Shown in pieces: positions 1 through 64,000 of a DNA stretch of 64,000 nucleotides. Location of the stretch: assembly GCA_022822085.1 (NCBI GenBank), contig JAJECK010000153.1:1-64000 (forward strand). The letters are read 5' to 3'. The position numbers and the translations under genes are program-made. A model generated the notes under the pieces. That model made no database searches and was not told where the DNA came from. It saw only the letters and a program-made list of their open reading frames with translations. The DNA is from Candidatus Poribacteria bacterium. GTDB taxonomy: Bacteria > Poribacteria > WGA-4E > WGA-3G. Position 1 is the first letter of the stretch. Every line of letters begins with the position of its first letter.

Positions 1-2
1 GG

Positions 3-119
3 CAAGATACCTACCGGAAACTCGCTCTTAGCTACGATAAACTCAAAGAAACTCGTTTAGGGTTTCGATATTTAGCAGGTTCTATGATTAACTTTCGTGT
101 GACTTTCAACGATTCTTAA
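3..119 (+). pseudogene. C-terminal end of a probable IS5-like transposase (cut by window edge)
   Basis: A reading frame is open from base 3 to a TAA at 117-119 and gives 38 residues ending in FRVTFNDS. The segment YRKLALSYDKLKETRLGF followed by a short hydrophobic stretch resembles the last helix of IS5-type DDE transposases, which commonly end with a 'RYDKL.ET..GF..LA' pattern. The body of the gene lies outside the window, so neither completeness nor family can be settled. It could also be the tail of another helical protein. The ATG of the next gene follows 12 bases later. Confidence 0.4.
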
Positions 120-131
120 ATCGTACTCGCT

Positions 132-3107
132 ATGAGTTCTAAGGAAAATATTGTGCGAAAGAATATTGTTATTTCATTACTACTGTTAACCCTTGTTATT
201 TGTTCACCTTATTGTTTATATCTTTGCTCAGTCGAGGCAAATGGTGATGGTTCAGCAGCGAATGGTGAAGAAGCTCCGCCGACGTTTAAGTTAGTCCTTG
301 AACCGGCGATTCCATCTACTTGGCCGGAGTGGCGGCCTGAATATAAAAAGAATGCGTTATTTGTTGCCACCATCAAAGGCGAGACAGCGACAGGTCAAAA
401 GATTACGAAATTTACGAATGTCCAGTTTACGTTTAAGATTGTCAAACCGTCACAATGGAAAGGTGTCTGCATGAATTTTAAGGGAGATACCGATGTAGCA
501 GATTCCTATGATTTGTTTTTCCGAAAAAAAGATAACGCGAGTGGTTCAGGATATACGTATACGATAACGCATCCGATAGAGGTTCCGGGCGAGAAAGAGA
601 ATGTGTCGGGCAAACCCGTTGAGATAGGATTAGGAATGATGGAAACGGGTGGCGATAATAGTAGTGTTACTGTCTCTGTCCGTATTAACGATTATGCGGC
701 GGTCGGCACTTTATCTGCAAGTGCTACCTTCAACTACGAAGACCCCCGTTCAGGGAGCTCATCATCAAAAGGGAAGGCGAGTGGTAAGATCAGTATTCCT
801 TTAGATAATAATGGCAATGACATTGCGGATGGCTGGTTAGATGACCATATTCACAATTACGATCCGTGGGCTGATGAGGAAACGGGACCTGGTAACAACG
901 CACACACAGGCGACGGTTTAACGGTGTTTGAAGAATATCGTGGGTTTATGGTTCAAGAGGAACCGAAATCTACAAAACCGACCGAAAAGGATGTATTCAT
1001 CTATTCCGAGTTTGAAACCGAAGGCATCGGATATACAGAATCTGCATTGCCTGCAGGTCTCAAAGCACACCAAATACAAAGAGATGAATTGTATACACCT
1101 CCAGATGAAGATGGAGTGCCTTGGAGACCAACAGACGGGTTTTCTAATGACAACGTGTTGTCAATAAACCACCAAACCTGCACCGACGGTCACTACAAGA
1201 CACTATTACAAGTCGTCAAACAGCGCGCACTCTGGGTGATGGACGCACCAAACCTAATACCACGCATATACGGACAAACACAGGGAAAGAGCAGTGCATT
1301 TCCAAGTGCACCTCATGAAACAAATTATATTGTGATCAATAAGGATTGGATCAATGAACTTGACAGCTTGCTCATAGCAAAGAAAAGCAGTAGTGGTTTT
1401 CTCTGGCCCCATGGAATACCTGAACAACCAGGGGCTCGCAGGTCTGAGATGGTAAAGCGAACGATTACGCATGAAATTGGACACGGTATCGGATTATACC
1501 ATCCTTTTAATCCTATTCCAAATGGTCAACCCAGTGGACCGCGAGTCCGTTATCATGATAGAGTAACCTATCTCCATGATACAAATGTCTGTCAGCATGA
1601 AATACCTCCTGGTCCACATAATAGCGAACGGTGCGGGACGACTACACCACATAAGACATGGGATTCTGGCACAACTGTTATGGATTACGGCAGTGAGCAT
1701 GCGATAGAAACATACATGGAAATCAATGCGTTGACTTATGACCAAGCAGAATATTTAGCAGATTTAGAGAGAGCCACCCAATATCACTCACCCTTGCATG
1801 ATAAGGAATACCTGTTTGTAATGCCAAGCATTCATAAAGTACATCAAGATAAAGCCAAGCCTACCGATGAAAATGGGAATACGCAACTTCGTAAAAACAA
1901 ACCGAAATGGTCACCACCAAACGACGATGAGACTAATAGTAACACTGAGACAAGTAGTGACACCAGTACTACAGATCCTCCGCAACCAGACGCACCGACA
2001 GGTATAAGTATGACTGCAGGTGACGGTCAAATCCGGCTATCCTGGTCCCCTGTCAGCGGCACAGTTACCGAATACAAATATCAGTATCGTGAAAACGGCG
2101 GAAGTTGGAGTTCCTGGATATCCGCAAAATTGGCAACATTCGTGGATGTCATGAACTTAGTTAATGGCTCAACCTATCAGTTTAACGTGATCGCAATGAA
2201 TGGTCAGGTGGAAGGTGTAGTAGCCAGTACGTCGTTAGGTGTGACACCTGCAACAGTCCCTGGAGCACCAACAAGTTTGAGTGGTGAAAGATATAATCGA
2301 GGTGTGAAGTTAAGTTGGAATCCCCCAGATGATGATGGCGGTGCAGATGTCACTGAATACCAATACCAGTATAGTTACACTTATGAGACTTATGGTGACT
2401 GGACAACGGTAGTCGGAACGGACGGGAGGGTGTCTATGGACAGGAGGGTGTCTATTGGTGGTCTAACAAACGGTAGACAATACCAGTTCCGAGTGCGCGC
2501 TAAGAATGACGAGGGATATGGTGCTGCATCACAGCCTATTTATAAGACGCCTGCCACTACACCATCGGCACCAGTTGACTTTACGGTGACAGCAGGCGAT
2601 AGTGAAGTAACACTTGAGTGGACAGCACCCTATTCGAATGGGGGTTTAATAATTACCGATTACGAATACAGTTATCGCGAAGGGAGTAGTGGTAGTTGGG
2701 GTACGGGGACATCCGCGGGGACCGATCTATCAGCAACTGTAACCGATCTTACAAATGGCACTGAGTATGAATTCTGTGTGTATGCGGAGAATAGTGTTGG
2801 TAGCGGTTCGTGGGCAGGTCCGTCAAGTGCGACACCGCACCCCCCACCTGTTTGGAGTGATATCCCGGATCCGTACAACCTTACGGTAGGTGATAGTTTT
2901 AGTTTAGACTTAAGTAGTTATGTGACAGGGAGTCCGACGATAACGTGGACTTCTGGATGGATACCTGCTGGCTTGTCATTCAGTAATGGGGTCCTGAGTG
3001 GCACGGTGACAGGCGTTGAGACCCGGAGTCTTCAATTCACCGCAACCAACACCGCGGGGACTGCTAATAGCGAATGGGTTCAGATCATCGTTCAAGCTGC
3101 ACAGTAA
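132..3107 (+). CDS. Secreted metzincin-like metalloprotease with three fibronectin III domains
   Basis: A 991-residue protein with an N-terminal hydrophobic signal segment (about residues 12-35). The zinc motif HEIGHGIGLYHP supplies His447, Glu448, His451 and His457, and VMDYGS near residue 517 fits a metzincin Met-turn. Together these support a zinc endopeptidase of the metzincin clan. A spacer rich in Asp, Thr and Ser (about 590-620) leads to three fibronectin type III repeats (about 622-708, 712-810 and 812-904), each with a 'L.NG..Y.F.V.A.N' signature. A C-terminal Ig-like putative domain (He_PIG type, about 907-990) follows. The likely role is extracellular degradation or adhesion. An in-frame 18-bp duplication lies in the second FnIII domain. 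The exact peptidase family was not determined. Confidence 0.8.
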   Translation: MSSKENIVRKNIVISLLLLTLVICSPYCLYLCSVEANGDGSAANGEEAPPTFKLVLEPAIPSTWPEWRPEYKKNALFVATIKGETATGQKITKFTNVQFTFKIVKPSQWKGVCMNFKGDTDVADSYDLFFRKKDNASGSGYTYTITHPIEVPGEKENVSGKPVEIGLGMMETGGDNSSVTVSVRINDYAAVGTLSASATFNYEDPRSGSSSSKGKASGKISIPLDNNGNDIADGWLDDHIHNYDPWADEETGPGNNAHTGDGLTVFEEYRGFMVQEEPKSTKPTEKDVFIYSEFETEGIGYTESALPAGLKAHQIQRDELYTPPDEDGVPWRPTDGFSNDNVLSINHQTCTDGHYKTLLQVVKQRALWVMDAPNLIPRIYGQTQGKSSAFPSAPHETNYIVINKDWINELDSLLIAKKSSSGFLWPHGIPEQPGARRSEMVKRTITHEIGHGIGLYHPFNPIPNGQPSGPRVRYHDRVTYLHDTNVCQHEIPPGPHNSERCGTTTPHKTWDSGTTVMDYGSEHAIETYMEINALTYDQAEYLADLERATQYHSPLHDKEYLFVMPSIHKVHQDKAKPTDENGNTQLRKNKPKWSPPNDDETNSNTETSSDTSTTDPPQPDAPTGISMTAGDGQIRLSWSPVSGTVTEYKYQYRENGGSWSSWISAKLATFVDVMNLVNGSTYQFNVIAMNGQVEGVVASTSLGVTPATVPGAPTSLSGERYNRGVKLSWNPPDDDGGADVTEYQYQYSYTYETYGDWTTVVGTDGRVSMDRRVSIGGLTNGRQYQFRVRAKNDEGYGAASQPIYKTPATTPSAPVDFTVTAGDSEVTLEWTAPYSNGGLIITDYEYSYREGSSGSWGTGTSAGTDLSATVTDLTNGTEYEFCVYAENSVGSGSWAGPSSATPHPPPVWSDIPDPYNLTVGDSFSLDLSSYVTGSPTITWTSGWIPAGLSFSNGVLSGTVTGVETRSLQFTATNTAGTANSEWVQIIVQAAQ
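2420..2455 (+). repeat. 18-bp tandem in-frame duplication inside FnIII domain 2
   Basis: Two 18-base units (2420-2437 and 2438-2455) differ by one base (ggacg versus ggaca) and encode GRVSMD/RRVSIG. They lengthen the segment just before the conserved 'GLTNG' turn of the second fibronectin III repeat by six residues without breaking the frame. Confidence 0.85.
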
Positions 3108-3738
3108 CTTGACATTCCTGATGCAGATTTAACCGAAACACGGAATTCAGTCTTTCAGTTTAAACCTAATTAACTACTGCTTCGTCAATATATTATACCA
3201 TTTCTAAATGACGATGTAGCATTATTTCGTCCGTCGGGTAGAGCGAAGCGAAACCCATATGCGTCAATTTAGTGAAAAACGTTAGTGGATTTGATACACC
3301 TTTCGCCCCTCTGGGGCTTGCTGTTGGTTGGATCAATGCGGACTATACACCTTTCGCCTCTCTGAGGCTTTCGTAAATCAAATATTAGCACCAGCGGTGC
3401 GGAAGGTGTATAGAACACGTATCACCCCAAAACCCAAGCACCAGCGGTGCGAAAGGTATGGGGCTAAAATCGGGCTTATATTGCCCTCCCACAAGAAAAT
3501 CTCCGCTAAATTGACGCATAAGGGTAGAGCGAAGCGAAACCCGACACGTAGGGTTAGGCAGAGTTTCAATGTCGGGTTTCGCTTCGCTCTACCCGACCTA
3601 CAGTTGTTTATGACAATTTGTCAATTAGAAATGGTATTACAACGCTCAGTATAACAGGAACATTATACCAACAGAGATCAGTGTTGATGATTAGAAAAAT
3701 AAAAATTGTTTAAGTTCAATTAGAAAGGAATACCGCTT
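3108..3738. repeat. Intergenic region packed with inverted and direct repeats
   Basis: No convincing gene is present here. A 21-base motif beginning gggtagagcgaagcg occurs at 3236-3256 and 3522-3542, and in inverted form at about 3574-3595. The last two copies can form a long hairpin (3522-3597) around a loop of roughly 30 bases. A second pair, atgcgtcaattta near 3259 and its complement near 3508, is also inverted. Two copies of acacctttcgcc..tctg.ggctt (about 3296 and 3347) and two of agcaccagcggtgcg (about 3388 and 3437) add direct repeats. This looks like nested, decayed palindromic repeat elements (REP- or MITE-like). Confidence 0.75.
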
Positions 3739-4287
3739 ATGAAAGTTAATGAAGAGATGTCATTTTGGGATAGACTCTATATCCCTGCATTACTTAAAGG
3801 GATGTTCACAACATTAAAGCACATCCCGAAGAAGAAATTAACCGTCCAATATCCTGAAGATCCGCGAAGCGTCAATGAACGCAATGATCGCTATCGAGGT
3901 ATTCATAAACTTACCACCACAGAGAAAGATGAAATCAAGTGTGTGGCATGTTTCTTATGTGCAACTGCTTGTCCTGCTGATTGCATTACAATACAGGCGG
4001 CACCTGCTCCAGAAGGTTGGACTACCAAAGAAGGATACCAACGGGAAAAATACCCAGATGTTTTTGAAATCAACATGCTCCGATGCATTTTTTGTGGTTA
4101 TTGTGTTGAGGCGTGCCCTGAAGATGCTATTCGCATGACAGGACTGACATTACCACAATACTTCAGAGAACAACAAACTGAAGGTGAGAAACTTGGTGGA
4201 AAACGTAGTGATTTTATCTTTGATCGTGATATGTTAGTTGCAAACAATGACATCGTTCAGGAAGGATTAAGTGTTGACGCAAAATAG
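3739..4287 (+). CDS. nuoI: NADH-quinone oxidoreductase subunit I (two 4Fe-4S ferredoxin domain)
   Basis: A 182-residue protein with two classical 4Fe-4S motifs, CVACFLCATACP and CIFCGYCVEACP, spaced as in NuoI of respiratory complex I. In that complex the subunit carries clusters N6a and N6b in the peripheral arm and passes electrons toward quinone. Length and the preserved 'P..WTTKEGYQREKYPDVFEIN' stretch between the motifs (read here with its gaps) fit the family. The ATG is preceded by a purine-rich gaaagga. No other nuo gene lies nearby, which is unusual because complex I genes are normally clustered. Either the complex is encoded in dispersed pieces, or this subunit serves another ferredoxin-dependent enzyme. 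Confidence 0.88.
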   Translation: MKVNEEMSFWDRLYIPALLKGMFTTLKHIPKKKLTVQYPEDPRSVNERNDRYRGIHKLTTTEKDEIKCVACFLCATACPADCITIQAAPAPEGWTTKEGYQREKYPDVFEINMLRCIFCGYCVEACPEDAIRMTGLTLPQYFREQQTEGEKLGGKRSDFIFDRDMLVANNDIVQEGLSVDAK

Positions 4288-4490
4288 CAAATATGGTAAA
4301 TTATAATAATCCTCAAGTTTTTATCTATTTTGTGATATTCTTGTGGATAGGGTTTCAAACCCCAAATTGTTACTTTTTATGAGGGACTGATTTAGAAAAA
4401 ACGACTATTTGGTGATAGAATTTACCAGAAAATACTATACAGTATATGTGCTACATCGCGTTGTAATTCGGACAATATGTCAAAATTTGA

Positions 4491-5075
4491 ATGTTGCGTA
4501 TTGTCTGTGAACTGAATATGTTATCACACCCACCATTTCCGAAGAAGCAGTATCAAATACTCTACGCTGATCCACCCTGGGACTACAAAGGTCAACTGCA
4601 ACACACAGGTGCAGGTGGAAAAGATAGTGGAGGTGCAATAAGACATTATCCAACCATTTCTGTTACTGAAATGGCTGAGTGGAATATTGCATCCATCAGC
4701 TCAGAAAACTGTCTCCTTTTCATGTGGAGTTCATCTCCACATCTCGACCAAGCCATACTATTAGGGAAAGCCTGGGGATTTCGTTGGGCAACAGTTGCAT
4801 TTGTATGGGACAAATGCCGCGTTAACCCAGGATTCTATACGATGAGCCAATGTGAATTGTGTCTCGTATTTAAACGGGGAACAATTCCTAAACCGAGAGG
4901 GATGAGGAATATAAGGCAACTTGTCCAATCCGAACGCAGCCGACATTCAGAAAAACCGGATGAGGTGCGTAGACGGATTGATGAAATGTTTCCTGAACAG
5001 ACTAAACTTGAACTGTTTGCACGAAAGAAGGTTAAAGGTTGGGACGTGTGGGGACTTGAAATTAAAACGAATTGA
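4491..5075 (+). CDS. MT-A70 family adenine N6-methyltransferase
   Basis: A 194-residue protein with the catalytic motif YADPPWDY near residue 25, the DPPW signature of the MT-A70 family, which transfers methyl from S-adenosylmethionine to adenine N6 in DNA or RNA. Further family landmarks are 'LFMWSSSPHLDQAILLGKAWGF', given here only as a landmark from about residue 75, and 'HSEKPDEVRRRI', typical of phage- and plasmid-type members. No restriction endonuclease is adjacent, so it is probably an orphan methyltransferase. The start may be ATG 4491 or ATG 4518; neither has a good ribosome-binding site. It stands alone between two gaps of about 200 bases. Confidence 0.85.
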   Translation: MLRIVCELNMLSHPPFPKKQYQILYADPPWDYKGQLQHTGAGGKDSGGAIRHYPTISVTEMAEWNIASISSENCLLFMWSSSPHLDQAILLGKAWGFRWATVAFVWDKCRVNPGFYTMSQCELCLVFKRGTIPKPRGMRNIRQLVQSERSRHSEKPDEVRRRIDEMFPEQTKLELFARKKVKGWDVWGLEIKTN

Positions 5076-5324
5076 ATGTTGAAAAAAATGTTTGAGGTGA
5101 TTTCATCAGAAAATTACTTCAACAAGTCTATTAACTCTAATCTACGAATAAATACATATTACGCCATTTCTAAAAAAATTGCATACTCTTTAGAAAATTG
5201 ACGGTTTGTAGTTGCGCTAATCAGCGCGCCGCTTGAATGCCAATTCGTAAGGGAAAATCCTTTGTTGAATTGAGATTAATTCGTATGATTATTGCCAATG
5301 TGGAGGGCATGTCTAATTGACGCA

Positions 5325-8081
5325 ATGAATGATATATCACTTGATTTAAACCCTGACTCACTCTTTACATTAACCGATAAAATCAAAGCCAGTCTTGAAG
5401 GGCGTATCAGTTGGGGAGACACATTTGGAATAGTACTCGGTAGTAAAAACAATAAGCATTTAATTGTTTGGACTCCTAAGGAGACTTCTGAAAGTCAAAT
5501 CCTTCCAGGTTTTGATTCAAAAGATGGTAATCTAACATTAAAAATGAAGCATCGGCCAGGGGCTTGGATATCCTGGATTGATGAAGTTAAAGTTCAAGCC
5601 AATGCAGTTGATGATTATGACCGCGTTCACAAAAGTGTACAAGAATTAGAACGAAATACACGGCAGATCACTGATTTTGCTGACGGTGTCATTTCAAATA
5701 TCACTGTTCAACATTTGGGAAAATCCCTTACGCTCGCTGAACTGACTGAAGAAGTCCTACAAGTTCGTCTATCATTACCGAATAACATCAAGACAGGGGG
5801 CTATATACTTGCAAAGGCAGGAGATACCAATTGCAATTTAACAAAGGTTGTTATCCCTGAACAGACACATATCAACAGAATCCATCTTAACGAAGATGTC
5901 ATGCTTGCCGGAATAGATAAAGAAGGCTATGATACTGTTTTGGTTGCAATTCGCACACATAATAAAGTGTATCCAGATCTTCTCGATTTAGAATATAGTC
6001 TGACGTTACAAACTCAACTCAATGCTGGATCAGATAACGACTCGCATAGACCTGTCAAGATTTTGACTACCGCAGCGATTATTAATTCACTTGAACCTAA
6101 TAATGTCAAGTTAGCACCGTATGAATTTAATGCATCTGAGAAAGAAATTGAAGATGCAATTGCGAAGAGCTCTGAAAAAATTGATGAATATACGCTTAAG
6201 GCGAATCCACATGCATATCAATTGATGGTGGAATATCAACAAGGGGTTGAAAGTCGTCTTAAAGCACTCATGCTAAATCGAGGGCAACGCATTCACAATA
6301 AAGTTTGGGATGACCTTGTCCTGCGTGAATTGCGAAATACATTAAACACTTTTTGTAATTTCTATACAGAATATTTGGATGAACATTTTGATGAGTCTAT
6401 CTCAAGAGAGACTTCACAACTTCTTAGGCAGAAAATTGAACCTATAATTGATTTTTGGCAGATTGAAGAGACGCAACAACTGACATATAATCAGATGATT
6501 CAGTCAAGTTATACTTTGACCAACCAGGTTGTTGACCATGCAGCTGCACTTGTCCATGATCTTGTTTTCAAAACAGAATTAATCGAGACAGGACTTGTTA
6601 ATCCGGTTGAATTAAAGATATATTCCAATGAGGTATTGCAAGATAAAATTTATCTCCCTGAATGGACATCTGGTACTGTCCGAGAAAAAATGACACGTAT
6701 AGGTCTACGTTCAAATTTCTATCCACAGCAAATTGAAAGAATACGTAATGTTTGGTTAACTCTTCTTGAGATAGCAAACTTTGCAAGTCAAAACAACCAG
6801 AATTTTGAGCAGATTATTCAACCAATGGATGCTATTCTATTAAGTACAAAATCTTCAACTGCACAACGGAATAAACAGACCAACAGACGAACTACAAAAT
6901 TTCCGGGATTTGAATTCGGTGATAATGAACTCAAGGAAATTATCAAACAGATTGAAGACCATTACTCTATCATTAAGTTGTGGATAAAAAACGCAACGAA
7001 TGAATCGGAAAGACTGTCATTGTATTACACGACCATGTGGAGTTTAATTCTTAATGGAAAAGCACGAGAGACACTTCTATCCGATACACAACCTGCATGT
7101 GAAATCAATATCAGTGACCCTGACCAAACAAAACGACTGATGAATCTTACATTGAGTAGCCAGCTCGTTGTTGAGAATGAAAAGGATCGTAAAAACCTTG
7201 AGCGAAACCTGAATAGAGTTGTGTTGGCGAAAACAGGTCATCACCTACGTGACATTACGTCTATAGAAAAACTCACAATCCATGGAGATATAACACTTTC
7301 TCTGCTACGTGAGGAATTGATACGGTACGATGAAACTTTGACGAAACGTGCCAGCAGACTGACAACTCCGCAAAGAAAGACAAATAAGCGGAACGCTGTC
7401 AATCTGAAAAGTAATGGACAGGTATCTATTGAAAGCATTCAAGCCGAACAGACGAAAGTCACTGATATGATTTCGTTCTTAAAGCCGTACGGTGAGGCCG
7501 AAGCCATCAGTAAACTTGCTAATGCTGGACTAAACAAAAATGGTTCTGAAATTGATGAATTTCGAAAACAACAGGTCTTGAGTTTTGACCTAAATGAACT
7601 ACCAGCAATAGGCAATACTTGGCTTACAGAAATTAAGACACTGGATGATTATCCAAATCTTAGGGTATTTCTGCTGCAGAATAAATTACCGATTTCTACA
7701 ACGGGTCGGATTTTAATGGAATTACGGAAAACCTTATCCGATAATCTATTCAACCAAGTCTTAGGTTTAATTCAAGAGGTGAAAGAACTCAACAACAGTA
7801 GTTATCAGGGTGAAGTGTTAGATAGATTTATAGCCTATATCTCAGAAAAAGTGTGGAGATGGGAACTGACACAGATCACTGCTGAAGAACTTCCGGTTGT
7901 CGTTAAAGAAAAAGTGTTGACTTCCGCAGTATGTTATGAAAAAGAGGTAGAGAACTTGATGGAATACGCTGAACGTTACGATGAGTTGCTTGAGACTAAA
8001 CTGAACGATGATTCAGACATGGGTGTTCAACGTGAAAATCTTGAATCTCGCTTCCAAGAGATTGTGGAAACACTACTATAG
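5325..8081 (+). CDS. Large protein of unknown function (about 918 residues)
   Basis: I do not recognise a family. The protein is soluble in appearance, with no signal peptide or membrane segment. It is rich in charged helical sequence, with a small beta-rich N-terminal part (about residues 20-90, including RPGAWISWIDE) and a basic, low-complexity linker around KTNKRNAVNLKSNG (near residue 690). It ends 11 bases before the dehydrogenase-like gene at 8093, so the two are probably co-transcribed. The frame is open upstream to a TTG at 5292 and an ATG at 5298. ATG 5325 was chosen because the residues before it look non-conserved, but a GGAGG at 5302-5306 lies too far from it to decide. Confidence 0.6.
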   Translation: MNDISLDLNPDSLFTLTDKIKASLEGRISWGDTFGIVLGSKNNKHLIVWTPKETSESQILPGFDSKDGNLTLKMKHRPGAWISWIDEVKVQANAVDDYDRVHKSVQELERNTRQITDFADGVISNITVQHLGKSLTLAELTEEVLQVRLSLPNNIKTGGYILAKAGDTNCNLTKVVIPEQTHINRIHLNEDVMLAGIDKEGYDTVLVAIRTHNKVYPDLLDLEYSLTLQTQLNAGSDNDSHRPVKILTTAAIINSLEPNNVKLAPYEFNASEKEIEDAIAKSSEKIDEYTLKANPHAYQLMVEYQQGVESRLKALMLNRGQRIHNKVWDDLVLRELRNTLNTFCNFYTEYLDEHFDESISRETSQLLRQKIEPIIDFWQIEETQQLTYNQMIQSSYTLTNQVVDHAAALVHDLVFKTELIETGLVNPVELKIYSNEVLQDKIYLPEWTSGTVREKMTRIGLRSNFYPQQIERIRNVWLTLLEIANFASQNNQNFEQIIQPMDAILLSTKSSTAQRNKQTNRRTTKFPGFEFGDNELKEIIKQIEDHYSIIKLWIKNATNESERLSLYYTTMWSLILNGKARETLLSDTQPACEINISDPDQTKRLMNLTLSSQLVVENEKDRKNLERNLNRVVLAKTGHHLRDITSIEKLTIHGDITLSLLREELIRYDETLTKRASRLTTPQRKTNKRNAVNLKSNGQVSIESIQAEQTKVTDMISFLKPYGEAEAISKLANAGLNKNGSEIDEFRKQQVLSFDLNELPAIGNTWLTEIKTLDDYPNLRVFLLQNKLPISTTGRILMELRKTLSDNLFNQVLGLIQEVKELNNSSYQGEVLDRFIAYISEKVWRWELTQITAEELPVVVKEKVLTSAVCYEKEVENLMEYAERYDELLETKLNDDSDMGVQRENLESRFQEIVETLL

Positions 8082-8092
8082 GATTAATCGTA

Positions 8093-9016
8093 ATGAAAAT
8101 AACATTGATAGGACACAGTCAATTAGCATTTTCGGTTGCATGGGGTATCTGTCATAATGAGTTAGCACAGAAAATTGCTATTTATTCGGGGTTACAATCT
8201 GGTCCGAAACAGGTCAACCGCAGCACATCAAACCGTCGTTCTACTACAGATTGTATTGACGATCTGACTCTCTCAAATGCAATGAGCACAAGTGATACGC
8301 AAGTATCAACTACAAACACTGTTGACGATCTATCAGATTCAGATATAGTTGTGTTGCTACCCGCTTCTTTACCCTTCGGTTTTCATGCTGCACATACATT
8401 GAAATCAACGAACCTATCTTTCACTCGCCAAATTGTTCCGAAAATTCAAGAACAGCTTCAGAATGCTATCCTGTTAGTCGCAACACCTTTTGCCAATCAC
8501 ATGTCAGCATGGATACATCAAACACAAGGTGTAAATAATATAATCGGTATCGCTAACGGTGTTTCTACTGCACATCTAAAGTCCGAAATAGCAAACCGAC
8601 TCGGGCTCTCTATCAAAGATGTTTCCGCATTAGCAATTGGTAATGACGAAGACGCATATCCCTTACCACAATATTGTAGAGTTAACGGTATTCCACTTTC
8701 ACACTTAATGGATGAATCTGAAATACAAAATCTTGTTGAAGTCGTTACAAATCGTTGTCCCTATACTTCCGCAAGTGAATTTACTTTAGCAAGTCATATT
8801 CTACAGGTAGTTTCAACAATTGCTCTTGATAAGAAGCGCGTGATGAGTGCGGGGACATTAATTACATCTGAGACAACATCCGTTTTTTTGAATGTCCCAG
8901 CAAAAATCGGAAGTAACGGTATTGAGTCCATAATACCGTTAGACCTTACGGATACGCAACGAGATCAGTTTAAACAACTCATCGCAAAAAGTGCCGCCTC
9001 ACAACAATTTAACTAA
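8093..9016 (+). CDS. Lactate/malate dehydrogenase-fold protein lacking the usual catalytic residues
   Basis: The 307-residue length and layout match the LDH/MDH family. An N-terminal nucleotide-binding strand (MKITLIGHSQLAFSVAWGI) is followed by a VATPFANHM segment where enzymes have 'vtNPvd', and by GVSTAHLKSEIANRLG where they have 'GvlDsaRfr..la..lg'. The C-terminal half has the family pattern VFLNVPAKIGSNGIESIIPL. The segment that normally carries the catalytic histidine (GeHGDs.VPl) reads GNDEDAYPLPQY, and the substrate-binding arginine of 'saRfr' is His. Conventional oxidoreductase activity is therefore doubtful. It may be a binding or regulatory paralogue, or act on an unusual substrate. 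It lies just downstream of the unknown 918-residue gene. Confidence 0.65.
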   Translation: MKITLIGHSQLAFSVAWGICHNELAQKIAIYSGLQSGPKQVNRSTSNRRSTTDCIDDLTLSNAMSTSDTQVSTTNTVDDLSDSDIVVLLPASLPFGFHAAHTLKSTNLSFTRQIVPKIQEQLQNAILLVATPFANHMSAWIHQTQGVNNIIGIANGVSTAHLKSEIANRLGLSIKDVSALAIGNDEDAYPLPQYCRVNGIPLSHLMDESEIQNLVEVVTNRCPYTSASEFTLASHILQVVSTIALDKKRVMSAGTLITSETTSVFLNVPAKIGSNGIESIIPLDLTDTQRDQFKQLIAKSAASQQFN

Positions 9017-9101
9017 AATAGACTGATTGCGATTTCTACATTATCACTCCAAAAGCAATTTCTGTTAATCGACATAATAATATACCAACTTGGTTAATTT
9101 G

Positions 9102-10202
9102 ATGAGAGAAATATATAAGAAAATACCAGAATTAATCGGTGCCGAACAAGTAGGTGCATACTGTACTGTGGTTGAAACTAAAGGTTCTACACCACAAAAA
9201 TCTGGAGCAAAACTGCTGATACTTCCAGATTTGCGTAACATTGGAACTCTCGGTGGAGGTTGTGTAGAGGCAGAAGCACGGCGTCAAGCTATCGGATTAA
9301 TGCAGGATGGCACACCACGTCTATTGGAGTTTCAATTGGATAGTGATTATGGATGGGACGATGGACTTATCTGTGGTGGAAATATGAAAATTTTCATTGA
9401 TATACCCAAAACAGATACGGATGCAGACATTTTCACACAACTACAACAATTAAACGCAGCTAAAGTGCCGCTCGTCTACGCAACAGTAGTAAGAAGTGAA
9501 CAGCACAACACATACGTTGGAATGAAGATGATTTTTGCTTCTAATGGAGAACGAATTGGCACATTGGGAAATACTAAATTGGAAGCTGATGTTGAAAGTC
9601 AAATGATAAAAATTCTTGAAAAAAATAGAGCGGATATATTTCAACTGAATGATGACACCACAATTTTTCTTGAACCACTTCAACCGAGACCTACTTTACT
9701 TATTGCCGGTGCGGGACATGTTGGACAGGCACTTTGTCATCTCGGTAATTGGTTAGATTTCGACATCGTAATAATCGACGATAGAGCAGATTTCGCATCT
9801 TATGAACGGTTACCAGAAGCAGACGAAATTATAATTGGCGATATTGCTGAAGAACTCGGAAAATATCCAAAAAATCATTTGACCTATGTCGTAATTGTCA
9901 CAAGAGGTCATCAGCACGATGAATCAGCACTCCACAGTGTCGTTGAATCCGATGCAAGATATATCGGATTAATTGGCAGCCGGAGAAAAATCAAACTTAT
10001 TTTTGAGGATTTACTTGAGATTGGCATACCCAAAGAAAAATTACAACGGGTTTATGCACCAATCGGATTGGATATAAACTCCAAGACTGTCCCTGAAATT
10101 GCAGTTAGTATCGCATCTCAACTTATTCAAGTACGTAATAACGAAAATGGTGAGCAAACTTATGAAGATCTACCTGCTCGGATGCCTTCTATAAAAATTT
10201 AA
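9102..10202 (+). CDS. XdhC/CoxI family molybdoenzyme maturation protein
   Basis: A 366-residue protein with the N-terminal XdhC/CoxI signature (VVETKGSTPQKSGAK, then GTLGGGCVEAEA) and the C-terminal XdhC Rossmann domain (LLIAGAGHVGQALCHLG, later GLIGSRRK). Family members bind molybdenum cofactor, support its sulfuration and insert it into xanthine-dehydrogenase-type hydroxylases. No such hydroxylase lies in this window, but a moaC gene for the cofactor pathway is present at 49930. The ATG at 9102 is preferred to an in-frame TTG at 9090, as neither has a clear ribosome-binding site. It is followed by a small gene with a well-placed Shine-Dalgarno. Confidence 0.88.
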   Translation: MREIYKKIPELIGAEQVGAYCTVVETKGSTPQKSGAKLLILPDLRNIGTLGGGCVEAEARRQAIGLMQDGTPRLLEFQLDSDYGWDDGLICGGNMKIFIDIPKTDTDADIFTQLQQLNAAKVPLVYATVVRSEQHNTYVGMKMIFASNGERIGTLGNTKLEADVESQMIKILEKNRADIFQLNDDTTIFLEPLQPRPTLLIAGAGHVGQALCHLGNWLDFDIVIIDDRADFASYERLPEADEIIIGDIAEELGKYPKNHLTYVVIVTRGHQHDESALHSVVESDARYIGLIGSRRKIKLIFEDLLEIGIPKEKLQRVYAPIGLDINSKTVPEIAVSIASQLIQVRNNENGEQTYEDLPARMPSIKI

Positions 10203-10213
10203 GGAGTTCATTG

Positions 10214-10555
10214 ATGAATCATATTAATTTGGAGGAAAACAAATCCTATACACTCGCTGAGGTTGTGGAGATTGTACAAAAATCCTTGGAGACAGTCAAA
10301 GATAATTCTGAGTATTGTCCTTTGCAATATTCACCAACAGATATATATTGGTTACTGCATGATATGCTCTCGTATGTAAATAGAAATGTAACGGGTGAAT
10401 TTGCACTGAGACGACAAAGTAAAGGTTCATATAGAATACAATATAGAACTGAAGAAGCTCACAAAATACGTGCAGCTAAAAAACGCAAAGAAGATGTTAC
10501 TAAAACTGCAGATTATCTCGAAAAATTAACAGGAAAAAGACCTAGTTGGGGGTAA
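10214..10555 (+). CDS. Small protein of unknown function
   Basis: A 113-residue acidic-then-basic protein that starts 11 bases after the xdhC-like stop, with aaggag seven bases before ATG 10214, so it is very likely translated from the same message. The first half contains ENKSYTLAEVVEIVQKSLE and a Trp/Leu-rich helix (DIYWLLHDMLSYV). The C-terminus is Lys/Arg-rich and ends KLTGKRPSWG. No family recognised. A helical DNA- or protein-binding role is possible but unsupported. Confidence 0.6.
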   Translation: MNHINLEENKSYTLAEVVEIVQKSLETVKDNSEYCPLQYSPTDIYWLLHDMLSYVNRNVTGEFALRRQSKGSYRIQYRTEEAHKIRAAKKRKEDVTKTADYLEKLTGKRPSWG

Positions 10556-10627
10556 TTCGCAGTCAAATCTTAATCGGAAAGTTTTACAGCTTTCTTTACA
10601 GCGTAGATATCATTAAGGAGTAATTTT

Positions 10628-11524
10628 GTGAATCCGGAACAAAAGAAAACAGTTGAAAATTTAGAATTGTCGATAGATAATTTGGATGTACAAAAAGCAG
10701 CCGATATATTTGAGGAGCATGGATGTCTCGTTGTGCGGGGGCTGATGAATCCATACATTGAAGAAATACACGAGGATGCTGAAACTGCCGCTGCTGAATC
10801 CCTGGCACTTCTTGACCAAGCACAACAAATTGTTGAAGGTTGGCGGACACCCAACGGCACGCTGTTCATTCCTGCTCCAAATGGATATGATCGCGATAAA
10901 CAGATTATGGTCTTAGCAATGAATTATCAGACAAGTGCTGCATTTTTCCGATCCGCATTCGATCAAAACGCTATCAATATTGTTGAAGCGATATTAGGAC
11001 CAAATGTTGAGATTTTTGGTAATGGGCAGTGTCTGTATAAGGAACCTGTCGGGGGGCATCCCAAACATCTACATCAAGACTCAGCCTATTTTGAGCATCG
11101 ATATCAGGGACCTGTCGGTATTTTGAATTATGTTGTAGACACTGATTTAGTAAATGGCGCATTGCATGTAGTACCCGGATCACATCGTCTCGGTCAACTA
11201 AAACATATAGATACATTTTCTCATCTTGGGTTAGAGGAGGATGAATGGCCCTGGGAAAGCGCACTCCCCATTATTGGAAATGCAGGTGATTCCATCTTCT
11301 TTAATGTCAAGACAGTGCACGGTTCAAAACAGAATATGTCTGACAAACCGCGCCCAGTATTCATCAACCGTTATCGTAGAACAGATGATTTTGTGATAAT
11401 TGGCGGGACAACAACTTCAAACAGAGCTGATGCTGAGAAACGAGCAGCTGCAGCAGAGGAAGCGAAAAAGGCAAATACTGATCGTGGTTTGATGGTTCGC
11501 GGTTTCCGTCCATTTTCGGCTTAG
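10628..11524 (+). CDS. Phytanoyl-CoA dioxygenase (PhyH) family protein, copy 1
   Basis: A 298-residue Fe(II)/2-oxoglutarate-dependent dioxygenase of the PhyH type. The iron-binding facial triad is visible as His149-x-Asp151 in HLHQDSAYFEH and the distal His231 in KTVHGSKQN. An Arg-rich segment after it (FINRYRR) supplies the probable 2-oxoglutarate-binding Arg. The start is GTG 10628, with aaggag nine bases upstream. The family hydroxylates fatty-acyl-CoAs, quaternary amines and diverse small molecules, and the substrate here is unknown. A second PhyH gene follows at 11853, but the two are divergent in sequence and separated by 328 bases, so they need not share a message. Confidence 0.85.
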   Translation: MNPEQKKTVENLELSIDNLDVQKAADIFEEHGCLVVRGLMNPYIEEIHEDAETAAAESLALLDQAQQIVEGWRTPNGTLFIPAPNGYDRDKQIMVLAMNYQTSAAFFRSAFDQNAINIVEAILGPNVEIFGNGQCLYKEPVGGHPKHLHQDSAYFEHRYQGPVGILNYVVDTDLVNGALHVVPGSHRLGQLKHIDTFSHLGLEEDEWPWESALPIIGNAGDSIFFNVKTVHGSKQNMSDKPRPVFINRYRRTDDFVIIGGTTTSNRADAEKRAAAAEEAKKANTDRGLMVRGFRPFSA

Positions 11525-11852
11525 TTGACTTTCCTATCTGGTAAGAATAAGGTTTCATCACAAAATAGTGAGAAAATTTCCACTTCTTTCCTCAACCATT
11601 GAATAAAGACAGACAAATGTCTGTTTCCCTAATGTTAGAGAGGCTCCAATCCTGAGTTAGAATAATTTCAGATAGGATAAACTGATTAATTTCTTTTCTC
11701 TGAAGAACTATATCTGTAGCAAATAATTTTGATTTTTGTTATACTTACCACATCATATCAATACCGAAGTCTATAAGTAATGTAGATGGCTCATCTAAAT
11801 AAATGAACAGGTATAATAATCTAAACCGGGCAATATAGGAAAGATTGACAAT
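11525..11852. other. Intergenic gap with one short hairpin
   Basis: No gene seen. A 7-bp palindrome (acagaca/tgtctgt, 11609-11624) followed by ttccct lies about 85 bases after the upstream stop. It could be a weak terminator or a repeat remnant. The rest is AT-rich without clear structure. Confidence 0.4.
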
Positions 11853-12680
11853 ATGCAGTTAACAGATACACAACTTAACCAATTCAGGGAAATAGGATAC
11901 CTTGAAATTGATGGCTTTTTCTCTTCTACAGAAGCGATAGCGTTGCGACTTGAATTAGAACGCATTTATAACACCGAATTAGAAAAGGGCACTGGTATCA
12001 ATTGTGCAGTCCAAGATGACGGCACAAAACGCGATAACGAAGGTGAACGGCAAAACCTACAGGTCATTCCTCTGAATAACCGGAGTGACCTTCACAAAGC
12101 ATTACCATTTCATCCAAATGTTGTTTCTGTTGTCCAACAGCTGATTGGTGATGAATTCATGTTGGAACTTGACCAAGCTTTCTGGAAGCCACCCAAAGTC
12201 GGAATCGGCACAAGTTGGCACCAGGATAATGCCTATTTCAAAATCGCTGACCCACTACGCGGCACTGCTATGTGGATCGCTATACACGACGCAAACATTC
12301 AAAATGGGTGTATACATGTTATCCCCGGCAGCCATCGTGAATCTTATGAACACTACCGTGATCCCTTAAGCGATCATCACATTCGATGCGACCCACCTGA
12401 GGAACGCGCCGTTCCTATTGAATTAAAGGCTGGTGGCGTGTTATTCTTCTGCTACGGGGTTGCACATTGCACAAGATCCAATCTATCTGATAAAGAACGC
12501 GCAGGTGTCGCATTACATTTCCTTCACAACGATTTCGGAGGCAAGGAAATATGGGAACGAAACAATGCAACAAAACCGATGATCACAGGACCTCTGGCAA
12601 CTGGCGGAGAAAAAGAATTCGGTCAGAAGTTTGAAGGTCGATGGCAAGAGTTGATGGATAATGTCATTGCTGCTTCCTAA
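11853..12680 (+). CDS. Phytanoyl-CoA dioxygenase (PhyH) family protein, copy 2
   Basis: A 275-residue PhyH-type Fe(II)/2-oxoglutarate dioxygenase. The facial triad is His123-x-Asp125 (SWHQDNAYF) and distal His205 (GVAHCTRSN). The conserved 'GCIHVIPGSHRE' strand-turn and the C-terminal LHFLHND segment are typical. Compared with the upstream PhyH protein it has the more canonical family pattern (NGCIHVIPGSH). The likely role is hydroxylation of a small organic substrate, and which one cannot be read from sequence. It is followed by a 343-base gap containing a TIR element. Confidence 0.87.
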   Translation: MQLTDTQLNQFREIGYLEIDGFFSSTEAIALRLELERIYNTELEKGTGINCAVQDDGTKRDNEGERQNLQVIPLNNRSDLHKALPFHPNVVSVVQQLIGDEFMLELDQAFWKPPKVGIGTSWHQDNAYFKIADPLRGTAMWIAIHDANIQNGCIHVIPGSHRESYEHYRDPLSDHHIRCDPPEERAVPIELKAGGVLFFCYGVAHCTRSNLSDKERAGVALHFLHNDFGGKEIWERNNATKPMITGPLATGGEKEFGQKFEGRWQELMDNVIAAS

Positions 12681-12810
12681 ATAAGTCGTATTCTATCCAA
12701 ATTCTAATAATAGATATACTGTCTTTGCGCTGTAATTGTGCTTATCCAGTGTTTCACTTTTTCTTTCCAATATCAATCTATGCTAACAGTATTGTAGTTT
12801 GTTAGCATTT

Positions 12811-12960
12811 TATAGTAAAATCCGAAAATATGTTCACATTTCAATGAACAACAATCCCCACACACTCGTGCTGGCGAGGCGGGGAATGCCTAAATGGCAT
12901 TCATACCGTTGATTTCTTCCTAACCTCGCCAATGTAAAAGTAATTGTGGTTTTTACTATA
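12811..12960. mobile_element. 150-bp non-coding TIR element (MITE-like), copy 1
   Basis: The element starts TATAGTAAAA and ends TTTTACTATA, a perfect 10-bp terminal inverted repeat, and each end carries a TA as expected for IS630/Tc1-mariner-type insertion. Inside are nested inverted repeats: ggcgagg (12873) with cctcgcc (12924), and aatgcc (12885) with ggcatt (12896). A second copy, nearly identical over its full length, is at 59255-59403. It carries no coding sequence and ends 63 bases before the giant TPR gene, so it may affect that gene's promoter or mRNA leader. Confidence 0.85.
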
Positions 12961-13023
12961 ACTCAATTGCTGAATCAATTTGGTATGTAGAATTCTGTAG
13001 ACTATTTCTATACGGAGATCCTT

Positions 13024-16000
13024 ATGTCAAGTAGAGTATACATCACATTTGTTACATGTCTCTTGTTTCTTGTAATTACATTCATATTTCCCTCAGTTTT
13101 CACCTTTGCCCAACAAACGGTTGACGATGAAAACATCATTGCACGTTACAAACAGATACTACTACAAAAACCAAAAGAAGGAAGCACGTTTGATCGTCTC
13201 TATCATTTCTATCTTGAAGGAGCGGGTTTAGATGTAATGCTCCGCGATTATCAGGGTGATGCAGAAGCAAATCCGAACGATCCAAATTTACAACTCATCT
13301 TAGGGCATCTATACAAACGCCTTGGAAAAGATGCAGAAGCAATCACATCATATCAACGGGCAGTTGAACTTGCTCCCAACAACTACTACACACACTTCGC
13401 TTTAGGTCAGTTGTACAAGACAACCCGTAAACATGAAGATGCAGTGAAAGCATTAGGTAAGGCAGCCAAATTATCAGAACTATCACAAAATGTACCACCA
13501 GATGAACTAATTTCAATATATCGGGCACTCGGACACGCTTATTTCCACCGAGACAATGTGGATAAAGCAATATTGGCATGGCAAAAGATAGCAGAACTCG
13601 ACCCACAGGACATCTTTGCACGCGTTGAACTTGCAGACCTGTTCCGTGAACAAGAACTATACGATCAAGCTATCACACAACATGAGGAAATCATTAATTT
13701 CAAAAAAGACGACCCATATAGAGTCTGTTTAAGTCACCGAGAAATTGGTAATCTCCTGGAAGAAAAAGGTGAAATACAAGATGCTATCAAAAGATTTGAT
13801 ACGGCACTGGAATTGACCGCACAAGGCAACTGGTTACGTAAAGACATACAACATCGCATCATCGGTATTTTCGCAGCGGAAAGCGATTGGAAGGGATTAA
13901 TCAAGTATTACCAAGAAAAACTGGAAAAAACCCCCAATGATACTGAATTATTAGGTTTGTTGGCTGCTGCATACATTGAAAATCAACAAGTTGATGAAGG
14001 AATCAACACATATCGTAAAGGTATAGAACTTGCACCAACAAATGCCGACTTACGAATGAATATAATCGCATCTTTTCGCAACGATGAAAAGTTCGCTGAG
14101 GCTGCTGCTGAGTATGAAATCCTCAGCAAACAAAACCCTAAAGATATCGGTATTTATAGAGAACTTGGTGAATTGTATCATCAACTTGGAAATCGTGAGA
14201 AGGCGAAACAGGTTTATCAGCGAATGATTGACCACTCACCTGACAATCCAAGTACACACCTGATATTAGCTGAAATATATACCGGACACGATTGGATTGA
14301 TGAGGCAATTACACAATATGAAAAGGCTATATCACTTGTCCCCAATAATCTGGATTACGTTGAATATTTTGGTGATTTCTTTCTACGTCAAGGAAATCGC
14401 GAGAAAGCACTTGAAACTTGGAACAGAATGGTTGCTGACGAAAAAGCAATTGCCGTCAACTATGATCGTCTTGCACAGTTGCTCAAAACGAAAAAGTTTA
14501 AAGATGAAGCAATCTCTGCTATACGAAAAGCAGTTGAGTTGTTACCAGAGGATTACCGCTATAGAGAAACATTGGGAAAATATCTCATGGAAAATGGAGA
14601 GTTTGACCAAGCTATCACCGAGTATACCTCAGCGATGAACCTTGCTCCCAACGATTTTTTTGCGGATAAGATGAACGATAAAGTGATTGAATTATATCGC
14701 AGACAAGCAACACTTACTGATGAGATTACAGCATTGGAAACAGAACTTGACAAGACTTCGCTATCTGAAACTGATCGATTCACACACCTTAAGCAGCTTA
14801 CAAAAATGTATCTGAAAATGGGAAATGTAAGCTACGCTATGGAAGTTTTGTTGAAAGCAAAACAGATACTACCAAATGATGTAACCATCAACCGTTGGCT
14901 CGCTGATATCTATTACCGTCAAGGTAGACTCGACAGTGCAAATGCTACCTATCAACACCTGATTTCAATAGATAGTGCAAATGCACGCGAATATCATACA
15001 AAAATCGCAAAATCCTATCTGAATGTTCTGGATTTTCAGTCTGCTATTGATACTGCAAAACAGGTTATTGCAAATAGTCCTCGTAATCCTGATGGACATC
15101 AACTCCTCGCACAAATTGCTGTCCAAACTGAAAAGTATGATTCCGCAATTGATAGTCTAAAGAATGCAATTCGATTACGACCAGAAGACATCAAAACACG
15201 ATCTGAATTGGCAAAGGTATACTTACTCGCTGAAAAACCACAACACGCTATCGCTCAATACTGGCGATGTTGGAATATTAGTGATAATATCAATGACAAA
15301 TTATCTCTGATTAAACCCCTATCAGTAATATATGAAGACCTTGGTAAACCTGATGAATTTGTCGCACAACTTAAGAAATTGGCAAAATCAAATACTTCTT
15401 GGGTTGCAGCTATTCTGGCATTATCAGAACTCCAACGGATGAAGGGGGATCTTACAAATGCACGATTCCAATTGGCGCAAGCTTTGAATAAGCAACGTGA
15501 AAATCCGCCAATACTATATCATTTAGTCCAAATTTGCTTAGAACAAGATGATATTAAGGAAGCACTCACATATCAACAGCAACTTGTAAAAGTTCAACCC
15601 AATTCAGAAAACCTACAGAAACTTGGAGAATTACTATTCAATGTCGGACGAGAACAGGAAGCAATTCAGGTTTGGACTAAATTGCTACATGCAAAAAACC
15701 AGACGCTTGAAGCAGAAGTAAAACTCGCCGCACTCTTACTACGCAACGGGCTCCAAGATGAAGCATTTATCGTTTTGGAACGCGCAGCTGAGAAAATAAC
15801 AGGAACTGATGCACACCTACCACTTTATCAACTTGGGTCAATGTTAGTGACTATCAACGAACCCGAACGCGCAATCCCTTATTTTCACGGTATCCTTGAA
15901 ATGTCTGGTCCATCAGATAATATCACAGAAATTGATACTTCTCAAACGAAATTGAACACAATGAAAATTAATCGTGGTTATTTCACCGTTTCAAGGAGAA

Positions 16001-19000
16001 CAATCTCTGATATTCAGAGAAAACGGATGTCTGGCAGCACCAGCAGAACCAGGTGGAGACCCAAATCTATAGAGGATGCAAAAGTTGGTGCTTTGGTACA
16101 TTTAACAACAATTGCACAACAACAAGGTAGACTCAATGAACTCGTTCAACAATTGCAAGAAGTTGCGGATGAAAATCCTAATGATGTCAATGCCCATGAA
16201 ACCTTAGCAAGATTATATAATCTTATCCAACATCATGAAAAAGCAGACAAAGTCATTGAAAAGTTGGTTGATATTACCCAAAACGATTCTACATACCTAC
16301 CCTTACGCATACAAAGTATTTTGGATGAAAACCTGAGCCCTGAACAGTTCAAGAAAACTATAGATGCATTGCCTACAATTACATCTGAAGAACGGCTGCA
16401 ATATATCGCCGAATATGCAGAATCTCTATATCGTAAGGGTGATGAAGATGAAGCAATTAAACTTTTAAGTGAGATGGAAGATGTAAATGTCTCTGATTAT
16501 GATGCCATTTATGCACTTTTTTCTGCTTTCATTGTCGCAGATAAAATAGATATGGCAAAGAAATATTTAGTTAATCTTTCATTACCTCAACCTTCCAAAT
16601 ATTATGATTATAGTTATCAATTTGAAGATCTTATAAAAATATATTTGGGAAAAGATCAATTGGAAGATGCAATTGACCTAACTTTGGTTTTCTTAAAAAA
16701 AACCAAACCAATATCTGTAAACACAAGTCGTGTATCCGCTCTCAAACCCTCATCTTCTTCAAGTGGGTCCAGTTCAATCCAGACCAGTTTTCCCCCATTT
16801 TCAGCATATTACGATGAAGAACGATTGAACTTTCTAAAAGAAGTATTTGGTGAATTATGGATTGGGGGGCATACAGAATTCTTCTATACGGAATTGAAAG
16901 AATTGAAAAATGCTGCTAAGGAACAAGATCGAATCTATCCGAGTTTAGCATTAGCTTACTGTTATTGGTGGACCAGAAAACATGAAGATGCCATAAACAT
17001 AATTAACACATTGCAAAATGAATTTCCTGATGACCTGAATATCAAACACAATGCTGCACTTCTCTATATTCACACAAACAATATCAATAAAGCATTGAAC
17101 ATAGTTGAAGAATTGGCACAGGTTGATACAAAAAATAAAATTAAACATTATGATTTAATGGCGCAACTTGCTACACGCGCGGGTGAAACCGAAACCTTGA
17201 ATAAGCTGATACCAAAAGTGTTGAGTTCTCAATTTAAAGCTGAAGATCTATTGCAGCTTTCTTATACATTACAGGAAGGTGGTTATTATCAGTATGCAAT
17301 AGCAATTGCACAAAAAGCCAAGTCTTTAGTCATGACGCAACGAAATACACATTTGCTTGAGGATATAGCTTACCAACTGGCATCACTTGGTAGAGGACAA
17401 GAAGCAGCTCAACTTAAAAAACGTGCATTCCAATTCTCAAAAACTGCCACCAGTAGTCAACGCACAAGATCTACACGAAATATCAGTCAAGCTGCAAATC
17501 CAAATCGAACTTCACAAGATAATGAGAATATTGAAAGAAAATTGGTTGAAGATGCCAAAAACAAGCCAAATTCATTTCATGCACAACTAAAATTAGCGGA
17601 GCACTATGAACGCATAAATCAAATAGAAAAGGCAACGAAAGCCTATAAAGATGCACTCGCACTACGACCAAAGGATAATTCAACCAGACTACAATACATT
17701 AGGATGTTGGAAAATAACGGTCAAGCAATTGATGCTATTCCAGATTATACAATCCTACTAAAGAGTGACTCAAATGCCTTGGACTATGAACATGATAAAG
17801 CAATAGATGCATTTGTTGAAGCCGGAAAATTGGATGAACTCATCTCCATCACAAATGCTATCATCATGCCTGTTGGACAATATGCAGGTAGCGATTTCTC
17901 TGTAATTGTCGCACGAAGATGTCTCACTGAAAATAGAACTGAAGATGCTATCAAGTTATTTGAGAAGGTTATTCAAACACATCCCAGTTGGACATCACTC
18001 CACCAAGAACTTGCCTCAATGTATGTTAAAGTCGGAGAAACAGAAAAAGCAGTACAGTTTCTTATAGATAAACAAAAAAATGAAAGGTCATCTATATCGG
18101 ATACAGGATTGATAATAAAAATTGCTGAAATATATGATTTATCAGACCAATATGATAAGGCAGTCCAATATTTAAAAGAAAAAATAAATGCACAAGAACA
18201 ATTACAATCTACTATTCCTCTTGTTCTAAAACTTGCTGATATTTACATGAAAAATGAAGAATTACAAAAACTAATTACTGAATATGAAACAAAACATGCA
18301 GAAGACCCTACTGATACAAACCTTCTCTATCTCTTAACTTCTATGAAGTTAAAAACAGATGATAAAGAGGGAATTAAAGTTCTTGTGGATAAAGTAATTG
18401 ATAATGTTAAAACATCATTTTCCACTGAATGGTTATATGAGTTGTCTGATGCTTGTAGAGATAATGATTTACAAGATCTGCAGTTCCGTCTCCTTTATGC
18501 TACCGCTGAAAAATTAGAACACAATAATTCCTGGCAACTTGAAAAGTGCTATCAAAAACTTGCTGAAGAATATGTAAAAATCGGTGAAATTGAAAAATCC
18601 CAAAACGCAATGCGGAAGATGGGCAAAGTTAAGAAAAACTCAAGTGGATGGGGTAGGATTCTTGATAAAAGAAAACTTGTGACCGCATATATGCAATATC
18701 AGATGTGGGACGAAGCACTGAAACTCAATTCAGAAATAATTAACAGTCTTGATGCATCATATTGGGAACGCAATAGAGCACAAGAAAAGTATATTGAAAT
18801 AAAACAGAGACGTGGAGATTTAGACACGGATTTTGATAAAAAAATACAACTCATGAGTTTAGATATGCAACGTGCTTATGCACAGGAATTTGAATATGAT
18901 GATCAATTTGATAAGGCAATCCAAATTTATGATCACATCATCAAAACAGTCCCTGAAGATTATGAGTCACATGCTAATCTTGCACAACTCTATACACTTA

Positions 19001-22000
19001 TAGGTCAACACGAGAAATCCCATCAAATTTGGACAAAGCTCCTTAAAATTGATCCAGATAACACTAATTTCCAGGATGGGATTGTCAATAGTCTACAGTC
19101 TGCTGATAAACTCAACGATGCTTATGCACTGGCACAAGAATATGTTCAAGAAGATCCAGAGTTAGGTGTGCACTACCTTAGACTCGCAAAATTATATGCA
19201 GATGATAATAAAATTGATGATGCTATTATCAACTATAAAAAATCAGATGAACTCGCACCCGGCAACAGGAATACATACCTTTCTTTAGCAGATTTGTATC
19301 TGCGTACAGATAATTTTGTAGATGCAGAAAATGCCTTCAACAATGCACTTCAACTCACAACTTCAAGTTACCAAAGAGAAAATATAGAAGAACAGATACT
19401 AAACCTATACCGTTATCAAGGAAAAATAGAAGACAAGTTTCAGGACTCAGAAGCAAAAGGCACACTCACATCGGATATGCAAGCACAACGAGCACGTCAT
19501 TATCTGAATATAGGTGACCAAGAAAAATCTGTGAACGCCTTTAAGAAAGCTATAAACATGACATCTGATCAGTATGAAAAGGATAGGTTGACAAATGAAT
19601 TACTTGGGGCTTATGTCGAACATGACCAAACCGAATTAGCTATTGACCTTTATGAAAAAATTGCAAACCGTGCTGATACAAGGAGAAGGATTAGCTACGG
19701 AACAACAAGCATCACTGTCACTTCAAATGCAAAACGGGCCCGAGACACTTTCATTCGTATATACAAAAATCAGAATAAACTTGAGCGACTCAAAGCAATA
19801 TTTGAAGAAAAGTTGAAGAAAAGTCCGAACAATGTAGCATTTCTTGAAACTTTCGCAAGTATTCAATGGGAAAGTGAAGATTACAAAAAAGCTGCTGAAG
19901 TCTATCAAACACTTTACAATGTTCAACCTAACAATATTCTGAGTTATTACTACGCTGCTGCAGCCACACACAAAAGTGGTCATCCAGTGAAAGCAGAAAA
20001 AATCCTTAATGATGCTGAACAAGCCTTCGCATCAAGTCCGGAAAAAGACGATATGTGGATGGTCGGGCAGATTGCTTCCATCTGCCTACAGAATGGCATG
20101 ACAGATGTAGCATATAAACACGCAAAAACTGCACTTGAAATGAGCCGTGGTTATAGCAGCACAATTCAAGAAACGCTGTGGGGAATGCTTGGAGAAATAT
20201 ATAAGAACAAAAAACAGTATGAAGACGCTGTCAATATGTACCGGCAGATAGCAATAACAACCGATTATGACTATGATCGAAGAAATGCCGAAAGCGAAAT
20301 ACGTGAAATCACATTAGAAGGTAAGCTATATGAAAAATGGATCCCTAAACAACTTGAAACCGTCAAAAATCAACCGGATAATATTAACGCACGCTTACAA
20401 CTCGCTGAGAATTATGAACTTGCAAAAAAGCACAAACAAGCGGTTGAGCAGTATGAAGCAATACGTGAACTTCAACCTAACAATCCAAAATGGTATAAGA
20501 AACTTGCTGATCTTTATAACAATCTTCCAGATGATAGACAGGAAACAGGTGAGGTGATAGAAGGAACTGCACTTTCACTCGATGGAAATGGAAGCTATGT
20601 TGATATTAATGACAGTGAGATGCTAAACAACTTAACTGATCAAGTCACTGTATCAACCTGGTTCAAATGCACAGAATATCCAAAGGCTTATTCTCCTATA
20701 ATATCAAAAACTGATACCTGGTTTACTGAGTTCAGAAGTAGAACCTTTTTCGTAAATCTTAAGTATGACGGCACAGTAGAGTTTGCAGCATCTCCTAATG
20801 GTGAAGGCCATGTAAGTCTTTTTCCATCAAATTATGTAGTCCGTCCTAACACATGGATACACATCGCAGGTGTTGTTGATACAAAAAATGACACCATAAA
20901 ACTAATTGTTGATGGGAACGAGATTGCAGAGTCTGGATTTAAAGGTGTAAATGAAATATTTACCAGCAAAATCCCACTACGTATCGGTTGGACACATGAG
21001 GAAATGTCGCTATATAACCATGTCAACGGATTCATTGATGAGGTCCGAGTATGGAATATTGCAAGAACTACAGATGACATACGTGCAGATATGAACAAAC
21101 AACTCAACGGAGATGAACCCGGTTTAGTCGGATACTGGAAATTTGATACGCAACAAGACGGTAAGATATTTGATTCCTCACCGAACAAAATCCATGGCAC
21201 ACTTATAGGTAATGCTAAACTGGAGAAATACACGCGTCCAATTTATAAAAGCACTCGACATGATAATCTGGCAAAATCAAAAGCTTATTATGAAAAGACG
21301 TTAAAACTTGAAAACGCATCATATCAAAACTACGACCAACTGGCAAAACTTCACTTAAAAGTAAACAACAAAGCAGATGCTGAAGCAGTATATCTCAGAG
21401 CGTTGGAAGCACCACTCACGCAATCCAATTACGAATCTGCAGTTAAAGCTGTATCAGAACTATATGCTGATGAAGGACAGGAACAGGCACTCCTCGCAAT
21501 CCTTGAACAGATAAAGCATAAATTGCCGAGAAGTGCTGAGTTTCACGATCAATTGGTAAATTTATACAAGAAAACTGGAGATATTGAAAAGTCTGATGAG
21601 GCACTTGCAAAATGGGTGAAGATACGACAGAATTATGTTAACAAAAGGCAATCTGCTTCATACTACCGTACATTTGCAGAACAATTGCTTGATAAAGAAA
21701 TATTTCCTGAGATAGCACTTATGAATGCAAAACTTGCAGTTCATAACTACACAGGGACAAGTTATACAAATACAACTGTACTTGGTGAGGCGTGTGTCGC
21801 AAACGGTCAAGTTGATGAAGCACTCAGACACTTCAAGCAGGCATTAAGCTATATTTCATCCAACTACGGTTATGATTGGTTTTGGGAAAAAGTCGCTGCG
21901 GCAATCAAGAAAGTTGAGAATAAGGAGGTTTTTATCCAGAGACTTGATGAGTTGATTCATACCATTCCATCTACCAGTTGGGCAAGTCGTGCAAATGCAT

Positions 22001-23202
22001 ATCGATACATCGCACAATTTCTCAATAAGAATGACACTCGTGAAAACATAGAAAACTATATTATTACTAAGGTTGGCTTCGTTCCTGAATCGCGGTGGAT
22101 TACATTGGGACCATTCAAAAACATTGATACGATGGGAACACTCTATGCATATATACCTGAAGAGACAACTCAAATCGACCCAACTGCAAAATATAATGGA
22201 AGAGATGGATTAATCAGTTGGAAGAAATCTAAATATCGTCTATTGGATGGACATTACAATTTTGTCCCAGAAAACGATGATTGGAGTGCAGCGTATGTCT
22301 GGACTATTGTTAACTCTCCGAAGGATCAGGATATTGTTCTACGGTTTGATAGTGATGACCAAGGTTTGGTCTGGTTAAACGGAAAAGAAGTCTTTCGTCA
22401 TTATAGAACAAGCGGTGTTAGAATTGATCGCTATACAATTCCTGTCACATTGAAGCAGGGAGAAAACACTATCTTACTCAAGATAAGTAATGCAAGCCAG
22501 TCTTGGGATTTCTATTTACGCCTTACTGATGAAGATGGGAATCCGATCCAAGGGTTAACATACCAAACCCAAGACGAATTACTCAGTGCACCTCCACCAG
22601 CACCGACCTACCATGTGAATCTTCATCTTGGTATGGCTGATTACTATTACAAAAACAACATGCCTGAAAAAGCAATGGAAGAAATGAAGCAGACTGGAAC
22701 AATTCACGAATATTCATGGCATATACTCGGACCATTTGATAATAAAAACAATGTTGGATATGATACTGCTTACATACCAGATGATATAACAGAGATTGAC
22801 TTTGACGCAAAATATGAAGGAGTCAATGGTGACGTTAAGTGGACTCGGCATACTGATGACTTTTTCGACGGATATGTAGACTTAGGTAGAAATGTGAATT
22901 CATCTATCTCTTATGCTTGGGTTACCGTCAACTCCCCGGATGAACGTGAAGTCCAATTCCGATTCGGATGTGATGACTTAGGCAAAGTCTGGTTAAATGG
23001 AACAGAGGTGTTAACAAAGGATCATTATAGTTGGGCAATTGTAGATGATATGGTGACTCATGTGAAATTGAAACAAGGAAAAAATACTATTCTTGTCAAA
23101 GTTGGAAACGCAGAAGGAAGTTGGGGTTTCTTTTTCAGGATAACAGACTTTGATGGTAAACCATTCCCTGACCTGAATATCAGCGATTTGCCAGACAATT
23201 AA
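13024..23202 (+). CDS. Giant secreted TPR protein with embedded LamG and two C-terminal beta domains
   Basis: A 3392-residue protein. A signal peptide (hydrophobic residues about 8-29, ending FTFAQQ) directs export. Residues about 60-2500 are nearly continuous tetratricopeptide repeats (34-residue units with 'A...Y..A..L.P.N' signatures). Clear examples include 'LGKDAEAITSYQRAVELAPN'. A LamG/concanavalin-type domain (about 2513-2739, from GTALSLDGNGSYVDI to about GYWKFD and beyond) interrupts them, and further TPRs follow. Two related beta-rich domains end the protein (about 3021-3176 and 3226-3379), each with a 'LGPF', 'VNSP' and 'D..G.VWLNG.EV' pattern that resembles carbohydrate-binding or PA14-like modules. 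Its probable role is a large extracytoplasmic scaffold, perhaps for glycan binding. ATG 13024 has ggagat nearby. No frameshift is seen over 10 kb. Confidence 0.85.
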   Translation: MSSRVYITFVTCLLFLVITFIFPSVFTFAQQTVDDENIIARYKQILLQKPKEGSTFDRLYHFYLEGAGLDVMLRDYQGDAEANPNDPNLQLILGHLYKRLGKDAEAITSYQRAVELAPNNYYTHFALGQLYKTTRKHEDAVKALGKAAKLSELSQNVPPDELISIYRALGHAYFHRDNVDKAILAWQKIAELDPQDIFARVELADLFREQELYDQAITQHEEIINFKKDDPYRVCLSHREIGNLLEEKGEIQDAIKRFDTALELTAQGNWLRKDIQHRIIGIFAAESDWKGLIKYYQEKLEKTPNDTELLGLLAAAYIENQQVDEGINTYRKGIELAPTNADLRMNIIASFRNDEKFAEAAAEYEILSKQNPKDIGIYRELGELYHQLGNREKAKQVYQRMIDHSPDNPSTHLILAEIYTGHDWIDEAITQYEKAISLVPNNLDYVEYFGDFFLRQGNREKALETWNRMVADEKAIAVNYDRLAQLLKTKKFKDEAISAIRKAVELLPEDYRYRETLGKYLMENGEFDQAITEYTSAMNLAPNDFFADKMNDKVIELYRRQATLTDEITALETELDKTSLSETDRFTHLKQLTKMYLKMGNVSYAMEVLLKAKQILPNDVTINRWLADIYYRQGRLDSANATYQHLISIDSANAREYHTKIAKSYLNVLDFQSAIDTAKQVIANSPRNPDGHQLLAQIAVQTEKYDSAIDSLKNAIRLRPEDIKTRSELAKVYLLAEKPQHAIAQYWRCWNISDNINDKLSLIKPLSVIYEDLGKPDEFVAQLKKLAKSNTSWVAAILALSELQRMKGDLTNARFQLAQALNKQRENPPILYHLVQICLEQDDIKEALTYQQQLVKVQPNSENLQKLGELLFNVGREQEAIQVWTKLLHAKNQTLEAEVKLAALLLRNGLQDEAFIVLERAAEKITGTDAHLPLYQLGSMLVTINEPERAIPYFHGILEMSGPSDNITEIDTSQTKLNTMKINRGYFTVSRRTISDIQRKRMSGSTSRTRWRPKSIEDAKVGALVHLTTIAQQQGRLNELVQQLQEVADENPNDVNAHETLARLYNLIQHHEKADKVIEKLVDITQNDSTYLPLRIQSILDENLSPEQFKKTIDALPTITSEERLQYIAEYAESLYRKGDEDEAIKLLSEMEDVNVSDYDAIYALFSAFIVADKIDMAKKYLVNLSLPQPSKYYDYSYQFEDLIKIYLGKDQLEDAIDLTLVFLKKTKPISVNTSRVSALKPSSSSSGSSSIQTSFPPFSAYYDEERLNFLKEVFGELWIGGHTEFFYTELKELKNAAKEQDRIYPSLALAYCYWWTRKHEDAINIINTLQNEFPDDLNIKHNAALLYIHTNNINKALNIVEELAQVDTKNKIKHYDLMAQLATRAGETETLNKLIPKVLSSQFKAEDLLQLSYTLQEGGYYQYAIAIAQKAKSLVMTQRNTHLLEDIAYQLASLGRGQEAAQLKKRAFQFSKTATSSQRTRSTRNISQAANPNRTSQDNENIERKLVEDAKNKPNSFHAQLKLAEHYERINQIEKATKAYKDALALRPKDNSTRLQYIRMLENNGQAIDAIPDYTILLKSDSNALDYEHDKAIDAFVEAGKLDELISITNAIIMPVGQYAGSDFSVIVARRCLTENRTEDAIKLFEKVIQTHPSWTSLHQELASMYVKVGETEKAVQFLIDKQKNERSSISDTGLIIKIAEIYDLSDQYDKAVQYLKEKINAQEQLQSTIPLVLKLADIYMKNEELQKLITEYETKHAEDPTDTNLLYLLTSMKLKTDDKEGIKVLVDKVIDNVKTSFSTEWLYELSDACRDNDLQDLQFRLLYATAEKLEHNNSWQLEKCYQKLAEEYVKIGEIEKSQNAMRKMGKVKKNSSGWGRILDKRKLVTAYMQYQMWDEALKLNSEIINSLDASYWERNRAQEKYIEIKQRRGDLDTDFDKKIQLMSLDMQRAYAQEFEYDDQFDKAIQIYDHIIKTVPEDYESHANLAQLYTLIGQHEKSHQIWTKLLKIDPDNTNFQDGIVNSLQSADKLNDAYALAQEYVQEDPELGVHYLRLAKLYADDNKIDDAIINYKKSDELAPGNRNTYLSLADLYLRTDNFVDAENAFNNALQLTTSSYQRENIEEQILNLYRYQGKIEDKFQDSEAKGTLTSDMQAQRARHYLNIGDQEKSVNAFKKAINMTSDQYEKDRLTNELLGAYVEHDQTELAIDLYEKIANRADTRRRISYGTTSITVTSNAKRARDTFIRIYKNQNKLERLKAIFEEKLKKSPNNVAFLETFASIQWESEDYKKAAEVYQTLYNVQPNNILSYYYAAAATHKSGHPVKAEKILNDAEQAFASSPEKDDMWMVGQIASICLQNGMTDVAYKHAKTALEMSRGYSSTIQETLWGMLGEIYKNKKQYEDAVNMYRQIAITTDYDYDRRNAESEIREITLEGKLYEKWIPKQLETVKNQPDNINARLQLAENYELAKKHKQAVEQYEAIRELQPNNPKWYKKLADLYNNLPDDRQETGEVIEGTALSLDGNGSYVDINDSEMLNNLTDQVTVSTWFKCTEYPKAYSPIISKTDTWFTEFRSRTFFVNLKYDGTVEFAASPNGEGHVSLFPSNYVVRPNTWIHIAGVVDTKNDTIKLIVDGNEIAESGFKGVNEIFTSKIPLRIGWTHEEMSLYNHVNGFIDEVRVWNIARTTDDIRADMNKQLNGDEPGLVGYWKFDTQQDGKIFDSSPNKIHGTLIGNAKLEKYTRPIYKSTRHDNLAKSKAYYEKTLKLENASYQNYDQLAKLHLKVNNKADAEAVYLRALEAPLTQSNYESAVKAVSELYADEGQEQALLAILEQIKHKLPRSAEFHDQLVNLYKKTGDIEKSDEALAKWVKIRQNYVNKRQSASYYRTFAEQLLDKEIFPEIALMNAKLAVHNYTGTSYTNTTVLGEACVANGQVDEALRHFKQALSYISSNYGYDWFWEKVAAAIKKVENKEVFIQRLDELIHTIPSTSWASRANAYRYIAQFLNKNDTRENIENYIITKVGFVPESRWITLGPFKNIDTMGTLYAYIPEETTQIDPTAKYNGRDGLISWKKSKYRLLDGHYNFVPENDDWSAAYVWTIVNSPKDQDIVLRFDSDDQGLVWLNGKEVFRHYRTSGVRIDRYTIPVTLKQGENTILLKISNASQSWDFYLRLTDEDGNPIQGLTYQTQDELLSAPPPAPTYHVNLHLGMADYYYKNNMPEKAMEEMKQTGTIHEYSWHILGPFDNKNNVGYDTAYIPDDITEIDFDAKYEGVNGDVKWTRHTDDFFDGYVDLGRNVNSSISYAWVTVNSPDEREVQFRFGCDDLGKVWLNGTEVLTKDHYSWAIVDDMVTHVKLKQGKNTILVKVGNAEGSWGFFFRITDFDGKPFPDLNISDLPDN

Positions 23203-23250
23203 TATCATAGATTGGTTTTCGTATATAATACCTGATTTTTCGTTAGATAT

Positions 23251-23281
23251 TGTAGGGCGGGCACAGAGACCCCGCCCTACA
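23251..23281. repeat. GC-rich hairpin downstream of the giant TPR gene
   Basis: An 11-bp perfect inverted repeat (tgtagggcggg / cccgccctaca) encloses a 9-base loop, 49 bases after the stop of the 10-kb gene. There is no T-run after it, so it is either a Rho-independent-like mRNA-stabilising hairpin or a short dispersed palindrome. Its GC content is far above the surroundings. Confidence 0.6.
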
Positions 23282-23462
23282 ATGGTTAATGAGATGTTAT
23301 TACAAAAACATTGCACCCCCTTTTCCTTCATCATATCTCTTGACTAATTTACACGAATTGATATAATGTAACCGTATTAACCGAGATGGTATAATTGTCT
23401 CACACTAAATCAGTTGGAAATATAAATGTTTTGTTATTACTCAAAATAGGAGGAATCTACCG

Positions 23463-24251
23463 ATGTTACGATCAACAGTGTTTACGCTAATAATTCTATT
23501 AACGTTAATTGCTGTCGGAACAGTATTTGCAGCACTTGAGGATGATCTCGTCATCTTCTTAACATTTGACGATGTTGATGGTAAAACAATCAAAGATAGC
23601 TCAGGTAACGGACTTGACGCGAACATTGTCGCAAATTCTGAAATCGTTGCTGGGAAAAATGGAGATGCAATCAAAATTACCGCAGAAGGTGCTGATTGTG
23701 TCAATGTCCCCGCTGACGATAAGTTGAAAATCAGTGGAGAGATAACCATGGCGGCCTGGGTATGGATGGAAGCATGGAACGACAATTCGCAGTGGTTTGA
23801 TAAAAACTGCCATAATGGTGGAGAGCACACATCCTACGGGATTGGTGTTTTTGGTGATGGCAACAGTTTCAATATGTTTTTGGGCTCAGACCAAAACCGA
23901 CAGACGTTAGACAAACCACATGCACTAAAAGCAAAAACTTGGCATCATGTCGTTGGCACTTACGACGGTGATTCAATGAAAATCTATGTTGATGGTGAAC
24001 TTGCAGTTGAAGACCCGAAAAAATTCAACTTTACAGGAACCAACGACCAAGACCTACGAATTGGGTGTTCCAAAGACCGAGCGAATTACACGTTCCAAAA
24101 CGGTATGATTGACGACGCAGCTATTTGGAGTCGTGCTCTCAGTGAGGATGAAATCAACCAGGCAATGGGCGGCGATCTTCTTGCTGTCACAGCGAAAAAT
24201 AAAGCCGCAACTACATGGGGGGATATTAAGCAAAGGGCTACTAATTATTAA
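23463..24251 (+). CDS. Secreted LamG-domain protein with C-terminal Trp-Gly motif
   Basis: A 262-residue protein with a signal peptide (MLRSTVFTLIILLTLIAVG through VFA), followed by one LamG/concanavalin A-like jelly-roll domain. The landmarks are LTFDDVDGKTIKDSSGNG, WHHVVGTYDGDSMKIYVDG and MIDDAAIWSRALSEDEIN. LamG domains commonly bind glycans or act as adhesion modules. The extreme C-terminus carries KAATTWGDIK, a motif shared with five other secreted proteins in this window (see findings). It is preceded by aggagg 9 bases before ATG and followed by a terminator-like hairpin. Probably a stand-alone gene. Confidence 0.85.
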   Translation: MLRSTVFTLIILLTLIAVGTVFAALEDDLVIFLTFDDVDGKTIKDSSGNGLDANIVANSEIVAGKNGDAIKITAEGADCVNVPADDKLKISGEITMAAWVWMEAWNDNSQWFDKNCHNGGEHTSYGIGVFGDGNSFNMFLGSDQNRQTLDKPHALKAKTWHHVVGTYDGDSMKIYVDGELAVEDPKKFNFTGTNDQDLRIGCSKDRANYTFQNGMIDDAAIWSRALSEDEINQAMGGDLLAVTAKNKAATTWGDIKQRATNY

Positions 24252-24273
24252 CGTTAATTTCTAACACATGGAT

Positions 24274-24318
24274 GGCACAGGTGTATATCCATTAGGATAA
24301 GTCATCTGTGCCTTCTTC
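24274..24318 (+). terminator. Probable intrinsic terminator after the LamG gene
   Basis: A stem ggcacag (24274-24280) with ctgtgcc (24306-24312), closed by an inner atatcc/ggat pairing, is followed by ttcttct. It sits 22 bases after the LamG stop, and its position argues against the GTG at 24308 as start of the next gene. Confidence 0.5.
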
Positions 24319-24337
24319 TATACAAAAGGATTGCAAA

Positions 24338-25387
24338 ATGGTAAGAATTGGCATAATCGGAATAGGTTTCATGGGGATGATTCACTACTACGGTATCCAA
24401 CGCGGATCAGGGGCTGAAGTGGTTGCAATTTGCACACGCGACCCCAAAAAACTACAGGGGGATTGGACAAGCATACAAGGAAACTTTGGACCACGGGGTG
24501 GAAATGAAGACCTGTCTAACGTCCGAAGATATGATCAGATTGACGAATTCCTGGCAGATGAAGAGATTGACCTTGTTGATATCTGTTTGCCTACACACCT
24601 ACATAAATCTGTCAGCATGGCATCACTGAAAGCAGGAAAACACACACTCCTTGAAAAACCGATTGCAATAGACATTGACGATGCAAATGAAATCGTGGCA
24701 CTTGCAGACCAGACAGACAAAGAATTTATGGTGGCACATGTGCTTCCGTTTTTTGCTGAATATGCTTATGCAAAGCAACTCGTTGAAAGTGCGGAATACG
24801 GAGAACTACTCGGTGCACATTTCAAACGGATAATTTCAAAACCGAGTTGGTCACGTGATTTAGCTGACATTGAAAAAAGCGGTGGTCCAGGTATTGATTT
24901 ACACATACACGACACACATTTTATTCAACTACTCTGTGGCGTGCCTGATGCCGTGTTTTCACAAGGGAAAATGGCTGGTGGCAATTTCGTAGACTTTCTG
25001 ACCACACAATATATTTATAATGACAAAGAACTAACTGTTAGCTGTTCATCAGGAGCGATATCACAAAAAGGCAGAGCATTTTCACACGGATTTGAGATGT
25101 TTTTGGAGAAGGCAACTCTGCTGTTTGAGTTTTCTACACTTGCAGGTGAACCCTCAACTGCCGTGCCGTTGACCCTCATCACAGAAGATGGTAACGTAGA
25201 ACAGGTTGATTTAGGAGAAGTTGACCCGATTGATGCGTTTACTGCCGAGATACAATATGCAGTTGATGCCATCAGTAATAACGAAGAACCGACTGCGCTT
25301 TCTGGTGTAGGAGCAAGAGATGCACTCCTTCTCTGCTACAAAGAAGCAGAATCTGTCAAATCTGGAGAAATTGTAACAATTCAATAA
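24338..25387 (+). CDS. Gfo/Idh/MocA family NAD(P)-dependent oxidoreductase
   Basis: A 349-residue protein with N-terminal Rossmann motif RIGIIGIGFMGMIHYYG, the family's EKPIAID segment (Lys of 'EKP' is the usual catalytic lysine) and a C-terminal substrate domain with GPGIDLHIHDTHFI, where 'D.g.H..D' is conserved. Such enzymes oxidise or reduce sugars, inositols and related polyols. ATG 24338 is chosen because aaagga lies seven bases upstream and the Rossmann strand begins at once. An upstream GTG falls in the terminator hairpin. The methyltransferase at 25397 starts nine bases after its stop and may be co-transcribed. The substrate is not determinable here. Confidence 0.87.
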   Translation: MVRIGIIGIGFMGMIHYYGIQRGSGAEVVAICTRDPKKLQGDWTSIQGNFGPRGGNEDLSNVRRYDQIDEFLADEEIDLVDICLPTHLHKSVSMASLKAGKHTLLEKPIAIDIDDANEIVALADQTDKEFMVAHVLPFFAEYAYAKQLVESAEYGELLGAHFKRIISKPSWSRDLADIEKSGGPGIDLHIHDTHFIQLLCGVPDAVFSQGKMAGGNFVDFLTTQYIYNDKELTVSCSSGAISQKGRAFSHGFEMFLEKATLLFEFSTLAGEPSTAVPLTLITEDGNVEQVDLGEVDPIDAFTAEIQYAVDAISNNEEPTALSGVGARDALLLCYKEAESVKSGEIVTIQ

Positions 25388-25396
25388 GTCACTTAA

Positions 25397-26533
25397 ATGA
25401 ACGCATTTTATACCATCCGTCCAATTGGGGAAGTATATGTCCCTTCTGAATTTCGTGAAACAGTGTTTGTACAAGGTGGCGTTCGGTTATTTATTAATCA
25501 AGAACTAAAAAACTTTGGTCGTATTTTCACGCATATTCAACGCGGTGGCATTGCTGTTGTTGAAGGTGATTGGCAGCAAATTCTTTCTGTATTGGACTAT
25601 GTTGAACAGCATAAGAATGAACTTTTCTCAGAAACAAAAACGAATCGTCGTGAAAAAGGACGAACAAGAGAAAAACGGTATAAGCCAAAACAGGATAGAG
25701 AAGCTGCAATATCAAGGTTGATGTGTTGGGCAGATAAAGATGGTATTCTACAAGTTCAACCTACTCCTCCATTACCTTACTTATTAGGATTAATTGGTGA
25801 ACTACCTGACGCTAATGAAGACTGTCCATTTCTTGTCTCAATAACTAAAATTCAACGTATCCAACATGCCCTTGAAGAAACATATCCTATTAAGGTATTA
25901 AATACTTCTCTTGTTGCATCAGAAAATGTGCTTGCACCACGTTCTCAGGAGACAATAGAATGTTTCCAAGAAGCGATAGTATCTGTCAGAGATACGATCT
26001 CTGAGAAAGCCTCTGTAATCGCAGACATCGGTTGTGGCAGCGGGTGCTTGACACTGCTTGCTAAACAAGAGTTAGGTGAAAATGTTGAGATATATGCGTC
26101 TGATATACTGCCTGAAGCAGTTGCAACAACTAAACTGAACATTGATCGTCTACTATCTGATACTGACAGAATACATATCATGCCACCCGGAGATTTGTTT
26201 GAGCCGTTTCCGTCTGTGCTATTTGATGTCATAATATTTAATGCACCGTGGGTTGTAGCGCGTGTCCGAAACAGAGCAGAACTTGCTATCCACGATGAAA
26301 AACAGCAGACATTGAGACGCTTCTTTGAACAAGTTACAAACTACTTAAAGCCTGATGGAATCGTATTGTTAGGGTATGCAGACGCATCCGGTTCAAAGGC
26401 AATTGCAAACCTCGAATCTATAATTGACGAGTCAGGTTTTGAATGCAAATCTGTTGTTAAGAGACGTGTAGCAACCCATAGGTCAAAAAGAAAATGGGAA
26501 CACATTCAGGTTTATGTATTAAAGCAGAAATAA
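25397..26533 (+). CDS. Class I SAM-dependent methyltransferase with unknown N-terminal domain
   Basis: A 378-residue protein. Residues about 1-170 match nothing I recognise and include a Lys/Arg-rich stretch (NRREKGRTREKRYKPKQD). Residues about 180-378 form a Rossmann-like methyltransferase: motif I ADIGCGSGCLTLLA, motif II IYASDILPEA and motif IV IIFNAPWVV. In the PrmC/RlmG/'methyltransferase small' group motif IV is usually NPPY or NPPW, so Ala replaces a Pro here. The target could be an amino-group nitrogen in protein or RNA, which is inference. The gene starts nine bases after the oxidoreductase stop, without a clear ribosome-binding site, suggesting coupled translation. Confidence 0.75.
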   Translation: MNAFYTIRPIGEVYVPSEFRETVFVQGGVRLFINQELKNFGRIFTHIQRGGIAVVEGDWQQILSVLDYVEQHKNELFSETKTNRREKGRTREKRYKPKQDREAAISRLMCWADKDGILQVQPTPPLPYLLGLIGELPDANEDCPFLVSITKIQRIQHALEETYPIKVLNTSLVASENVLAPRSQETIECFQEAIVSVRDTISEKASVIADIGCGSGCLTLLAKQELGENVEIYASDILPEAVATTKLNIDRLLSDTDRIHIMPPGDLFEPFPSVLFDVIIFNAPWVVARVRNRAELAIHDEKQQTLRRFFEQVTNYLKPDGIVLLGYADASGSKAIANLESIIDESGFECKSVVKRRVATHRSKRKWEHIQVYVLKQK

Positions 26534-26614
26534 TCCCACAGCCCCTACGGTTGTCCAAGTTGCCTGAAATTACGATTAACAACAATTAAGATATAGAATT
26601 CATGGTGATGTCTT

Positions 26615-28648
26615 ATGAACACCAATGATTACCCAAATCGAGATGCCCTACGTCATGCAAATGATATCTATTTAGATGTTATGAGATCATTCATCATCCA
26701 TAATTTAAAGCAAGTCAAAGGGGAAAATGTCGAACAATTGATAGAAAAAGTATTGTATGATAATCAAATAGAACAGTTTCGTCAAATGATTAAGGAACAT
26801 AACGATATAGGTTCTGCGATAGACTTCACCTATATTCCTCATATCATCAAGGACTATTGGGAGGATATTTTTTCAAATAAATTTGAAAATGATTTAGTTG
26901 CACAAAATATGTTATGGCTTATAAGGAAAGGTAGAAATAAATGTGAACACAGAGCAACAAAAGACTTGGACATTGAGTTTACACGGACACATCTTTATCT
27001 AATCTCTGATATACTAAGAATTATAAATAGAACTGATAAAATGAGTGAAGTTAATAGAATACGTGATGAATTCTTAGCAGATAATGCTGCAACGCAGATT
27101 TCAGAAATAACAGAGCAATTAGAGATAGAAAAAACTGAAAAGAAAAAACATAAAAAGGATTATGAAAAAGTTGCAAAGCAGCTTGAGGATTTAGAGATTC
27201 AGTGTAATACAGATAAGGAACACTTGAATGAAGTTAAAAAGCAACTATCAGAAGCAAAATCCGATAAGGAGAAGGCTGATGAAAATCTGATAAATATCAG
27301 GAAAGACTTAAAAGCAACTAAAGATGACTTAAAAACAGCTGAAGAGGCGCGGATTGAGGCTGATAAAAGTTTAAAAAGCAATATGGCTGAACTCCAAACG
27401 GTTGAAAATGAGAAGAATAGTATTGTAGAAAAATATGAAACTCTGCAAAAACAGTATGAAGATGTGGAAAAAGAAAACAGGGAGAACCTTACATCCATAG
27501 AGAATCAACTATTGGTTGCAAAGACTGAGAAAAGTTGTGCCGAGGAACGCATTGCAACATTGGTTAATCCAGTCTTTCCTCCTCTTGACAGTGATTCGGA
27601 TGTTTATATTCTTGATCGACGAGGAACAGATAGAAAGAAATACATAATAAATCTACTTGAAACTAAAAAACCATCTATTATCTATGTTCATGACAGCGAT
27701 AAAATCAAACAGTTATTATCTTTTGTTGGTGATGAAACAGCTGCATCTATTGGGATACATAACAATCGGACATCTGCTGATGAAGAAAAAGAGTTGCTAA
27801 CAAAGCTTGAGCATGACGAAATAAATACGATAGTCTCAGATACAACTATTACTTCATTACCAGAACAACATACTGTTGAACACTTTATAATATGTCATCC
27901 TGTCTTGTGTTTAGATGAATTCACCAAACGATGTGAACCTGCTTTCAACTCAAATAAAGACGCTTACATCCATTTTATATATGATAGGACCCAGGATTTT
28001 CAAGATATCGTTGAAGAATTAAATCATAAGTATTTGGACCGTGAGGTATTAATTGACTTGTATAAAGGAACAGAGACATTTGTTACAGCAAATAATGGTG
28101 TCGTTGATATTGACAGTTTGCACGATGACTTGGATTTAGAAAAATCAGGAATAGCAACTGGGCTGGCTATTTTTGAGGAACTCGGGTTTATTGAGAGAAA
28201 TGCTGCAAAAATCAAATTCTTAAAATCCAATAACAAGAGGAAATTAGAGGACTCGTATCTATATTGTGAAGGTAAAAAGCTGAAAGAAAAAGTAAATCGT
28301 GAATCCTATCAACTTGGTATGGACTCCATTGAAAACCTTTGGAGCAAAATACTTGATACTTTAGATATTGAGGAAAAGCATATAATTCATGAACAACCAG
28401 AAAGGACATATAAAACGAATAACAGTTCTCAACACGAAACAGAAGTTGATGAGACTGATAGTACCGATACAGAACAAGTTGACACGCCAAAGCATTCACG
28501 AGCAAAAGTTAATGCAGAACAAGTCAGAGATATTCGGGAACGCGCTGCAGATGGCGAAACATTATCTAACCTTTCAAAAGAATATGGGATGTCATCTACT
28601 GGAATTTGGAATATCGTAAATAGAAATACCTGGAAAGATGTTGAGTAA
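26615..28648 (+). CDS. HEPN / coiled-coil / RecJ_C-like / HTH multidomain protein, possible defence gene
   Basis: A 677-residue protein with an unusual architecture. The N-terminus (about 1-145) resembles a Swt1-type HEPN domain. Its RNKCEH motif (Arg107, His112) is the R-x4-H signature of HEPN ribonucleases. A long coiled coil (about 155-320, Lys/Glu-rich heptads) follows. Residues about 326-562 resemble the C-terminal domain of RecJ exonucleases, notably ATGLAIFEELGFIERN and the preceding DREVLIDLYKG. The C-terminus (about 630-677) is a helix-turn-helix like those after HNH nucleases (LSNLSKEYGMSSTGIWNIV, ending NTWKDV). A nucleic-acid-sensing ribonuclease role is inference. It is 81 bases downstream of the methyltransferase and convergent with the efflux adaptor. 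Confidence 0.55.
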   Translation: MNTNDYPNRDALRHANDIYLDVMRSFIIHNLKQVKGENVEQLIEKVLYDNQIEQFRQMIKEHNDIGSAIDFTYIPHIIKDYWEDIFSNKFENDLVAQNMLWLIRKGRNKCEHRATKDLDIEFTRTHLYLISDILRIINRTDKMSEVNRIRDEFLADNAATQISEITEQLEIEKTEKKKHKKDYEKVAKQLEDLEIQCNTDKEHLNEVKKQLSEAKSDKEKADENLINIRKDLKATKDDLKTAEEARIEADKSLKSNMAELQTVENEKNSIVEKYETLQKQYEDVEKENRENLTSIENQLLVAKTEKSCAEERIATLVNPVFPPLDSDSDVYILDRRGTDRKKYIINLLETKKPSIIYVHDSDKIKQLLSFVGDETAASIGIHNNRTSADEEKELLTKLEHDEINTIVSDTTITSLPEQHTVEHFIICHPVLCLDEFTKRCEPAFNSNKDAYIHFIYDRTQDFQDIVEELNHKYLDREVLIDLYKGTETFVTANNGVVDIDSLHDDLDLEKSGIATGLAIFEELGFIERNAAKIKFLKSNNKRKLEDSYLYCEGKKLKEKVNRESYQLGMDSIENLWSKILDTLDIEEKHIIHEQPERTYKTNNSSQHETEVDETDSTDTEQVDTPKHSRAKVNAEQVRDIRERAADGETLSNLSKEYGMSSTGIWNIVNRNTWKDVE

Positions 28649-28676
28649 CATCAACAAATAAATCGCCTTATCTATT

Positions 28677-30266
28677 TCAGTCGCGTATTATAGAAACTGT
28701 AGTGCTATTCTTCAGTAGATGCTGATTATCCACTATCACTCGGGTCGTCTGTGAAAGTCGGGTATTTACTTCAATTTCACTTCCATACACACTCCCAACA
28801 TTAACCTCTTTAACGCGAGCAACATTCTCCTCCACGGCAAATATGTACCCCTTTCCATTTTGGATATTGAAAACAGCCCGTCGTGGCAATAGAAGCACGT
28901 TTTTGCGTTCTCCTGTTTTGATTGATATTGTAATTGATACGCCAGGTTTCAATGCACTATTCGGAGTGGATTCTTCTGAACTAGCGTCCTCAACCATTTG
29001 TAAGGATTTTGGTAATGTAGCATGGACTACAACCGTATTCTCTCCCTGTTTGACCGTTGGGCTAATGTAGTCAATAGTTGCCACGATATTTTGAATACCT
29101 GATGAAGTTGAGATAAGCACCATATTCCCGTTCTTTATAAGGTTGATGTCACTTACTGGCACTGTCCATACCGCTTTTAGTACGTCTATTGCTACCACCG
29201 TGAATATCGGTTGACCGGACGAAGCAGCAGATTTTGCATATTCTCCCATCTCTAAGTGACGTTGTGCGATCACACCGTCAATTGGAGATGTTACCACGGC
29301 ATCATTTACATGTTCTCGAGCGAGTTTCAACTGTTCTTCTGCTTCACTTACTGCTGATTTGGCAATTGCAATTTCCCGTTCCCACGATTTTGCTTCCACG
29401 AGTTTCTGTGCAGTAACCAAGTTTGATTTTACTTGGAGAATCTTTGATTCAGCAGCAGCAATTTCGCGTTCCCATCCCCGACTCTCAACGATTTTCTGCG
29501 CCACAACCAATTCAGCTCTTGCTTTCTCCACAGACAATTTAGCAGAACCATCTTTGAACTGGTCTGCTGCTGCGACAGCTTCTTCATATCTGCTTTTGCC
29601 CAGTTTGTAGCGAGTTTCAGATGCTTCGTAGGCACTGTCACTAATGAGTTGTTGTGTGTGAAGTTCTTTATCTCTATCAAAATCTGATGTTGTCTTGGCA
29701 AACTCAGTTTTCGCGCGTTCCAATCCCTGCTCTGAGCTGACTTTTGCACGTTCAAAGCTCGATTCTGCAACTTTGAGAGCAGATTCCGCCTCTACTAACT
29801 TATTTCGAATTCGGGTTTCAGCGAGGGATTTCGTTTCTTCAAGTTTTGCTTCAGCTTCCGCGACTGCCTCTTTTGCTGTTACAAGTTGCGTTTCAACACG
29901 GGACTGTGCGTTTGCCTCAGTTGTTGTGAGTTGCGATTTCGCTACACTTAAAGCAACTTCAGCCTTGATCGCATCTATGCTTGCTTGGCGTGCACTGCTC
30001 TGTGCAAGCACATCTCCTTTTGATACGGTTTGTCCTGCTACTGCATTTAGTTTCACGATTTTCCCTGCAATGTTTGCGTATACTTTTACCTCGGCACGCG
30101 GATGTAAATATCCGTTGTAAGTCTTTTCAGATACTATCCTAACCTTTCGGGGTGTTTCAACTTTGACAGATATTGATGAATCAGTTCCCTGTGGTTTTAC
30201 ATTGTCAATGGGTGCGGACAAGAATATCGCAGCGAACAAAATACAGACTATATACCTCAGTTTCAA
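28677..30266 (-). CDS. HlyD/RND-type membrane fusion (periplasmic adaptor) protein
   Basis: A 529-residue protein with a signal peptide (MKLRYIVCILFAAIFLSAP). It has a barrel-sandwich/lipoyl-like hybrid domain split in two (VYANIAGKIVKLNAVAGQ early; VTSPIDGVIAQRHLEMGEY at about 320-340), separated by a long alpha-helical hairpin of repeated Ala/Glu/Lys heptads (about 90-310). Beta-barrel and membrane-proximal domains follow. Such adaptors bridge an inner-membrane RND or ABC pump to an outer-membrane channel. The hairpin is longer than in most RND adaptors and holds internal repeats around 'REIA(A/I)AKS'. No pump gene is adjacent in this window. Its 3' end faces the HEPN gene 28 bases away. 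Confidence 0.85.
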   Translation of the reverse strand: MKLRYIVCILFAAIFLSAPIDNVKPQGTDSSISVKVETPRKVRIVSEKTYNGYLHPRAEVKVYANIAGKIVKLNAVAGQTVSKGDVLAQSSARQASIDAIKAEVALSVAKSQLTTTEANAQSRVETQLVTAKEAVAEAEAKLEETKSLAETRIRNKLVEAESALKVAESSFERAKVSSEQGLERAKTEFAKTTSDFDRDKELHTQQLISDSAYEASETRYKLGKSRYEEAVAAADQFKDGSAKLSVEKARAELVVAQKIVESRGWEREIAAAESKILQVKSNLVTAQKLVEAKSWEREIAIAKSAVSEAEEQLKLAREHVNDAVVTSPIDGVIAQRHLEMGEYAKSAASSGQPIFTVVAIDVLKAVWTVPVSDINLIKNGNMVLISTSSGIQNIVATIDYISPTVKQGENTVVVHATLPKSLQMVEDASSEESTPNSALKPGVSITISIKTGERKNVLLLPRRAVFNIQNGKGYIFAVEENVARVKEVNVGSVYGSEIEVNTRLSQTTRVIVDNQHLLKNSTTVSIIRD

Positions 30267-30324
30267 TATAGTAACCTCCCAGCTTATGTCTTTTCAATAG
30301 TTGTTGTTCTCATTTGAGAAAAAA

Positions 30325-30358
30325 TGTTAGCGGCGCAATAAATTGCGCGACTACGGAC
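30325..30358. repeat. Dispersed repeat with gcgcaat/attgcgc palindrome, copy 1
   Basis: A 34-base sequence (tgttagcggcgcaataaatt... onward) upstream of the efflux adaptor recurs with a few changes at 36399-36432. It contains a perfect 7-bp palindrome with a two-base centre (gcgcaat-aa-attgcgc). Confidence 0.7.
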
Positions 30359-30394
30359 GGTCTCTATCATATAGGAATCTTGTTTTTTAGAAAT

Positions 30395-30934
30395 TTAGTC
30401 TGATTTAAGTTTGTCTTTGAAATCTTTTGTAAACTTTTTCATTTTCGGATGAATCACAAACTGGCAATACGGTTGCGTTGGATTCAGTTCAAAATAGTTT
30501 TGATGGTACTCTTCTGCTGGATAGAAGATATCAATTGGTGTAATCTCCGTTACAATAGGGTCTTTCCACAGATCGGATTTATCTGTCTCTGCTTTTGATT
30601 CTTCAGCGATGGTTTGTTGCGTTTCAGAATGGTAAAAGATTGCGGATCGATACTGTGTTCCAGCGTCGTTTCCTTGTCTGTTTAACGTTGTTGGGTCGTG
30701 TGTGTGCCAAAAGACTTCCAACAGTTCTTTGAACGAGATTACTTCTGGGTCATACTCAATCTGGACTACCTCTGCATGTCCTGTGGTACCCGTGCAAACC
30801 GAACGGTAGTCAGGATCCTCTGTTGTTCCACCGGTATATCCTGAGACTGCGGTATGGACACCCTCCAATTGAAGAAAGACTGCCTCTACACACCAAAAAC
30901 AGCCTGCGCCGAAGGTAGCAGTTTCTAATTTCAT
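30395..30934 (-). CDS. msrA: Peptide-methionine (S)-S-oxide reductase MsrA
   Basis: A 179-residue protein with the diagnostic GAGCFWCVEAVF motif, Cys12 being the catalytic nucleophile. It also has GYTGGTTEDPDYRSVCTGTTGHAE (shown here only as a landmark region about 32-56) and the conserved FWHTHDPTTLNRQGND segment. It reduces methionine-S-sulfoxide in oxidised proteins, using thioredoxin recycling. A thioredoxin reductase gene is present at 45267. Length is typical of MsrA alone, with no fused MsrB. It is a single gene on the minus strand. Confidence 0.96.
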   Translation of the reverse strand: MKLETATFGAGCFWCVEAVFLQLEGVHTAVSGYTGGTTEDPDYRSVCTGTTGHAEVVQIEYDPEVISFKELLEVFWHTHDPTTLNRQGNDAGTQYRSAIFYHSETQQTIAEESKAETDKSDLWKDPIVTEITPIDIFYPAEEYHQNYFELNPTQPYCQFVIHPKMKKFTKDFKDKLKSD

Positions 30935-31021
30935 CTTAGTTTTTCAATACTGCGTATTGTAAAGCAGCATGTTCTCCTTTTTGTAATTGAATGGCTCTGT
31001 TCTCATTGAATGGATTTATAA

Positions 31022-32002
31022 TTATTCTGGGTTTGAAACCTCTCCAACAATTTCAGTTGGTAGCTCTGTATCGGCATCGGGATTGACAAGTGATTCTAAA
31101 CACGCGTTCCAATAAAGTCCAGCATAGTGAATTACATCTTGAGACCGATTATCTTGTATTAGATAGTTTTCTATCCAATCCAGCAATCGTTGTCTTGGGG
31201 CAGTTCTAATCTCTCGAATACTCTCATCATATATAATGTCTTTAAAATCGTCAAGTGAGTCTGATTCTATCTGAAAACCCGGTTCAAAAAACAGTGTTAG
31301 ATTTGCCATTAAATTGATAGTTAACGTTTGTATTGGGTCAATTTTGATACTAAGTGGTGGGTCTACAGAGAAAATTTCGTCAAGTGGTAATGCCTGTACG
31401 TAGTTTAATCGTGCCTCAATATATTCAAGTTGTTGTCTGATAATTTCCAAATCGGATATCGTGTTAATAGGTTGGGGGAGATGTTTACTTTTTATTATAA
31501 CTTGTGCATTTGAAATTGTAGTTGTATAAGATTCTAATGCGTTTAGAAATTCAGCTTCTGCATGGTTATAGGTGCGAATGCTGTCAATATCAAGGTATTC
31601 AAGTTCTTCTGGCGGATGAATCAAGGCATTTTCAAGTAATGCACTGGCTCTGGTTAGCAATTTATCTGTGAGGGTATTACCGATTTGGAAAAACTTGACG
31701 ATTGGATTTGCAAGAAGTACGTTGACAGCTTTGTCTAAATTTCCTTTACTGCCATATTCTAAACCGAGACTTGTCAAGGCATAAGATGTTTGAATCTGTT
31801 TACGAAGTTCTGCTTGATTTGACAGGTCGTCTACCTTCATGGTAATCATTTTGTGTGCAAGAGCGGCGATGTCTTCGGATAGAATTTCCGATTGCTCAAT
31901 GTCAATTCTACCGAGACTGTCGCCGTGCACTAATGTTCTTGCTAAGAAGGATTGTCCATCTATGGTTGTCCCTGCCACAAGGGAATACTTACTTGTCTGC
32001 AT
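31022..32002 (-). CDS. Hypothetical protein, likely second half of a DUF6178-like unit
   Basis: About 326 residues, helical, without signal or membrane segments. It overlaps the upstream gene's stop by 14 bases, and ATG 32002 is preceded by gaaggaag at very short distance. An in-frame start also exists at 32023. The first part (SLGLEYGSKGNLDKAVNVLL, followed by a GNTLTDKLLTRA segment) resembles the C-terminal region of DUF6178 proteins, and the upstream gene resembles their N-terminal region. The two ORFs together (about 600 residues) match the size I expect for that family. Either this is a naturally split, translationally coupled pair or a single gene broken by a frameshift. Function unknown. 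Confidence 0.55.
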   Translation of the reverse strand: MQTSKYSLVAGTTIDGQSFLARTLVHGDSLGRIDIEQSEILSEDIAALAHKMITMKVDDLSNQAELRKQIQTSYALTSLGLEYGSKGNLDKAVNVLLANPIVKFFQIGNTLTDKLLTRASALLENALIHPPEELEYLDIDSIRTYNHAEAEFLNALESYTTTISNAQVIIKSKHLPQPINTISDLEIIRQQLEYIEARLNYVQALPLDEIFSVDPPLSIKIDPIQTLTINLMANLTLFFEPGFQIESDSLDDFKDIIYDESIREIRTAPRQRLLDWIENYLIQDNRSQDVIHYAGLYWNACLESLVNPDADTELPTEIVGEVSNPE

Positions 32003-32792
32003 CTTCCTTCTTGTCCTCAGCAAGTTCTAGCGAGTCCAAATCCACCTTTTGCTTTAAATCATCTTCAGTGATACGGATTCCAGCTTCACTATCACGTGCT
32101 TTAATTCGTTCAGCTCTATCAACTTTTGCCTTTTCTAATGCCTTTTCAAATTCTTTATCCGGATCAGTTTCTTTGTCAACAGCAAACATTTCACGCAGTA
32201 ATAGTGTGAACAGAGCATCATCAGCTTCCCAGATAGCGTTTAGTATCGCTCTTGCTTGATCATCTTTACATTCAATAGAGGGTGAACTCGGATCAATAAT
32301 ACCTTCGTCTAACATCATTGCGCTGAGTGAACCTTTTAGTTTTATGCGATTCCTGAGGAGGCCAGCGAGAACACGTAAATCAAGTTGATTCAAGAAACGG
32401 CTAAGGTCATCCCGTTCACATTCAGATAATTCAAACAACCATAGGCTCAGTGAGCGTTCGTCCAATTTTCCATCACGCCATACGGCTATATCCATAATTT
32501 CTTCAAACTGTTCGTTTGATAAACAGGGTAACAAGCCGCAGGCGAGTCCTGTTCCAAGTAGGGTATCTAATACTTGCAGGACATCTTCTGTTGGACTATC
32601 CTGTATTAATTCTGTGCAATCTGGAACAAGATAGTATAATTCTTCTCTTTGTTTTGGGTTGCGTGTAGCACGTATTATCTCAAGTTGTTGTTCTTTGTCA
32701 TAACTTTGAAAGAGTTGTTCGGCAGCGCGTGTCGGGAGTGATAACAGTTCTTTGGCTTCTGACTGTGGGATAACCAATTTCCGATTGCTCAT
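31989..32792 (-). CDS. Hypothetical protein, DUF6178-like N-terminal half
   Basis: A 267-residue helical protein. The segment ELYYLVPDCTELIQDSPTED, the CLSNEQFEEIMDIAVWRDG stretch and LSLWLFELSE recall the repeated helical units of DUF6178 proteins ('eLyyLi.e.g.edale.l.l.s.eQ...ldld.W..d.ld'). The C-terminus ends in an acidic/basic low-complexity tail (ELAEDKKEDADK), which may be an out-of-frame extension if the gene is frameshifted. It precedes and overlaps the 326-residue ORF by 14 bases. No function is known for the family. The resemblance is by eye only. Confidence 0.5.
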   Translation of the reverse strand: MSNRKLVIPQSEAKELLSLPTRAAEQLFQSYDKEQQLEIIRATRNPKQREELYYLVPDCTELIQDSPTEDVLQVLDTLLGTGLACGLLPCLSNEQFEEIMDIAVWRDGKLDERSLSLWLFELSECERDDLSRFLNQLDLRVLAGLLRNRIKLKGSLSAMMLDEGIIDPSSPSIECKDDQARAILNAIWEADDALFTLLLREMFAVDKETDPDKEFEKALEKAKVDRAERIKARDSEAGIRITEDDLKQKVDLDSLELAEDKKEDADK

Positions 32793-32926
32793 TCAATCCT
32801 CCAGGTAGGGTTTCTGTTATGTCACATTATTTGTATATCGGTGTGGTAATTTGGAATGGGTGTTGTATGCCAATTTAGGATTCTGTAGCACGATTAGTAT
32901 CCGTCCTACAGCCACAATCTAAGGGT

Positions 32927-33691
32927 TTAGAAGTTATCTCTAACGAACTTCATGTTTTTTGTTGCAGAAGCAATTGGGTCGTCCTTTCCGGGAGTTTCAA
33001 GAACAAACCAACTATCATAGGCGATGGCGTGCGCTGCTTCAAAAACAGCATTGAAATCGACTGTGCCTTCACCTGCATGGTTACCGCCTGTATCCTTGAT
33101 GTGCATTTGGACAATGGAGTTGCCCAAACTTCGTATTTCAGATGGGGAATCGTAACCGATGTTCGTTGCATTGCCCATGTCGTAATATACACCAACATAA
33201 CTTGAGCCCACTTTGTCGATTATTTGCTGATGTTGTTCAGCACTTAAAGTTGACTCAATAGCCAGATACACGTTATGTTTTTCTGCGGTTTCAGCTGCGG
33301 CCTTAAATCCATCAATGAGACGCGGCGCATTTACATGTTCATCTTTAATCTGACCACCACCAAAAAATGGAACGAGGATGACATTTGTCCTCAGTTGTGG
33401 TGCTGTTTCTGCAAGATATTGCAATTTTGCTATGCCTTCTGTGCGGACACTGTCTGTATTATGCATAAAGGAGAATGCAGTAAAACCCCCGGGTGAAAGT
33501 GATGATACTTCAATGTCAGCATCTTCAGCGAGTTTATTTACTTTTTCAATACCATCGTCTTGCCAAAGTGTATGTTCCCTGTAATTTACTCCCATACACA
33601 ATTCAATACCGTCAAATCCGATCTCTTTTGCTTTCATAAACGCTAATTCAAATGGGACAGGTAGCATCCCATCTCTTATACCTACTTTCAT
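32927..33691 (-). CDS. Sugar phosphate isomerase/epimerase (xylose isomerase-like TIM barrel)
   Basis: A 254-residue protein of the AP-endonuclease-2/xylose-isomerase-like TIM barrel family. The metal-binding side chains expected at strand ends are visible: Glu in LAIESTLS, Asp in YYDMGN, His in QMHIKDTGG and Glu in FVLETPG. Members isomerise or epimerise keto-sugars or act on inositol derivatives. ATG 33691 was chosen because aggaggt lies five bases upstream, and an extended start at 33715 lacks this. No obvious partner is adjacent, but the Gfo/Idh/MocA gene (24338) and FGGY kinase (48271) in the window could belong to similar sugar pathways. Confidence 0.85.
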   Translation of the reverse strand: MKVGIRDGMLPVPFELAFMKAKEIGFDGIELCMGVNYREHTLWQDDGIEKVNKLAEDADIEVSSLSPGGFTAFSFMHNTDSVRTEGIAKLQYLAETAPQLRTNVILVPFFGGGQIKDEHVNAPRLIDGFKAAAETAEKHNVYLAIESTLSAEQHQQIIDKVGSSYVGVYYDMGNATNIGYDSPSEIRSLGNSIVQMHIKDTGGNHAGEGTVDFNAVFEAAHAIAYDSWFVLETPGKDDPIASATKNMKFVRDNF

Positions 33692-34255
33692 AAATACCTC
33701 CTGTTGACTTTGCATTGTAACATATTAATTTGTCAAATTCAAATAGATTTGCGATTTTTTGTAAGGTGTAAATTCATTTCTTTTTCTGAACCAGGATTAG
33801 TAGATTAACGTGAGTTTGATAATTCGGTATATAAGTATCCGAAGATCGGGTTGAGGGACGAAACCCATAGATGTTATTTAAGAAAATATTTCTTGTTCTA
33901 AAAACACTTCTGAATAGGCATGAAAATTGGGACTGAAGAGGTTAATTGAACATAATTTTATAAACATATCGTCCCTACCAAATCAACGCCAAATGCGCGT
34001 ATGCCATTTGGCTGAACTAAAGAGGGTTTGAATGACGTTTTTCTATAAACATATCGTCCCTACAAGACTGAATAAATATATTAACACATATAATAACGTT
34101 TGCCAAATAATAATTAATCTATTGTATTTATGACAATAACTGGACACACCCGAGATCGAAATTACGTTTGAATTCTTATCTTTTATCTGTTATACTGTGA
34201 AAAATGACGATTCCTTATCCTATTTGGGATAAATACTATACTGGAGTATATTGCT
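33692..34255. repeat. Intergenic repeat-rich region
   Basis: No gene seen. A 23-base motif starting tctgaaccaggattag (33785) recurs at 36300. A 20-base motif tataaacatatcgtccctac occurs twice (33959-33978 and 34044-34063). Between them lies an 8-bp inverted repeat gccaaatg/catttggc (33988 and 34005). A weak match to the gggt...gaaacccat palindrome family of the 3.2-3.6 kb region lies near 33848. The region looks like layered, decayed repeat elements. Confidence 0.65.
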
Positions 34256-35143
34256 GTGTTCAATAACCACCATCAGATAGAGTTACCACCGAGTTTAAAG
34301 GAAAGACTCATTAAGAAACAGGTAACTGATATATCGTTTTCCCCCAACGGTTGTTTCATTGCTGCATGTGGTAACGAACGGATTTGGGTATATAATTCAG
34401 AAAATGGCGAACAGTCTGCGGTTTTGTCGGGGCACACTGACCGCATACGCGCAATAGCATTTGCACCGGATAACCGCATACTCGCCAGTGCATGTGATGA
34501 CGGTACTCTGCGGTTGTGGGATACAGATTCCTCAAATGAAATTACTGTCCTTGCAGGTGAAACGTCCAGTCTATTAAGTGCGTTGGCATCGTCTCCCGAT
34601 GGAGTACCACTGACGGCATGGAACGAAGATACTGTACGTATGCTGAGTAATTCTACAGCAGATCCATCACGTATTAGATCTCTAAGTTTCTCCTCGAACA
34701 ACAAAACCCTATTAAGTGGGGGGGCGGATGGCAAAATGCGCATTTGGGAAATAGAATCTGGACATCAATTATCTACAATATCAGCTCACGATGGATTAGT
34801 ATTGGCAGTTTCATTTTCACCTGATGGTAGACTCATTGCAAGTGGAGGATCGGATTCTACTGTGCGTTTATGGGAAGTTGAGAGTGAACACCTGCTTTCA
34901 ACCTTTGGAGCACATTCAGATTCTGTCAATGCTCTTGCTTTCTCTGCCGATGGTAGTATCCTTGCAAGTGGTGGTAGAGATCCGTTTATTCGGTTATGGA
35001 ACGTGGGTGAAAGGCAGCTCATGTCCTCTATTGATGCCCCAGATGGTTTTGTGTGGGAATTGGATTTTTGGAGTAGTGATGAAACGAATGAACAAATACT
35101 TGCTATTTTTAGTAGAGATGGAAATTTGTTTTTGGGTGAATGA
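34256..35143 (+). CDS. WD40 repeat beta-propeller protein
   Basis: A 295-residue protein made of about six WD40 repeats. The clearest are 'FAPDNRILASACDDGTLRLW', FSPDGRLIASGGSDSTVRLW and FSADGSILASGGRDPFIRLW. It is a protein-interaction platform without signal peptide or enzymatic domain. The third blade is degenerate (SSPDGVPLTAWNEDTVRML). The start is GTG 34256, with ctggag a few bases before it. Its 3' end overlaps the convergent FGE-like gene by 35 bases. Seven blades would be needed for a typical closed propeller, so it may be incomplete or fold with fewer. Confidence 0.85.
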   Translation: MFNNHHQIELPPSLKERLIKKQVTDISFSPNGCFIAACGNERIWVYNSENGEQSAVLSGHTDRIRAIAFAPDNRILASACDDGTLRLWDTDSSNEITVLAGETSSLLSALASSPDGVPLTAWNEDTVRMLSNSTADPSRIRSLSFSSNNKTLLSGGADGKMRIWEIESGHQLSTISAHDGLVLAVSFSPDGRLIASGGSDSTVRLWEVESEHLLSTFGAHSDSVNALAFSADGSILASGGRDPFIRLWNVGERQLMSSIDAPDGFVWELDFWSSDETNEQILAIFSRDGNLFLGE

Positions 35144-36005
35144 GTCGATCCACTCTTGCTTCAAATCTTGCTTTGTTTATATGTCCATTGTATAAACTAT
35201 GACATGCATTATCAAAACAGATCTGCATCTTTGCAGATAACCATGAAGTCATATCAGACAACACATCTGTCGTCAGTGTTCCATCTATGACCAAGACACA
35301 TCTAAATCCAACAGTAGACATTCCATCATTTGACGGATGTTGATTGATTCTTGATATTTCTAACTCCTCAGCAGTGTCAAACCATGAACCTCCACGCAGT
35401 ATGTGGTATCTACCATGTATATCGTCAACATCCAACCTGTCTAAACACCACTCTTCAATATTACCTGTCATATCATATAATCCGTATTCATTGGGGTGAT
35501 AACTTCCTACAACTTCAGTTGGAGGTATGCGGAAACAAACTTTGGGAGTGTAGCGATCATAGTTTGCTTTATCTTTTGGATCCGTATCACCCCAAGCATA
35601 TTTATTGTTATGTGTAGTACCTCTTGCTGCTAATTCCCACTGTGCTTGTGTTGGGAGTTCTTTTCCGACCCATTCTGCATAGGCTTTGGCAGCGAACCAA
35701 CTGATATTGACGACTGGATGATTTGCTCTGCCTTTTGGGTACATATTCCCTTGCCAGCCCCACAGATAAGTCTCGCCAACAATTGATTTTAATACGTTTT
35801 CTTTTTGCCATAATGGGTTAGCATCAATAAAATCTTTATATTCTGCATTAGTGATTTCATATTTGTCAATGTAGAATTCGTTAATTCCGTTTTTAGCAGG
35901 TATCAAGACCATGTTTTCGGGGACATCTGCATTGCTATTGCTAATTCTAAGCATTATTACCATAACAAAAATTATTGTGTTGTATATTTTTTTTCTGTTT
36001 TTCAT
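35109..36005 (-). CDS. Formylglycine-generating enzyme (SUMF1/FGE-sulfatase) domain protein
   Basis: A 298-residue protein with signal-like N-terminus (IIFVMVIMLRISNSNA). The FGE-sulfatase domain is marked by IDKYEITNAEYKDF, HPVVNISWFAAKAYAEWVGKE (landmark from about residue 95), YDMTGNIEEWC, ILRGGSWFD and VGFRCV. Genuine FGE oxidises sulfatase cysteine to formylglycine using a Cys pair. Only the Cys in GFRC is visible here, so activity on sulfatases is uncertain and the domain may have another role. About 60 residues without family match follow GFRCV. No sulfatase gene lies in the window. Its 3' end overlaps the WD40 gene tail to tail. Confidence 0.8.
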   Translation of the reverse strand: MKNRKKIYNTIIFVMVIMLRISNSNADVPENMVLIPAKNGINEFYIDKYEITNAEYKDFIDANPLWQKENVLKSIVGETYLWGWQGNMYPKGRANHPVVNISWFAAKAYAEWVGKELPTQAQWELAARGTTHNNKYAWGDTDPKDKANYDRYTPKVCFRIPPTEVVGSYHPNEYGLYDMTGNIEEWCLDRLDVDDIHGRYHILRGGSWFDTAEELEISRINQHPSNDGMSTVGFRCVLVIDGTLTTDVLSDMTSWLSAKMQICFDNACHSLYNGHINKARFEARVDRLIHPKTNFHLY

Positions 36006-36773
36006 TTTTTTCCTCTAATATGTTCTGTTTATAATGCGATTTTTTGTATGTCTGAAAAGTTGGATTTTTTTAGATATGTGAAAATTTACCACATGTCTTT
36101 TAATTTTTATAATTTTCTTTTGTATATCATACACACAAGTCAAGCTTTCAAAACTAACGATTATAGCTATTATAAAGGTGTTTTGTGAACAAGTTCTGCG
36201 ATTTTATATTTCATTTTTGGAATTTCATTTGTTGACAGTTTGGTACGAGCAATTATTATGCCAATTGTCAGATTTAATATTTTTTGTTTCTGGATTTTGT
36301 CTGAACCAGGATTAGTAGATTACCAGGATATTGTGTTTGATCAATCAAAATTGTTTCCTGAGATGAAATGTATTGATATTGTGAGAAACATTCATGAATG
36401 TTAGAGGCGCAATAAATTGCCCGACTACGAACAGGTTTGGAATCGGGGTTAGGAAACTCCTTCTACAAGAGAAACATCTAGGTCGGAAAGTCCTCCTGCC
36501 AGAGAAATATCTAAATTAACACCGAATGCACGCACAGCATTTATTGAGACTAAAGACAACAACATCAGACAACTACAAACCACTAAATTGAAACATATAG
36601 TGCTGTTTACTAACCGCGCCGAATACAAGAAACTGATTTATCAAGATCACGTTATGTTGTGGTGAAAAGGATTTTTAAGATGAAATTATATAAAAAATGT
36701 AGTAAAATATGTAACTCAGAATATAGTGTTTATATTTATATATATTAATCACAACATAAATTTGGAGAAAGAT
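36006..36773. repeat. 768-base intergenic gap with dispersed repeat copies
   Basis: No gene seen. It contains second copies of two repeats found elsewhere: the tctgaaccagg motif (36300-36322; other copy 33785) and the tgttag.ggcgcaataaatt motif (36399-36432; other copy 30325). A degenerate direct repeat of about 30 bases (ggaaactccttctacaag... and ggaaagtcctcctgccag..., about 36448-36513) follows. A weak relative of the 33.98-kb aaatgcgcg...catttgg element is near 36520. AT-rich sequence just before tatA could hold a promoter, but no clear -35/-10 pair stands out. Confidence 0.6.
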
Positions 36774-36977
36774 ATGTTTACTGGTAGTTGGGAGATAATA
36801 ATAGTAGCAGGAGTTGCTTTACTTCTATTTGGTGGGAAGAAGTTACCTGAATTAGCGAAGGGACTTGGAAAAAGTATTACTAGCTTTAAATCTGGCCTCA
36901 ATGAGAGTCAAGAAGACGAAACCGAAACTACTGTACAACAAGAGAAAGAAGTTCCTCAGAAAGAAGAAGTTAGTTAA
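36774..36977 (+). CDS. tatA: Twin-arginine translocase subunit TatA/TatE
   Basis: A 67-residue protein with the TatA layout: short N-terminus, transmembrane helix (EIIIVAGVALLLF), the hinge GGKKLPELAKGLGKS and an acidic C-terminal tail. TatA oligomers form the conduit of the Tat pathway for folded proteins. ATG 36774 is preceded by ggagaaag and starts the conserved MF.GSWE sequence, while an in-frame upstream ATG at 36726 has no ribosome-binding site. tatC is not adjacent. A carboxymuconolactone decarboxylase-like gene starts 13 bases after the stop, then TPR and CRTAC1 genes, which suggests one transcript. Confidence 0.92.
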   Translation: MFTGSWEIIIVAGVALLLFGGKKLPELAKGLGKSITSFKSGLNESQEDETETTVQQEKEVPQKEEVS

Positions 36978-36990
36978 ATATTGAGTTGCG

Positions 36991-37320
36991 ATGAAAGAAA
37001 AATTACCGGATTTTCTTCAAGGTGTGATAGAAGAATATCCTGAAGTATGGAAAGCGTATCAGTCATTAGGTGAGGCGTGTGGGACATCGGGTTCGCTTGA
37101 ACCTAAGACTGTGCGTCTTGTAAAACTTGCGTTGGCAATTGGCGCAAAGTCAGAAGGGGCAGTGCATTCGCATACGCGTCGTGCTTTGCGTGAAGGTATT
37201 ACACCAGAAGAGATACAACAGGTCGCACTGCTTGCTATTACTTCGATTGGCTGGTCATCAAGTATGGCTGCACTCTCTTGGATTAAGGATGTCGTGGAAA
37301 AACAATCGGATACCGATTGA
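36991..37320 (+). CDS. Carboxymuconolactone decarboxylase (AhpD-like) family protein
   Basis: A 109-residue all-helical protein of the CMD family: 'L.PKTVRLVKLALAIGAKSEG' (landmark from about residue 33), HTRRALREGITPEEI and a C-terminal helix around ALLAITSIGW. The AhpD-type CxxC redox pair is absent (AVHSHT is found at that place, keeping the His), so thiol peroxidase-linked activity is unlikely. Members without CxxC act as decarboxylases or have unknown roles. It lies between tatA and a TPR gene with gaps of 13 and 10 bases, consistent with an operon. Confidence 0.85.
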   Translation: MKEKLPDFLQGVIEEYPEVWKAYQSLGEACGTSGSLEPKTVRLVKLALAIGAKSEGAVHSHTRRALREGITPEEIQQVALLAITSIGWSSSMAALSWIKDVVEKQSDTD

Positions 37321-37330
37321 GAATATAAGC

Positions 37331-38584
37331 ATGAAAGTTGATAATTCACAGCAGCATTCCCTGTTTAGAATACCTGTTCATTGCATATTGATTTTAGTTA
37401 TTCTTATGTTGCAGATACCGATTATAGTTAGTTCTGATAAATTGCCATCTGAAATGTCACAAGGCGCGCATTATGTTAGGCTAAAGATGTATCCTAAAGC
37501 AGTTGAGTCCTTTCAATTTAGATTATCAAAAAGACCGAATGATATTGATGCTTTGTTTGCATTGGCGAATGTCTATAAATTACAAGATGAATTGGAATTA
37601 GCTATAGAAACCATAGAAAAGATACTTTCAATTACGTACAAGAAAAAGAATCAGATAAATGACCGTATAGCCGGATTAACACATCTTTTGCTATCGGAAA
37701 TCTATTGCAAACAGAGCAAATTGGACGTTGCTGAAGTCCATGCCAAAGCTGCTGTTCAGAGATGTTCCTCAGTTGCTGATACCTATTATCGGCTTGGTTA
37801 TATTTACACGCATCAAGCCAAATTTGACGATGCCCTTTCTACGTTTAATCAAACGCTTTCCCTGAATCCAGATTTTGCTGAAGTGTATCAATGGCTTGGA
37901 TTAATTGCCCTGATGCAAGACAAGCCGAAGGAAGCGATTACGTATTATAAAACTGCGATACAGAAAAAGCCGTTTATTCAAAGTGCATATTATAATCTTG
38001 CTAAGGCATATAGATTAGTCGGCGACATGGAATCAGCATCAATGCAATTGAAATTATTCCAGAAGATGAAGGATTATTATGACCGGACTTACACAATTGA
38101 AGGCTTTTTAGCAGAAGATCCTACAAATGCATCGCTTCGCATGCAATTAGCAAAACTCCATGTAGAACATGAAAATATAGTGGCTGCAATTGCCACCTAT
38201 AATACAGTGATTCGGTTAAATCCGAAGTTTGCAGAAGGATATGATAAGTTGGGTAGGTTGTATATGGAATTAAACTCTCTACAACGTGCAATACCACTTT
38301 TCCATAAAGTTCTTGAATTGGAACCTAATAATGTTGAAGCGCATGTTAGATTAGGTTGGTTGTATTCCCAACAGGATTCTGATGAAAAGGCAATATCACA
38401 TCTGCAAATGGCAATTAAGATAAAACCTGAACATAGTTTGGCATATTACGGATTAGCTGAAATTTATGCACATCAGGGACATATAGATCAAGCAATTGAG
38501 ATATACCGCCATATTACAAAAATTGCACCTACTGATAGAGATGCTTGGACAGAAATGCGTAGATTAGAACGTATGAAGAAGTGA
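37331..38584 (+). CDS. Membrane-anchored or exported TPR repeat protein
   Basis: A 417-residue protein. One N-terminal hydrophobic helix (CILILVILMLQIPIIV) acts as signal or anchor, followed by about nine to ten tetratricopeptide repeats, for example 'DALSTFNQTLSLNPDFAEVY' and AIPLFHKVLELEPNNVEAHV. TPR arrays bind partner proteins in the periplasm. ATG 37331 is chosen, since the frame extends back through the CMD gene in another frame but that stretch does not look like protein. It is immediately followed (26 bases) by the CRTAC1-family gene, a pairing seen often in environmental bacteria, and is probably in the same operon as tatA and the CMD gene. Confidence 0.85.
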   Translation: MKVDNSQQHSLFRIPVHCILILVILMLQIPIIVSSDKLPSEMSQGAHYVRLKMYPKAVESFQFRLSKRPNDIDALFALANVYKLQDELELAIETIEKILSITYKKKNQINDRIAGLTHLLLSEIYCKQSKLDVAEVHAKAAVQRCSSVADTYYRLGYIYTHQAKFDDALSTFNQTLSLNPDFAEVYQWLGLIALMQDKPKEAITYYKTAIQKKPFIQSAYYNLAKAYRLVGDMESASMQLKLFQKMKDYYDRTYTIEGFLAEDPTNASLRMQLAKLHVEHENIVAAIATYNTVIRLNPKFAEGYDKLGRLYMELNSLQRAIPLFHKVLELEPNNVEAHVRLGWLYSQQDSDEKAISHLQMAIKIKPEHSLAYYGLAEIYAHQGHIDQAIEIYRHITKIAPTDRDAWTEMRRLERMKK

Positions 38585-38610
38585 GGACAGACGTATCTGT
38601 ATAATATATT

Positions 38611-40311
38611 ATGCACAATATCAGATCTAAAAGAACCTTAACTATCCCTCATTTTTGCCTCTCTCTATTTCTTTCGTCAATAATCTTATTATTCCATTAT
38701 GGTATAGCGAATTCGGAACAGATATTCTTGGATGTCACTGAATCTGCTGGCATACAGTTTGAACATACTGATGGTAGGAGTGGGAAAAGGTTATTCAATG
38801 AATTTCTCGGTTCTGGAGGAGGATTTTTTGACTATGATGGAGATGGGGATATAGATATCTATCTTATCAATGGGGCAATTCAAAATGGTAATTTAGACAA
38901 TATGTCACCTCATAATGTGCTGTACCGAAACGATGGAGATGGCACTTTTACGGATGTAACTAAAGCAGCCGGCGTTGGGAGTACTGCTTATGGAACAGGT
39001 GCTACAGTCGGAGATTATGACAACGATGGAGACCTTGATCTTTATGTGACAAACTTTGGAGAAGATCAACTCTATCAGAACCAAGGTGATGGGACATTTA
39101 AAGATGTAACAAAAGAGGCAGGCGTTGGTAATCAGGAATGGGGAACGAGTTGCGTCTTTGTTGATATTGATAACGAAGGTCATTTGGATATATATGTCGC
39201 GAATTATGCAAAATATAATCCAGAAGAAGATAAACCGTGTGATGAACGCGGTGTCCAGGTTTATTGTGGTCCTCACGCCTATCCTGCCGTTCACGATACT
39301 ATTTTCTTAAGTAATGGAGACCGGACGTTTACGGATGTGTCAAAGCGATACCGTCCCTCAGACCTGGCACCGATGCACGGGTTAGGTGTGACCTTTGGTG
39401 ATTATGACGGTGATGGGGATATGGATTTATATGTTGCCAACGATCAGGATCCGAACTTTCTATTTCAAAACGATGGAAAAGGTAAATTTTTAGAGGTTGC
39501 ATTAATTTCTGGTGTTTGCTACAATGATATGGGAAAAGAAGAAGCTGGTATGGGAACAGATTTCGGTGATTATAACAATGATGAGAAACTTGATATCACC
39601 GTCAGCAATTATCAAACCGAAACTAACACGCTCTACCATAATCACGATAGCAGTTTCTTCATTGACAGGACTATACCTTCAGGGATAGCAGAGATTACTC
39701 ACGGCTATCTCGGTTGGGGTATCAAGTTTTTTGATTATGACAACGATGGTTACCAAGATATTTTTGTTGCGAATGGACATTTGATGGATAATATCTCCGT
39801 GTTGGAGAAACATGTCTCATATCCGCAAAAAAATTTGTTGTTTAGGAATTTAGGGGATGGAACGTTTGCTAATGTCCTTTCCGATACAGATGGATTATCG
39901 TTGAAGAAGGTTAGTCGTGGTGCTGCTATTGGTGATTATGACAATGATGGTGATCTTGATATTTTAGTTACCAACTGCAATCAACGTGCAGATTTGCTAC
40001 AGAATACTGTTGGTAATAGGAACAATTGGATACAAATTCAATTAGATGGATTGAAAAGCAACCGTTCAGGTTTTGGAGCGAAAATAAAGGTTGTGACTGG
40101 TGATCATGTTCAGTACCGAGAGGTGCATAGTGGAGGTAGTTATCTCTCTTTCCATGACATACGTGCACATTTTGGTGTTGGAAAGGTAGAACAGATTGAT
40201 GTGCTTGAAGTTCGTTGGCCTTCGGGGCAAATTGATAAAAAAACAGGATTAGATGTCAATCAGAGATATTTAGTGATTGAAGGTAGAAAAATCATCCAAT
40301 TAGGCAATTAA
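38611..40311 (+). CDS. Secreted CRTAC1-family protein (FG-GAP/VCBS repeats plus ASPIC/UnbV domain)
   Basis: A 566-residue protein with a signal peptide (HFCLSLFLSSIILLFHYGIANS region). It has about seven FG-GAP/VCBS-type repeats with calcium-binding DxDxDG loops (DYDGDGDIDIYL, DYDNDGDLDLYVTN, DYDGDGDMDLYVAN and others), which should form an integrin-alpha-like beta-propeller. The C-terminal about 90 residues are an ASPIC/UnbV domain (SGFGAKIKVV, then VRWPSGQID). One calcium loop is degenerate (DYNNDEKLD). Family members are secreted or surface proteins whose function is largely unknown. The TPR gene upstream and LamG genes downstream suggest a cell-surface module. Confidence 0.9.
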   Translation: MHNIRSKRTLTIPHFCLSLFLSSIILLFHYGIANSEQIFLDVTESAGIQFEHTDGRSGKRLFNEFLGSGGGFFDYDGDGDIDIYLINGAIQNGNLDNMSPHNVLYRNDGDGTFTDVTKAAGVGSTAYGTGATVGDYDNDGDLDLYVTNFGEDQLYQNQGDGTFKDVTKEAGVGNQEWGTSCVFVDIDNEGHLDIYVANYAKYNPEEDKPCDERGVQVYCGPHAYPAVHDTIFLSNGDRTFTDVSKRYRPSDLAPMHGLGVTFGDYDGDGDMDLYVANDQDPNFLFQNDGKGKFLEVALISGVCYNDMGKEEAGMGTDFGDYNNDEKLDITVSNYQTETNTLYHNHDSSFFIDRTIPSGIAEITHGYLGWGIKFFDYDNDGYQDIFVANGHLMDNISVLEKHVSYPQKNLLFRNLGDGTFANVLSDTDGLSLKKVSRGAAIGDYDNDGDLDILVTNCNQRADLLQNTVGNRNNWIQIQLDGLKSNRSGFGAKIKVVTGDHVQYREVHSGGSYLSFHDIRAHFGVGKVEQIDVLEVRWPSGQIDKKTGLDVNQRYLVIEGRKIIQLGN

Positions 40312-40351
40312 ATATTGGCATTTATACGGTTAAAAAGTATAGTGAGGAAAT

Positions 40352-41137
40352 ATGAAAATAATTTTACTTGTTTTAACCTTATTTTTCATTGTAGGTTCTG
40401 CGGTGTTTGCTGCTAATGAACCCGAGGATGCGCTTATTCTCTACATGTCGTTTGATACGATTAATGGGAAAGAGACAATTGACCATTCAAAGTACGGAAA
40501 TCATGGTGAAATGAAGGGTGATCCAAAACACGTGAAAGGAAAATTTGGAAAAGCTCTCCAACTTAACGGTGAGGACGCATATATCGAAATCCCCCATCAT
40601 GAATCCCTCACTGTAACGAAAGAAGTGACTGTAATGGTTTGGATTAATATTGGTCGTCATTCCGGTCCTGGCGGTGTCAATTGGCAAGGGATAACTGCTA
40701 AAGGCAACGGACCTCGTTCTTACAGTTTTTATACCCATTTACCAACGAAATGTTTACACCTTAGTATTGGTCCGGCAGGTGGTTTCGGTGGTAGTACCTG
40801 CGACACACCCATCAGTTTAAACGAGTGGAATCATGTTGTTGCCCAACTTGATAATGGGACACATCGTTATTATATTAATGGAGAGATGGTCAAGGAGATT
40901 GTAGGGAAAGTGGATGCCCTTGGCAACGCTGATACAGCCCCTGTTGCGGTCGGTGCCGCAGGGCCAGGGAATATCAGGTATTTACTCGGTATGATAGATG
41001 AAGTGCGTATTTGGAACCGTGCCCTCTCTGAAGAAGAGGTAAATGAACATAAAGATAAAGGACACTTTGAGATATTTGCTGTTGATCCACGGAATAAACT
41101 AACCATTACTTGGGGTAACCTGAAAGTTCAACAGTGA
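40352..41137 (+). CDS. Secreted LamG-domain protein, tandem copy A
   Basis: A 261-residue protein with signal peptide (IILLVLTLFFIVGSAVFA) and one LamG domain (LYMSFDTINGKETIDHSKYG, then WNHVVAQLDNGTHRYYING, then MIDEVRIWNRALSEEEV). It ends PRNKLTITWGNLKVQQ, carrying the shared C-terminal Trp-Gly motif. It is the first of three clearly homologous tandem genes (also 41233 and 42100). A 'PRSYSFYT' segment in the middle is common to all three. Gaps of 95 and 90 bases separate the copies, each with its own ribosome-binding site. The likely role is glycan binding or adhesion at the cell surface. Confidence 0.87.
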   Translation: MKIILLVLTLFFIVGSAVFAANEPEDALILYMSFDTINGKETIDHSKYGNHGEMKGDPKHVKGKFGKALQLNGEDAYIEIPHHESLTVTKEVTVMVWINIGRHSGPGGVNWQGITAKGNGPRSYSFYTHLPTKCLHLSIGPAGGFGGSTCDTPISLNEWNHVVAQLDNGTHRYYINGEMVKEIVGKVDALGNADTAPVAVGAAGPGNIRYLLGMIDEVRIWNRALSEEEVNEHKDKGHFEIFAVDPRNKLTITWGNLKVQQ

Positions 41138-41142
41138 TAGGA

Positions 41143-41162
41143 TGGACGAATATAATTTCGTC
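41143..41162 (+). terminator. Short hairpin between LamG copies A and B
   Basis: A 7-bp stem ggacgaa/ttcgtcc with a 6-base loop lies six bases after the stop of copy A. There is no strong T-run, so it may be a weak terminator or an mRNA-stabilising stem. Confidence 0.35.
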
Positions 41163-41232
41163 CTAATAAAGTTACAAATTATATATTAGATATGTATGTG
41201 TAACTAAAATAAATTATAAACAGGAGATTAAA

Positions 41233-42009
41233 ATGAAACACTTAATTATAACTTTACTTATTCTAATGCTTGTCGCACCGTTTGTGCAAGCAGCAACTGA
41301 TCCAGAGGATTCGCTCATTCTTTATATGTCGTTCGATACGGTTGATGGTAAAACCACCATTGATCATTCCAAGTATGGGAACAACGGTGAAATGATGGGT
41401 GATCCGAAGCATGTTGCTGGTAAATTTGGAAAAGCATTGGAATTCAACGGTACGACCGATTGGATTGAAATACCTCATGATGATATCCTGACCGTAGATG
41501 AGAATGTCACCGTCATGGCTTGGATTCATACAGAAAGACATACAGGCCCCGGTGGCCAGCGTTGGCAAGGTATTGTAGCAAAAGGCAACGCTCCGCGTTC
41601 CTACAGTTTCTATACGGAATCACCGAGTGAATGTCTTCATCTCAGTGTTGGCGGCCAAGGCAGTGTTTGCAATGGAAAAGTTGCACTCAATGAGTGGGTG
41701 CATGTTACTGGACAGGTGGAAGGTAACACACACCGCTATTGGATAAATGGAGAGAGTGCAGGTGAATTTGGTGGCAAAAATCCACCACCTGGTAAAGCTG
41801 ACACTTCTGTGGTCTTTATTGGAACTACCGCGGAAGGAGCTGGACGAAGGTTCCTCGGTATGATAGATGAGGTGCGTATTTGGAACCGTGCTCTTAGTGA
41901 AAAAGAAGTCAATGAACAGATGGAGAAGGACCATTTTGAGCTTTTCCCTGTTGATCCACGACATAAAGTGGCAACTACCTGGGGAACGATAAAAGGTCAA
42001 AGACACTAA
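41233..42009 (+). CDS. Secreted LamG-domain protein, tandem copy B
   Basis: A 258-residue paralogue of the flanking LamG genes: signal peptide (LIITLLILMLVAPFVQA), LamG domain (LYMSFDTVDGKTTIDHSKYG; WIEIPHDDILTVDENVTVM; FLGMIDEVRIWNRALSE) and the C-terminal PRHKVATTWGTIKGQRH. 'SPSECLHLSVGG' is nearly identical in copy C. Close similarity of A, B and C indicates local duplication. caggag lies eight bases before ATG. Two Cys (in SECLHL and VCNGK) could form a disulfide, as in the other copies. Confidence 0.87.
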   Translation: MKHLIITLLILMLVAPFVQAATDPEDSLILYMSFDTVDGKTTIDHSKYGNNGEMMGDPKHVAGKFGKALEFNGTTDWIEIPHDDILTVDENVTVMAWIHTERHTGPGGQRWQGIVAKGNAPRSYSFYTESPSECLHLSVGGQGSVCNGKVALNEWVHVTGQVEGNTHRYWINGESAGEFGGKNPPPGKADTSVVFIGTTAEGAGRRFLGMIDEVRIWNRALSEKEVNEQMEKDHFELFPVDPRHKVATTWGTIKGQRH

Positions 42010-42099
42010 TTTTTTTATTTGATAAATTTTTATCAATAATCTATAAAAAACACTTCAAGTTTGCTTGAAGAAAATAATAATTTGGAGGAAAACCAAATA

Positions 42100-42867
42100 A
42101 TGAGATATTTGTTTTTAATGTTTATTTTCACTGCGTTTATAGTAACATTTGCACATGCAGCAGTAGATTCCGAGGAAAACCTAATCCTCTATTTCTCATT
42201 TGATGAAGTAGATGGAAAGACAGCAATTGACCATTCTCAATATGGGAATAATGGTGAAATAATGGGTGACCCGCAGTTGGCTGATGGAAAGTTCGGGAAA
42301 GCTATGAAATTTAATGGTGAAACGGATTGGATAGAAGTGCCTCATGATGATATTCTTACTGTTGAAACAAGTGTAACGGTGATGGCTTGGATCAATGCTG
42401 AGAGGCACATGGGACCCAATAACCAACGTTGGCAAGGGATTCTGTCCAAAGGTAACAGTCCACGTTCTTATAGTTTCTACACTGAATCTCCGAGCGAATG
42501 TTTGCATCTGAGTGCTGGTGGTGGTAGTGTATGTACGGGAAAGATAGAACTCAATAAATGGGCGCATGTTGTTGGACAAGTAGATGATGGCACACATAGG
42601 TATTGGTTAAATGGCGAAAACGTTGGGGAATTTGGTGGGAAAAGTGCTTTACCTGGTGCTGCGGATACCTCTCCCGTGTTTGTTGGAACAACTGCGGAAG
42701 GGGCAAATAGAAGGTTCCTCGGTTTGATTGATGAGGTTCGCATTTGGAACCGTGCTCTCAGTGAAGAAGAAGTTATACGAGAGATGAATATTGGGGTTGA
42801 ACGTGGTACTGCTGTTGAGGCATTGGACAAATTAGCCACAAGATGGGGTTCCTTAAAATCCTATTAA
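42100..42867 (+). CDS. Secreted LamG-domain protein, tandem copy C
   Basis: A 255-residue third tandem LamG paralogue, closest to copy B (QRWQGI.SKGN.PRSYSFYT pattern). The signal peptide is YLFLMFIFTAFIVTFAHA. The domain is followed by a slightly longer linker (MNIGVERGTAVEAL) and the C-terminal motif KLATRWGSLKSY. ATG 42100 is chosen, with ggagga upstream, since the in-frame TTG at 42061 precedes a Glu/Asn-rich stretch unlike a signal peptide. A terminator-like hairpin lies downstream at 42913. Confidence 0.86.
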   Translation: MRYLFLMFIFTAFIVTFAHAAVDSEENLILYFSFDEVDGKTAIDHSQYGNNGEIMGDPQLADGKFGKAMKFNGETDWIEVPHDDILTVETSVTVMAWINAERHMGPNNQRWQGILSKGNSPRSYSFYTESPSECLHLSAGGGSVCTGKIELNKWAHVVGQVDDGTHRYWLNGENVGEFGGKSALPGAADTSPVFVGTTAEGANRRFLGLIDEVRIWNRALSEEEVIREMNIGVERGTAVEALDKLATRWGSLKSY

Positions 42868-42912
42868 TTTAATTTCGAAATTCATTTTAATTTTATTTGT
42901 GTGTTTAATGAT

Positions 42913-42945
42913 AGGTGAACTCATGTGGGTTCACCTTCATTTTTG
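42913..42945 (+). terminator. Probable intrinsic terminator after the LamG cluster
   Basis: A perfect 8-bp stem aggtgaac/gttcacct with an 8-base loop is followed by tcattttt, 46 bases after the stop of LamG copy C. It would end transcription of the tandem cluster before the cupin gene. Confidence 0.7.
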
Positions 42946-43002
42946 AAATAGTGTTGGGTGATGTATAATATCCTTCTAATTTACAAAGGAGTGTTGATCA
43001 AA

Positions 43003-43404
43003 GTGAATGGTAAATTTATAGCATCTTCAGAAGTTGAAAGAGATGAATTAGATTGGGGAACGATTGGATGGCTGAGTCGTCCTGCAACGACAGGTGGGAA
43101 AGATATTGTTGCCATGGAAGTTAGTCTTTCGCCTGGTTTCGGACATGATTTTCATAAACATCCTGACCAAGAAGAGGTGATTTATGTAATTGAAGGCAGC
43201 GTGGAACAGTGGCTTGAGGATAAGAAACAAATTCTCAAGGCAGGTGATTCAGTCTTCATTGCTGCGGATGTGGTGCATGCTTCCTTTAATGTTTCTAATC
43301 AACCTGCGAAGTTGTTTGTTACGCTAAGTCCAAGTATGGGTGAGGAAGGATATCAATTGATTGATGTATATGATGAAGCTCCTTGGAACACGCTCCGCTC
43401 GTAA
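43003..43404 (+). CDS. Cupin-domain protein
   Basis: About 133 residues forming a single small beta-barrel of the cupin type. The first motif is present as 'GFGHDFHKHPDQEEVIYVIEG' (landmark from about residue 46; H-x3-H then Glu), and the second as AGDSVFIAADVVHASFNV with its terminal His. These residues normally bind a metal ion. Function is not predictable from the domain alone; small cupins include isomerases, dioxygenases and sensors. The start is uncertain: GTG 43003 has aaaggag 11 bases upstream, TTG 42994 is nearer, and the frame extends back to 42958. Confidence 0.85.
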   Translation: MNGKFIASSEVERDELDWGTIGWLSRPATTGGKDIVAMEVSLSPGFGHDFHKHPDQEEVIYVIEGSVEQWLEDKKQILKAGDSVFIAADVVHASFNVSNQPAKLFVTLSPSMGEEGYQLIDVYDEAPWNTLRS

Positions 43405-43554
43405 CCGAACAAAATTAGTACCATGTAATTCTCACGATTTATGTTTGTTAACAGTAAAATGTAGATAATCTAAAGGGGTTTAACTACAAACAAGTTGCTA
43501 AATTGTATCCTAAAAGTTTATAATGAATTATAACTATAGTTTGGGTAGGTATTT

Positions 43555-44385
43555 ATGCTTGGTATGCCCGCATCTGAATCATCATTACAACTCAGGCAAC
43601 GGATGCGTGAGTTTTACGAGACATCCGAATCATATAAAGAACTCTTAGCTGCACACGATGAAGACTATCTAAGACATTACATAGCATTGGTAAAAAGATA
43701 TTCAGCATCGGGAGCAAAGATATTAGATCTTGGTTGCGGTAATGGTATCTCTTCTCGCGAATTAAATCAAGCGGGTTATGATGTCGTTGGAACTGATATA
43801 TCTCCGCTTTTCCTTGAAGACGCTTGTAAATGGGAAAATGAATGGTTGAAATATCAGGTTTGTGATGTCGTTGAATTGCCTTATGCTGATGAGTCGTTTG
43901 ATGTTATCTGTTCAAATGAATTAATTGAACATCTACCAGATGTAGAGACAGCATTATCGGAGATGGTACGAGTTGTTCGGAGTGGTGGGAAGGTGATTCT
44001 TTCTGGACCGAATCTATGTTCACCGATAACACCTTTTATTGACTGGATTCGCCTGATATTTGGTAAATCGGGTAGACCGGTTTGGGGTGAAACGAAAAAG
44101 CAAGCATTTCAGCAGTTTGTCCAGAATTGTAAATACTATATTAGAAAGCGTTACATGTCCAAGACACCGCAATTCATTTATCGCGATCCGGATCTTCAAG
44201 TAGATGCAATTGGCGGAGATGCGGATAGTGCCTATTATGCTAACCCGATAGATTTGGCACAATACTTTAAGATGAATGGATTTACTATCGTAAAGAAAGC
44301 AGTGGGATTTGGATTAAAAGGGAGATTTGTTGCAAAGATTTTTCCATATATCAGTCCCTATATTACTATGGTTGTGCAGAAATGA
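43555..44385 (+). CDS. Class I SAM-dependent methyltransferase
   Basis: A 276-residue protein with a Methyltransf_11/25-type fold. Motif I is ILDLGCGNGISSRELNQAG, followed by VGTDISPLF, then FDVICSNELIEHLPD and a 'VVRSGGKVILSGPN' strand. Such proteins methylate small molecules, often sugars, quinones or lipids. The C-terminal part (about 150-276) is larger than a minimal methyltransferase and includes a Lys/Arg-rich helix (KYYIRKRYMSKT). The next gene begins four bases before its stop (ATGA overlap), so the two are translated together. Substrate unknown; surface-polysaccharide modification is plausible. Confidence 0.85.
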   Translation: MLGMPASESSLQLRQRMREFYETSESYKELLAAHDEDYLRHYIALVKRYSASGAKILDLGCGNGISSRELNQAGYDVVGTDISPLFLEDACKWENEWLKYQVCDVVELPYADESFDVICSNELIEHLPDVETALSEMVRVVRSGGKVILSGPNLCSPITPFIDWIRLIFGKSGRPVWGETKKQAFQQFVQNCKYYIRKRYMSKTPQFIYRDPDLQVDAIGGDADSAYYANPIDLAQYFKMNGFTIVKKAVGFGLKGRFVAKIFPYISPYITMVVQK

Positions 44386-45221
44386 ACATTCGTGCAGATG
44401 ATTTTGTGTTAGAGATTGGCAGTGGTCATAATCCGAATGTCCGTTCAGATGTATTATGTGACAAATTTATAGATGATGACGAACAACGCGGTGGTATGAT
44501 CGTAACGGATCGTCCCATGGTTGAAGCAGATGGTCAATATCTTCCGTTCGTAGATCGTGCGTTTGATTATGTCATTTGTAGGCATGTATTAGAACATGTT
44601 GAGGATCCCGATTTATTGTTGTCGGAGTTGATGCGTGTTGCATCAAGAGGATATATTGAAACACCATCAGAAATCGGAGAGCGTATCTATGGGTGGCATT
44701 ATCATAATTGGGTTGTTAACCATATTAATGGTCATCTTGTCTTACATAAGAATCCGAAACGCGCTGAATTTGGGCAGCTTTTCCATACATTAGCAGCACA
44801 AGATAGGTATTGGAGAAAGTTCCATATTATGCACCACGACCTTTTTCTTGTACAATACGAATGGGACGGGAAGATACATTACAAGATATTGCGTGCGACA
44901 GAATCACCTCTTAACTTGTCATGTCCACAGACAATTGAAAGACTATTGGCATTTGATAGAGCAGAACAGACTCATAAGGAATTTTGGTTAATGCTCAAAA
45001 GTGTGGTGCCACGTGGTATTGTATCCCGTACCAAATCACTTTTGGCAAGAAATCGGATAGGTCGACCAACCAAATCACTGAAGGAAATTATTATCTGTCC
45101 GAAGTGTAAGGCAGATGTTATTTGGAACGAAGATCAGATTGTTTGTAAAAATTGTGATAAGTCCTTTCCAATAGTTGATGGAATTCCAAGAATGAATGTA
45201 ATGCCAATGGTGTCCTCATAA
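44382..45221 (+). CDS. Methyltransferase-like protein with C-terminal Trm112-like zinc ribbon
   Basis: A 279-residue protein starting inside the stop of the previous gene (ATGA). The first half is a degenerate Rossmann methyltransferase (FVLEIGSGHNPN; later YVICRHVLEHVEDPDLLL). The C-terminus has a zinc-ribbon pattern C-x2-C...C-x2-C (IICPKCKADV and VCKNCDKSFP) followed by IVDGIPRM, as in Trm112/YcaR-type domains. In other systems Trm112 domains stabilise methyltransferases. Fusion to one while overlapping a second methyltransferase suggests the pair works as a heterodimer (inference). Confidence 0.8.
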   Translation: MNIRADDFVLEIGSGHNPNVRSDVLCDKFIDDDEQRGGMIVTDRPMVEADGQYLPFVDRAFDYVICRHVLEHVEDPDLLLSELMRVASRGYIETPSEIGERIYGWHYHNWVVNHINGHLVLHKNPKRAEFGQLFHTLAAQDRYWRKFHIMHHDLFLVQYEWDGKIHYKILRATESPLNLSCPQTIERLLAFDRAEQTHKEFWLMLKSVVPRGIVSRTKSLLARNRIGRPTKSLKEIIICPKCKADVIWNEDQIVCKNCDKSFPIVDGIPRMNVMPMVSS

Positions 45222-45266
45222 TATCTAATTTTATAAACCAATAAATACATTATATAAAATAAAGAA

Positions 45267-46223
45267 ATGAATACAAACAACATAGAAGACAGAAATATTG
45301 TCATAATAGGTGGCGGGACTGCAGGCTTTGCTGCAGGTGTTTACACCTCTCGTGCGATGTTGGAACCTGTTCTGATTACGGGTGAGGCACTGGGAGGACA
45401 ACTTTCCTTAACGCTCGATCTTGAGAACTATCCAGGATTTTTTGGGAATGAAGCATCAGTCTTTATTCAAGGTATGCAGGAACAGGCGGAACGTTTCGGA
45501 ACTGAAGTCAAATTTGATACTGTTACGTCTGTTGATTTTGAAAAACACCCATTTATCGTGAACACTTATGAAAAAGAGTACCATGCCAAATCTGTGATAA
45601 TATGTACGGGGGCATCACCGAGAACGCTCAATATTGATGGTGAAGAGGGTTATGGTGGACGTGGTGTTTCCTATTGTGCTACATGTGATGGATTTTTCTT
45701 TCAAGATCAACGATTAATCGTTGTTGGTGGAGGAGATGCTGCATTGGAAGAAGGTATCTTTTTAACGAAATATGCCTCCGAAGTATATATTGTCCATCGA
45801 CGTGACCAACTGCGTGCCAGTCAAATAATGCAGGAACGCGCATTTAAGAACGATAAGATCAAGTTTATTTGGGATACCATCGTTGAAGAAATATGTGGTG
45901 ATGATGATAAGGTAACTGGTGCCAAACTCAAGAATGTCAAAACTGGTAAGACCGAACTTTTTCCCATTGATGGTGTGTTCATCTTTATAGGGCATATTCC
46001 GAACACAGAGTTGTTCACAGATGTCATAAATATGGACGACCAAGGTTATATCGTCGTTGATGCGATGCAACGGACAAATATAGATGGCGTTTATGCTGCA
46101 GGTGATGTGCATGATCACGTATTCCGTCAAGCGATAACCGCTGCGGGGGCGGGTGCTGCTGCGGCGATTGCCTCAGAGAAATTCATTGCAGAATTGGAGA
46201 ACCGTGCTTATCCTGGGAATTAA
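45267..46223 (+). CDS. trxB: Thioredoxin reductase
   Basis: A 318-residue flavoprotein with N-terminal FAD motif VIIGGGTAGFAAGVYTSR, the redox-active Cys137-Ala-Thr-Cys140 (VSYCATCDGFFF), the NAD(P)H-binding motif VVGGGDAALEEGIFL and the C-terminal FAD motif GVYAAGDVHDH. It passes electrons from NADPH to thioredoxin, which supports MsrA (30395) and ribonucleotide reductase. The NADPH-binding 'HRR' of VYIVHRRDQLRASQ is retained, consistent with NADPH preference. Length is typical. Start ATG 45267 lacks a strong Shine-Dalgarno. It is a single gene. Confidence 0.94.
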   Translation: MNTNNIEDRNIVIIGGGTAGFAAGVYTSRAMLEPVLITGEALGGQLSLTLDLENYPGFFGNEASVFIQGMQEQAERFGTEVKFDTVTSVDFEKHPFIVNTYEKEYHAKSVIICTGASPRTLNIDGEEGYGGRGVSYCATCDGFFFQDQRLIVVGGGDAALEEGIFLTKYASEVYIVHRRDQLRASQIMQERAFKNDKIKFIWDTIVEEICGDDDKVTGAKLKNVKTGKTELFPIDGVFIFIGHIPNTELFTDVINMDDQGYIVVDAMQRTNIDGVYAAGDVHDHVFRQAITAAGAGAAAAIASEKFIAELENRAYPGN

Positions 46224-46445
46224 ATGGGGCAAACTGCTAATTTGCGATCATATCCCACGATATAAACGTCCTAAATGTCTGAATCGTGGATTAAACAGAA
46301 ATAGTTTGATATTCCACGCAATTTTGTGATAAACTTTTGAAAGACATACTCAAAATCTCTCATTTTCAAGTTTTTTCAATTTCATATCGAATTTTGAGCG
46401 AGTTCTGATTGATAGCGTTTGCACATACCAAGAAGGAGAGAATCT

Positions 46446-46985
46446 GTGCCTTGGACAAACGGTTCCCTTACCCTTTACCACGGTACTACTGATATTGCGG
46501 CATCAGTTCTGTGCAAGTCTTCGGGATCCCTGATGCATAGCATCGACATTTCACTTTGTAGAGAGCGCACAGATTTTGGTCAAGGTTTCTATCTAACTAC
46601 TTTTCTAAAGCAAGCAGAAAGTTGGGCAGATAGACAATTCAGGGATATACGCAGACGTCGTAGGGTCGAGTTGTCAACGTGTGCAGTGGTCCTTAGATTT
46701 GAAGTAGATAGAAATCAGTTAGCACCTTTATTGAGTTTGTGCTTCGTGACAGATAGATCAAACCCGGACTATTGGAATTTTATTGAGCATTGTCGAACTG
46801 AAATGGGCTCACACTTGCTACATGGCAATAAGAATTATGATGTTGTGTTTGGTCCCGTTACGCTTTGGCCGCAGAAATTTGTCATTAAAGATGCTGACCA
46901 GGTTAGTTTTCATACGAGAGCAGCACTGGAAATACTTCCCGCACCTGTGCTGCATAGCCAAGGAACACCAACCTATACTTTGTAA
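46446..46985 (+). CDS. DUF3990-like protein, putative ADP-ribosyltransferase-fold toxin
   Basis: A 179-residue protein with the DUF3990 signature: LTLYHGTTDIAAS near the N-terminus, TDFGQGFYLTTFLKQAESWA (Tyr-His-Gly-Thr and Asp-Phe-Gly-x-Gly-Phe-Tyr motifs) and a later NYDVVFGPV. These resemble NAD-binding elements of the ART fold. Many DUF3990 genes sit beside small genes in toxin-antitoxin-like pairs. GTG 46446 is chosen for the aaggagag just upstream. The stop TAA overlaps the ATG of the next gene by one base (TAATG), which indicates coupled translation with that 115-residue partner. Toxicity is inference. Confidence 0.65.
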   Translation: MPWTNGSLTLYHGTTDIAASVLCKSSGSLMHSIDISLCRERTDFGQGFYLTTFLKQAESWADRQFRDIRRRRRVELSTCAVVLRFEVDRNQLAPLLSLCFVTDRSNPDYWNFIEHCRTEMGSHLLHGNKNYDVVFGPVTLWPQKFVIKDADQVSFHTRAALEILPAPVLHSQGTPTYTL

Positions 46986-47332
46986 TGGAGGCTTGCAAAG
47001 CCAAGTCTTATATGGAGAAAAAAATGGCACCTGTGAAAGAACCTAACGTCTCTTTGCCCCGCAGCCACGTAGATGCTTATTGGGAGTTAGTTCGCAGATC
47101 TCTGAGCGACATCTTTGATAGGTCGCCAAGCGAGGCGGATGACTACCAACAAGAAATTGAAAATCTACCTCTGTCACAGCAAGATTTCTTCTATAATGGC
47201 GAAGCGTTATATGTTGCCGCTGCCCTTGCCGATGAAGAGCCAACTGAAAAACAACACGCCCACTACCAACGTTTACAAGCAAAGATATACCGTCTTCCGA
47301 ACGAGAGGAGTGACACAATGTCCTTACAATAG
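46985..47332 (+). CDS. Small acidic protein coupled to the DUF3990-like gene, possible antitoxin
   Basis: A 115-residue helical protein beginning with ATG 46985 in the TAATG overlap. An internal ATG at 47023 with ggagaa upstream could be the true start, giving about 102 residues. Contents include LPRSHVDAYWELVRRSLSDI and SQQDFFYNGEALYVAAALAD. No recognised DNA-binding domain. Its reading frame stops at TAG 47330, but the same frame continues into the next remnant gene (see findings), so its last four residues (MSLQ) are really the start of that downstream gene. An antitoxin or immunity role is inferred only from the arrangement. Confidence 0.5.
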   Translation: MEACKAKSYMEKKMAPVKEPNVSLPRSHVDAYWELVRRSLSDIFDRSPSEADDYQQEIENLPLSQQDFFYNGEALYVAAALADEEPTEKQHAHYQRLQAKIYRLPNERSDTMSLQ

Positions 47333-47764
47333 GCATTAAACGAAAAGACAAAAACACTCTCACTACCCACAGATATTCGGAGTAATCTTCTCGTATCGCA
47401 ATGGGTTATGAGCGGTTTAATTCATCCGCATCAAGCAATTGCAGGTTTTTTACAGGAGGGAATCGTGCAAGAATCTTCAGTTTACCAACACCTTTTAGAA
47501 ACAGTAAAAAAAGAAACTGACCAGCAAGTAATGCAACAAGGAATACAACAAGGAACTGAAATAGGTGCTCGACAAAGTGCACTTGACTTTCTCTTTCATT
47601 TCCTCGAGTTTCGGTTTGATGGGCGCGCCGTTCAGGCACTTAGACCTGCATTAGAAAACATCAAGGATCTTCAACAACTTCAAGAGCTGTATAGTGAGGC
47701 TTTACGCGCAGAAAACTTTGAGGCGTTCGCCCATACTTTGGGCACTAACGGCAACGAGAAATAG
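47318..47764 (+). pseudogene. Rpn/DUF4351-like tail protein, copy 1, broken by an amber codon
   Basis: ATG 47318 has gaggag seven bases upstream, but its fifth codon is TAG (47330). The same frame then runs open to 47764, and restarts at ATG 47408 or GTG 47465 (ggaggg upstream) are possible. Translated past the TAG it reads ALNEKTKTLSLPTDIRSNLL, then LIHPHQAIAGFLQEG, a Gln/Gly-rich 'QQGIQQGTEIGARQ' repeat, DFLFHFLEFRFDGRAV and a C-terminal helix with ALRAENFEAFAHTLG. This resembles the C-terminal regulatory tail of Rpn-family nuclease/transposase (DUF4351-type) proteins. The nuclease domain itself is not present here. Confidence 0.55.
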
Positions 47765-47795
47765 GTTCAGTAGACCCTGATCTTGAAGTGGTGGT

Positions 47796-48119
47796 TTAAT
47801 TCATCCGCATCAAGCAATTGCAGGTTTTTTATAGGAGGGAATCGTGCAAGAATCTTCAGTTTACCAACACCTTTTAGAAACAGCAAAAAAAGAAACTGAT
47901 CAGCAAGTAATACAACAGGTTGCACGACAAACTGCCCTTGACTTTCTCTTTCGGGCCCTTGAGTTTCGTTTTGATGGGCGCGCTGTTCAGGCTCTTAGAC
48001 CCGCATTAGAAAGCATCCAAGATATCCAACGTCTTCAAGAATTACACTACGAGGCTTTAAGTATTGAGAACCTTGAGGAGTTTGTCCACACTTTGGGCAT
48101 GAACGATAATGAAACATAA
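47796..48119 (+). pseudogene. Rpn/DUF4351-like tail protein, copy 2 (tandem duplicate)
   Basis: Bases from about 47796 repeat those from 47417 almost exactly (ttaattcatccgcatcaagc and onward). In this copy the Gln codon of GFLQEG is replaced by TAG (ttttta-tag-gag), so translation can only restart at GTG 47844 (ggaggg upstream), giving 91 residues. The Gln-rich linker is shorter than in copy 1. The C-terminal part (ALSIENLEEFVHTLG) has diverged. It may still produce a small protein. Confidence 0.55.
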
Positions 48120-48209
48120 GTTCAGAAGCAACTACTTAACACTGCCCTTGAAGTACAAAATCTTGAGGATTTCATTCAAAAATTGAAATCTCTTGAGAAC
48201 GAACAATAG
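48120..48209 (+). pseudogene. Third C-terminal fragment of the same repeat family
   Basis: Directly after copy 2, a 29-residue in-frame stretch ends at TAG 48207. It contains LLNTALEVQNLEDFIQKL, aligning with the 'ALRAENFEAFAHTL' helix of copies 1 and 2. A short related stretch also follows copy 1 (gttcagtagaccctg...cttgaagt), suggesting the duplication breakpoint lay in this second helix. Confidence 0.45.
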
Positions 48210-48270
48210 TTGTTTTAGGAACAGACTCCATATTGCAGTGATCCACCGAACTTGAAAGGAAATTTCCTAA

Positions 48271-49908
48271 GTGGCTAATCAAGAAAACCAACGTCTTTCC
48301 CTTGGTTTAGACTCTAGTACGCAGAGTTTATCTGCTATCGTTATTGATATAGATACAGCAGAGAAGTGTTTTGAGCACGCTATAGACTACCGTGCTGATC
48401 CCCGTACCAATGGCTTCGGTATCAGAGAGGATTATCTTTTACCACCAAAGTCTGAAGGTGAAGCGGAACAACCCCCATTGATGTATCTTTCCTCGCTTGA
48501 TGCAATGTTTGCGGATATGCGCGAAGCAGGCGTTGCATTGGAAAATATCGTTGCCATCAATACATCAGGACAACAGCATGGACATGTATATCTAAACAAG
48601 AACGCAGGTATTATATTCTCTAATCTGCAGAGGGCAGAAAGTTCAACATTAGAATTACATACGCTTTTAGGTGGAGTCTTTTCGTACTATTCTGCCCCCA
48701 TCTGGATGACTGCTAATACTGTTGATCAGACGCAGCATGTGCGCGAGGCAGTCGGTGGTAAATCAGAGATGATAGAACGCTCCGGTTCTGATGCACCGCT
48801 TCGATTTACAGGGGCAGTGATTCGTCGTGTTGGTGAACATTCATCCCGTACATACGCGGCAACAGATAAGATCCAACTTATCAGCAGTTTTATCCCTGCT
48901 GTCTTGTGTGCTAATCCTTTAGTTCCAATAGATATTGGTAATGGATGTGGTATGTCGTTGATGAACTATCGAAACAAAGAATGGGATTCAGAGTTGTTGT
49001 CTGCCACTGCAGATGGTTTACCTGGAGGATCGGATGGGTTACGAAATAAATTACCAGAACTTGCTCCTCCAGATTCTGTTGTAGGTAATATATCTGTGTA
49101 TTTTGTAGAAAAATACGGTTTTTCACAAGAGTGTGCTGTCATAGCAGGATCGGGAGATAATCCCCAGGCGAAGGTTCCTGTGTCGGGAGACCTTCTCAGT
49201 CTCGGTACAAGTTTTGTAAATATGGTGTCCACCGATGGGGATACGCTTGATCCTGAAGGGTATGCGAACGCTATGTATGATGGAATAGGTCGTCCGTTTA
49301 TGTTCGGGTGCCGTACAAATGGTGCTATGGTATGGGATTCAGTCCGGAATAACTATGGACTTTCAAAAGAAGAATACGAACCTGCTGAAGCGGCATTGAA
49401 AGATGTTTCACCTGGACGGGTAATGACGTTTTGGCAGCCGAAAACAGAGTCATTTCCTGTTTCAGGTGCGTTTGATCTGATACGTACAAATGGATCTGGT
49501 CCTCCAAATTTGGCAGATGATTACACGGGTGTGATAGAGACAAGTCTTGCGGCTGTGTATGTGTATTCTCAGATATTTACGCAGCAAACAGATGAGACCT
49601 TATATGTGACAGGTGGTGCGGCAGGGAGTCCGCAAATTATGCGTCGCGTTGCAGGTATCTGGAACAGACCGGTTGCTTCCATAGAAAAGGGTGGTGCTGC
49701 ACTCGGAGCTGCTGTCGCTGGTGCCAAAGCATATTGCCATCATAATAATGAACAGTTCAATATTGAAATATTTAGTTCTAACGTATTAAAACGTGGTGAT
49801 GTTCTTCAACCTGAAAGCGATGATGTTACTGCATATCACGGAGACGGTAAGTATTTACAGCGATTTGGTGATATTTATCAAAAGATAATCAGAGAATATC
49901 CGATCTAA
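48271..49908 (+). CDS. FGGY-family carbohydrate kinase (xylulokinase-like)
   Basis: A 545-residue protein with the FGGY kinase layout: N-terminal phosphate-binding LGLDSSTQSLSAIVID, then VAINTSGQQHGHVYLN, and a C-terminal ATP-binding lobe with GDLLSLGTSF and 'VTGGAAGSPQIMRRVAGIW', later KGGAALGAAVAGA. It phosphorylates a ketose or polyol; overall pattern and length are closest to D-xylulose kinases, but the substrate is not proven. The start is GTG 48271 with gaaagga 11-15 bases upstream. moaC follows after 21 bases, perhaps only by chance on the same message. Confidence 0.87.
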   Translation: MANQENQRLSLGLDSSTQSLSAIVIDIDTAEKCFEHAIDYRADPRTNGFGIREDYLLPPKSEGEAEQPPLMYLSSLDAMFADMREAGVALENIVAINTSGQQHGHVYLNKNAGIIFSNLQRAESSTLELHTLLGGVFSYYSAPIWMTANTVDQTQHVREAVGGKSEMIERSGSDAPLRFTGAVIRRVGEHSSRTYAATDKIQLISSFIPAVLCANPLVPIDIGNGCGMSLMNYRNKEWDSELLSATADGLPGGSDGLRNKLPELAPPDSVVGNISVYFVEKYGFSQECAVIAGSGDNPQAKVPVSGDLLSLGTSFVNMVSTDGDTLDPEGYANAMYDGIGRPFMFGCRTNGAMVWDSVRNNYGLSKEEYEPAEAALKDVSPGRVMTFWQPKTESFPVSGAFDLIRTNGSGPPNLADDYTGVIETSLAAVYVYSQIFTQQTDETLYVTGGAAGSPQIMRRVAGIWNRPVASIEKGGAALGAAVAGAKAYCHHNNEQFNIEIFSSNVLKRGDVLQPESDDVTAYHGDGKYLQRFGDIYQKIIREYPI

Positions 49909-49929
49909 TAGGAAGCAGAAGGTTGTAAG

Positions 49930-50418
49930 ATGGAGAAACTAACACATTTTGATGAAAAGGGCAATACGCGGATGGTTAATGTCGGAGAAAAACCTGAAAC
50001 GTTACGTATTGCGATTGCACAGGGATATGTAACTGCCAAACTTGAAACATTGAAACTGATTTCATCTCAACAGATGAAGAAAGGAAATGTATTAGAGGTT
50101 GCACGTCTTGCCGGATATATGGCAGCAAAAAAAACGAGTGAACTCATCCCGTTATGTCATCCTCTCAATCTTACCTCTATCCGTGTTGATGTGACAATTG
50201 TTGAAGGGAAAATTGAGATAGAAGCAGAGGTGCAAACCGTTGGACGCACAGGTGTTGAAATGGAAGCACTCACTGCAGTGTCTGTTGCGGGATTGACGGT
50301 ATACGATATGTGCAAAGCAGTTGACAGAGAGATGTGTATTTCTGATATCAGGTTAGTGAAGAAAAGCGGTGGAGCGAGTGGTGATTTCAATTTGGAATGT
50401 CAAAAAGAGGAACAATAA
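49930..50418 (+). CDS. moaC: Cyclic pyranopterin monophosphate synthase MoaC
   Basis: A 162-residue protein matching MoaC throughout: [52 protein letters not shown] and [11 protein letters not shown]. MoaC converts the MoaA product into cyclic pyranopterin monophosphate in molybdenum cofactor synthesis. The family's active-site Lys and His candidates (in DMCKAVD and PLCHPL) are present. No other moa gene is adjacent. The XdhC-like gene at 9102 shows that the organism probably matures a molybdenum hydroxylase. ATG 49930 follows a gttgtaag without a strong ribosome-binding site. Confidence 0.96.
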
Positions 50419-50517
50419 GAAATTAGCACAATAAATTGTAAAACTTCATAAGATATAAATTATGTAACAAGTCTTTTGAGAAATGGAATATTATTGAATA
50501 GTGACAAATTTTGTCCA

Positions 50518-50593
50518 TACGGAGTAAGAAAAATGCGTAGAATCATCATAGCAATTACGGAGTAAGAAAAATGCGTAGAATCATCATAGCAAT
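50518..50593 (+). repeat. 38-bp exact tandem duplication of ribosome-binding site and start codons
   Basis: The unit tacggagtaagaaaaatgcg and its continuation to gcaat occurs twice without mismatch (50518-50555 and 50556-50593). It holds ggag, ATG and the first codons of the DUF3857/transglutaminase gene. Because 38 is not a multiple of three, only the second ATG (50571) reads into the full protein. Confidence 0.95.
50533..50565 (+). promoter_or_regulatory. Accidental 10-residue leader ORF (MRRIIIAITE)
   Basis: The first ATG of the duplicated unit has the same ribosome-binding site as the true start, but reaches TAA at 50563. Its stop lies five bases before the true ATG 50571, so ribosomes could finish the leader and re-initiate. 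The effect would be to lower or couple expression of the downstream gene, which is inference. Confidence 0.6.
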
Positions 50594-53468
50594 TTTGGTT
50601 GTCCTTTTATCGGTTTCCACAACAACATTTGCGGTGGATTACGTCCTCATTTTGGGTGGAGTTGGAGGGGAAAAATCCTATTACGATCAGTTTTGGAGTG
50701 CGACTTCCCGTTTCCATCAATTACTTACAGAACAATACGGTTTTGATACCGATCAAATTACTTTTCTTTTTGAGGATGCAGGTACACTACCCGGTTTAGT
50801 CACGGGAGAAGTGAAACGTGAACCTGTTTTGGAAGCCTTTGCAGCACTTGCAGAAAAGGTTCAACCAATGGATAGATTTATCTTATTCATGATTGGACAT
50901 GCTTCCCGTGGTTCGTCAGGTGTGAAGTTCAATTTACCGGGACGCGATATTTCACAAGCAGAATATACCGATAGCATAAACAAAATAAGTGCAGAACAGC
51001 AGCTACTGATTTTTGGGTTTCCCTATAGTGCAAGGATGGTTCAAGGTATTAGTAAGACTGGACGAATTATAATTACTTCAAGTTCTGTAAAAGAAGGGTA
51101 TGCCTCACAAGTAGGTTTTGGTGATCTGTTCGTGGATGTATTTTCAGAACCTACTGCTGATACAAATACTGATGGAGCGATATCCATTTTAGAGGCATTT
51201 GTCTGGTTGCAAACTCGCGTGGACGAATGGTATGAACAAGATGGCGCGATGCAGGCGGAACACCCGCACATTGATGACAATGGAGATGGTCGTGCATCCC
51301 GTAAAGACATAGAAGCAAACGGAGAGGGGACACTTGCAGACAAGTCGTTTTTGGGTAAACGGCTCATACCTTTACCTGAAATAGAACAAACTCAGCAAGA
51401 CGATTCGGATGTGCTACCTATTCCACCTACAGATGAAGATGGTCATATCTCCGAAGAAGAAAAAGAGGCAGATCTAGAAACGTTTGGGATGAAAGGTAAA
51501 TCTTCTTTACCATATAACTTCATCAGTGAAGCTGACGAACAAAGTATTCAGGAAAGTATTAAGAATGCTCCATCCATGGAAGCACACCCTGATGACGGTG
51601 CGGTTGTGTTGTGGGAATCTGAGGTATTTGATCTTGATGAGGATGGTAAACGTGTTTATTCTACACGTCGTGTTGTTAAAATATTGAATAAAGATGGATA
51701 TCATCTTGGAGAAATTCGTATTCCTTATGCACAGGGTGGGGATGATGTGACGATACATCATGCACGAACAATTCTCCCTGATGGCACTCAAGTAGAACTG
51801 GATGAAAGTGATATTGTGCGTGGAATACCTCCAGCAAGTGCGACTGAAATGGGGTTATTGGTAAATACACGTCTGTTGTACTTTGAATTACCGAATATTA
51901 GTGATGGTTGTATCATTGACTATGCCTATTCCACAAAGAATTTAAGAGATGCAATGAAAAATGAGTTTTGGCGGCAGGTGTTCTTCCAATTGGATGAACC
52001 TATTCAATTTTATCGTCTGACTGCACATATACCGAAGAAAAAACAACTCAATTACGAAGTCGATGGACCACAGATTGAACCAACAGTCACCGAAAATAAC
52101 TACACTCGGACTTATACGTTTGAGGTGAATAATGTGCCAGCATTACGAAGTGAACCGTTGATGCCAGCTGTATCGGATATTGCTTATAGCATTAGTCTAA
52201 CATCACTGGATTCTTGGGATGAATTGGTCTCTTGGTATGCAACACTTATTCGAGAACAGGATAGAGTTACAAAGGAAATTGAGGCAAAGACGAAAGAGTT
52301 GATTTTTGGTGCGTTGACACGACAAGAAAAAATCAAGAGATTGTATGAATTCGTTGCCAGGAACATCAAGTATGCGGGAGACGAACGCGGAATTTGGGCT
52401 ATCAAACCGTATCCTGCAGGTGAGGTATTGAAAAAAGAGTGGGGTGATTGTAAAGGCAAATCTACCTTACTTTCTACGATGCTTCGTGTAGCTGGAATAG
52501 ATTCTTATCCTGTGCTGATATCTGCTGGTAAGGCAAGTAGAATTGTTCAGGATGTTCCCTCTCTGGCATATTTTAATCACATGATTCTTGCTGTAGATGG
52601 CGGCAAAAATAAGGAGTTGATATGGCTTGATCCGACTGCACATACTTGTGCTTATGGTGATATTCCTGCGGGTGATCAGGATAGATGGACTTTGATTATC
52701 AACACCGATGCCGCTAAGACGGAGGGCGTTGATTTAGGTGCAACCCTTGAGGAAAATCAAATACTTGATGGAGAAAAAGTCAAACAACATCTTTATGCAT
52801 TTCAAAAGAGTCCTATGCTTCCAGCAAATTCAAATGTTAGAAGAACAGAAACGCATGTTATAGTTAAAGAGGATATGAGTTTGGAAGTAACACAAGAACT
52901 GCAAGTATCTGGAGAATTTAATTCAAGGCTTCGTTCGCGTCTTTTAGCAACAAGTCATCGTGAAGAGAGAATTCAATTTCTACGCGATACCTTTGAATTA
53001 GATGAACGGGCGAAAGTAGTAGATTTTGAATTTTCAGATCTCAAAGCGATGAGACCAGAATTAAAGATTAAACTTATATGGTCGTGTCAGGGTTATTTGT
53101 ATGAAATTGCAGATCAATTTATATTGGAGTTACCTGTGGTCAACCATCCGTATGCGAAGTTGCTACGTGATGATGAACGTTCCCATCCAGCTGTTATTGG
53201 CAAGGCACTCACATTTGAGGACATAATCACTGTTGATGTGGAAGCACCTTATGCAATCAAGATGGTCCCTCTGGAAAATAAGCTACAGACAGATGTAGCA
53301 GAAATTCAATTGGAGTACAAGAAGTCTGAACGGAAGGCAGAGATGAAACAGGTTGTTCGTTTCCACGTCCCAAAAGTTGAAGTCACAAAAATTGGACATC
53401 TGAAAGATGTTGTCAGAATAGCATCAAGTAATAGCACGAAACGATTTATCTTAACGCGAAACCCATAG
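50571..53468 (+). CDS. Secreted protein: caspase-like domain without its Cys, DUF3857 and transglutaminase core
   Basis: A 965-residue protein with signal peptide (RRIIIAILVVLLSVSTTTFA). Residues about 24-245 resemble a C13/caspase-like peptidase fold: His110 in MIGHASRGS fits the catalytic His, but the usual Asp-x-Cys site reads LLIFGFPYSA (about 148-153), with no Cys. Two EF-hand-like loops follow (DTNTDGAIS, DDNGDGRAS). A DUF3857 domain (about 330-560) precedes a transglutaminase-like core with the triad Cys627 (WGDCKGKS), His670 (FNHMIL) and Asp687 (WLDPTA). The C-terminus (about 720-965) is a beta-rich DUF3858-like region. The protein may crosslink or cleave surface proteins. A MoxR gene follows at 53531. 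Confidence 0.8.
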   Translation: MRRIIIAILVVLLSVSTTTFAVDYVLILGGVGGEKSYYDQFWSATSRFHQLLTEQYGFDTDQITFLFEDAGTLPGLVTGEVKREPVLEAFAALAEKVQPMDRFILFMIGHASRGSSGVKFNLPGRDISQAEYTDSINKISAEQQLLIFGFPYSARMVQGISKTGRIIITSSSVKEGYASQVGFGDLFVDVFSEPTADTNTDGAISILEAFVWLQTRVDEWYEQDGAMQAEHPHIDDNGDGRASRKDIEANGEGTLADKSFLGKRLIPLPEIEQTQQDDSDVLPIPPTDEDGHISEEEKEADLETFGMKGKSSLPYNFISEADEQSIQESIKNAPSMEAHPDDGAVVLWESEVFDLDEDGKRVYSTRRVVKILNKDGYHLGEIRIPYAQGGDDVTIHHARTILPDGTQVELDESDIVRGIPPASATEMGLLVNTRLLYFELPNISDGCIIDYAYSTKNLRDAMKNEFWRQVFFQLDEPIQFYRLTAHIPKKKQLNYEVDGPQIEPTVTENNYTRTYTFEVNNVPALRSEPLMPAVSDIAYSISLTSLDSWDELVSWYATLIREQDRVTKEIEAKTKELIFGALTRQEKIKRLYEFVARNIKYAGDERGIWAIKPYPAGEVLKKEWGDCKGKSTLLSTMLRVAGIDSYPVLISAGKASRIVQDVPSLAYFNHMILAVDGGKNKELIWLDPTAHTCAYGDIPAGDQDRWTLIINTDAAKTEGVDLGATLEENQILDGEKVKQHLYAFQKSPMLPANSNVRRTETHVIVKEDMSLEVTQELQVSGEFNSRLRSRLLATSHREERIQFLRDTFELDERAKVVDFEFSDLKAMRPELKIKLIWSCQGYLYEIADQFILELPVVNHPYAKLLRDDERSHPAVIGKALTFEDIITVDVEAPYAIKMVPLENKLQTDVAEIQLEYKKSERKAEMKQVVRFHVPKVEVTKIGHLKDVVRIASSNSTKRFILTRNP

Positions 53469-53530
53469 ACTGAATAGTTTTTTAATTAAGACCAGTAATC
53501 ATAATTTTAAACAGATAAAGGAGTGTGAAA

Positions 53531-54538
53531 ATGGCAGCAACAGAAGAAGTTAAAGCAATTGAAGAATTGATGGAAAGCCAGGAATTAATTGTGGCGCAGC
53601 TCAAGAAAGTAATTATCGGTCAAGAAGAGGTTATCAATCAGATGCTGATGGCACTTTTTGCAGGCGGACACTGCCTCGTGGAAGGTGTCCCTGGATTAGC
53701 AAAAACATTGATGATCAAAACTCTTGCGGATATTTTGAATCTGCAATTTGGGCGAATTCAGTTCACACCGGATTTAATGCCTGCTGATATTATTGGTACC
53801 GATGTGCTTGAGGAGGATCGTACTACGGGGCATCGGACTATCCGTTTTATTCAAGGTCCGATTTTTGCAAATATACTCCTTGCTGATGAGATAAACCGTA
53901 CGCCGCCCAAAACACAAGCTGCGCTATTGGAAGCGATGCAGGAACATCATGTCACTGCTGGTGGTAATCAGTACAATCTGACAGAGCCTTTCTTTGTTCT
54001 TGCTACACAGAATCCGATTGAACAGGAAGGGACATATCCGTTACCGGAAGCACAACTTGACCGGTTTATGTTCAAAATAGTGATAGATTATCCTGCTGAA
54101 GATGAGGAGGTAGAGATTGTCTCCACAACAACTGGAGCAGAAGAACCTGAATTAGAGACTGCCCTTTCCGGTGAGGCAATTGTGTCATTGCACCAGATCG
54201 TGCGTAGAGTCCCAGCTGCAGACAATGTAGTGCAATATGCTGTCAAATTAGCGCGTGCAACTCGTCCTAAAGAAAAAGATTCTCCAGATTTTGTGCAGCA
54301 ATGGGTGCGGTGGGGTGCTGGTCCGCGTGCTGGGCAATATCTAATATTAGGAGCAAAATCCAGAGCGATTCTTAAAGGTCGTTACAACGCTTCTATAGAA
54401 GATGTGAAGTCAGTTGCACCTGCCGTGCTTCGGCATCGCGTTTTGACAAATTTCCACGCCGAAGCAGAAGGTGTTGGACCTGATACAGTTGTTGAACGTT
54501 TGATAGAGACAGTTCAAGAACCCTCGGTCAAGATGTAA
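53531..54538 (+). CDS. MoxR-type AAA+ ATPase
   Basis: A 335-residue protein with Walker A GVPGLAKT (about residues 56-63), Walker [12 protein letters not shown] and sensor region [20 protein letters not shown], all typical of MoxR AAA+ ATPases, plus the C-terminal lid domain ([14 protein letters not shown]). MoxR proteins assist insertion of metals or cofactors and assembly of partner proteins, often with von Willebrand A-domain proteins. No such partner is next to it here. ATG 53531 is favoured because aaaggag lies seven bases upstream, over an in-frame GTG at 53525. It probably shares a transcript with the DUF3857/transglutaminase gene 62 bases upstream. Confidence 0.92.
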
Positions 54539-54622
54539 TAGTATCATCAATAGCATTTGAGACTAAGGTGAAAACACTTTTATCCGGAAAAGCTATAAGT
54601 GTTTCTCCGACAAATTTAAAAC

Positions 54623-55309
54623 ATGAAAATTTCGGTTATAATTCCTGTATTGAATGAAGAAGAAGCGATAGCAAACGTCATCAATGATATACCTAAGAGT
54701 TTCGTAGAAGAGATAATCGTTGTTGACAATGGGTGTACTGATCGCACCGTAGAAATCGCTAAAAAGCATGGAGTAAGGATTGTTACTGAACCGCGGCGAG
54801 GTTATGGTAGTGCATGTCTGGCAGGAATTGCAGCTACTCAAAAACCGGATATTGTTGTGTTTTTGGATGGTGATTTTAGCGATGACCCAACAGAGATGTT
54901 CTCACTTGTTCAACCTATACTGGATGGACAGGTAGAATTTGTTATCGGAACACGTCAACCGACCGAGAAAGGGGCATTGTTACCTCAGGCACGATTCGGG
55001 AACAAACTCGCAACACTACTTATGCGTGTCTTTTTTGGTGTGAAGTATACCGATTTGGGGCCCTTTCGTGCTATTCGATATGACAAACTCATGGTATTGA
55101 ACATGCAGGACAAAAATTTTGGGTGGACAATTGAGATGCAGCTCAAAGCTGCGAAATTGGAGATGAAAGTGCTTGAAGTTCCCGTGAGTTATCGCAAACG
55201 GATTGGCACATCAAAAATTAGTGGGACTGTTATGGGTAGTATACGTGCGGGGATAAAAATACTATCAACTCTCTTTCGTTACGGTTTCTTTCACCGATCA
55301 ATCAACTAA
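54623..55309 (+). CDS. Family 2 glycosyltransferase
   Basis: A 228-residue GT2 enzyme with nucleotide-sugar-binding N-terminus (ISVIIPVLNEEEAIANVI, VVDNGCTDRTVEIA) and a DxD-type motif in VVFLDGDFSDDPTEM. The segment KYTDLGPFRAIRYDKL and the C-terminal YRKRIGTSKISG are common in dolichyl-phosphate-mannose-synthase-like transferases. It lacks a clear C-terminal membrane helix pair, so it may act at the cytoplasmic face as a soluble or peripheral enzyme. The product could be polyprenyl-phosphate sugar or a glycan side chain. ATG 54623 follows tttaaaac without a strong ribosome-binding site. A DNA methyltransferase follows 40 bases on. Confidence 0.88.
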   Translation: MKISVIIPVLNEEEAIANVINDIPKSFVEEIIVVDNGCTDRTVEIAKKHGVRIVTEPRRGYGSACLAGIAATQKPDIVVFLDGDFSDDPTEMFSLVQPILDGQVEFVIGTRQPTEKGALLPQARFGNKLATLLMRVFFGVKYTDLGPFRAIRYDKLMVLNMQDKNFGWTIEMQLKAAKLEMKVLEVPVSYRKRIGTSKISGTVMGSIRAGIKILSTLFRYGFFHRSIN

Positions 55310-55349
55310 CTCCATATCTCTAATTTTGGAAACAACAGGTTAAGATTTA

Positions 55350-56048
55350 ATGTTTACTGAATTTTCTGTCAAAGTTTCTGGTTTTCATGATTTTATGGGT
55401 GAAATACCCTCTGGATCAGTAGACCTTATCTTGACTGACCCTCCATACTGTATAAGTAAAAAAACAGGCTTTTCCGATGTTGTGAACGGAGTTGAAAGAT
55501 TTGCTGTCAGCATGGATTTTGGTCCCTGGGATCATGTTGAGATAAATCTTGATGATATGGCACATGTGTTTTATAAAACCTTACGTCGTGGTGGGACAGC
55601 AATTGTCTGGTATGACCTGTGGAAAATAGGGAAGGTTAAAGATGCAATGGAAACGGCTGGATTTAAGATGATCCGTCAGATTATATGGCAGAAAACTAAC
55701 CCCGTGCCGCTGAATATGCGTGCAACTTATCTTTCAAACAGTAGAGAAATGGCTGTTGTAGGTGTGAAAGTTGGAAAACCTACGTTTAATAGCGAGTATG
55801 ATTCTGGTATCTATGAGTATCCTATTCCACGACACAAAGGTAAAAGACAACACCCTACACAAAAACCGTTATTGTTGTTTGAGGATTTAGTGAACAAGCA
55901 TAGTAACAAAGGGGACCTCGTTGTTGATCCATTTCTTGGTTCGGGTACTACTGGGGTTGCAGCTGTAAAAAAATGCCGCAACTTTAGAGGATGTGATATA
56001 GATGAGAATTATGTGAAGATTTCGCAGGAGAGATTGGAGAATGCATAG
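55350..56048 (+). CDS. DNA N4/N6-methyltransferase (beta-class order of motifs)
   Basis: A 232-residue methyltransferase in which catalytic motif IV (DLILTDPPYCIS, near residue 30) precedes the SAM-binding motif I (DPFLGSGTTGVAAVKK, near residue 200). This is the beta-class order seen in N6-adenine and N4-cytosine DNA methyltransferases. HPTQKPLLL is also typical. No target-recognition domain is obvious and no endonuclease is adjacent, so it appears orphan or possibly prophage-derived. Length is at the short end of the family. Together with the MT-A70 gene at 4491 the window has two nucleic-acid adenine-methylation candidates. Confidence 0.88.
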   Translation: MFTEFSVKVSGFHDFMGEIPSGSVDLILTDPPYCISKKTGFSDVVNGVERFAVSMDFGPWDHVEINLDDMAHVFYKTLRRGGTAIVWYDLWKIGKVKDAMETAGFKMIRQIIWQKTNPVPLNMRATYLSNSREMAVVGVKVGKPTFNSEYDSGIYEYPIPRHKGKRQHPTQKPLLLFEDLVNKHSNKGDLVVDPFLGSGTTGVAAVKKCRNFRGCDIDENYVKISQERLENA

Positions 56049-56185
56049 AAAACGGAGTATGATGAATATCATTCCTCAATAATTCAGTGAGGAAGCAGGA
56101 ATGCTTATACTTCATTTCTACCTATAACAGGGACTTATTAACCTTGAAGATAATAGTTTGACTTCAATAACAAAGGAGAATTGTA

Positions 56186-57133
56186 ATGAAAAGTCGTATA
56201 ACTCTTCTTATTTTAATTTTGATTGCAATTATGATGAATGGTATCATACACGCTGATACAATCATTACAGATGGATTGTTAAGTTATTGGTCATTTGATC
56301 TAAACAACATTGAAGATGGAATAATAGAGGATGTTTGGGGAGAAAATGATGCGACAATTAAGGGAAATCCGAAAGTAACCGGCGGACTTATCAGACAAGG
56401 TCTCGAATTTGATGGAACTGGCGATTATGTTGTCTTGGAAAACCTCGGAAATCTTCAAACGCGAACCGGACCATCTACTATTGAATTATGGGTGAAAACC
56501 AGTGATGTCTCAACTTATAGAACACTCTTTAGAGTTCTTGAGCCCCCTTGTTCCACCAGAAATACAGGTTGGGGGTTGAGTATCAACGCATCATGGAAAA
56601 TTCCTAAGTTTCAAAGGCCTGCGCACCCTAATCCAGTACCTCAACAACAAGAAGGGATATTCTTCCAAGAGGGGTCTCTGCTTTATGAAAATAATCGAAA
56701 TGGGAAACGAACATGGTGTCACTATTTATTAGGAGGATTACGGCACACAATTTCGGATGGGAAATGGCATCATATTGTATTTGTTACTGATGCACTTTAT
56801 ATAGACGAGAAAGGGACGGAATGGAAAACAAGTAATCTCTATATAAATAACATACATCAGCCTATGTCTTCTCTGCCTATGCCTTGGGGAAGATTTAGAG
56901 ATAAAGATATTGATGATTTTGTCCCATTTACGCAACCTGTCTATCTTGGTGCTACTAACAATAAAGGTAAGGCAGAAGCGTATTTCCGTGGTGTTATTGA
57001 TGAGGTGCGAGTGTATAACCGTGCGATTACTCATGAGGAAGTCACGCATAATTTCGTATCTCGGCTCGGTCTTGCAGTTGAACCTACCCATAAATTGTCT
57101 GTAGCCTGGGGCGAACTGAAGACCAGACGTTAG
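56186..57133 (+). CDS. Secreted LamG-domain protein with C-terminal Trp-Gly motif
   Basis: A 315-residue protein with signal peptide (ITLLILILIAIMMNGIIHA), one LamG domain (LLSYWSFDLNNIEDGIIED; GLEFDGTGDYVVLENL; VIDEVRVYNRAITHEEV) and the C-terminal HKLSVAWGELKTRR. It carries a 50-residue insert in the middle of the domain compared with the 40-42 kb paralogues (the Pro/Gln-rich AHPNPVPQQQEG region). aaggag lies about eight bases before ATG. The next gene, a propeller ending in the same motif, starts 33 bases after its stop, so the two are likely co-expressed. Confidence 0.86.
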   Translation: MKSRITLLILILIAIMMNGIIHADTIITDGLLSYWSFDLNNIEDGIIEDVWGENDATIKGNPKVTGGLIRQGLEFDGTGDYVVLENLGNLQTRTGPSTIELWVKTSDVSTYRTLFRVLEPPCSTRNTGWGLSINASWKIPKFQRPAHPNPVPQQQEGIFFQEGSLLYENNRNGKRTWCHYLLGGLRHTISDGKWHHIVFVTDALYIDEKGTEWKTSNLYINNIHQPMSSLPMPWGRFRDKDIDDFVPFTQPVYLGATNNKGKAEAYFRGVIDEVRVYNRAITHEEVTHNFVSRLGLAVEPTHKLSVAWGELKTRR

Positions 57134-57166
57134 CCTCATACACATGCATAAAAAAGGAGAGTTTAC

Positions 57167-58168
57167 ATGAAAAACTTAATTACTCTGTTTTGTTTGTTTG
57201 TAATTTGTCTTCTGCCAGTTACCACACGTGCGGATGTATCTGGTGAAATCGTCCTTGTCCATCCGGTGAAACAGCGCGAACTCTGGATCACGCATTTAAA
57301 CGTCGGCGGCACCACACATCAGATTTATGAACATGAACCTGAGCCTAATTTTCGTATATTAGATGTAGTTACGCAGAAAGGCGGGAAATACATTGCATTC
57401 TTAGCCCGTTCTGGCGACGAAGCTGCAGGTATACATTTACATAATATATACATTATATACATTTTTAATAAATATCGACGCGGAGAAAAAGCGTTAAACA
57501 TCACACAAAATCGTTTTGGCGAGATAGATGAACGTGGTTTTGACATTTCAAAAAACGGAGATATTGTCTTCGCAAGTGAACGTCCACCCGCGGGTGTAAT
57601 GAAAGGAATCTACCTCATTCCACGGACTGAATTTCAGGAAACAGCACCCCGTGCTACCATGTTAGTAAAAAACGCTTACGATCCTGTATGGTTTCCAGAT
57701 GGAGAAAGGATTGCCTTCGTTGAAGACCACCACATATATATCCTCACGGTTGCTACAGGAGAGAAAATCCCGCTAAATGTTAAGGGGTACTTGCCTACTG
57801 TTTCACCAAACGGTCAATATATCGCGCTGACAAAAAAGATTTTTGCTCTGGTCGTGTCTCAAATTGATATTCATTCACTTTCCACACAAAAACTACTGAG
57901 CACGAGAAATCCGACACACAATAGTTTTTTGATGGATTTCAAATGGGCACCGGATGACGATCACCTTGTTTTCACGACCCTGACGGGTCGCAAGCATCAT
58001 GTAATGTCTTTTAATCAGCAGATCCAACATCTTGGGAAACAGAAAGATTTTTTGGATCAAGGTATATTTGGACACCATATCGTCATATACGATTGGACGC
58101 ACAGCGGAGCATATTCCATTGATTCTAATGTTCACATTACAACTCTCTGGGGCAAACTGAAGATGTAG
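57167..58168 (+). CDS. Secreted TolB/PD40-like beta-propeller with C-terminal Trp-Gly motif
   Basis: A 333-residue protein with signal peptide (LITLFCLFVICLLPVTTRA) and a set of PD40/WD40-like blades: GFDISKNGDIVFASERPP, DPVWFPDGERIAFVEDHHIY, TVSPNGQYIALTKK and FKWAPDDDHLVFTT. It ends VHITTLWGKLKM, the same short C-terminal motif as the LamG proteins though the fold is unrelated. A 9-base direct duplication (atatacatt twice, near 57444-57461) within the IYIIYIF stretch adds three residues. TolB-like propellers bind partner proteins or glycans. aaggagag lies upstream of ATG 57167. Confidence 0.82.
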   Translation: MKNLITLFCLFVICLLPVTTRADVSGEIVLVHPVKQRELWITHLNVGGTTHQIYEHEPEPNFRILDVVTQKGGKYIAFLARSGDEAAGIHLHNIYIIYIFNKYRRGEKALNITQNRFGEIDERGFDISKNGDIVFASERPPAGVMKGIYLIPRTEFQETAPRATMLVKNAYDPVWFPDGERIAFVEDHHIYILTVATGEKIPLNVKGYLPTVSPNGQYIALTKKIFALVVSQIDIHSLSTQKLLSTRNPTHNSFLMDFKWAPDDDHLVFTTLTGRKHHVMSFNQQIQHLGKQKDFLDQGIFGHHIVIYDWTHSGAYSIDSNVHITTLWGKLKM

Positions 58169-58270
58169 TCTGACAACCAGCCAGGAGTGTTTAGTTTTAA
58201 GAAGTTGGTCCATCAAAAAGTATAATAACCATCATTCTGAGTATGTTTGTGATATCTTTAAGCAGCACTT

Positions 58271-59224
58271 ATGAGACATTTTATTACAGAAAAATATTGG
58301 TCCGTCCAACAACTAAATATCTTTCAGGATATTTCCGATGCTGATGCTTATTCTTTAGATCGGATTATCTCGGACAAAGAACTAAAACATGAAGAACGTA
58401 TCTGCGATGAAGGGGTTTATTTTATAAAAGATGGTAGAATTAAGATTACCGAGGAAAATTTAGAAGAAATTCCTAAACAGAATGATACTCAATCAAGAAA
58501 TTCAAAATCAGATGAGAAAACAGAAACCAAGGCGGTATTGGAACAGGGAGAGTTGTTTGGTGTGTTTTCGGATGATGAGAATATATTAAACAAAAGCACA
58601 GATACACTTACTTATGCGGAATGTTTGACTGAAGTCTGTGTTGGAATTGCTTCAACACGAGATTTTTCGTTTTTTCTCAAACGGAAACCGCATCTGACTT
58701 TGCCTTTACTTGAAAAAACAATACTTGATATATTCACCGATACTTTCTTTAAAGGTAGACAGGGAAAACGGAAAGAACTATTGAAAAGACATAACATTTT
58801 AAATATTACCTCAACTCCTGACCGGAAACGGTTCAATGCTTTCAATAATATAGCATTTAGAACAGTGTCCTCTCGTCTGGCACTTTTATTACAGAATCTG
58901 GCTTCAGTGTCAGATAATAAGGGAGTTGTATTAGTGCCTCGTCTATCAATCAAAAGGATCTCAAAATTAATTGGCACTTCAACAGAAATAATTGATAAAC
59001 TATTGGAAACATTCAAACAACATCACGTTATAGACAAGCGACGTGGTCGGATACAGATTTTGAATGTATGGAAGTTAAAGCAGATCTCGGATGCACGCAT
59101 GAAAACACTTACGCCACGGAAAGAATTTGTCTCAATATCTGATGAAGAACTGGATTTTGAAGCACTCATAAGTGGTCAAGTCCGCGGTGAGCCTGAATCT
59201 GCATCCACTTTAACTGGAAAGTAA
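58271..59224 (+). CDS. Crp/Fnr-like transcriptional regulator with degenerate sensor domain
   Basis: A 317-residue protein. The N-terminal part (about 10-135) keeps the outline of a cyclic-nucleotide-binding beta-roll (ERICDEGVYFIKDGRIKI; later LEQGELFGVFS), but it is interrupted by a charged insert (KQNDTQSRNSKSDEKTETK), and the usual phosphate-cassette Arg-x-Ser is not visible. A helix and a C-terminal winged helix-turn-helix (ISKLIGTSTEIIDKLLETF) follow. It probably binds DNA and senses something other than cAMP. The start ATG 58271 has no clear ribosome-binding site. The downstream gene is preceded by the second 149-bp TIR element. Confidence 0.72.
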   Translation: MRHFITEKYWSVQQLNIFQDISDADAYSLDRIISDKELKHEERICDEGVYFIKDGRIKITEENLEEIPKQNDTQSRNSKSDEKTETKAVLEQGELFGVFSDDENILNKSTDTLTYAECLTEVCVGIASTRDFSFFLKRKPHLTLPLLEKTILDIFTDTFFKGRQGKRKELLKRHNILNITSTPDRKRFNAFNNIAFRTVSSRLALLLQNLASVSDNKGVVLVPRLSIKRISKLIGTSTEIIDKLLETFKQHHVIDKRRGRIQILNVWKLKQISDARMKTLTPRKEFVSISDEELDFEALISGQVRGEPESASTLTGK

Positions 59225-59254
59225 ACTATGATAAGGTTACTTGATTAACATTAT

Positions 59255-59403
59255 TATAGTAAAATTCGAAAATATGTTCACATTTCAATGAACAACAATC
59301 CCACATACTCGCGCTGGCGAGGCGGGGAATGCCTAAATGGCATTCATACCGTTGATTTCTTCCTAACCTCGCCAATGTCCAGTTAATTGTGGTTTTTACT
59401 ATA
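59255..59403. mobile_element. 149-bp non-coding TIR element (MITE-like), copy 2
   Basis: Starts TATAGTAAAA and ends in TTTTACTATA. Nearly identical to the copy at 12811-12960 over its whole length, including the nested ggcgagg/cctcgcc and aatgcc/ggcatt stems. It ends 18 bases before the M28 peptidase start codon, in the same orientation relative to the downstream gene as copy 1. An in-frame GTG inside it (59389) is unlikely to be the gene's start. Confidence 0.85.
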
Positions 59404-59421
59404 ATTGGTATTTTGGAGAAT

Positions 59422-60798
59422 ATGAAAAATAACAATCCCTACCTAAATCTTGACCGGCAAATGGTCGGAGATATCTACACAAGCAACGAAGTCCTGGATA
59501 ATCTCACTGTCCTGTGTGATGACTTCGGTTCACGTTTTGCCGGAACTCCTGAAGAATATAAGGCAGCGACCTTTATCTCAGAGACATTCTCTCGTTATGG
59601 TCTCAAGAACGTCCGATTGGAAGAATACCCTTATGCAGGATGGACACGAGGTGATGCTACTCTAACAATAACTGAACCCATTGAACGGACATTGCATTGT
59701 ATTTCACTGCCGTACTGTCCATCAGGGGATATTACCGCTGAACTTCTATCTGTTGGCTATGGAAGTCCCGATGAATACAGTGAACTCGGTGATACTGCGC
59801 AGTCAAAACTTGTGATGGCAAGCAGCGCATCACCGCAGGATCTTGGTAGATGGGTACACCGCAAAGAAAAGTATGAACGGGCTGTGTTGAGTGGTGCAAG
59901 TGCCTTCATTTTTGTGAGTGAACATCCTGGTGTTGGTCCTGAAACTGGCAGCCTACAAAATAATAGACCTGCTCCTATTCCCGGTATATCTGTTTGTAAA
60001 GAAGATGGAGATTTTTTGACGAGATGTCTCACACGCTATGATAAAGTAGTAATGCGACTGCAAACGACTGACATAAACGAACCACGCACATCATGGAATG
60101 TTGTCGCTGATTTACCGGGAGGTGATAATCCTGAAGAAATGATTGTATTAGGGTGTCATTATGATGGACATGACATTTCACAAGGTGCACACGATCCTGC
60201 TTCGGGTATGGTATCTGTCATAGAAACTGCTCGCGTTTTATCCACTTATGCAGCTGATATATTGAAACGGACTGTCCGCTTTATTGCTTTTGGAACAGAG
60301 GAGATAGGATTAACGGGTGCGTTTCGTTATGTTGATGCCCACTCGGATGAGTTAGATAATATTCGTCTAATGCTGAATATGGATGCTGCAGGAGGTCCAA
60401 GTCGCAAAGGAATTGTCTTACATTATTGGGAATCGTTGGAACCTTTCTTTAAAACCGCACAAGAACAGATACATGCAGATATGCCGGTGGGGCAAAAGGT
60501 ACATTCTTATTCTGATCATTTTCCATTTTTCCTTGAAGGTGTGCCATCGTGCCACATGGGTGATCCAACATCAGCACCATCTGGACGGGGATTTGGACAT
60601 ACCGCTTATGATACACTTGAAAAGGTGGAATTGGACAACCTTCGACGTGCAAGTTCAATTGGGGCAAGAATTGCACTCCGCTGCGCGAATACGGATAATT
60701 TACCGGCTAAACGTAGGGCAAAAGCAGACGTTCAACAGATAGTAGATTCAGATCCAGGATTGGAAGGCTATCGTATTTCTTTGAAATTGAATGTATAG
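59422..60798 (+). CDS. M28 family zinc metallopeptidase
   Basis: A 458-residue protein of the M28 aminopeptidase family. The zinc-binding residues are visible in order: His in VLGCHYDGHD, Asp in GAHDPASGMVS, Glu-Glu in FGTEEIGLTG, Asp in NMDAAGG and His in YSDHFPFFLEG. A protease-associated insert of about 120 residues precedes the catalytic part. No signal peptide is seen, so it may act in the cytoplasm or be exported by another route. ATG 59422 has ggag upstream and lies just outside the TIR element. The next gene is an HtrA-type protease. Confidence 0.88.
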   Translation: MKNNNPYLNLDRQMVGDIYTSNEVLDNLTVLCDDFGSRFAGTPEEYKAATFISETFSRYGLKNVRLEEYPYAGWTRGDATLTITEPIERTLHCISLPYCPSGDITAELLSVGYGSPDEYSELGDTAQSKLVMASSASPQDLGRWVHRKEKYERAVLSGASAFIFVSEHPGVGPETGSLQNNRPAPIPGISVCKEDGDFLTRCLTRYDKVVMRLQTTDINEPRTSWNVVADLPGGDNPEEMIVLGCHYDGHDISQGAHDPASGMVSVIETARVLSTYAADILKRTVRFIAFGTEEIGLTGAFRYVDAHSDELDNIRLMLNMDAAGGPSRKGIVLHYWESLEPFFKTAQEQIHADMPVGQKVHSYSDHFPFFLEGVPSCHMGDPTSAPSGRGFGHTAYDTLEKVELDNLRRASSIGARIALRCANTDNLPAKRRAKADVQQIVDSDPGLEGYRISLKLNV

Positions 60799-60856
60799 AC
60801 TTTATTTATGTTTGATTTTACAAGAATAAAATAATTACCGAGTTTAATTTTACATT

Positions 60857-62293
60857 ATGAATTATAAACGTATTTCTATTTATTTGCTAATACCTAGTCT
60901 GATTTTTGTATTATATGTGATTTTTCTGCAGTCAGATGTTTTTACACAGCAAGACCTTCAGCACGCTGTTACACAATCACGACGGACAGCGATTGTCAAT
61001 GCTGTGGAACGCGCGAGTCCTGCTGTTGTGAATATCAGTGCTATACGGAGTGTAACTCAACGATCATTATTTGATGAATGGAGATTAAGGATATATTCGT
61101 GGGAAGTTCCACCTGCTCCGAAACGCAAGTTGCGTGAAGTAGGATCCGGTGTTATTATTAGCAAAGAAGGATATATCCTGACCAACCATCATGTCATTGA
61201 ACAAGCTGATGAAATTAGAGTAGCGATTGCTGATGGACGCGAGTTTGGGGCGCGTATCATTGGTTATGATTTTCTTTCGGACTTAGCTTTATTAAAAGTT
61301 GATACAAAGGAAGATTTACCTCACATTCAGTGGAGTGATTCCGATAATTTACTTGTTGGTGAATGGGCACTTGCAATTGGGAATCCGTTTGGACTATCGT
61401 TAGGTAATGCACAACCGACAGTAACAGTAGGAATTATTAGTGCTACAAAACGTTCACTGACAGTGGAGCCGCGCTATTATGAAGCACTTATACAAACCGA
61501 TGCTTCGGTTAACCCTGGAAATAGTGGTGGGGCATTGGTAAATGTAAATGGAGAACTCATTGGAATCAACACTGTCATACGTTCAACAAGCGGAGGTTCA
61601 CAAGGTGTTGGTTTTGCTATTCCTGCAAACAAAGCGAGAAGGGTTATAGATAGGATAATAGAACACGGAACTGTAGTACCACCCTACCTTGGAGCAGAAA
61701 TTCAGTCTGTTGATGAGGAGATGGCGGAAAAACTCTTTGGAAAAGAAGAGTCACAAATGTCGACTTTTTCCCGCGGTGTTTTAGTATCGGAAATAGAGAA
61801 AAAGAGTCCGTTTGCTGAATCGGGAATAAAACGAGGCGATATAATCTGGTCTATTTCTGGTGATAGAGTAAAGGATGCAAACGACTTTAAGGCAATAATG
61901 CGTATGCTTCCGATCAATCAACCGATAGAATGTGAATATATCCGACGCGGGAAAAAGAGACAAACTATACTTAGATTTAAACAACTGGAATGGGAATACA
62001 CTCCACTCAGATGGGGGTTAACCCTTAAGCAACCTAATAAACAGATGGCAAGCAAAAATAAAAGGCGTGGTGTTGTCATATCAGACATTGATAGAGATAG
62101 TGGGTTATCAGGTTCTCTTACAAAAGGAGATGTCATTTTCCAAATTGATAACATTCCAATACATACACTTGAAATTTTTAAATTAGTAGACGAACAGATA
62201 TATTCTCCAAGTATAATTACGCTATACTATGAGAGGAACGGAAAAGAGGGAGAAATCACAGTTACCTTTAATAGAAACTATCGTCAGAGATAG
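60857..62293 (+). CDS. HtrA/Deg-type serine protease with two PDZ domains
   Basis: A 478-residue protein with an N-terminal membrane anchor or signal (ISIYLLIPSLIFVLYVIFL). The trypsin-like domain has the triad His112 (LTNHHVIEQ), Asp142 (LSDLALLKV) and Ser223 (NPGNSGGALV), the pattern of HtrA/DegP/DegS. A first PDZ (about 270-375, FAESGIKRGDIIWSISG) and a second degenerate PDZ (about 390-478, LSGSLTKGDVIFQIDN) follow. It probably acts as a periplasmic quality-control protease. It lies 58 bases downstream of the M28 gene and upstream of a membrane-anchored TPR gene. Confidence 0.92.
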   Translation: MNYKRISIYLLIPSLIFVLYVIFLQSDVFTQQDLQHAVTQSRRTAIVNAVERASPAVVNISAIRSVTQRSLFDEWRLRIYSWEVPPAPKRKLREVGSGVIISKEGYILTNHHVIEQADEIRVAIADGREFGARIIGYDFLSDLALLKVDTKEDLPHIQWSDSDNLLVGEWALAIGNPFGLSLGNAQPTVTVGIISATKRSLTVEPRYYEALIQTDASVNPGNSGGALVNVNGELIGINTVIRSTSGGSQGVGFAIPANKARRVIDRIIEHGTVVPPYLGAEIQSVDEEMAEKLFGKEESQMSTFSRGVLVSEIEKKSPFAESGIKRGDIIWSISGDRVKDANDFKAIMRMLPINQPIECEYIRRGKKRQTILRFKQLEWEYTPLRWGLTLKQPNKQMASKNKRRGVVISDIDRDSGLSGSLTKGDVIFQIDNIPIHTLEIFKLVDEQIYSPSIITLYYERNGKEGEITVTFNRNYRQR

Positions 62294-62380
62294 GGGTTTT
62301 TTATGGAATAATCAAGCATGTAAATAGTTGTGCAGAGGAAATTAGAAATATACTTTACCAAGGACTATGGAGATGATAAA

Positions 62381-63103
62381 ATGAAATTGCAGCTGCCGAT
62401 TATAATTATTGTCTGTCTGTCAATTGTGTTTATTCTCACTATACATTTTGTGGGAGGTAAAGACACGCAAACCATATCAGAAAGTAATGAAGAGAGTCAT
62501 AATTTTAGATCAATAAAAATTGATGCGGAGAATGCTTTTGCTTCACATCAATACGGACAAGCGATTAAGTATTACGAAGAAGCATTAGAGTTACGTCCAG
62601 ATAATGCTGAAATATGTAATGATCTCGGTGCAGTACATTATCGTCTTGGGTTGAAAAATGCAGGACCGGAATGGCCGTCGTGGAACGACATAGAAGCGAA
62701 TGAGACTGTTAAAGATGCTCTATCAGAACTCAATGATGCAATTCAAAATGTGGAATCCGGTTATTTTCGTATCCATACGAGTTCTGCTGAAATCACAAAA
62801 GCAATTACAGAAGAAGTAAAGGCTAAAAGTGCTACAGTTTTTCCTTATCACGGCAACACAGAAACTACCTTAAATATATTGGTTGGTCCGACGAGTGATC
62901 ACATATTATATGCTAAAGAATATTATCTGAGGGCTATAGATTTGAAATCTACTTATGCTCCCGCATATCGTAATCTCGGTTCGTTGTATATTAAAATTGG
63001 TATAAAAGATAAAGGGATTAATTTTTTGCGAGAAGCACATAAACGTGAACCGAATGATGAGGAATTAACTGAATATCTGCATCAATTAAAGGGTGGATAT
63101 TAA
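62381..63103 (+). CDS. Membrane-anchored TPR protein
   Basis: A 240-residue protein with one N-terminal transmembrane segment (LPIIIIVCLSIVFILTIHFV) and two TPR regions: residues about 60-110 (AIKYYEEALELRPDNAEI) and about 195-235 (YAPAYRNLGSLYIKIGIKDK). A non-TPR stretch of about 80 residues separates them (NDIEANETVKDALSELNDAI and beyond). ATG 62381 has ggag eight bases upstream. An earlier GTG at 62330 would give a charged extension. It starts 87 bases after the HtrA stop and may be its partner. The TAA stop is three bases before a TIR element. Confidence 0.8.
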   Translation: MKLQLPIIIIVCLSIVFILTIHFVGGKDTQTISESNEESHNFRSIKIDAENAFASHQYGQAIKYYEEALELRPDNAEICNDLGAVHYRLGLKNAGPEWPSWNDIEANETVKDALSELNDAIQNVESGYFRIHTSSAEITKAITEEVKAKSATVFPYHGNTETTLNILVGPTSDHILYAKEYYLRAIDLKSTYAPAYRNLGSLYIKIGIKDKGINFLREAHKREPNDEELTEYLHQLKGGY

Positions 63104-63105
63104 GG

Positions 63106-63242
63106 ACTAGTGATTTGTCAACATACTATTGCAGGTCGCGATTCTGAGATCGCTCCTATCGCTGGGTTGCTTACGGTAGGAGGGAACTCCGATTCCCGAC
63201 TACTTTCAATCCCCATCAATTAACGCTTGACAAAGCACTAGT
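63106..63242. mobile_element. 137-bp element with 16-bp terminal inverted repeats
   Basis: The left end actagtgatttgtcaa (63106-63121) and right end ttgacaaagcactagt (63227-63242) are inverted repeats with one mismatch. The interior is non-coding and GC-richer than the flanks, with bits such as ggtcgcgattctgagatcgc and a tcggga-like palindrome (gattcccgac). The structure fits a miniature TIR element of a family different from the 150-bp one. Only one copy is in this window. Confidence 0.7.
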
Positions 63243-63269
63243 AAAACAGTTGATTGTACTATTGATATT

Positions 63270-64000
63270 ATGAAAAGCCTGACACAAAAACGGTGTCCTG
63301 ATTGTGGTTTTATGAACCCCGCAGTCAAGTATTGTGGTGACTGTGGGCATTTACTTGATGAATCAGACACCAGACTAAGTACAACACCTATTGGTAAAGC
63401 AGAAAGACGGCAATTGAGTGTTCTGTTTTGTGATGTCATAGATTCAACTGCATTGACTGAGCAACTTGATCCTGAGGATTTACGTCAAGTGTTGGATGCC
63501 TATCGAGCATCTGTTGCAGATGTAGTTTTGGAATATGATGGACACATTGCCCGTTATTTTGGTGATGGTATCTTAGTCTACTTCGGATATCCAGTTGCAC
63601 ATGAAGATGCGACAAGAAGGGCTGTACAGGCAGGATTAGGCATTGTTGATGGCTTAGAGAAACTTAATTCTCGAATGTTGACAACCTTTGGTATAAAAAT
63701 TCAGGTGCGCTTGAGTATTGACACCGGTTTAGTTGTTGTCTGGGAAGTAGGGATGCCTACAGGTAGGACCGGCAGTGATATTTCAGCCTTGGAAAGATAT
63801 AACGTTGAAGCGATAGATATTGTTGGCAAGACACCGAACATTGCGGCACGTATGCAGCAGGTAGCACCACCGAACGGAATTGTTGTCGGTGAGACGACAC
63901 TCAGATTAATTGAAGGTTATTTTAACTACCAAGATCTGGGGACTATCTCGTTAAAAGGGATTGCACAACCGGTTCCCATTTTTCAAATTCTCAGTGAACA
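63270..64000 (+). CDS. Zinc-ribbon class III adenylate/guanylate cyclase (3' end outside window)
   Basis: An open frame from ATG 63270 runs off the window end (243 codons seen). An N-terminal zinc ribbon (CPDCGFMNP...YCGDCGH) precedes a class III nucleotide cyclase domain (about 48-240). Metal-binding Asp in LFCDVIDSTALT, Asp in RYFGDGILVYFG, IVGKTPNIAARMQQ and LKGIAQPV are typical. Proteins of this layout usually continue into an AAA+/TPR module, which would lie beyond base 64000. In place of the family's 'GLVVVGE' the sequence has GLVVVWEVG. It starts 28 bases after the TIR element. Confidence 0.85.
   Translation, partial: MKSLTQKRCPDCGFMNPAVKYCGDCGHLLDESDTRLSTTPIGKAERRQLSVLFCDVIDSTALTEQLDPEDLRQVLDAYRASVADVVLEYDGHIARYFGDGILVYFGYPVAHEDATRRAVQAGLGIVDGLEKLNSRMLTTFGIKIQVRLSIDTGLVVVWEVGMPTGRTGSDISALERYNVEAIDIVGKTPNIAARMQQVAPPNGIVVGETTLRLIEGYFNYQDLGTISLKGIAQPVPIFQILSE

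Follow-up and report, generated by a model that had tools for sequence, protein, structure and literature searches.

A Poribacterial HEPN protein built on a RecJ-derived core: a fixed chromosomal gene with exchangeable modules

Gene and domain architecture

Poribacteria are a phylum of mostly uncultured sponge-associated bacteria. The window analysed here, a 64,000-nucleotide stretch of a Candidatus Poribacteria contig (JAJECK010000153.1, assembly GCA_022822085.1), contains a complete open reading frame (ORF) with an ATG start, flanked by a methyltransferase gene and a gene for an HlyD-type protein (Table 1). Domain boundaries were taken from an alignment of 28 full-length homologues, which are 29-49% identical, and from an AF2 model of the full-length protein. 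The model also places a disordered linker at residues 585-629, directly ahead of a helix-turn-helix (HTH) at residues 634-676. Its mean pLDDT of 77.6 and pTM of 0.41 mean that the folds of the individual domains can be used, while their arrangement relative to one another cannot.

Table 1. Features of the HEPN-RecJ fusion gene and its flanks, in window coordinates.
Feature	Coordinates	Strand	Remarks
Upstream slot flank: SAM-dependent methyltransferase, 378 aa	25397..26533	+	same strand, 81 bp upstream of the fusion gene
Complete gene, 677 aa: HEPN - coiled coil - RecJ C-terminal domain - HTH	26615..28648	+	ORF, homologues, model
Swt1-type HEPN module, residues 1-145	26615..27049	+	R107 codon 26933-26935, H112 codon 26948-26950 (R-x4-H); E121 also invariant
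Long coiled coil, residues 140-314, two helices with a break at ~215-237	27032..27556	+	AF2 model; SMC-like coiled-coil profile match
RecJ C-terminal domain, residues 318-585	27566..28369	+	helicase-C-like RecA alpha/beta fold at ~330-456 and winged helix at ~476-535 containing ATGLAIFEELGFIERN
C-terminal HTH, residues 634-677	28514..28645	+	one of several interchangeable tails
Downstream slot flank: HlyD-type secretion/efflux protein, 529 aa	28677..30266	-	convergent, 28 bp from the stop codon

Searches with the single sequence found no HEPN match in Pfam, no relative in the PDB and no relative among the genome contigs, so profiles and whole-genome searches were required. Using profile searches, the match to the host RecJ, AF2 models and Foldseek, all four domains that a preliminary description had assigned from the letters (HEPN, coiled coil, RecJ_C and HTH) were found to be correct, and the gene and its domain set are real. 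Both the long coiled coil and the HTH are present in the AF2 model; the Pfam match of the HTH is weak (Mor, 1.1e-3). PADLOC matches to the ORF fall on its coiled coil, and a scan for promoters and terminators around the gene returned sites no more numerous than in shuffled sequence. The combination of domains, which the preliminary description had not recognised, is unreported in the searchable literature: our search found no relevant paper combining HEPN and RecJ.

HEPN domain

Arg107 and His112 of the R-x4-H motif lie exactly where they had been placed at the outset, and the homologues, for which loss of this motif had been named as counter-evidence, retain both residues in 28 of 28 full-length sequences. 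In a wider alignment that includes HEPN domains from other architectures, R107, H112 and E121 are invariant (35/35 sequences), and residue 108, next to the arginine, is N or D throughout.

Membership in the Swt1-like HEPN family (PF18731) is established through relatives and through fold. PF18731 matches five homologues in Pfam (best 1.2e-5), and paralogues that carry the same HEPN module, and that fall in the same tree, pass the curated cut-off of the family (7e-9 and 3.6e-8). Searched against its own genome, PF18731 finds the window ORF at 2.6e-4, a match that fails the Pfam cut-off. A model of residues 1-150 (pLDDT 93.7) is all helical and has the motif at the end of helix 95-111, as in the HEPN superfamily, where a helical bundle carries R-x4-6-H near the end of helix 3. 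The PDB structure closest to this model is the C-terminal domain of yeast Swt1 (4pqz; probability 0.85, E 0.56, not significant alone). With PF18731 matches in relatives and 4pqz as the best fold, the HEPN fold first suggested for residues 1-145 is of the Swt1 type. The pattern of a conserved Arg followed by N or D, together with the His, is associated with active HEPN RNases (Anantharaman et al. 2013, PMC3710099). By these criteria, the invariant R107, H112 and E121 and the N or D at position 108 predict that the domain is an active RNase.

RecJ-derived core

Residues 316-585 align with the C-terminus of the RecJ encoded in the same genome (34% identity, E 2.5e-38), and PF10141 matches residues 499-555 (E 1.5e-4). 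The preliminary description had been right to see a RecJ_C-like region, but made it too small: the part it pointed to is the winged helix (ATGLAIFEELGFIERN), and the homology spans residues ~318-585. Among the homologues, 13 match Helicase_C and five match PF10141. With the full model, the top Foldseek match was S. aureus RecJ (8y30, E 1.9e-5), followed by helicase folds of the RecQ, WRN and UvrB type. A profile built from the fusions matches host RecJs at up to 5e-81, and in a tree of 49 domains, one branch with support of 100/100 separates the 28 fusions from 21 RecJs. The simplest reading of this tree is that the domain was captured from RecJ a single time.

A host RecJ of the same genus has the domain order DHH, DHHA1, RecJ_OB, Helicase_C, ssDNA-exonuc_C, of which the fusion therefore has the last two (PF10141 with a PF00271-like part) and no catalytic domain. 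With DHH, DHHA1 and OB all absent, the ORF is not a RecJ. Nor does it have the two RecA domains, Walker A motif and motif VI arginine fingers of an SF2 helicase; only the C-terminal RecA-like domain is present, with no first RecA domain, and the alignment has KRCxPAF where motif VI would be. Within the core, all 28 fusions have C427, H428, C440 and H453 (residues ~427-453, window 27893-27973), and the C, the H and the last H are also kept in aligned host RecJs. These residues may form a site in the RecJ tail that is structural or binds metal.

Chromosomal context

Among named relatives, the whole architecture was found only in Candidatus Poribacteria assemblies. In a search of the phylum, full-length matches were confined to the window's own family, and other families matched through RecJ or the HEPN module only. 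Searches of plasmids, phages and viral contigs gave no match to the fusion, on which ground a mobile-element reading was rejected.

The fusion gene occupies one fixed chromosomal slot, bounded by the methyltransferase and HlyD genes, in a conserved gene order that also includes MsrA and WD40/secreted proteins. In a tally of this slot made by hand over 59 genomes of the family, 26 have the fusion beside the methyltransferase and two have it beside HlyD at a contig break. The fusion is cut by contig ends in two genomes and decayed in two more, three contain a HEPN-coiled-coil gene that continues differently or in an undetermined way, and the rest are undetermined or carry other genes, apart from eight in which the slot is empty. 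In these eight, the methyltransferase and HlyD are adjacent, with a gap of only 13-14 bp in G003, G004 and G017. The gene has thus been subject to gain and loss within the family.

The methyltransferase is found in 56 of the 59 genomes and evolves like a core gene. In several genomes its distance to the fusion is below 15 bp or the two overlap, but it is also present in all eight genomes with an empty slot and so is not a dedicated partner. No conserved partner gene was found for the fusion among the slots examined. The preliminary description had looked to a neighbourhood rich in defence genes, and this expectation failed: the surroundings are conserved, non-defence synteny, other cargo in the slot consists mostly of WD40 and secreted proteins, and PADLOC returned one generic methyltransferase match and one WD40-type match only for the nearby window genes. 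A defence-island reading was rejected on this neighbourhood.

A small DUF6575 gene often lies after the fusion on the same strand (L053:13892-14329, L046, L050, L052), and in G040 (L065) the slot is occupied by a longer DUF6575 gene. The flanking methyltransferase of G019 (L069) appears as two separate match pieces within one ORF, and G006 (C148) has a second, broken copy of it. Elsewhere in the window, positions 13024-23202 (+) encode a secreted-looking protein of 3392 aa with TPR-like repeats and a LamG-like segment; it is among several large repeat proteins encoded in this region.

Module exchange at the slot

In this slot, HEPN modules and tails have moved between species, while the core derived from RecJ descends with the chromosome. 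When between-genome identities were compared with those of the flanking methyltransferase, rho was 0.80 for the RecJ part and 0.72 for the coiled coil as against 0.23 for the HEPN. Genomes G029 and G058, for example, share 90% identity in the methyltransferase and 76% in the RecJ part but 36% in the HEPN; the change-over between exchanged and inherited parts lies near residue 120. In AU tests, the HEPN data rejected the RecJ-part tree (p 2.5e-6), and the RecJ-part data rejected the HEPN tree (p 9e-5). At the level of fine splits, the RecJ-part tree and the methyltransferase tree agree only in part (6/24), so the claim made here is one of correlated distances and not of identical trees. Synonymous divergence of the HEPN relative to the RecJ part (NG86, partly saturated) is lower in same-type pairs and higher in one different-type pair. 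In close pairs, both segments are under purifying selection, with dN/dS of ~0.1-0.3 by a rough NG86 estimate.

The exchange reaches beyond the fusion itself: in the HEPN tree, modules of differently built proteins nest within the fusion HEPN types, and the HEPN of one such protein, encoded in another genus, shares 85% identity with the HEPN of the G030 fusion. Tails are the HTH seen in the window, an 'IREKLGL' tail, an 'FWQPIR' tail or none, and HEPN types A, B and C are combined with them in mixed fashion, also between single-contig genomes (G024 versus G042). Because single-contig genomes differ in HEPN type (A in G010, G024 and G044; B in G037 and G042), chimeric assembly is an unlikely cause of the swapping.

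The core has itself been replaced in at least two genomes, by DUF7669 or by a restriction-nuclease-like domain. In the same slot, G013 has HEPN-coiled coil-DUF7669, and G053 has a HEPN-coiled coil with an HSDR_N-like segment whose HSDR_N matches fall below the Pfam cut-off; fragments in G051 are consistent with a gene of the G053 type. The locus thereby offers a natural series: a single conserved core combined with three types of HEPN and with several tails, two cases in which the core is replaced, and empty sites among close relatives. It can be used to ask which module determines the RNA targeted and which determines the trigger.

HEPNs of the same family also head HmaC/DUF499 proteins that adjoin DUF1156 methyltransferases in Poribacteria. 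The HmaC/DUF499 system is a published defence system for which anti-phage activity has been reported and a suicidal role of its HEPN proposed (PMC12839542). Further modules fused to this HEPN include DUF4268, Mrr_N, S1 and HTH_3 domains.

Proposed function

We tentatively propose, with a confidence falling slightly short of an even chance, that the gene encodes a single-gene, conflict-type HEPN RNase that is held or triggered through a RecJ-derived adaptor. The N-terminal domain would act as a metal-independent RNA endonuclease, and the coiled coil probably pairs two HEPN domains. The core, which is copied from the C-terminal domain of the cell's own RecJ and is catalytically empty, having neither the DHH nuclease nor an ATPase half, would place the protein where RecJ acts, at resected ends and at stalled or phage-driven replication forks; alternatively, it may read the state of the RecJ machinery. 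Abnormal DNA intermediates or foreign interference would then free the HEPN, and the ensuing RNA cleavage would stop growth, perhaps to the detriment of a phage.

The architecture is new and the kind of protein, a HEPN conflict RNase, is known, while the evolutionary pattern is unusual and well supported. Judged from sequence comparisons, the HmaC/DUF499-type HEPN relatives, the other fused modules, the swapping and the gain and loss favour a conflict role over housekeeping. The defence or stress role suggested at the outset is likewise supported by module swapping at a fixed locus, by replacement of the core with other nucleic-acid domains and by the same HEPN on DUF499/HmaC proteins, but not by a defence-island context. 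Counting against it are the lack of defence genes nearby, the lack of plasmid, phage or viral-contig matches and the conserved chromosomal position, by which the fusion differs from most mobile defence genes. A host repair-protein domain joins the list of parts onto which HEPN RNases are built, and, if the conflict role holds, such genes can hide outside defence islands in fixed, ordinary-looking neighbourhoods.

One candidate contact of the RecJ tail is SSB. The C-terminal domain of Deinococcus radiodurans RecJ, likewise an extension used for protein contacts, binds SSB (through SSB-Ct) and HerA (PMC4846377, PMC4663267), and B. subtilis RecJ co-purifies with SSB (PMC3000357). The SSB of the genome studied here ends in the canonical C-terminus, DDDIPF. 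According to a review, however, the predicted S. aureus RecJ tail is without the SSB pocket of Deinococcus RecJ and is clearly different from it in sequence (PMC11442139), and a search of the PDB with the RecJ-tail profile found no Deinococcus RecJ chain. Since the S. aureus-type tail is the closest structural match to the fusion, the model of a tether to SSB-Ct is weakened, and we retain it as one doubtful possibility.

A housekeeping function in DNA repair, in which the RecJ tail recruits the HEPN nuclease to replication or recombination sites for the removal of RNA (R-loops, primers), appears rather unlikely. It would suit the fixed position, a RecJ part that is a true RecJ domain inherited with the chromosome, and the purifying selection on both segments. 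It fits poorly with a slot that lacks the gene in 8 of 59 family genomes and holds a decayed copy in two, with the restriction of the gene to one family of the phylum, and with the exchange of HEPN and tail modules between species, which is rare for housekeeping enzymes.

In a bolder form of the conflict reading, which we rate as rather improbable, the gene would be a fixed chromosomal immune gene whose RecJ tail serves as sensor or bait and whose RNase end and C-terminal reader are repeatedly exchanged between species; if true, this would be a bacterial counterpart of immune receptors into which host-protein decoys are integrated. The decoy alternative proper, that invader proteins attacking or hijacking RecJ bind the tail as bait and so free the HEPN RNase, looks quite unlikely. 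The captured part is indeed non-catalytic and copied from a host repair protein whose intact original is still present, and it tracks the host chromosome, as a bait would, but no invader protein is known to target this RecJ domain, and plain localisation accounts for the same facts.

That the HEPN is instead a non-catalytic module binding RNA or protein is very unlikely. The eukaryotic Swt1 HEPN, whose yeast representative is the closest structure, is missing the motif and has been proposed to bind RNA (PMC3710099), but here all 35 sequences, across architectures, retain the Arg, the following polar residue, the His and the Glu. Barely credible is a toxin-antitoxin pair with the upstream methyltransferase as antidote, suggested by its proximity on the same strand and rejected on co-occurrence, as the methyltransferase persists beside every empty slot with the evolution of a core gene.

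Comparison with known systems

The window protein resembles Ava_2192 (HEPN plus DUF499 ATPase) and the HmaC or Type-1 BREX-related systems in HEPN family (PF18731), retained motif and N-terminal position. It differs in being one gene at a fixed locus with a body of coiled coil and RecJ tail, and in having no AAA ATPase, N6-methyltransferase or helicase partner; the operon of DUF499 ATPase, N6-methyltransferase and helicase that marks such systems was absent among the flanking genes examined. In long-form RecJ (Firmicutes type, PF10141; S. aureus 8y30), the C-terminal domain is homologous to residues 318-585, but in place of DHH, DHHA1 and OB the window protein has the HEPN and coiled coil, and hence no exonuclease.

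With effectors of the PrrC, RloC and RNase LS type, which are established families (PMC3710099), the protein shares the superfamily motif and a predicted suicidal RNase logic, but it belongs to a different HEPN family and has no ATPase or link to a restriction system. Like polymorphic, module-swapping conflict proteins, it combines a conserved middle with an effector at the N-terminus and modules at the C-terminus that can be exchanged; unlike them, it swaps within a single stand-alone gene that is fixed in the chromosome and has a core from a repair protein, and no secretion or immunity gene was seen.

Other HEPN genes of this kind occur outside the slot. In other Poribacteria (L093, L094, L097, L102, L105, L106, L107, L111), HEPN-coiled-coil genes with other C-terminal domains share a second chromosomal setting, where many adjoin a gene of ~772-780 aa (GH129 in L097, the one tested). 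A HEPN-coiled-coil gene of G154, from another phylum, is nearly identical to one in the Poribacteria genome G047 (L095, L098), through either assembly contamination or recent transfer. The genome of the window itself has another Swt1-type HEPN at L179 (G000:C40), C-terminal on an NTPase-like protein of ~425 aa. Finally, a single ORF at L110:8457-10307 (-) combines HTH_3 and a Swt1-type HEPN with three S1 RNA-binding domains and, in this architecture, resembles an RNase that reads RNA.
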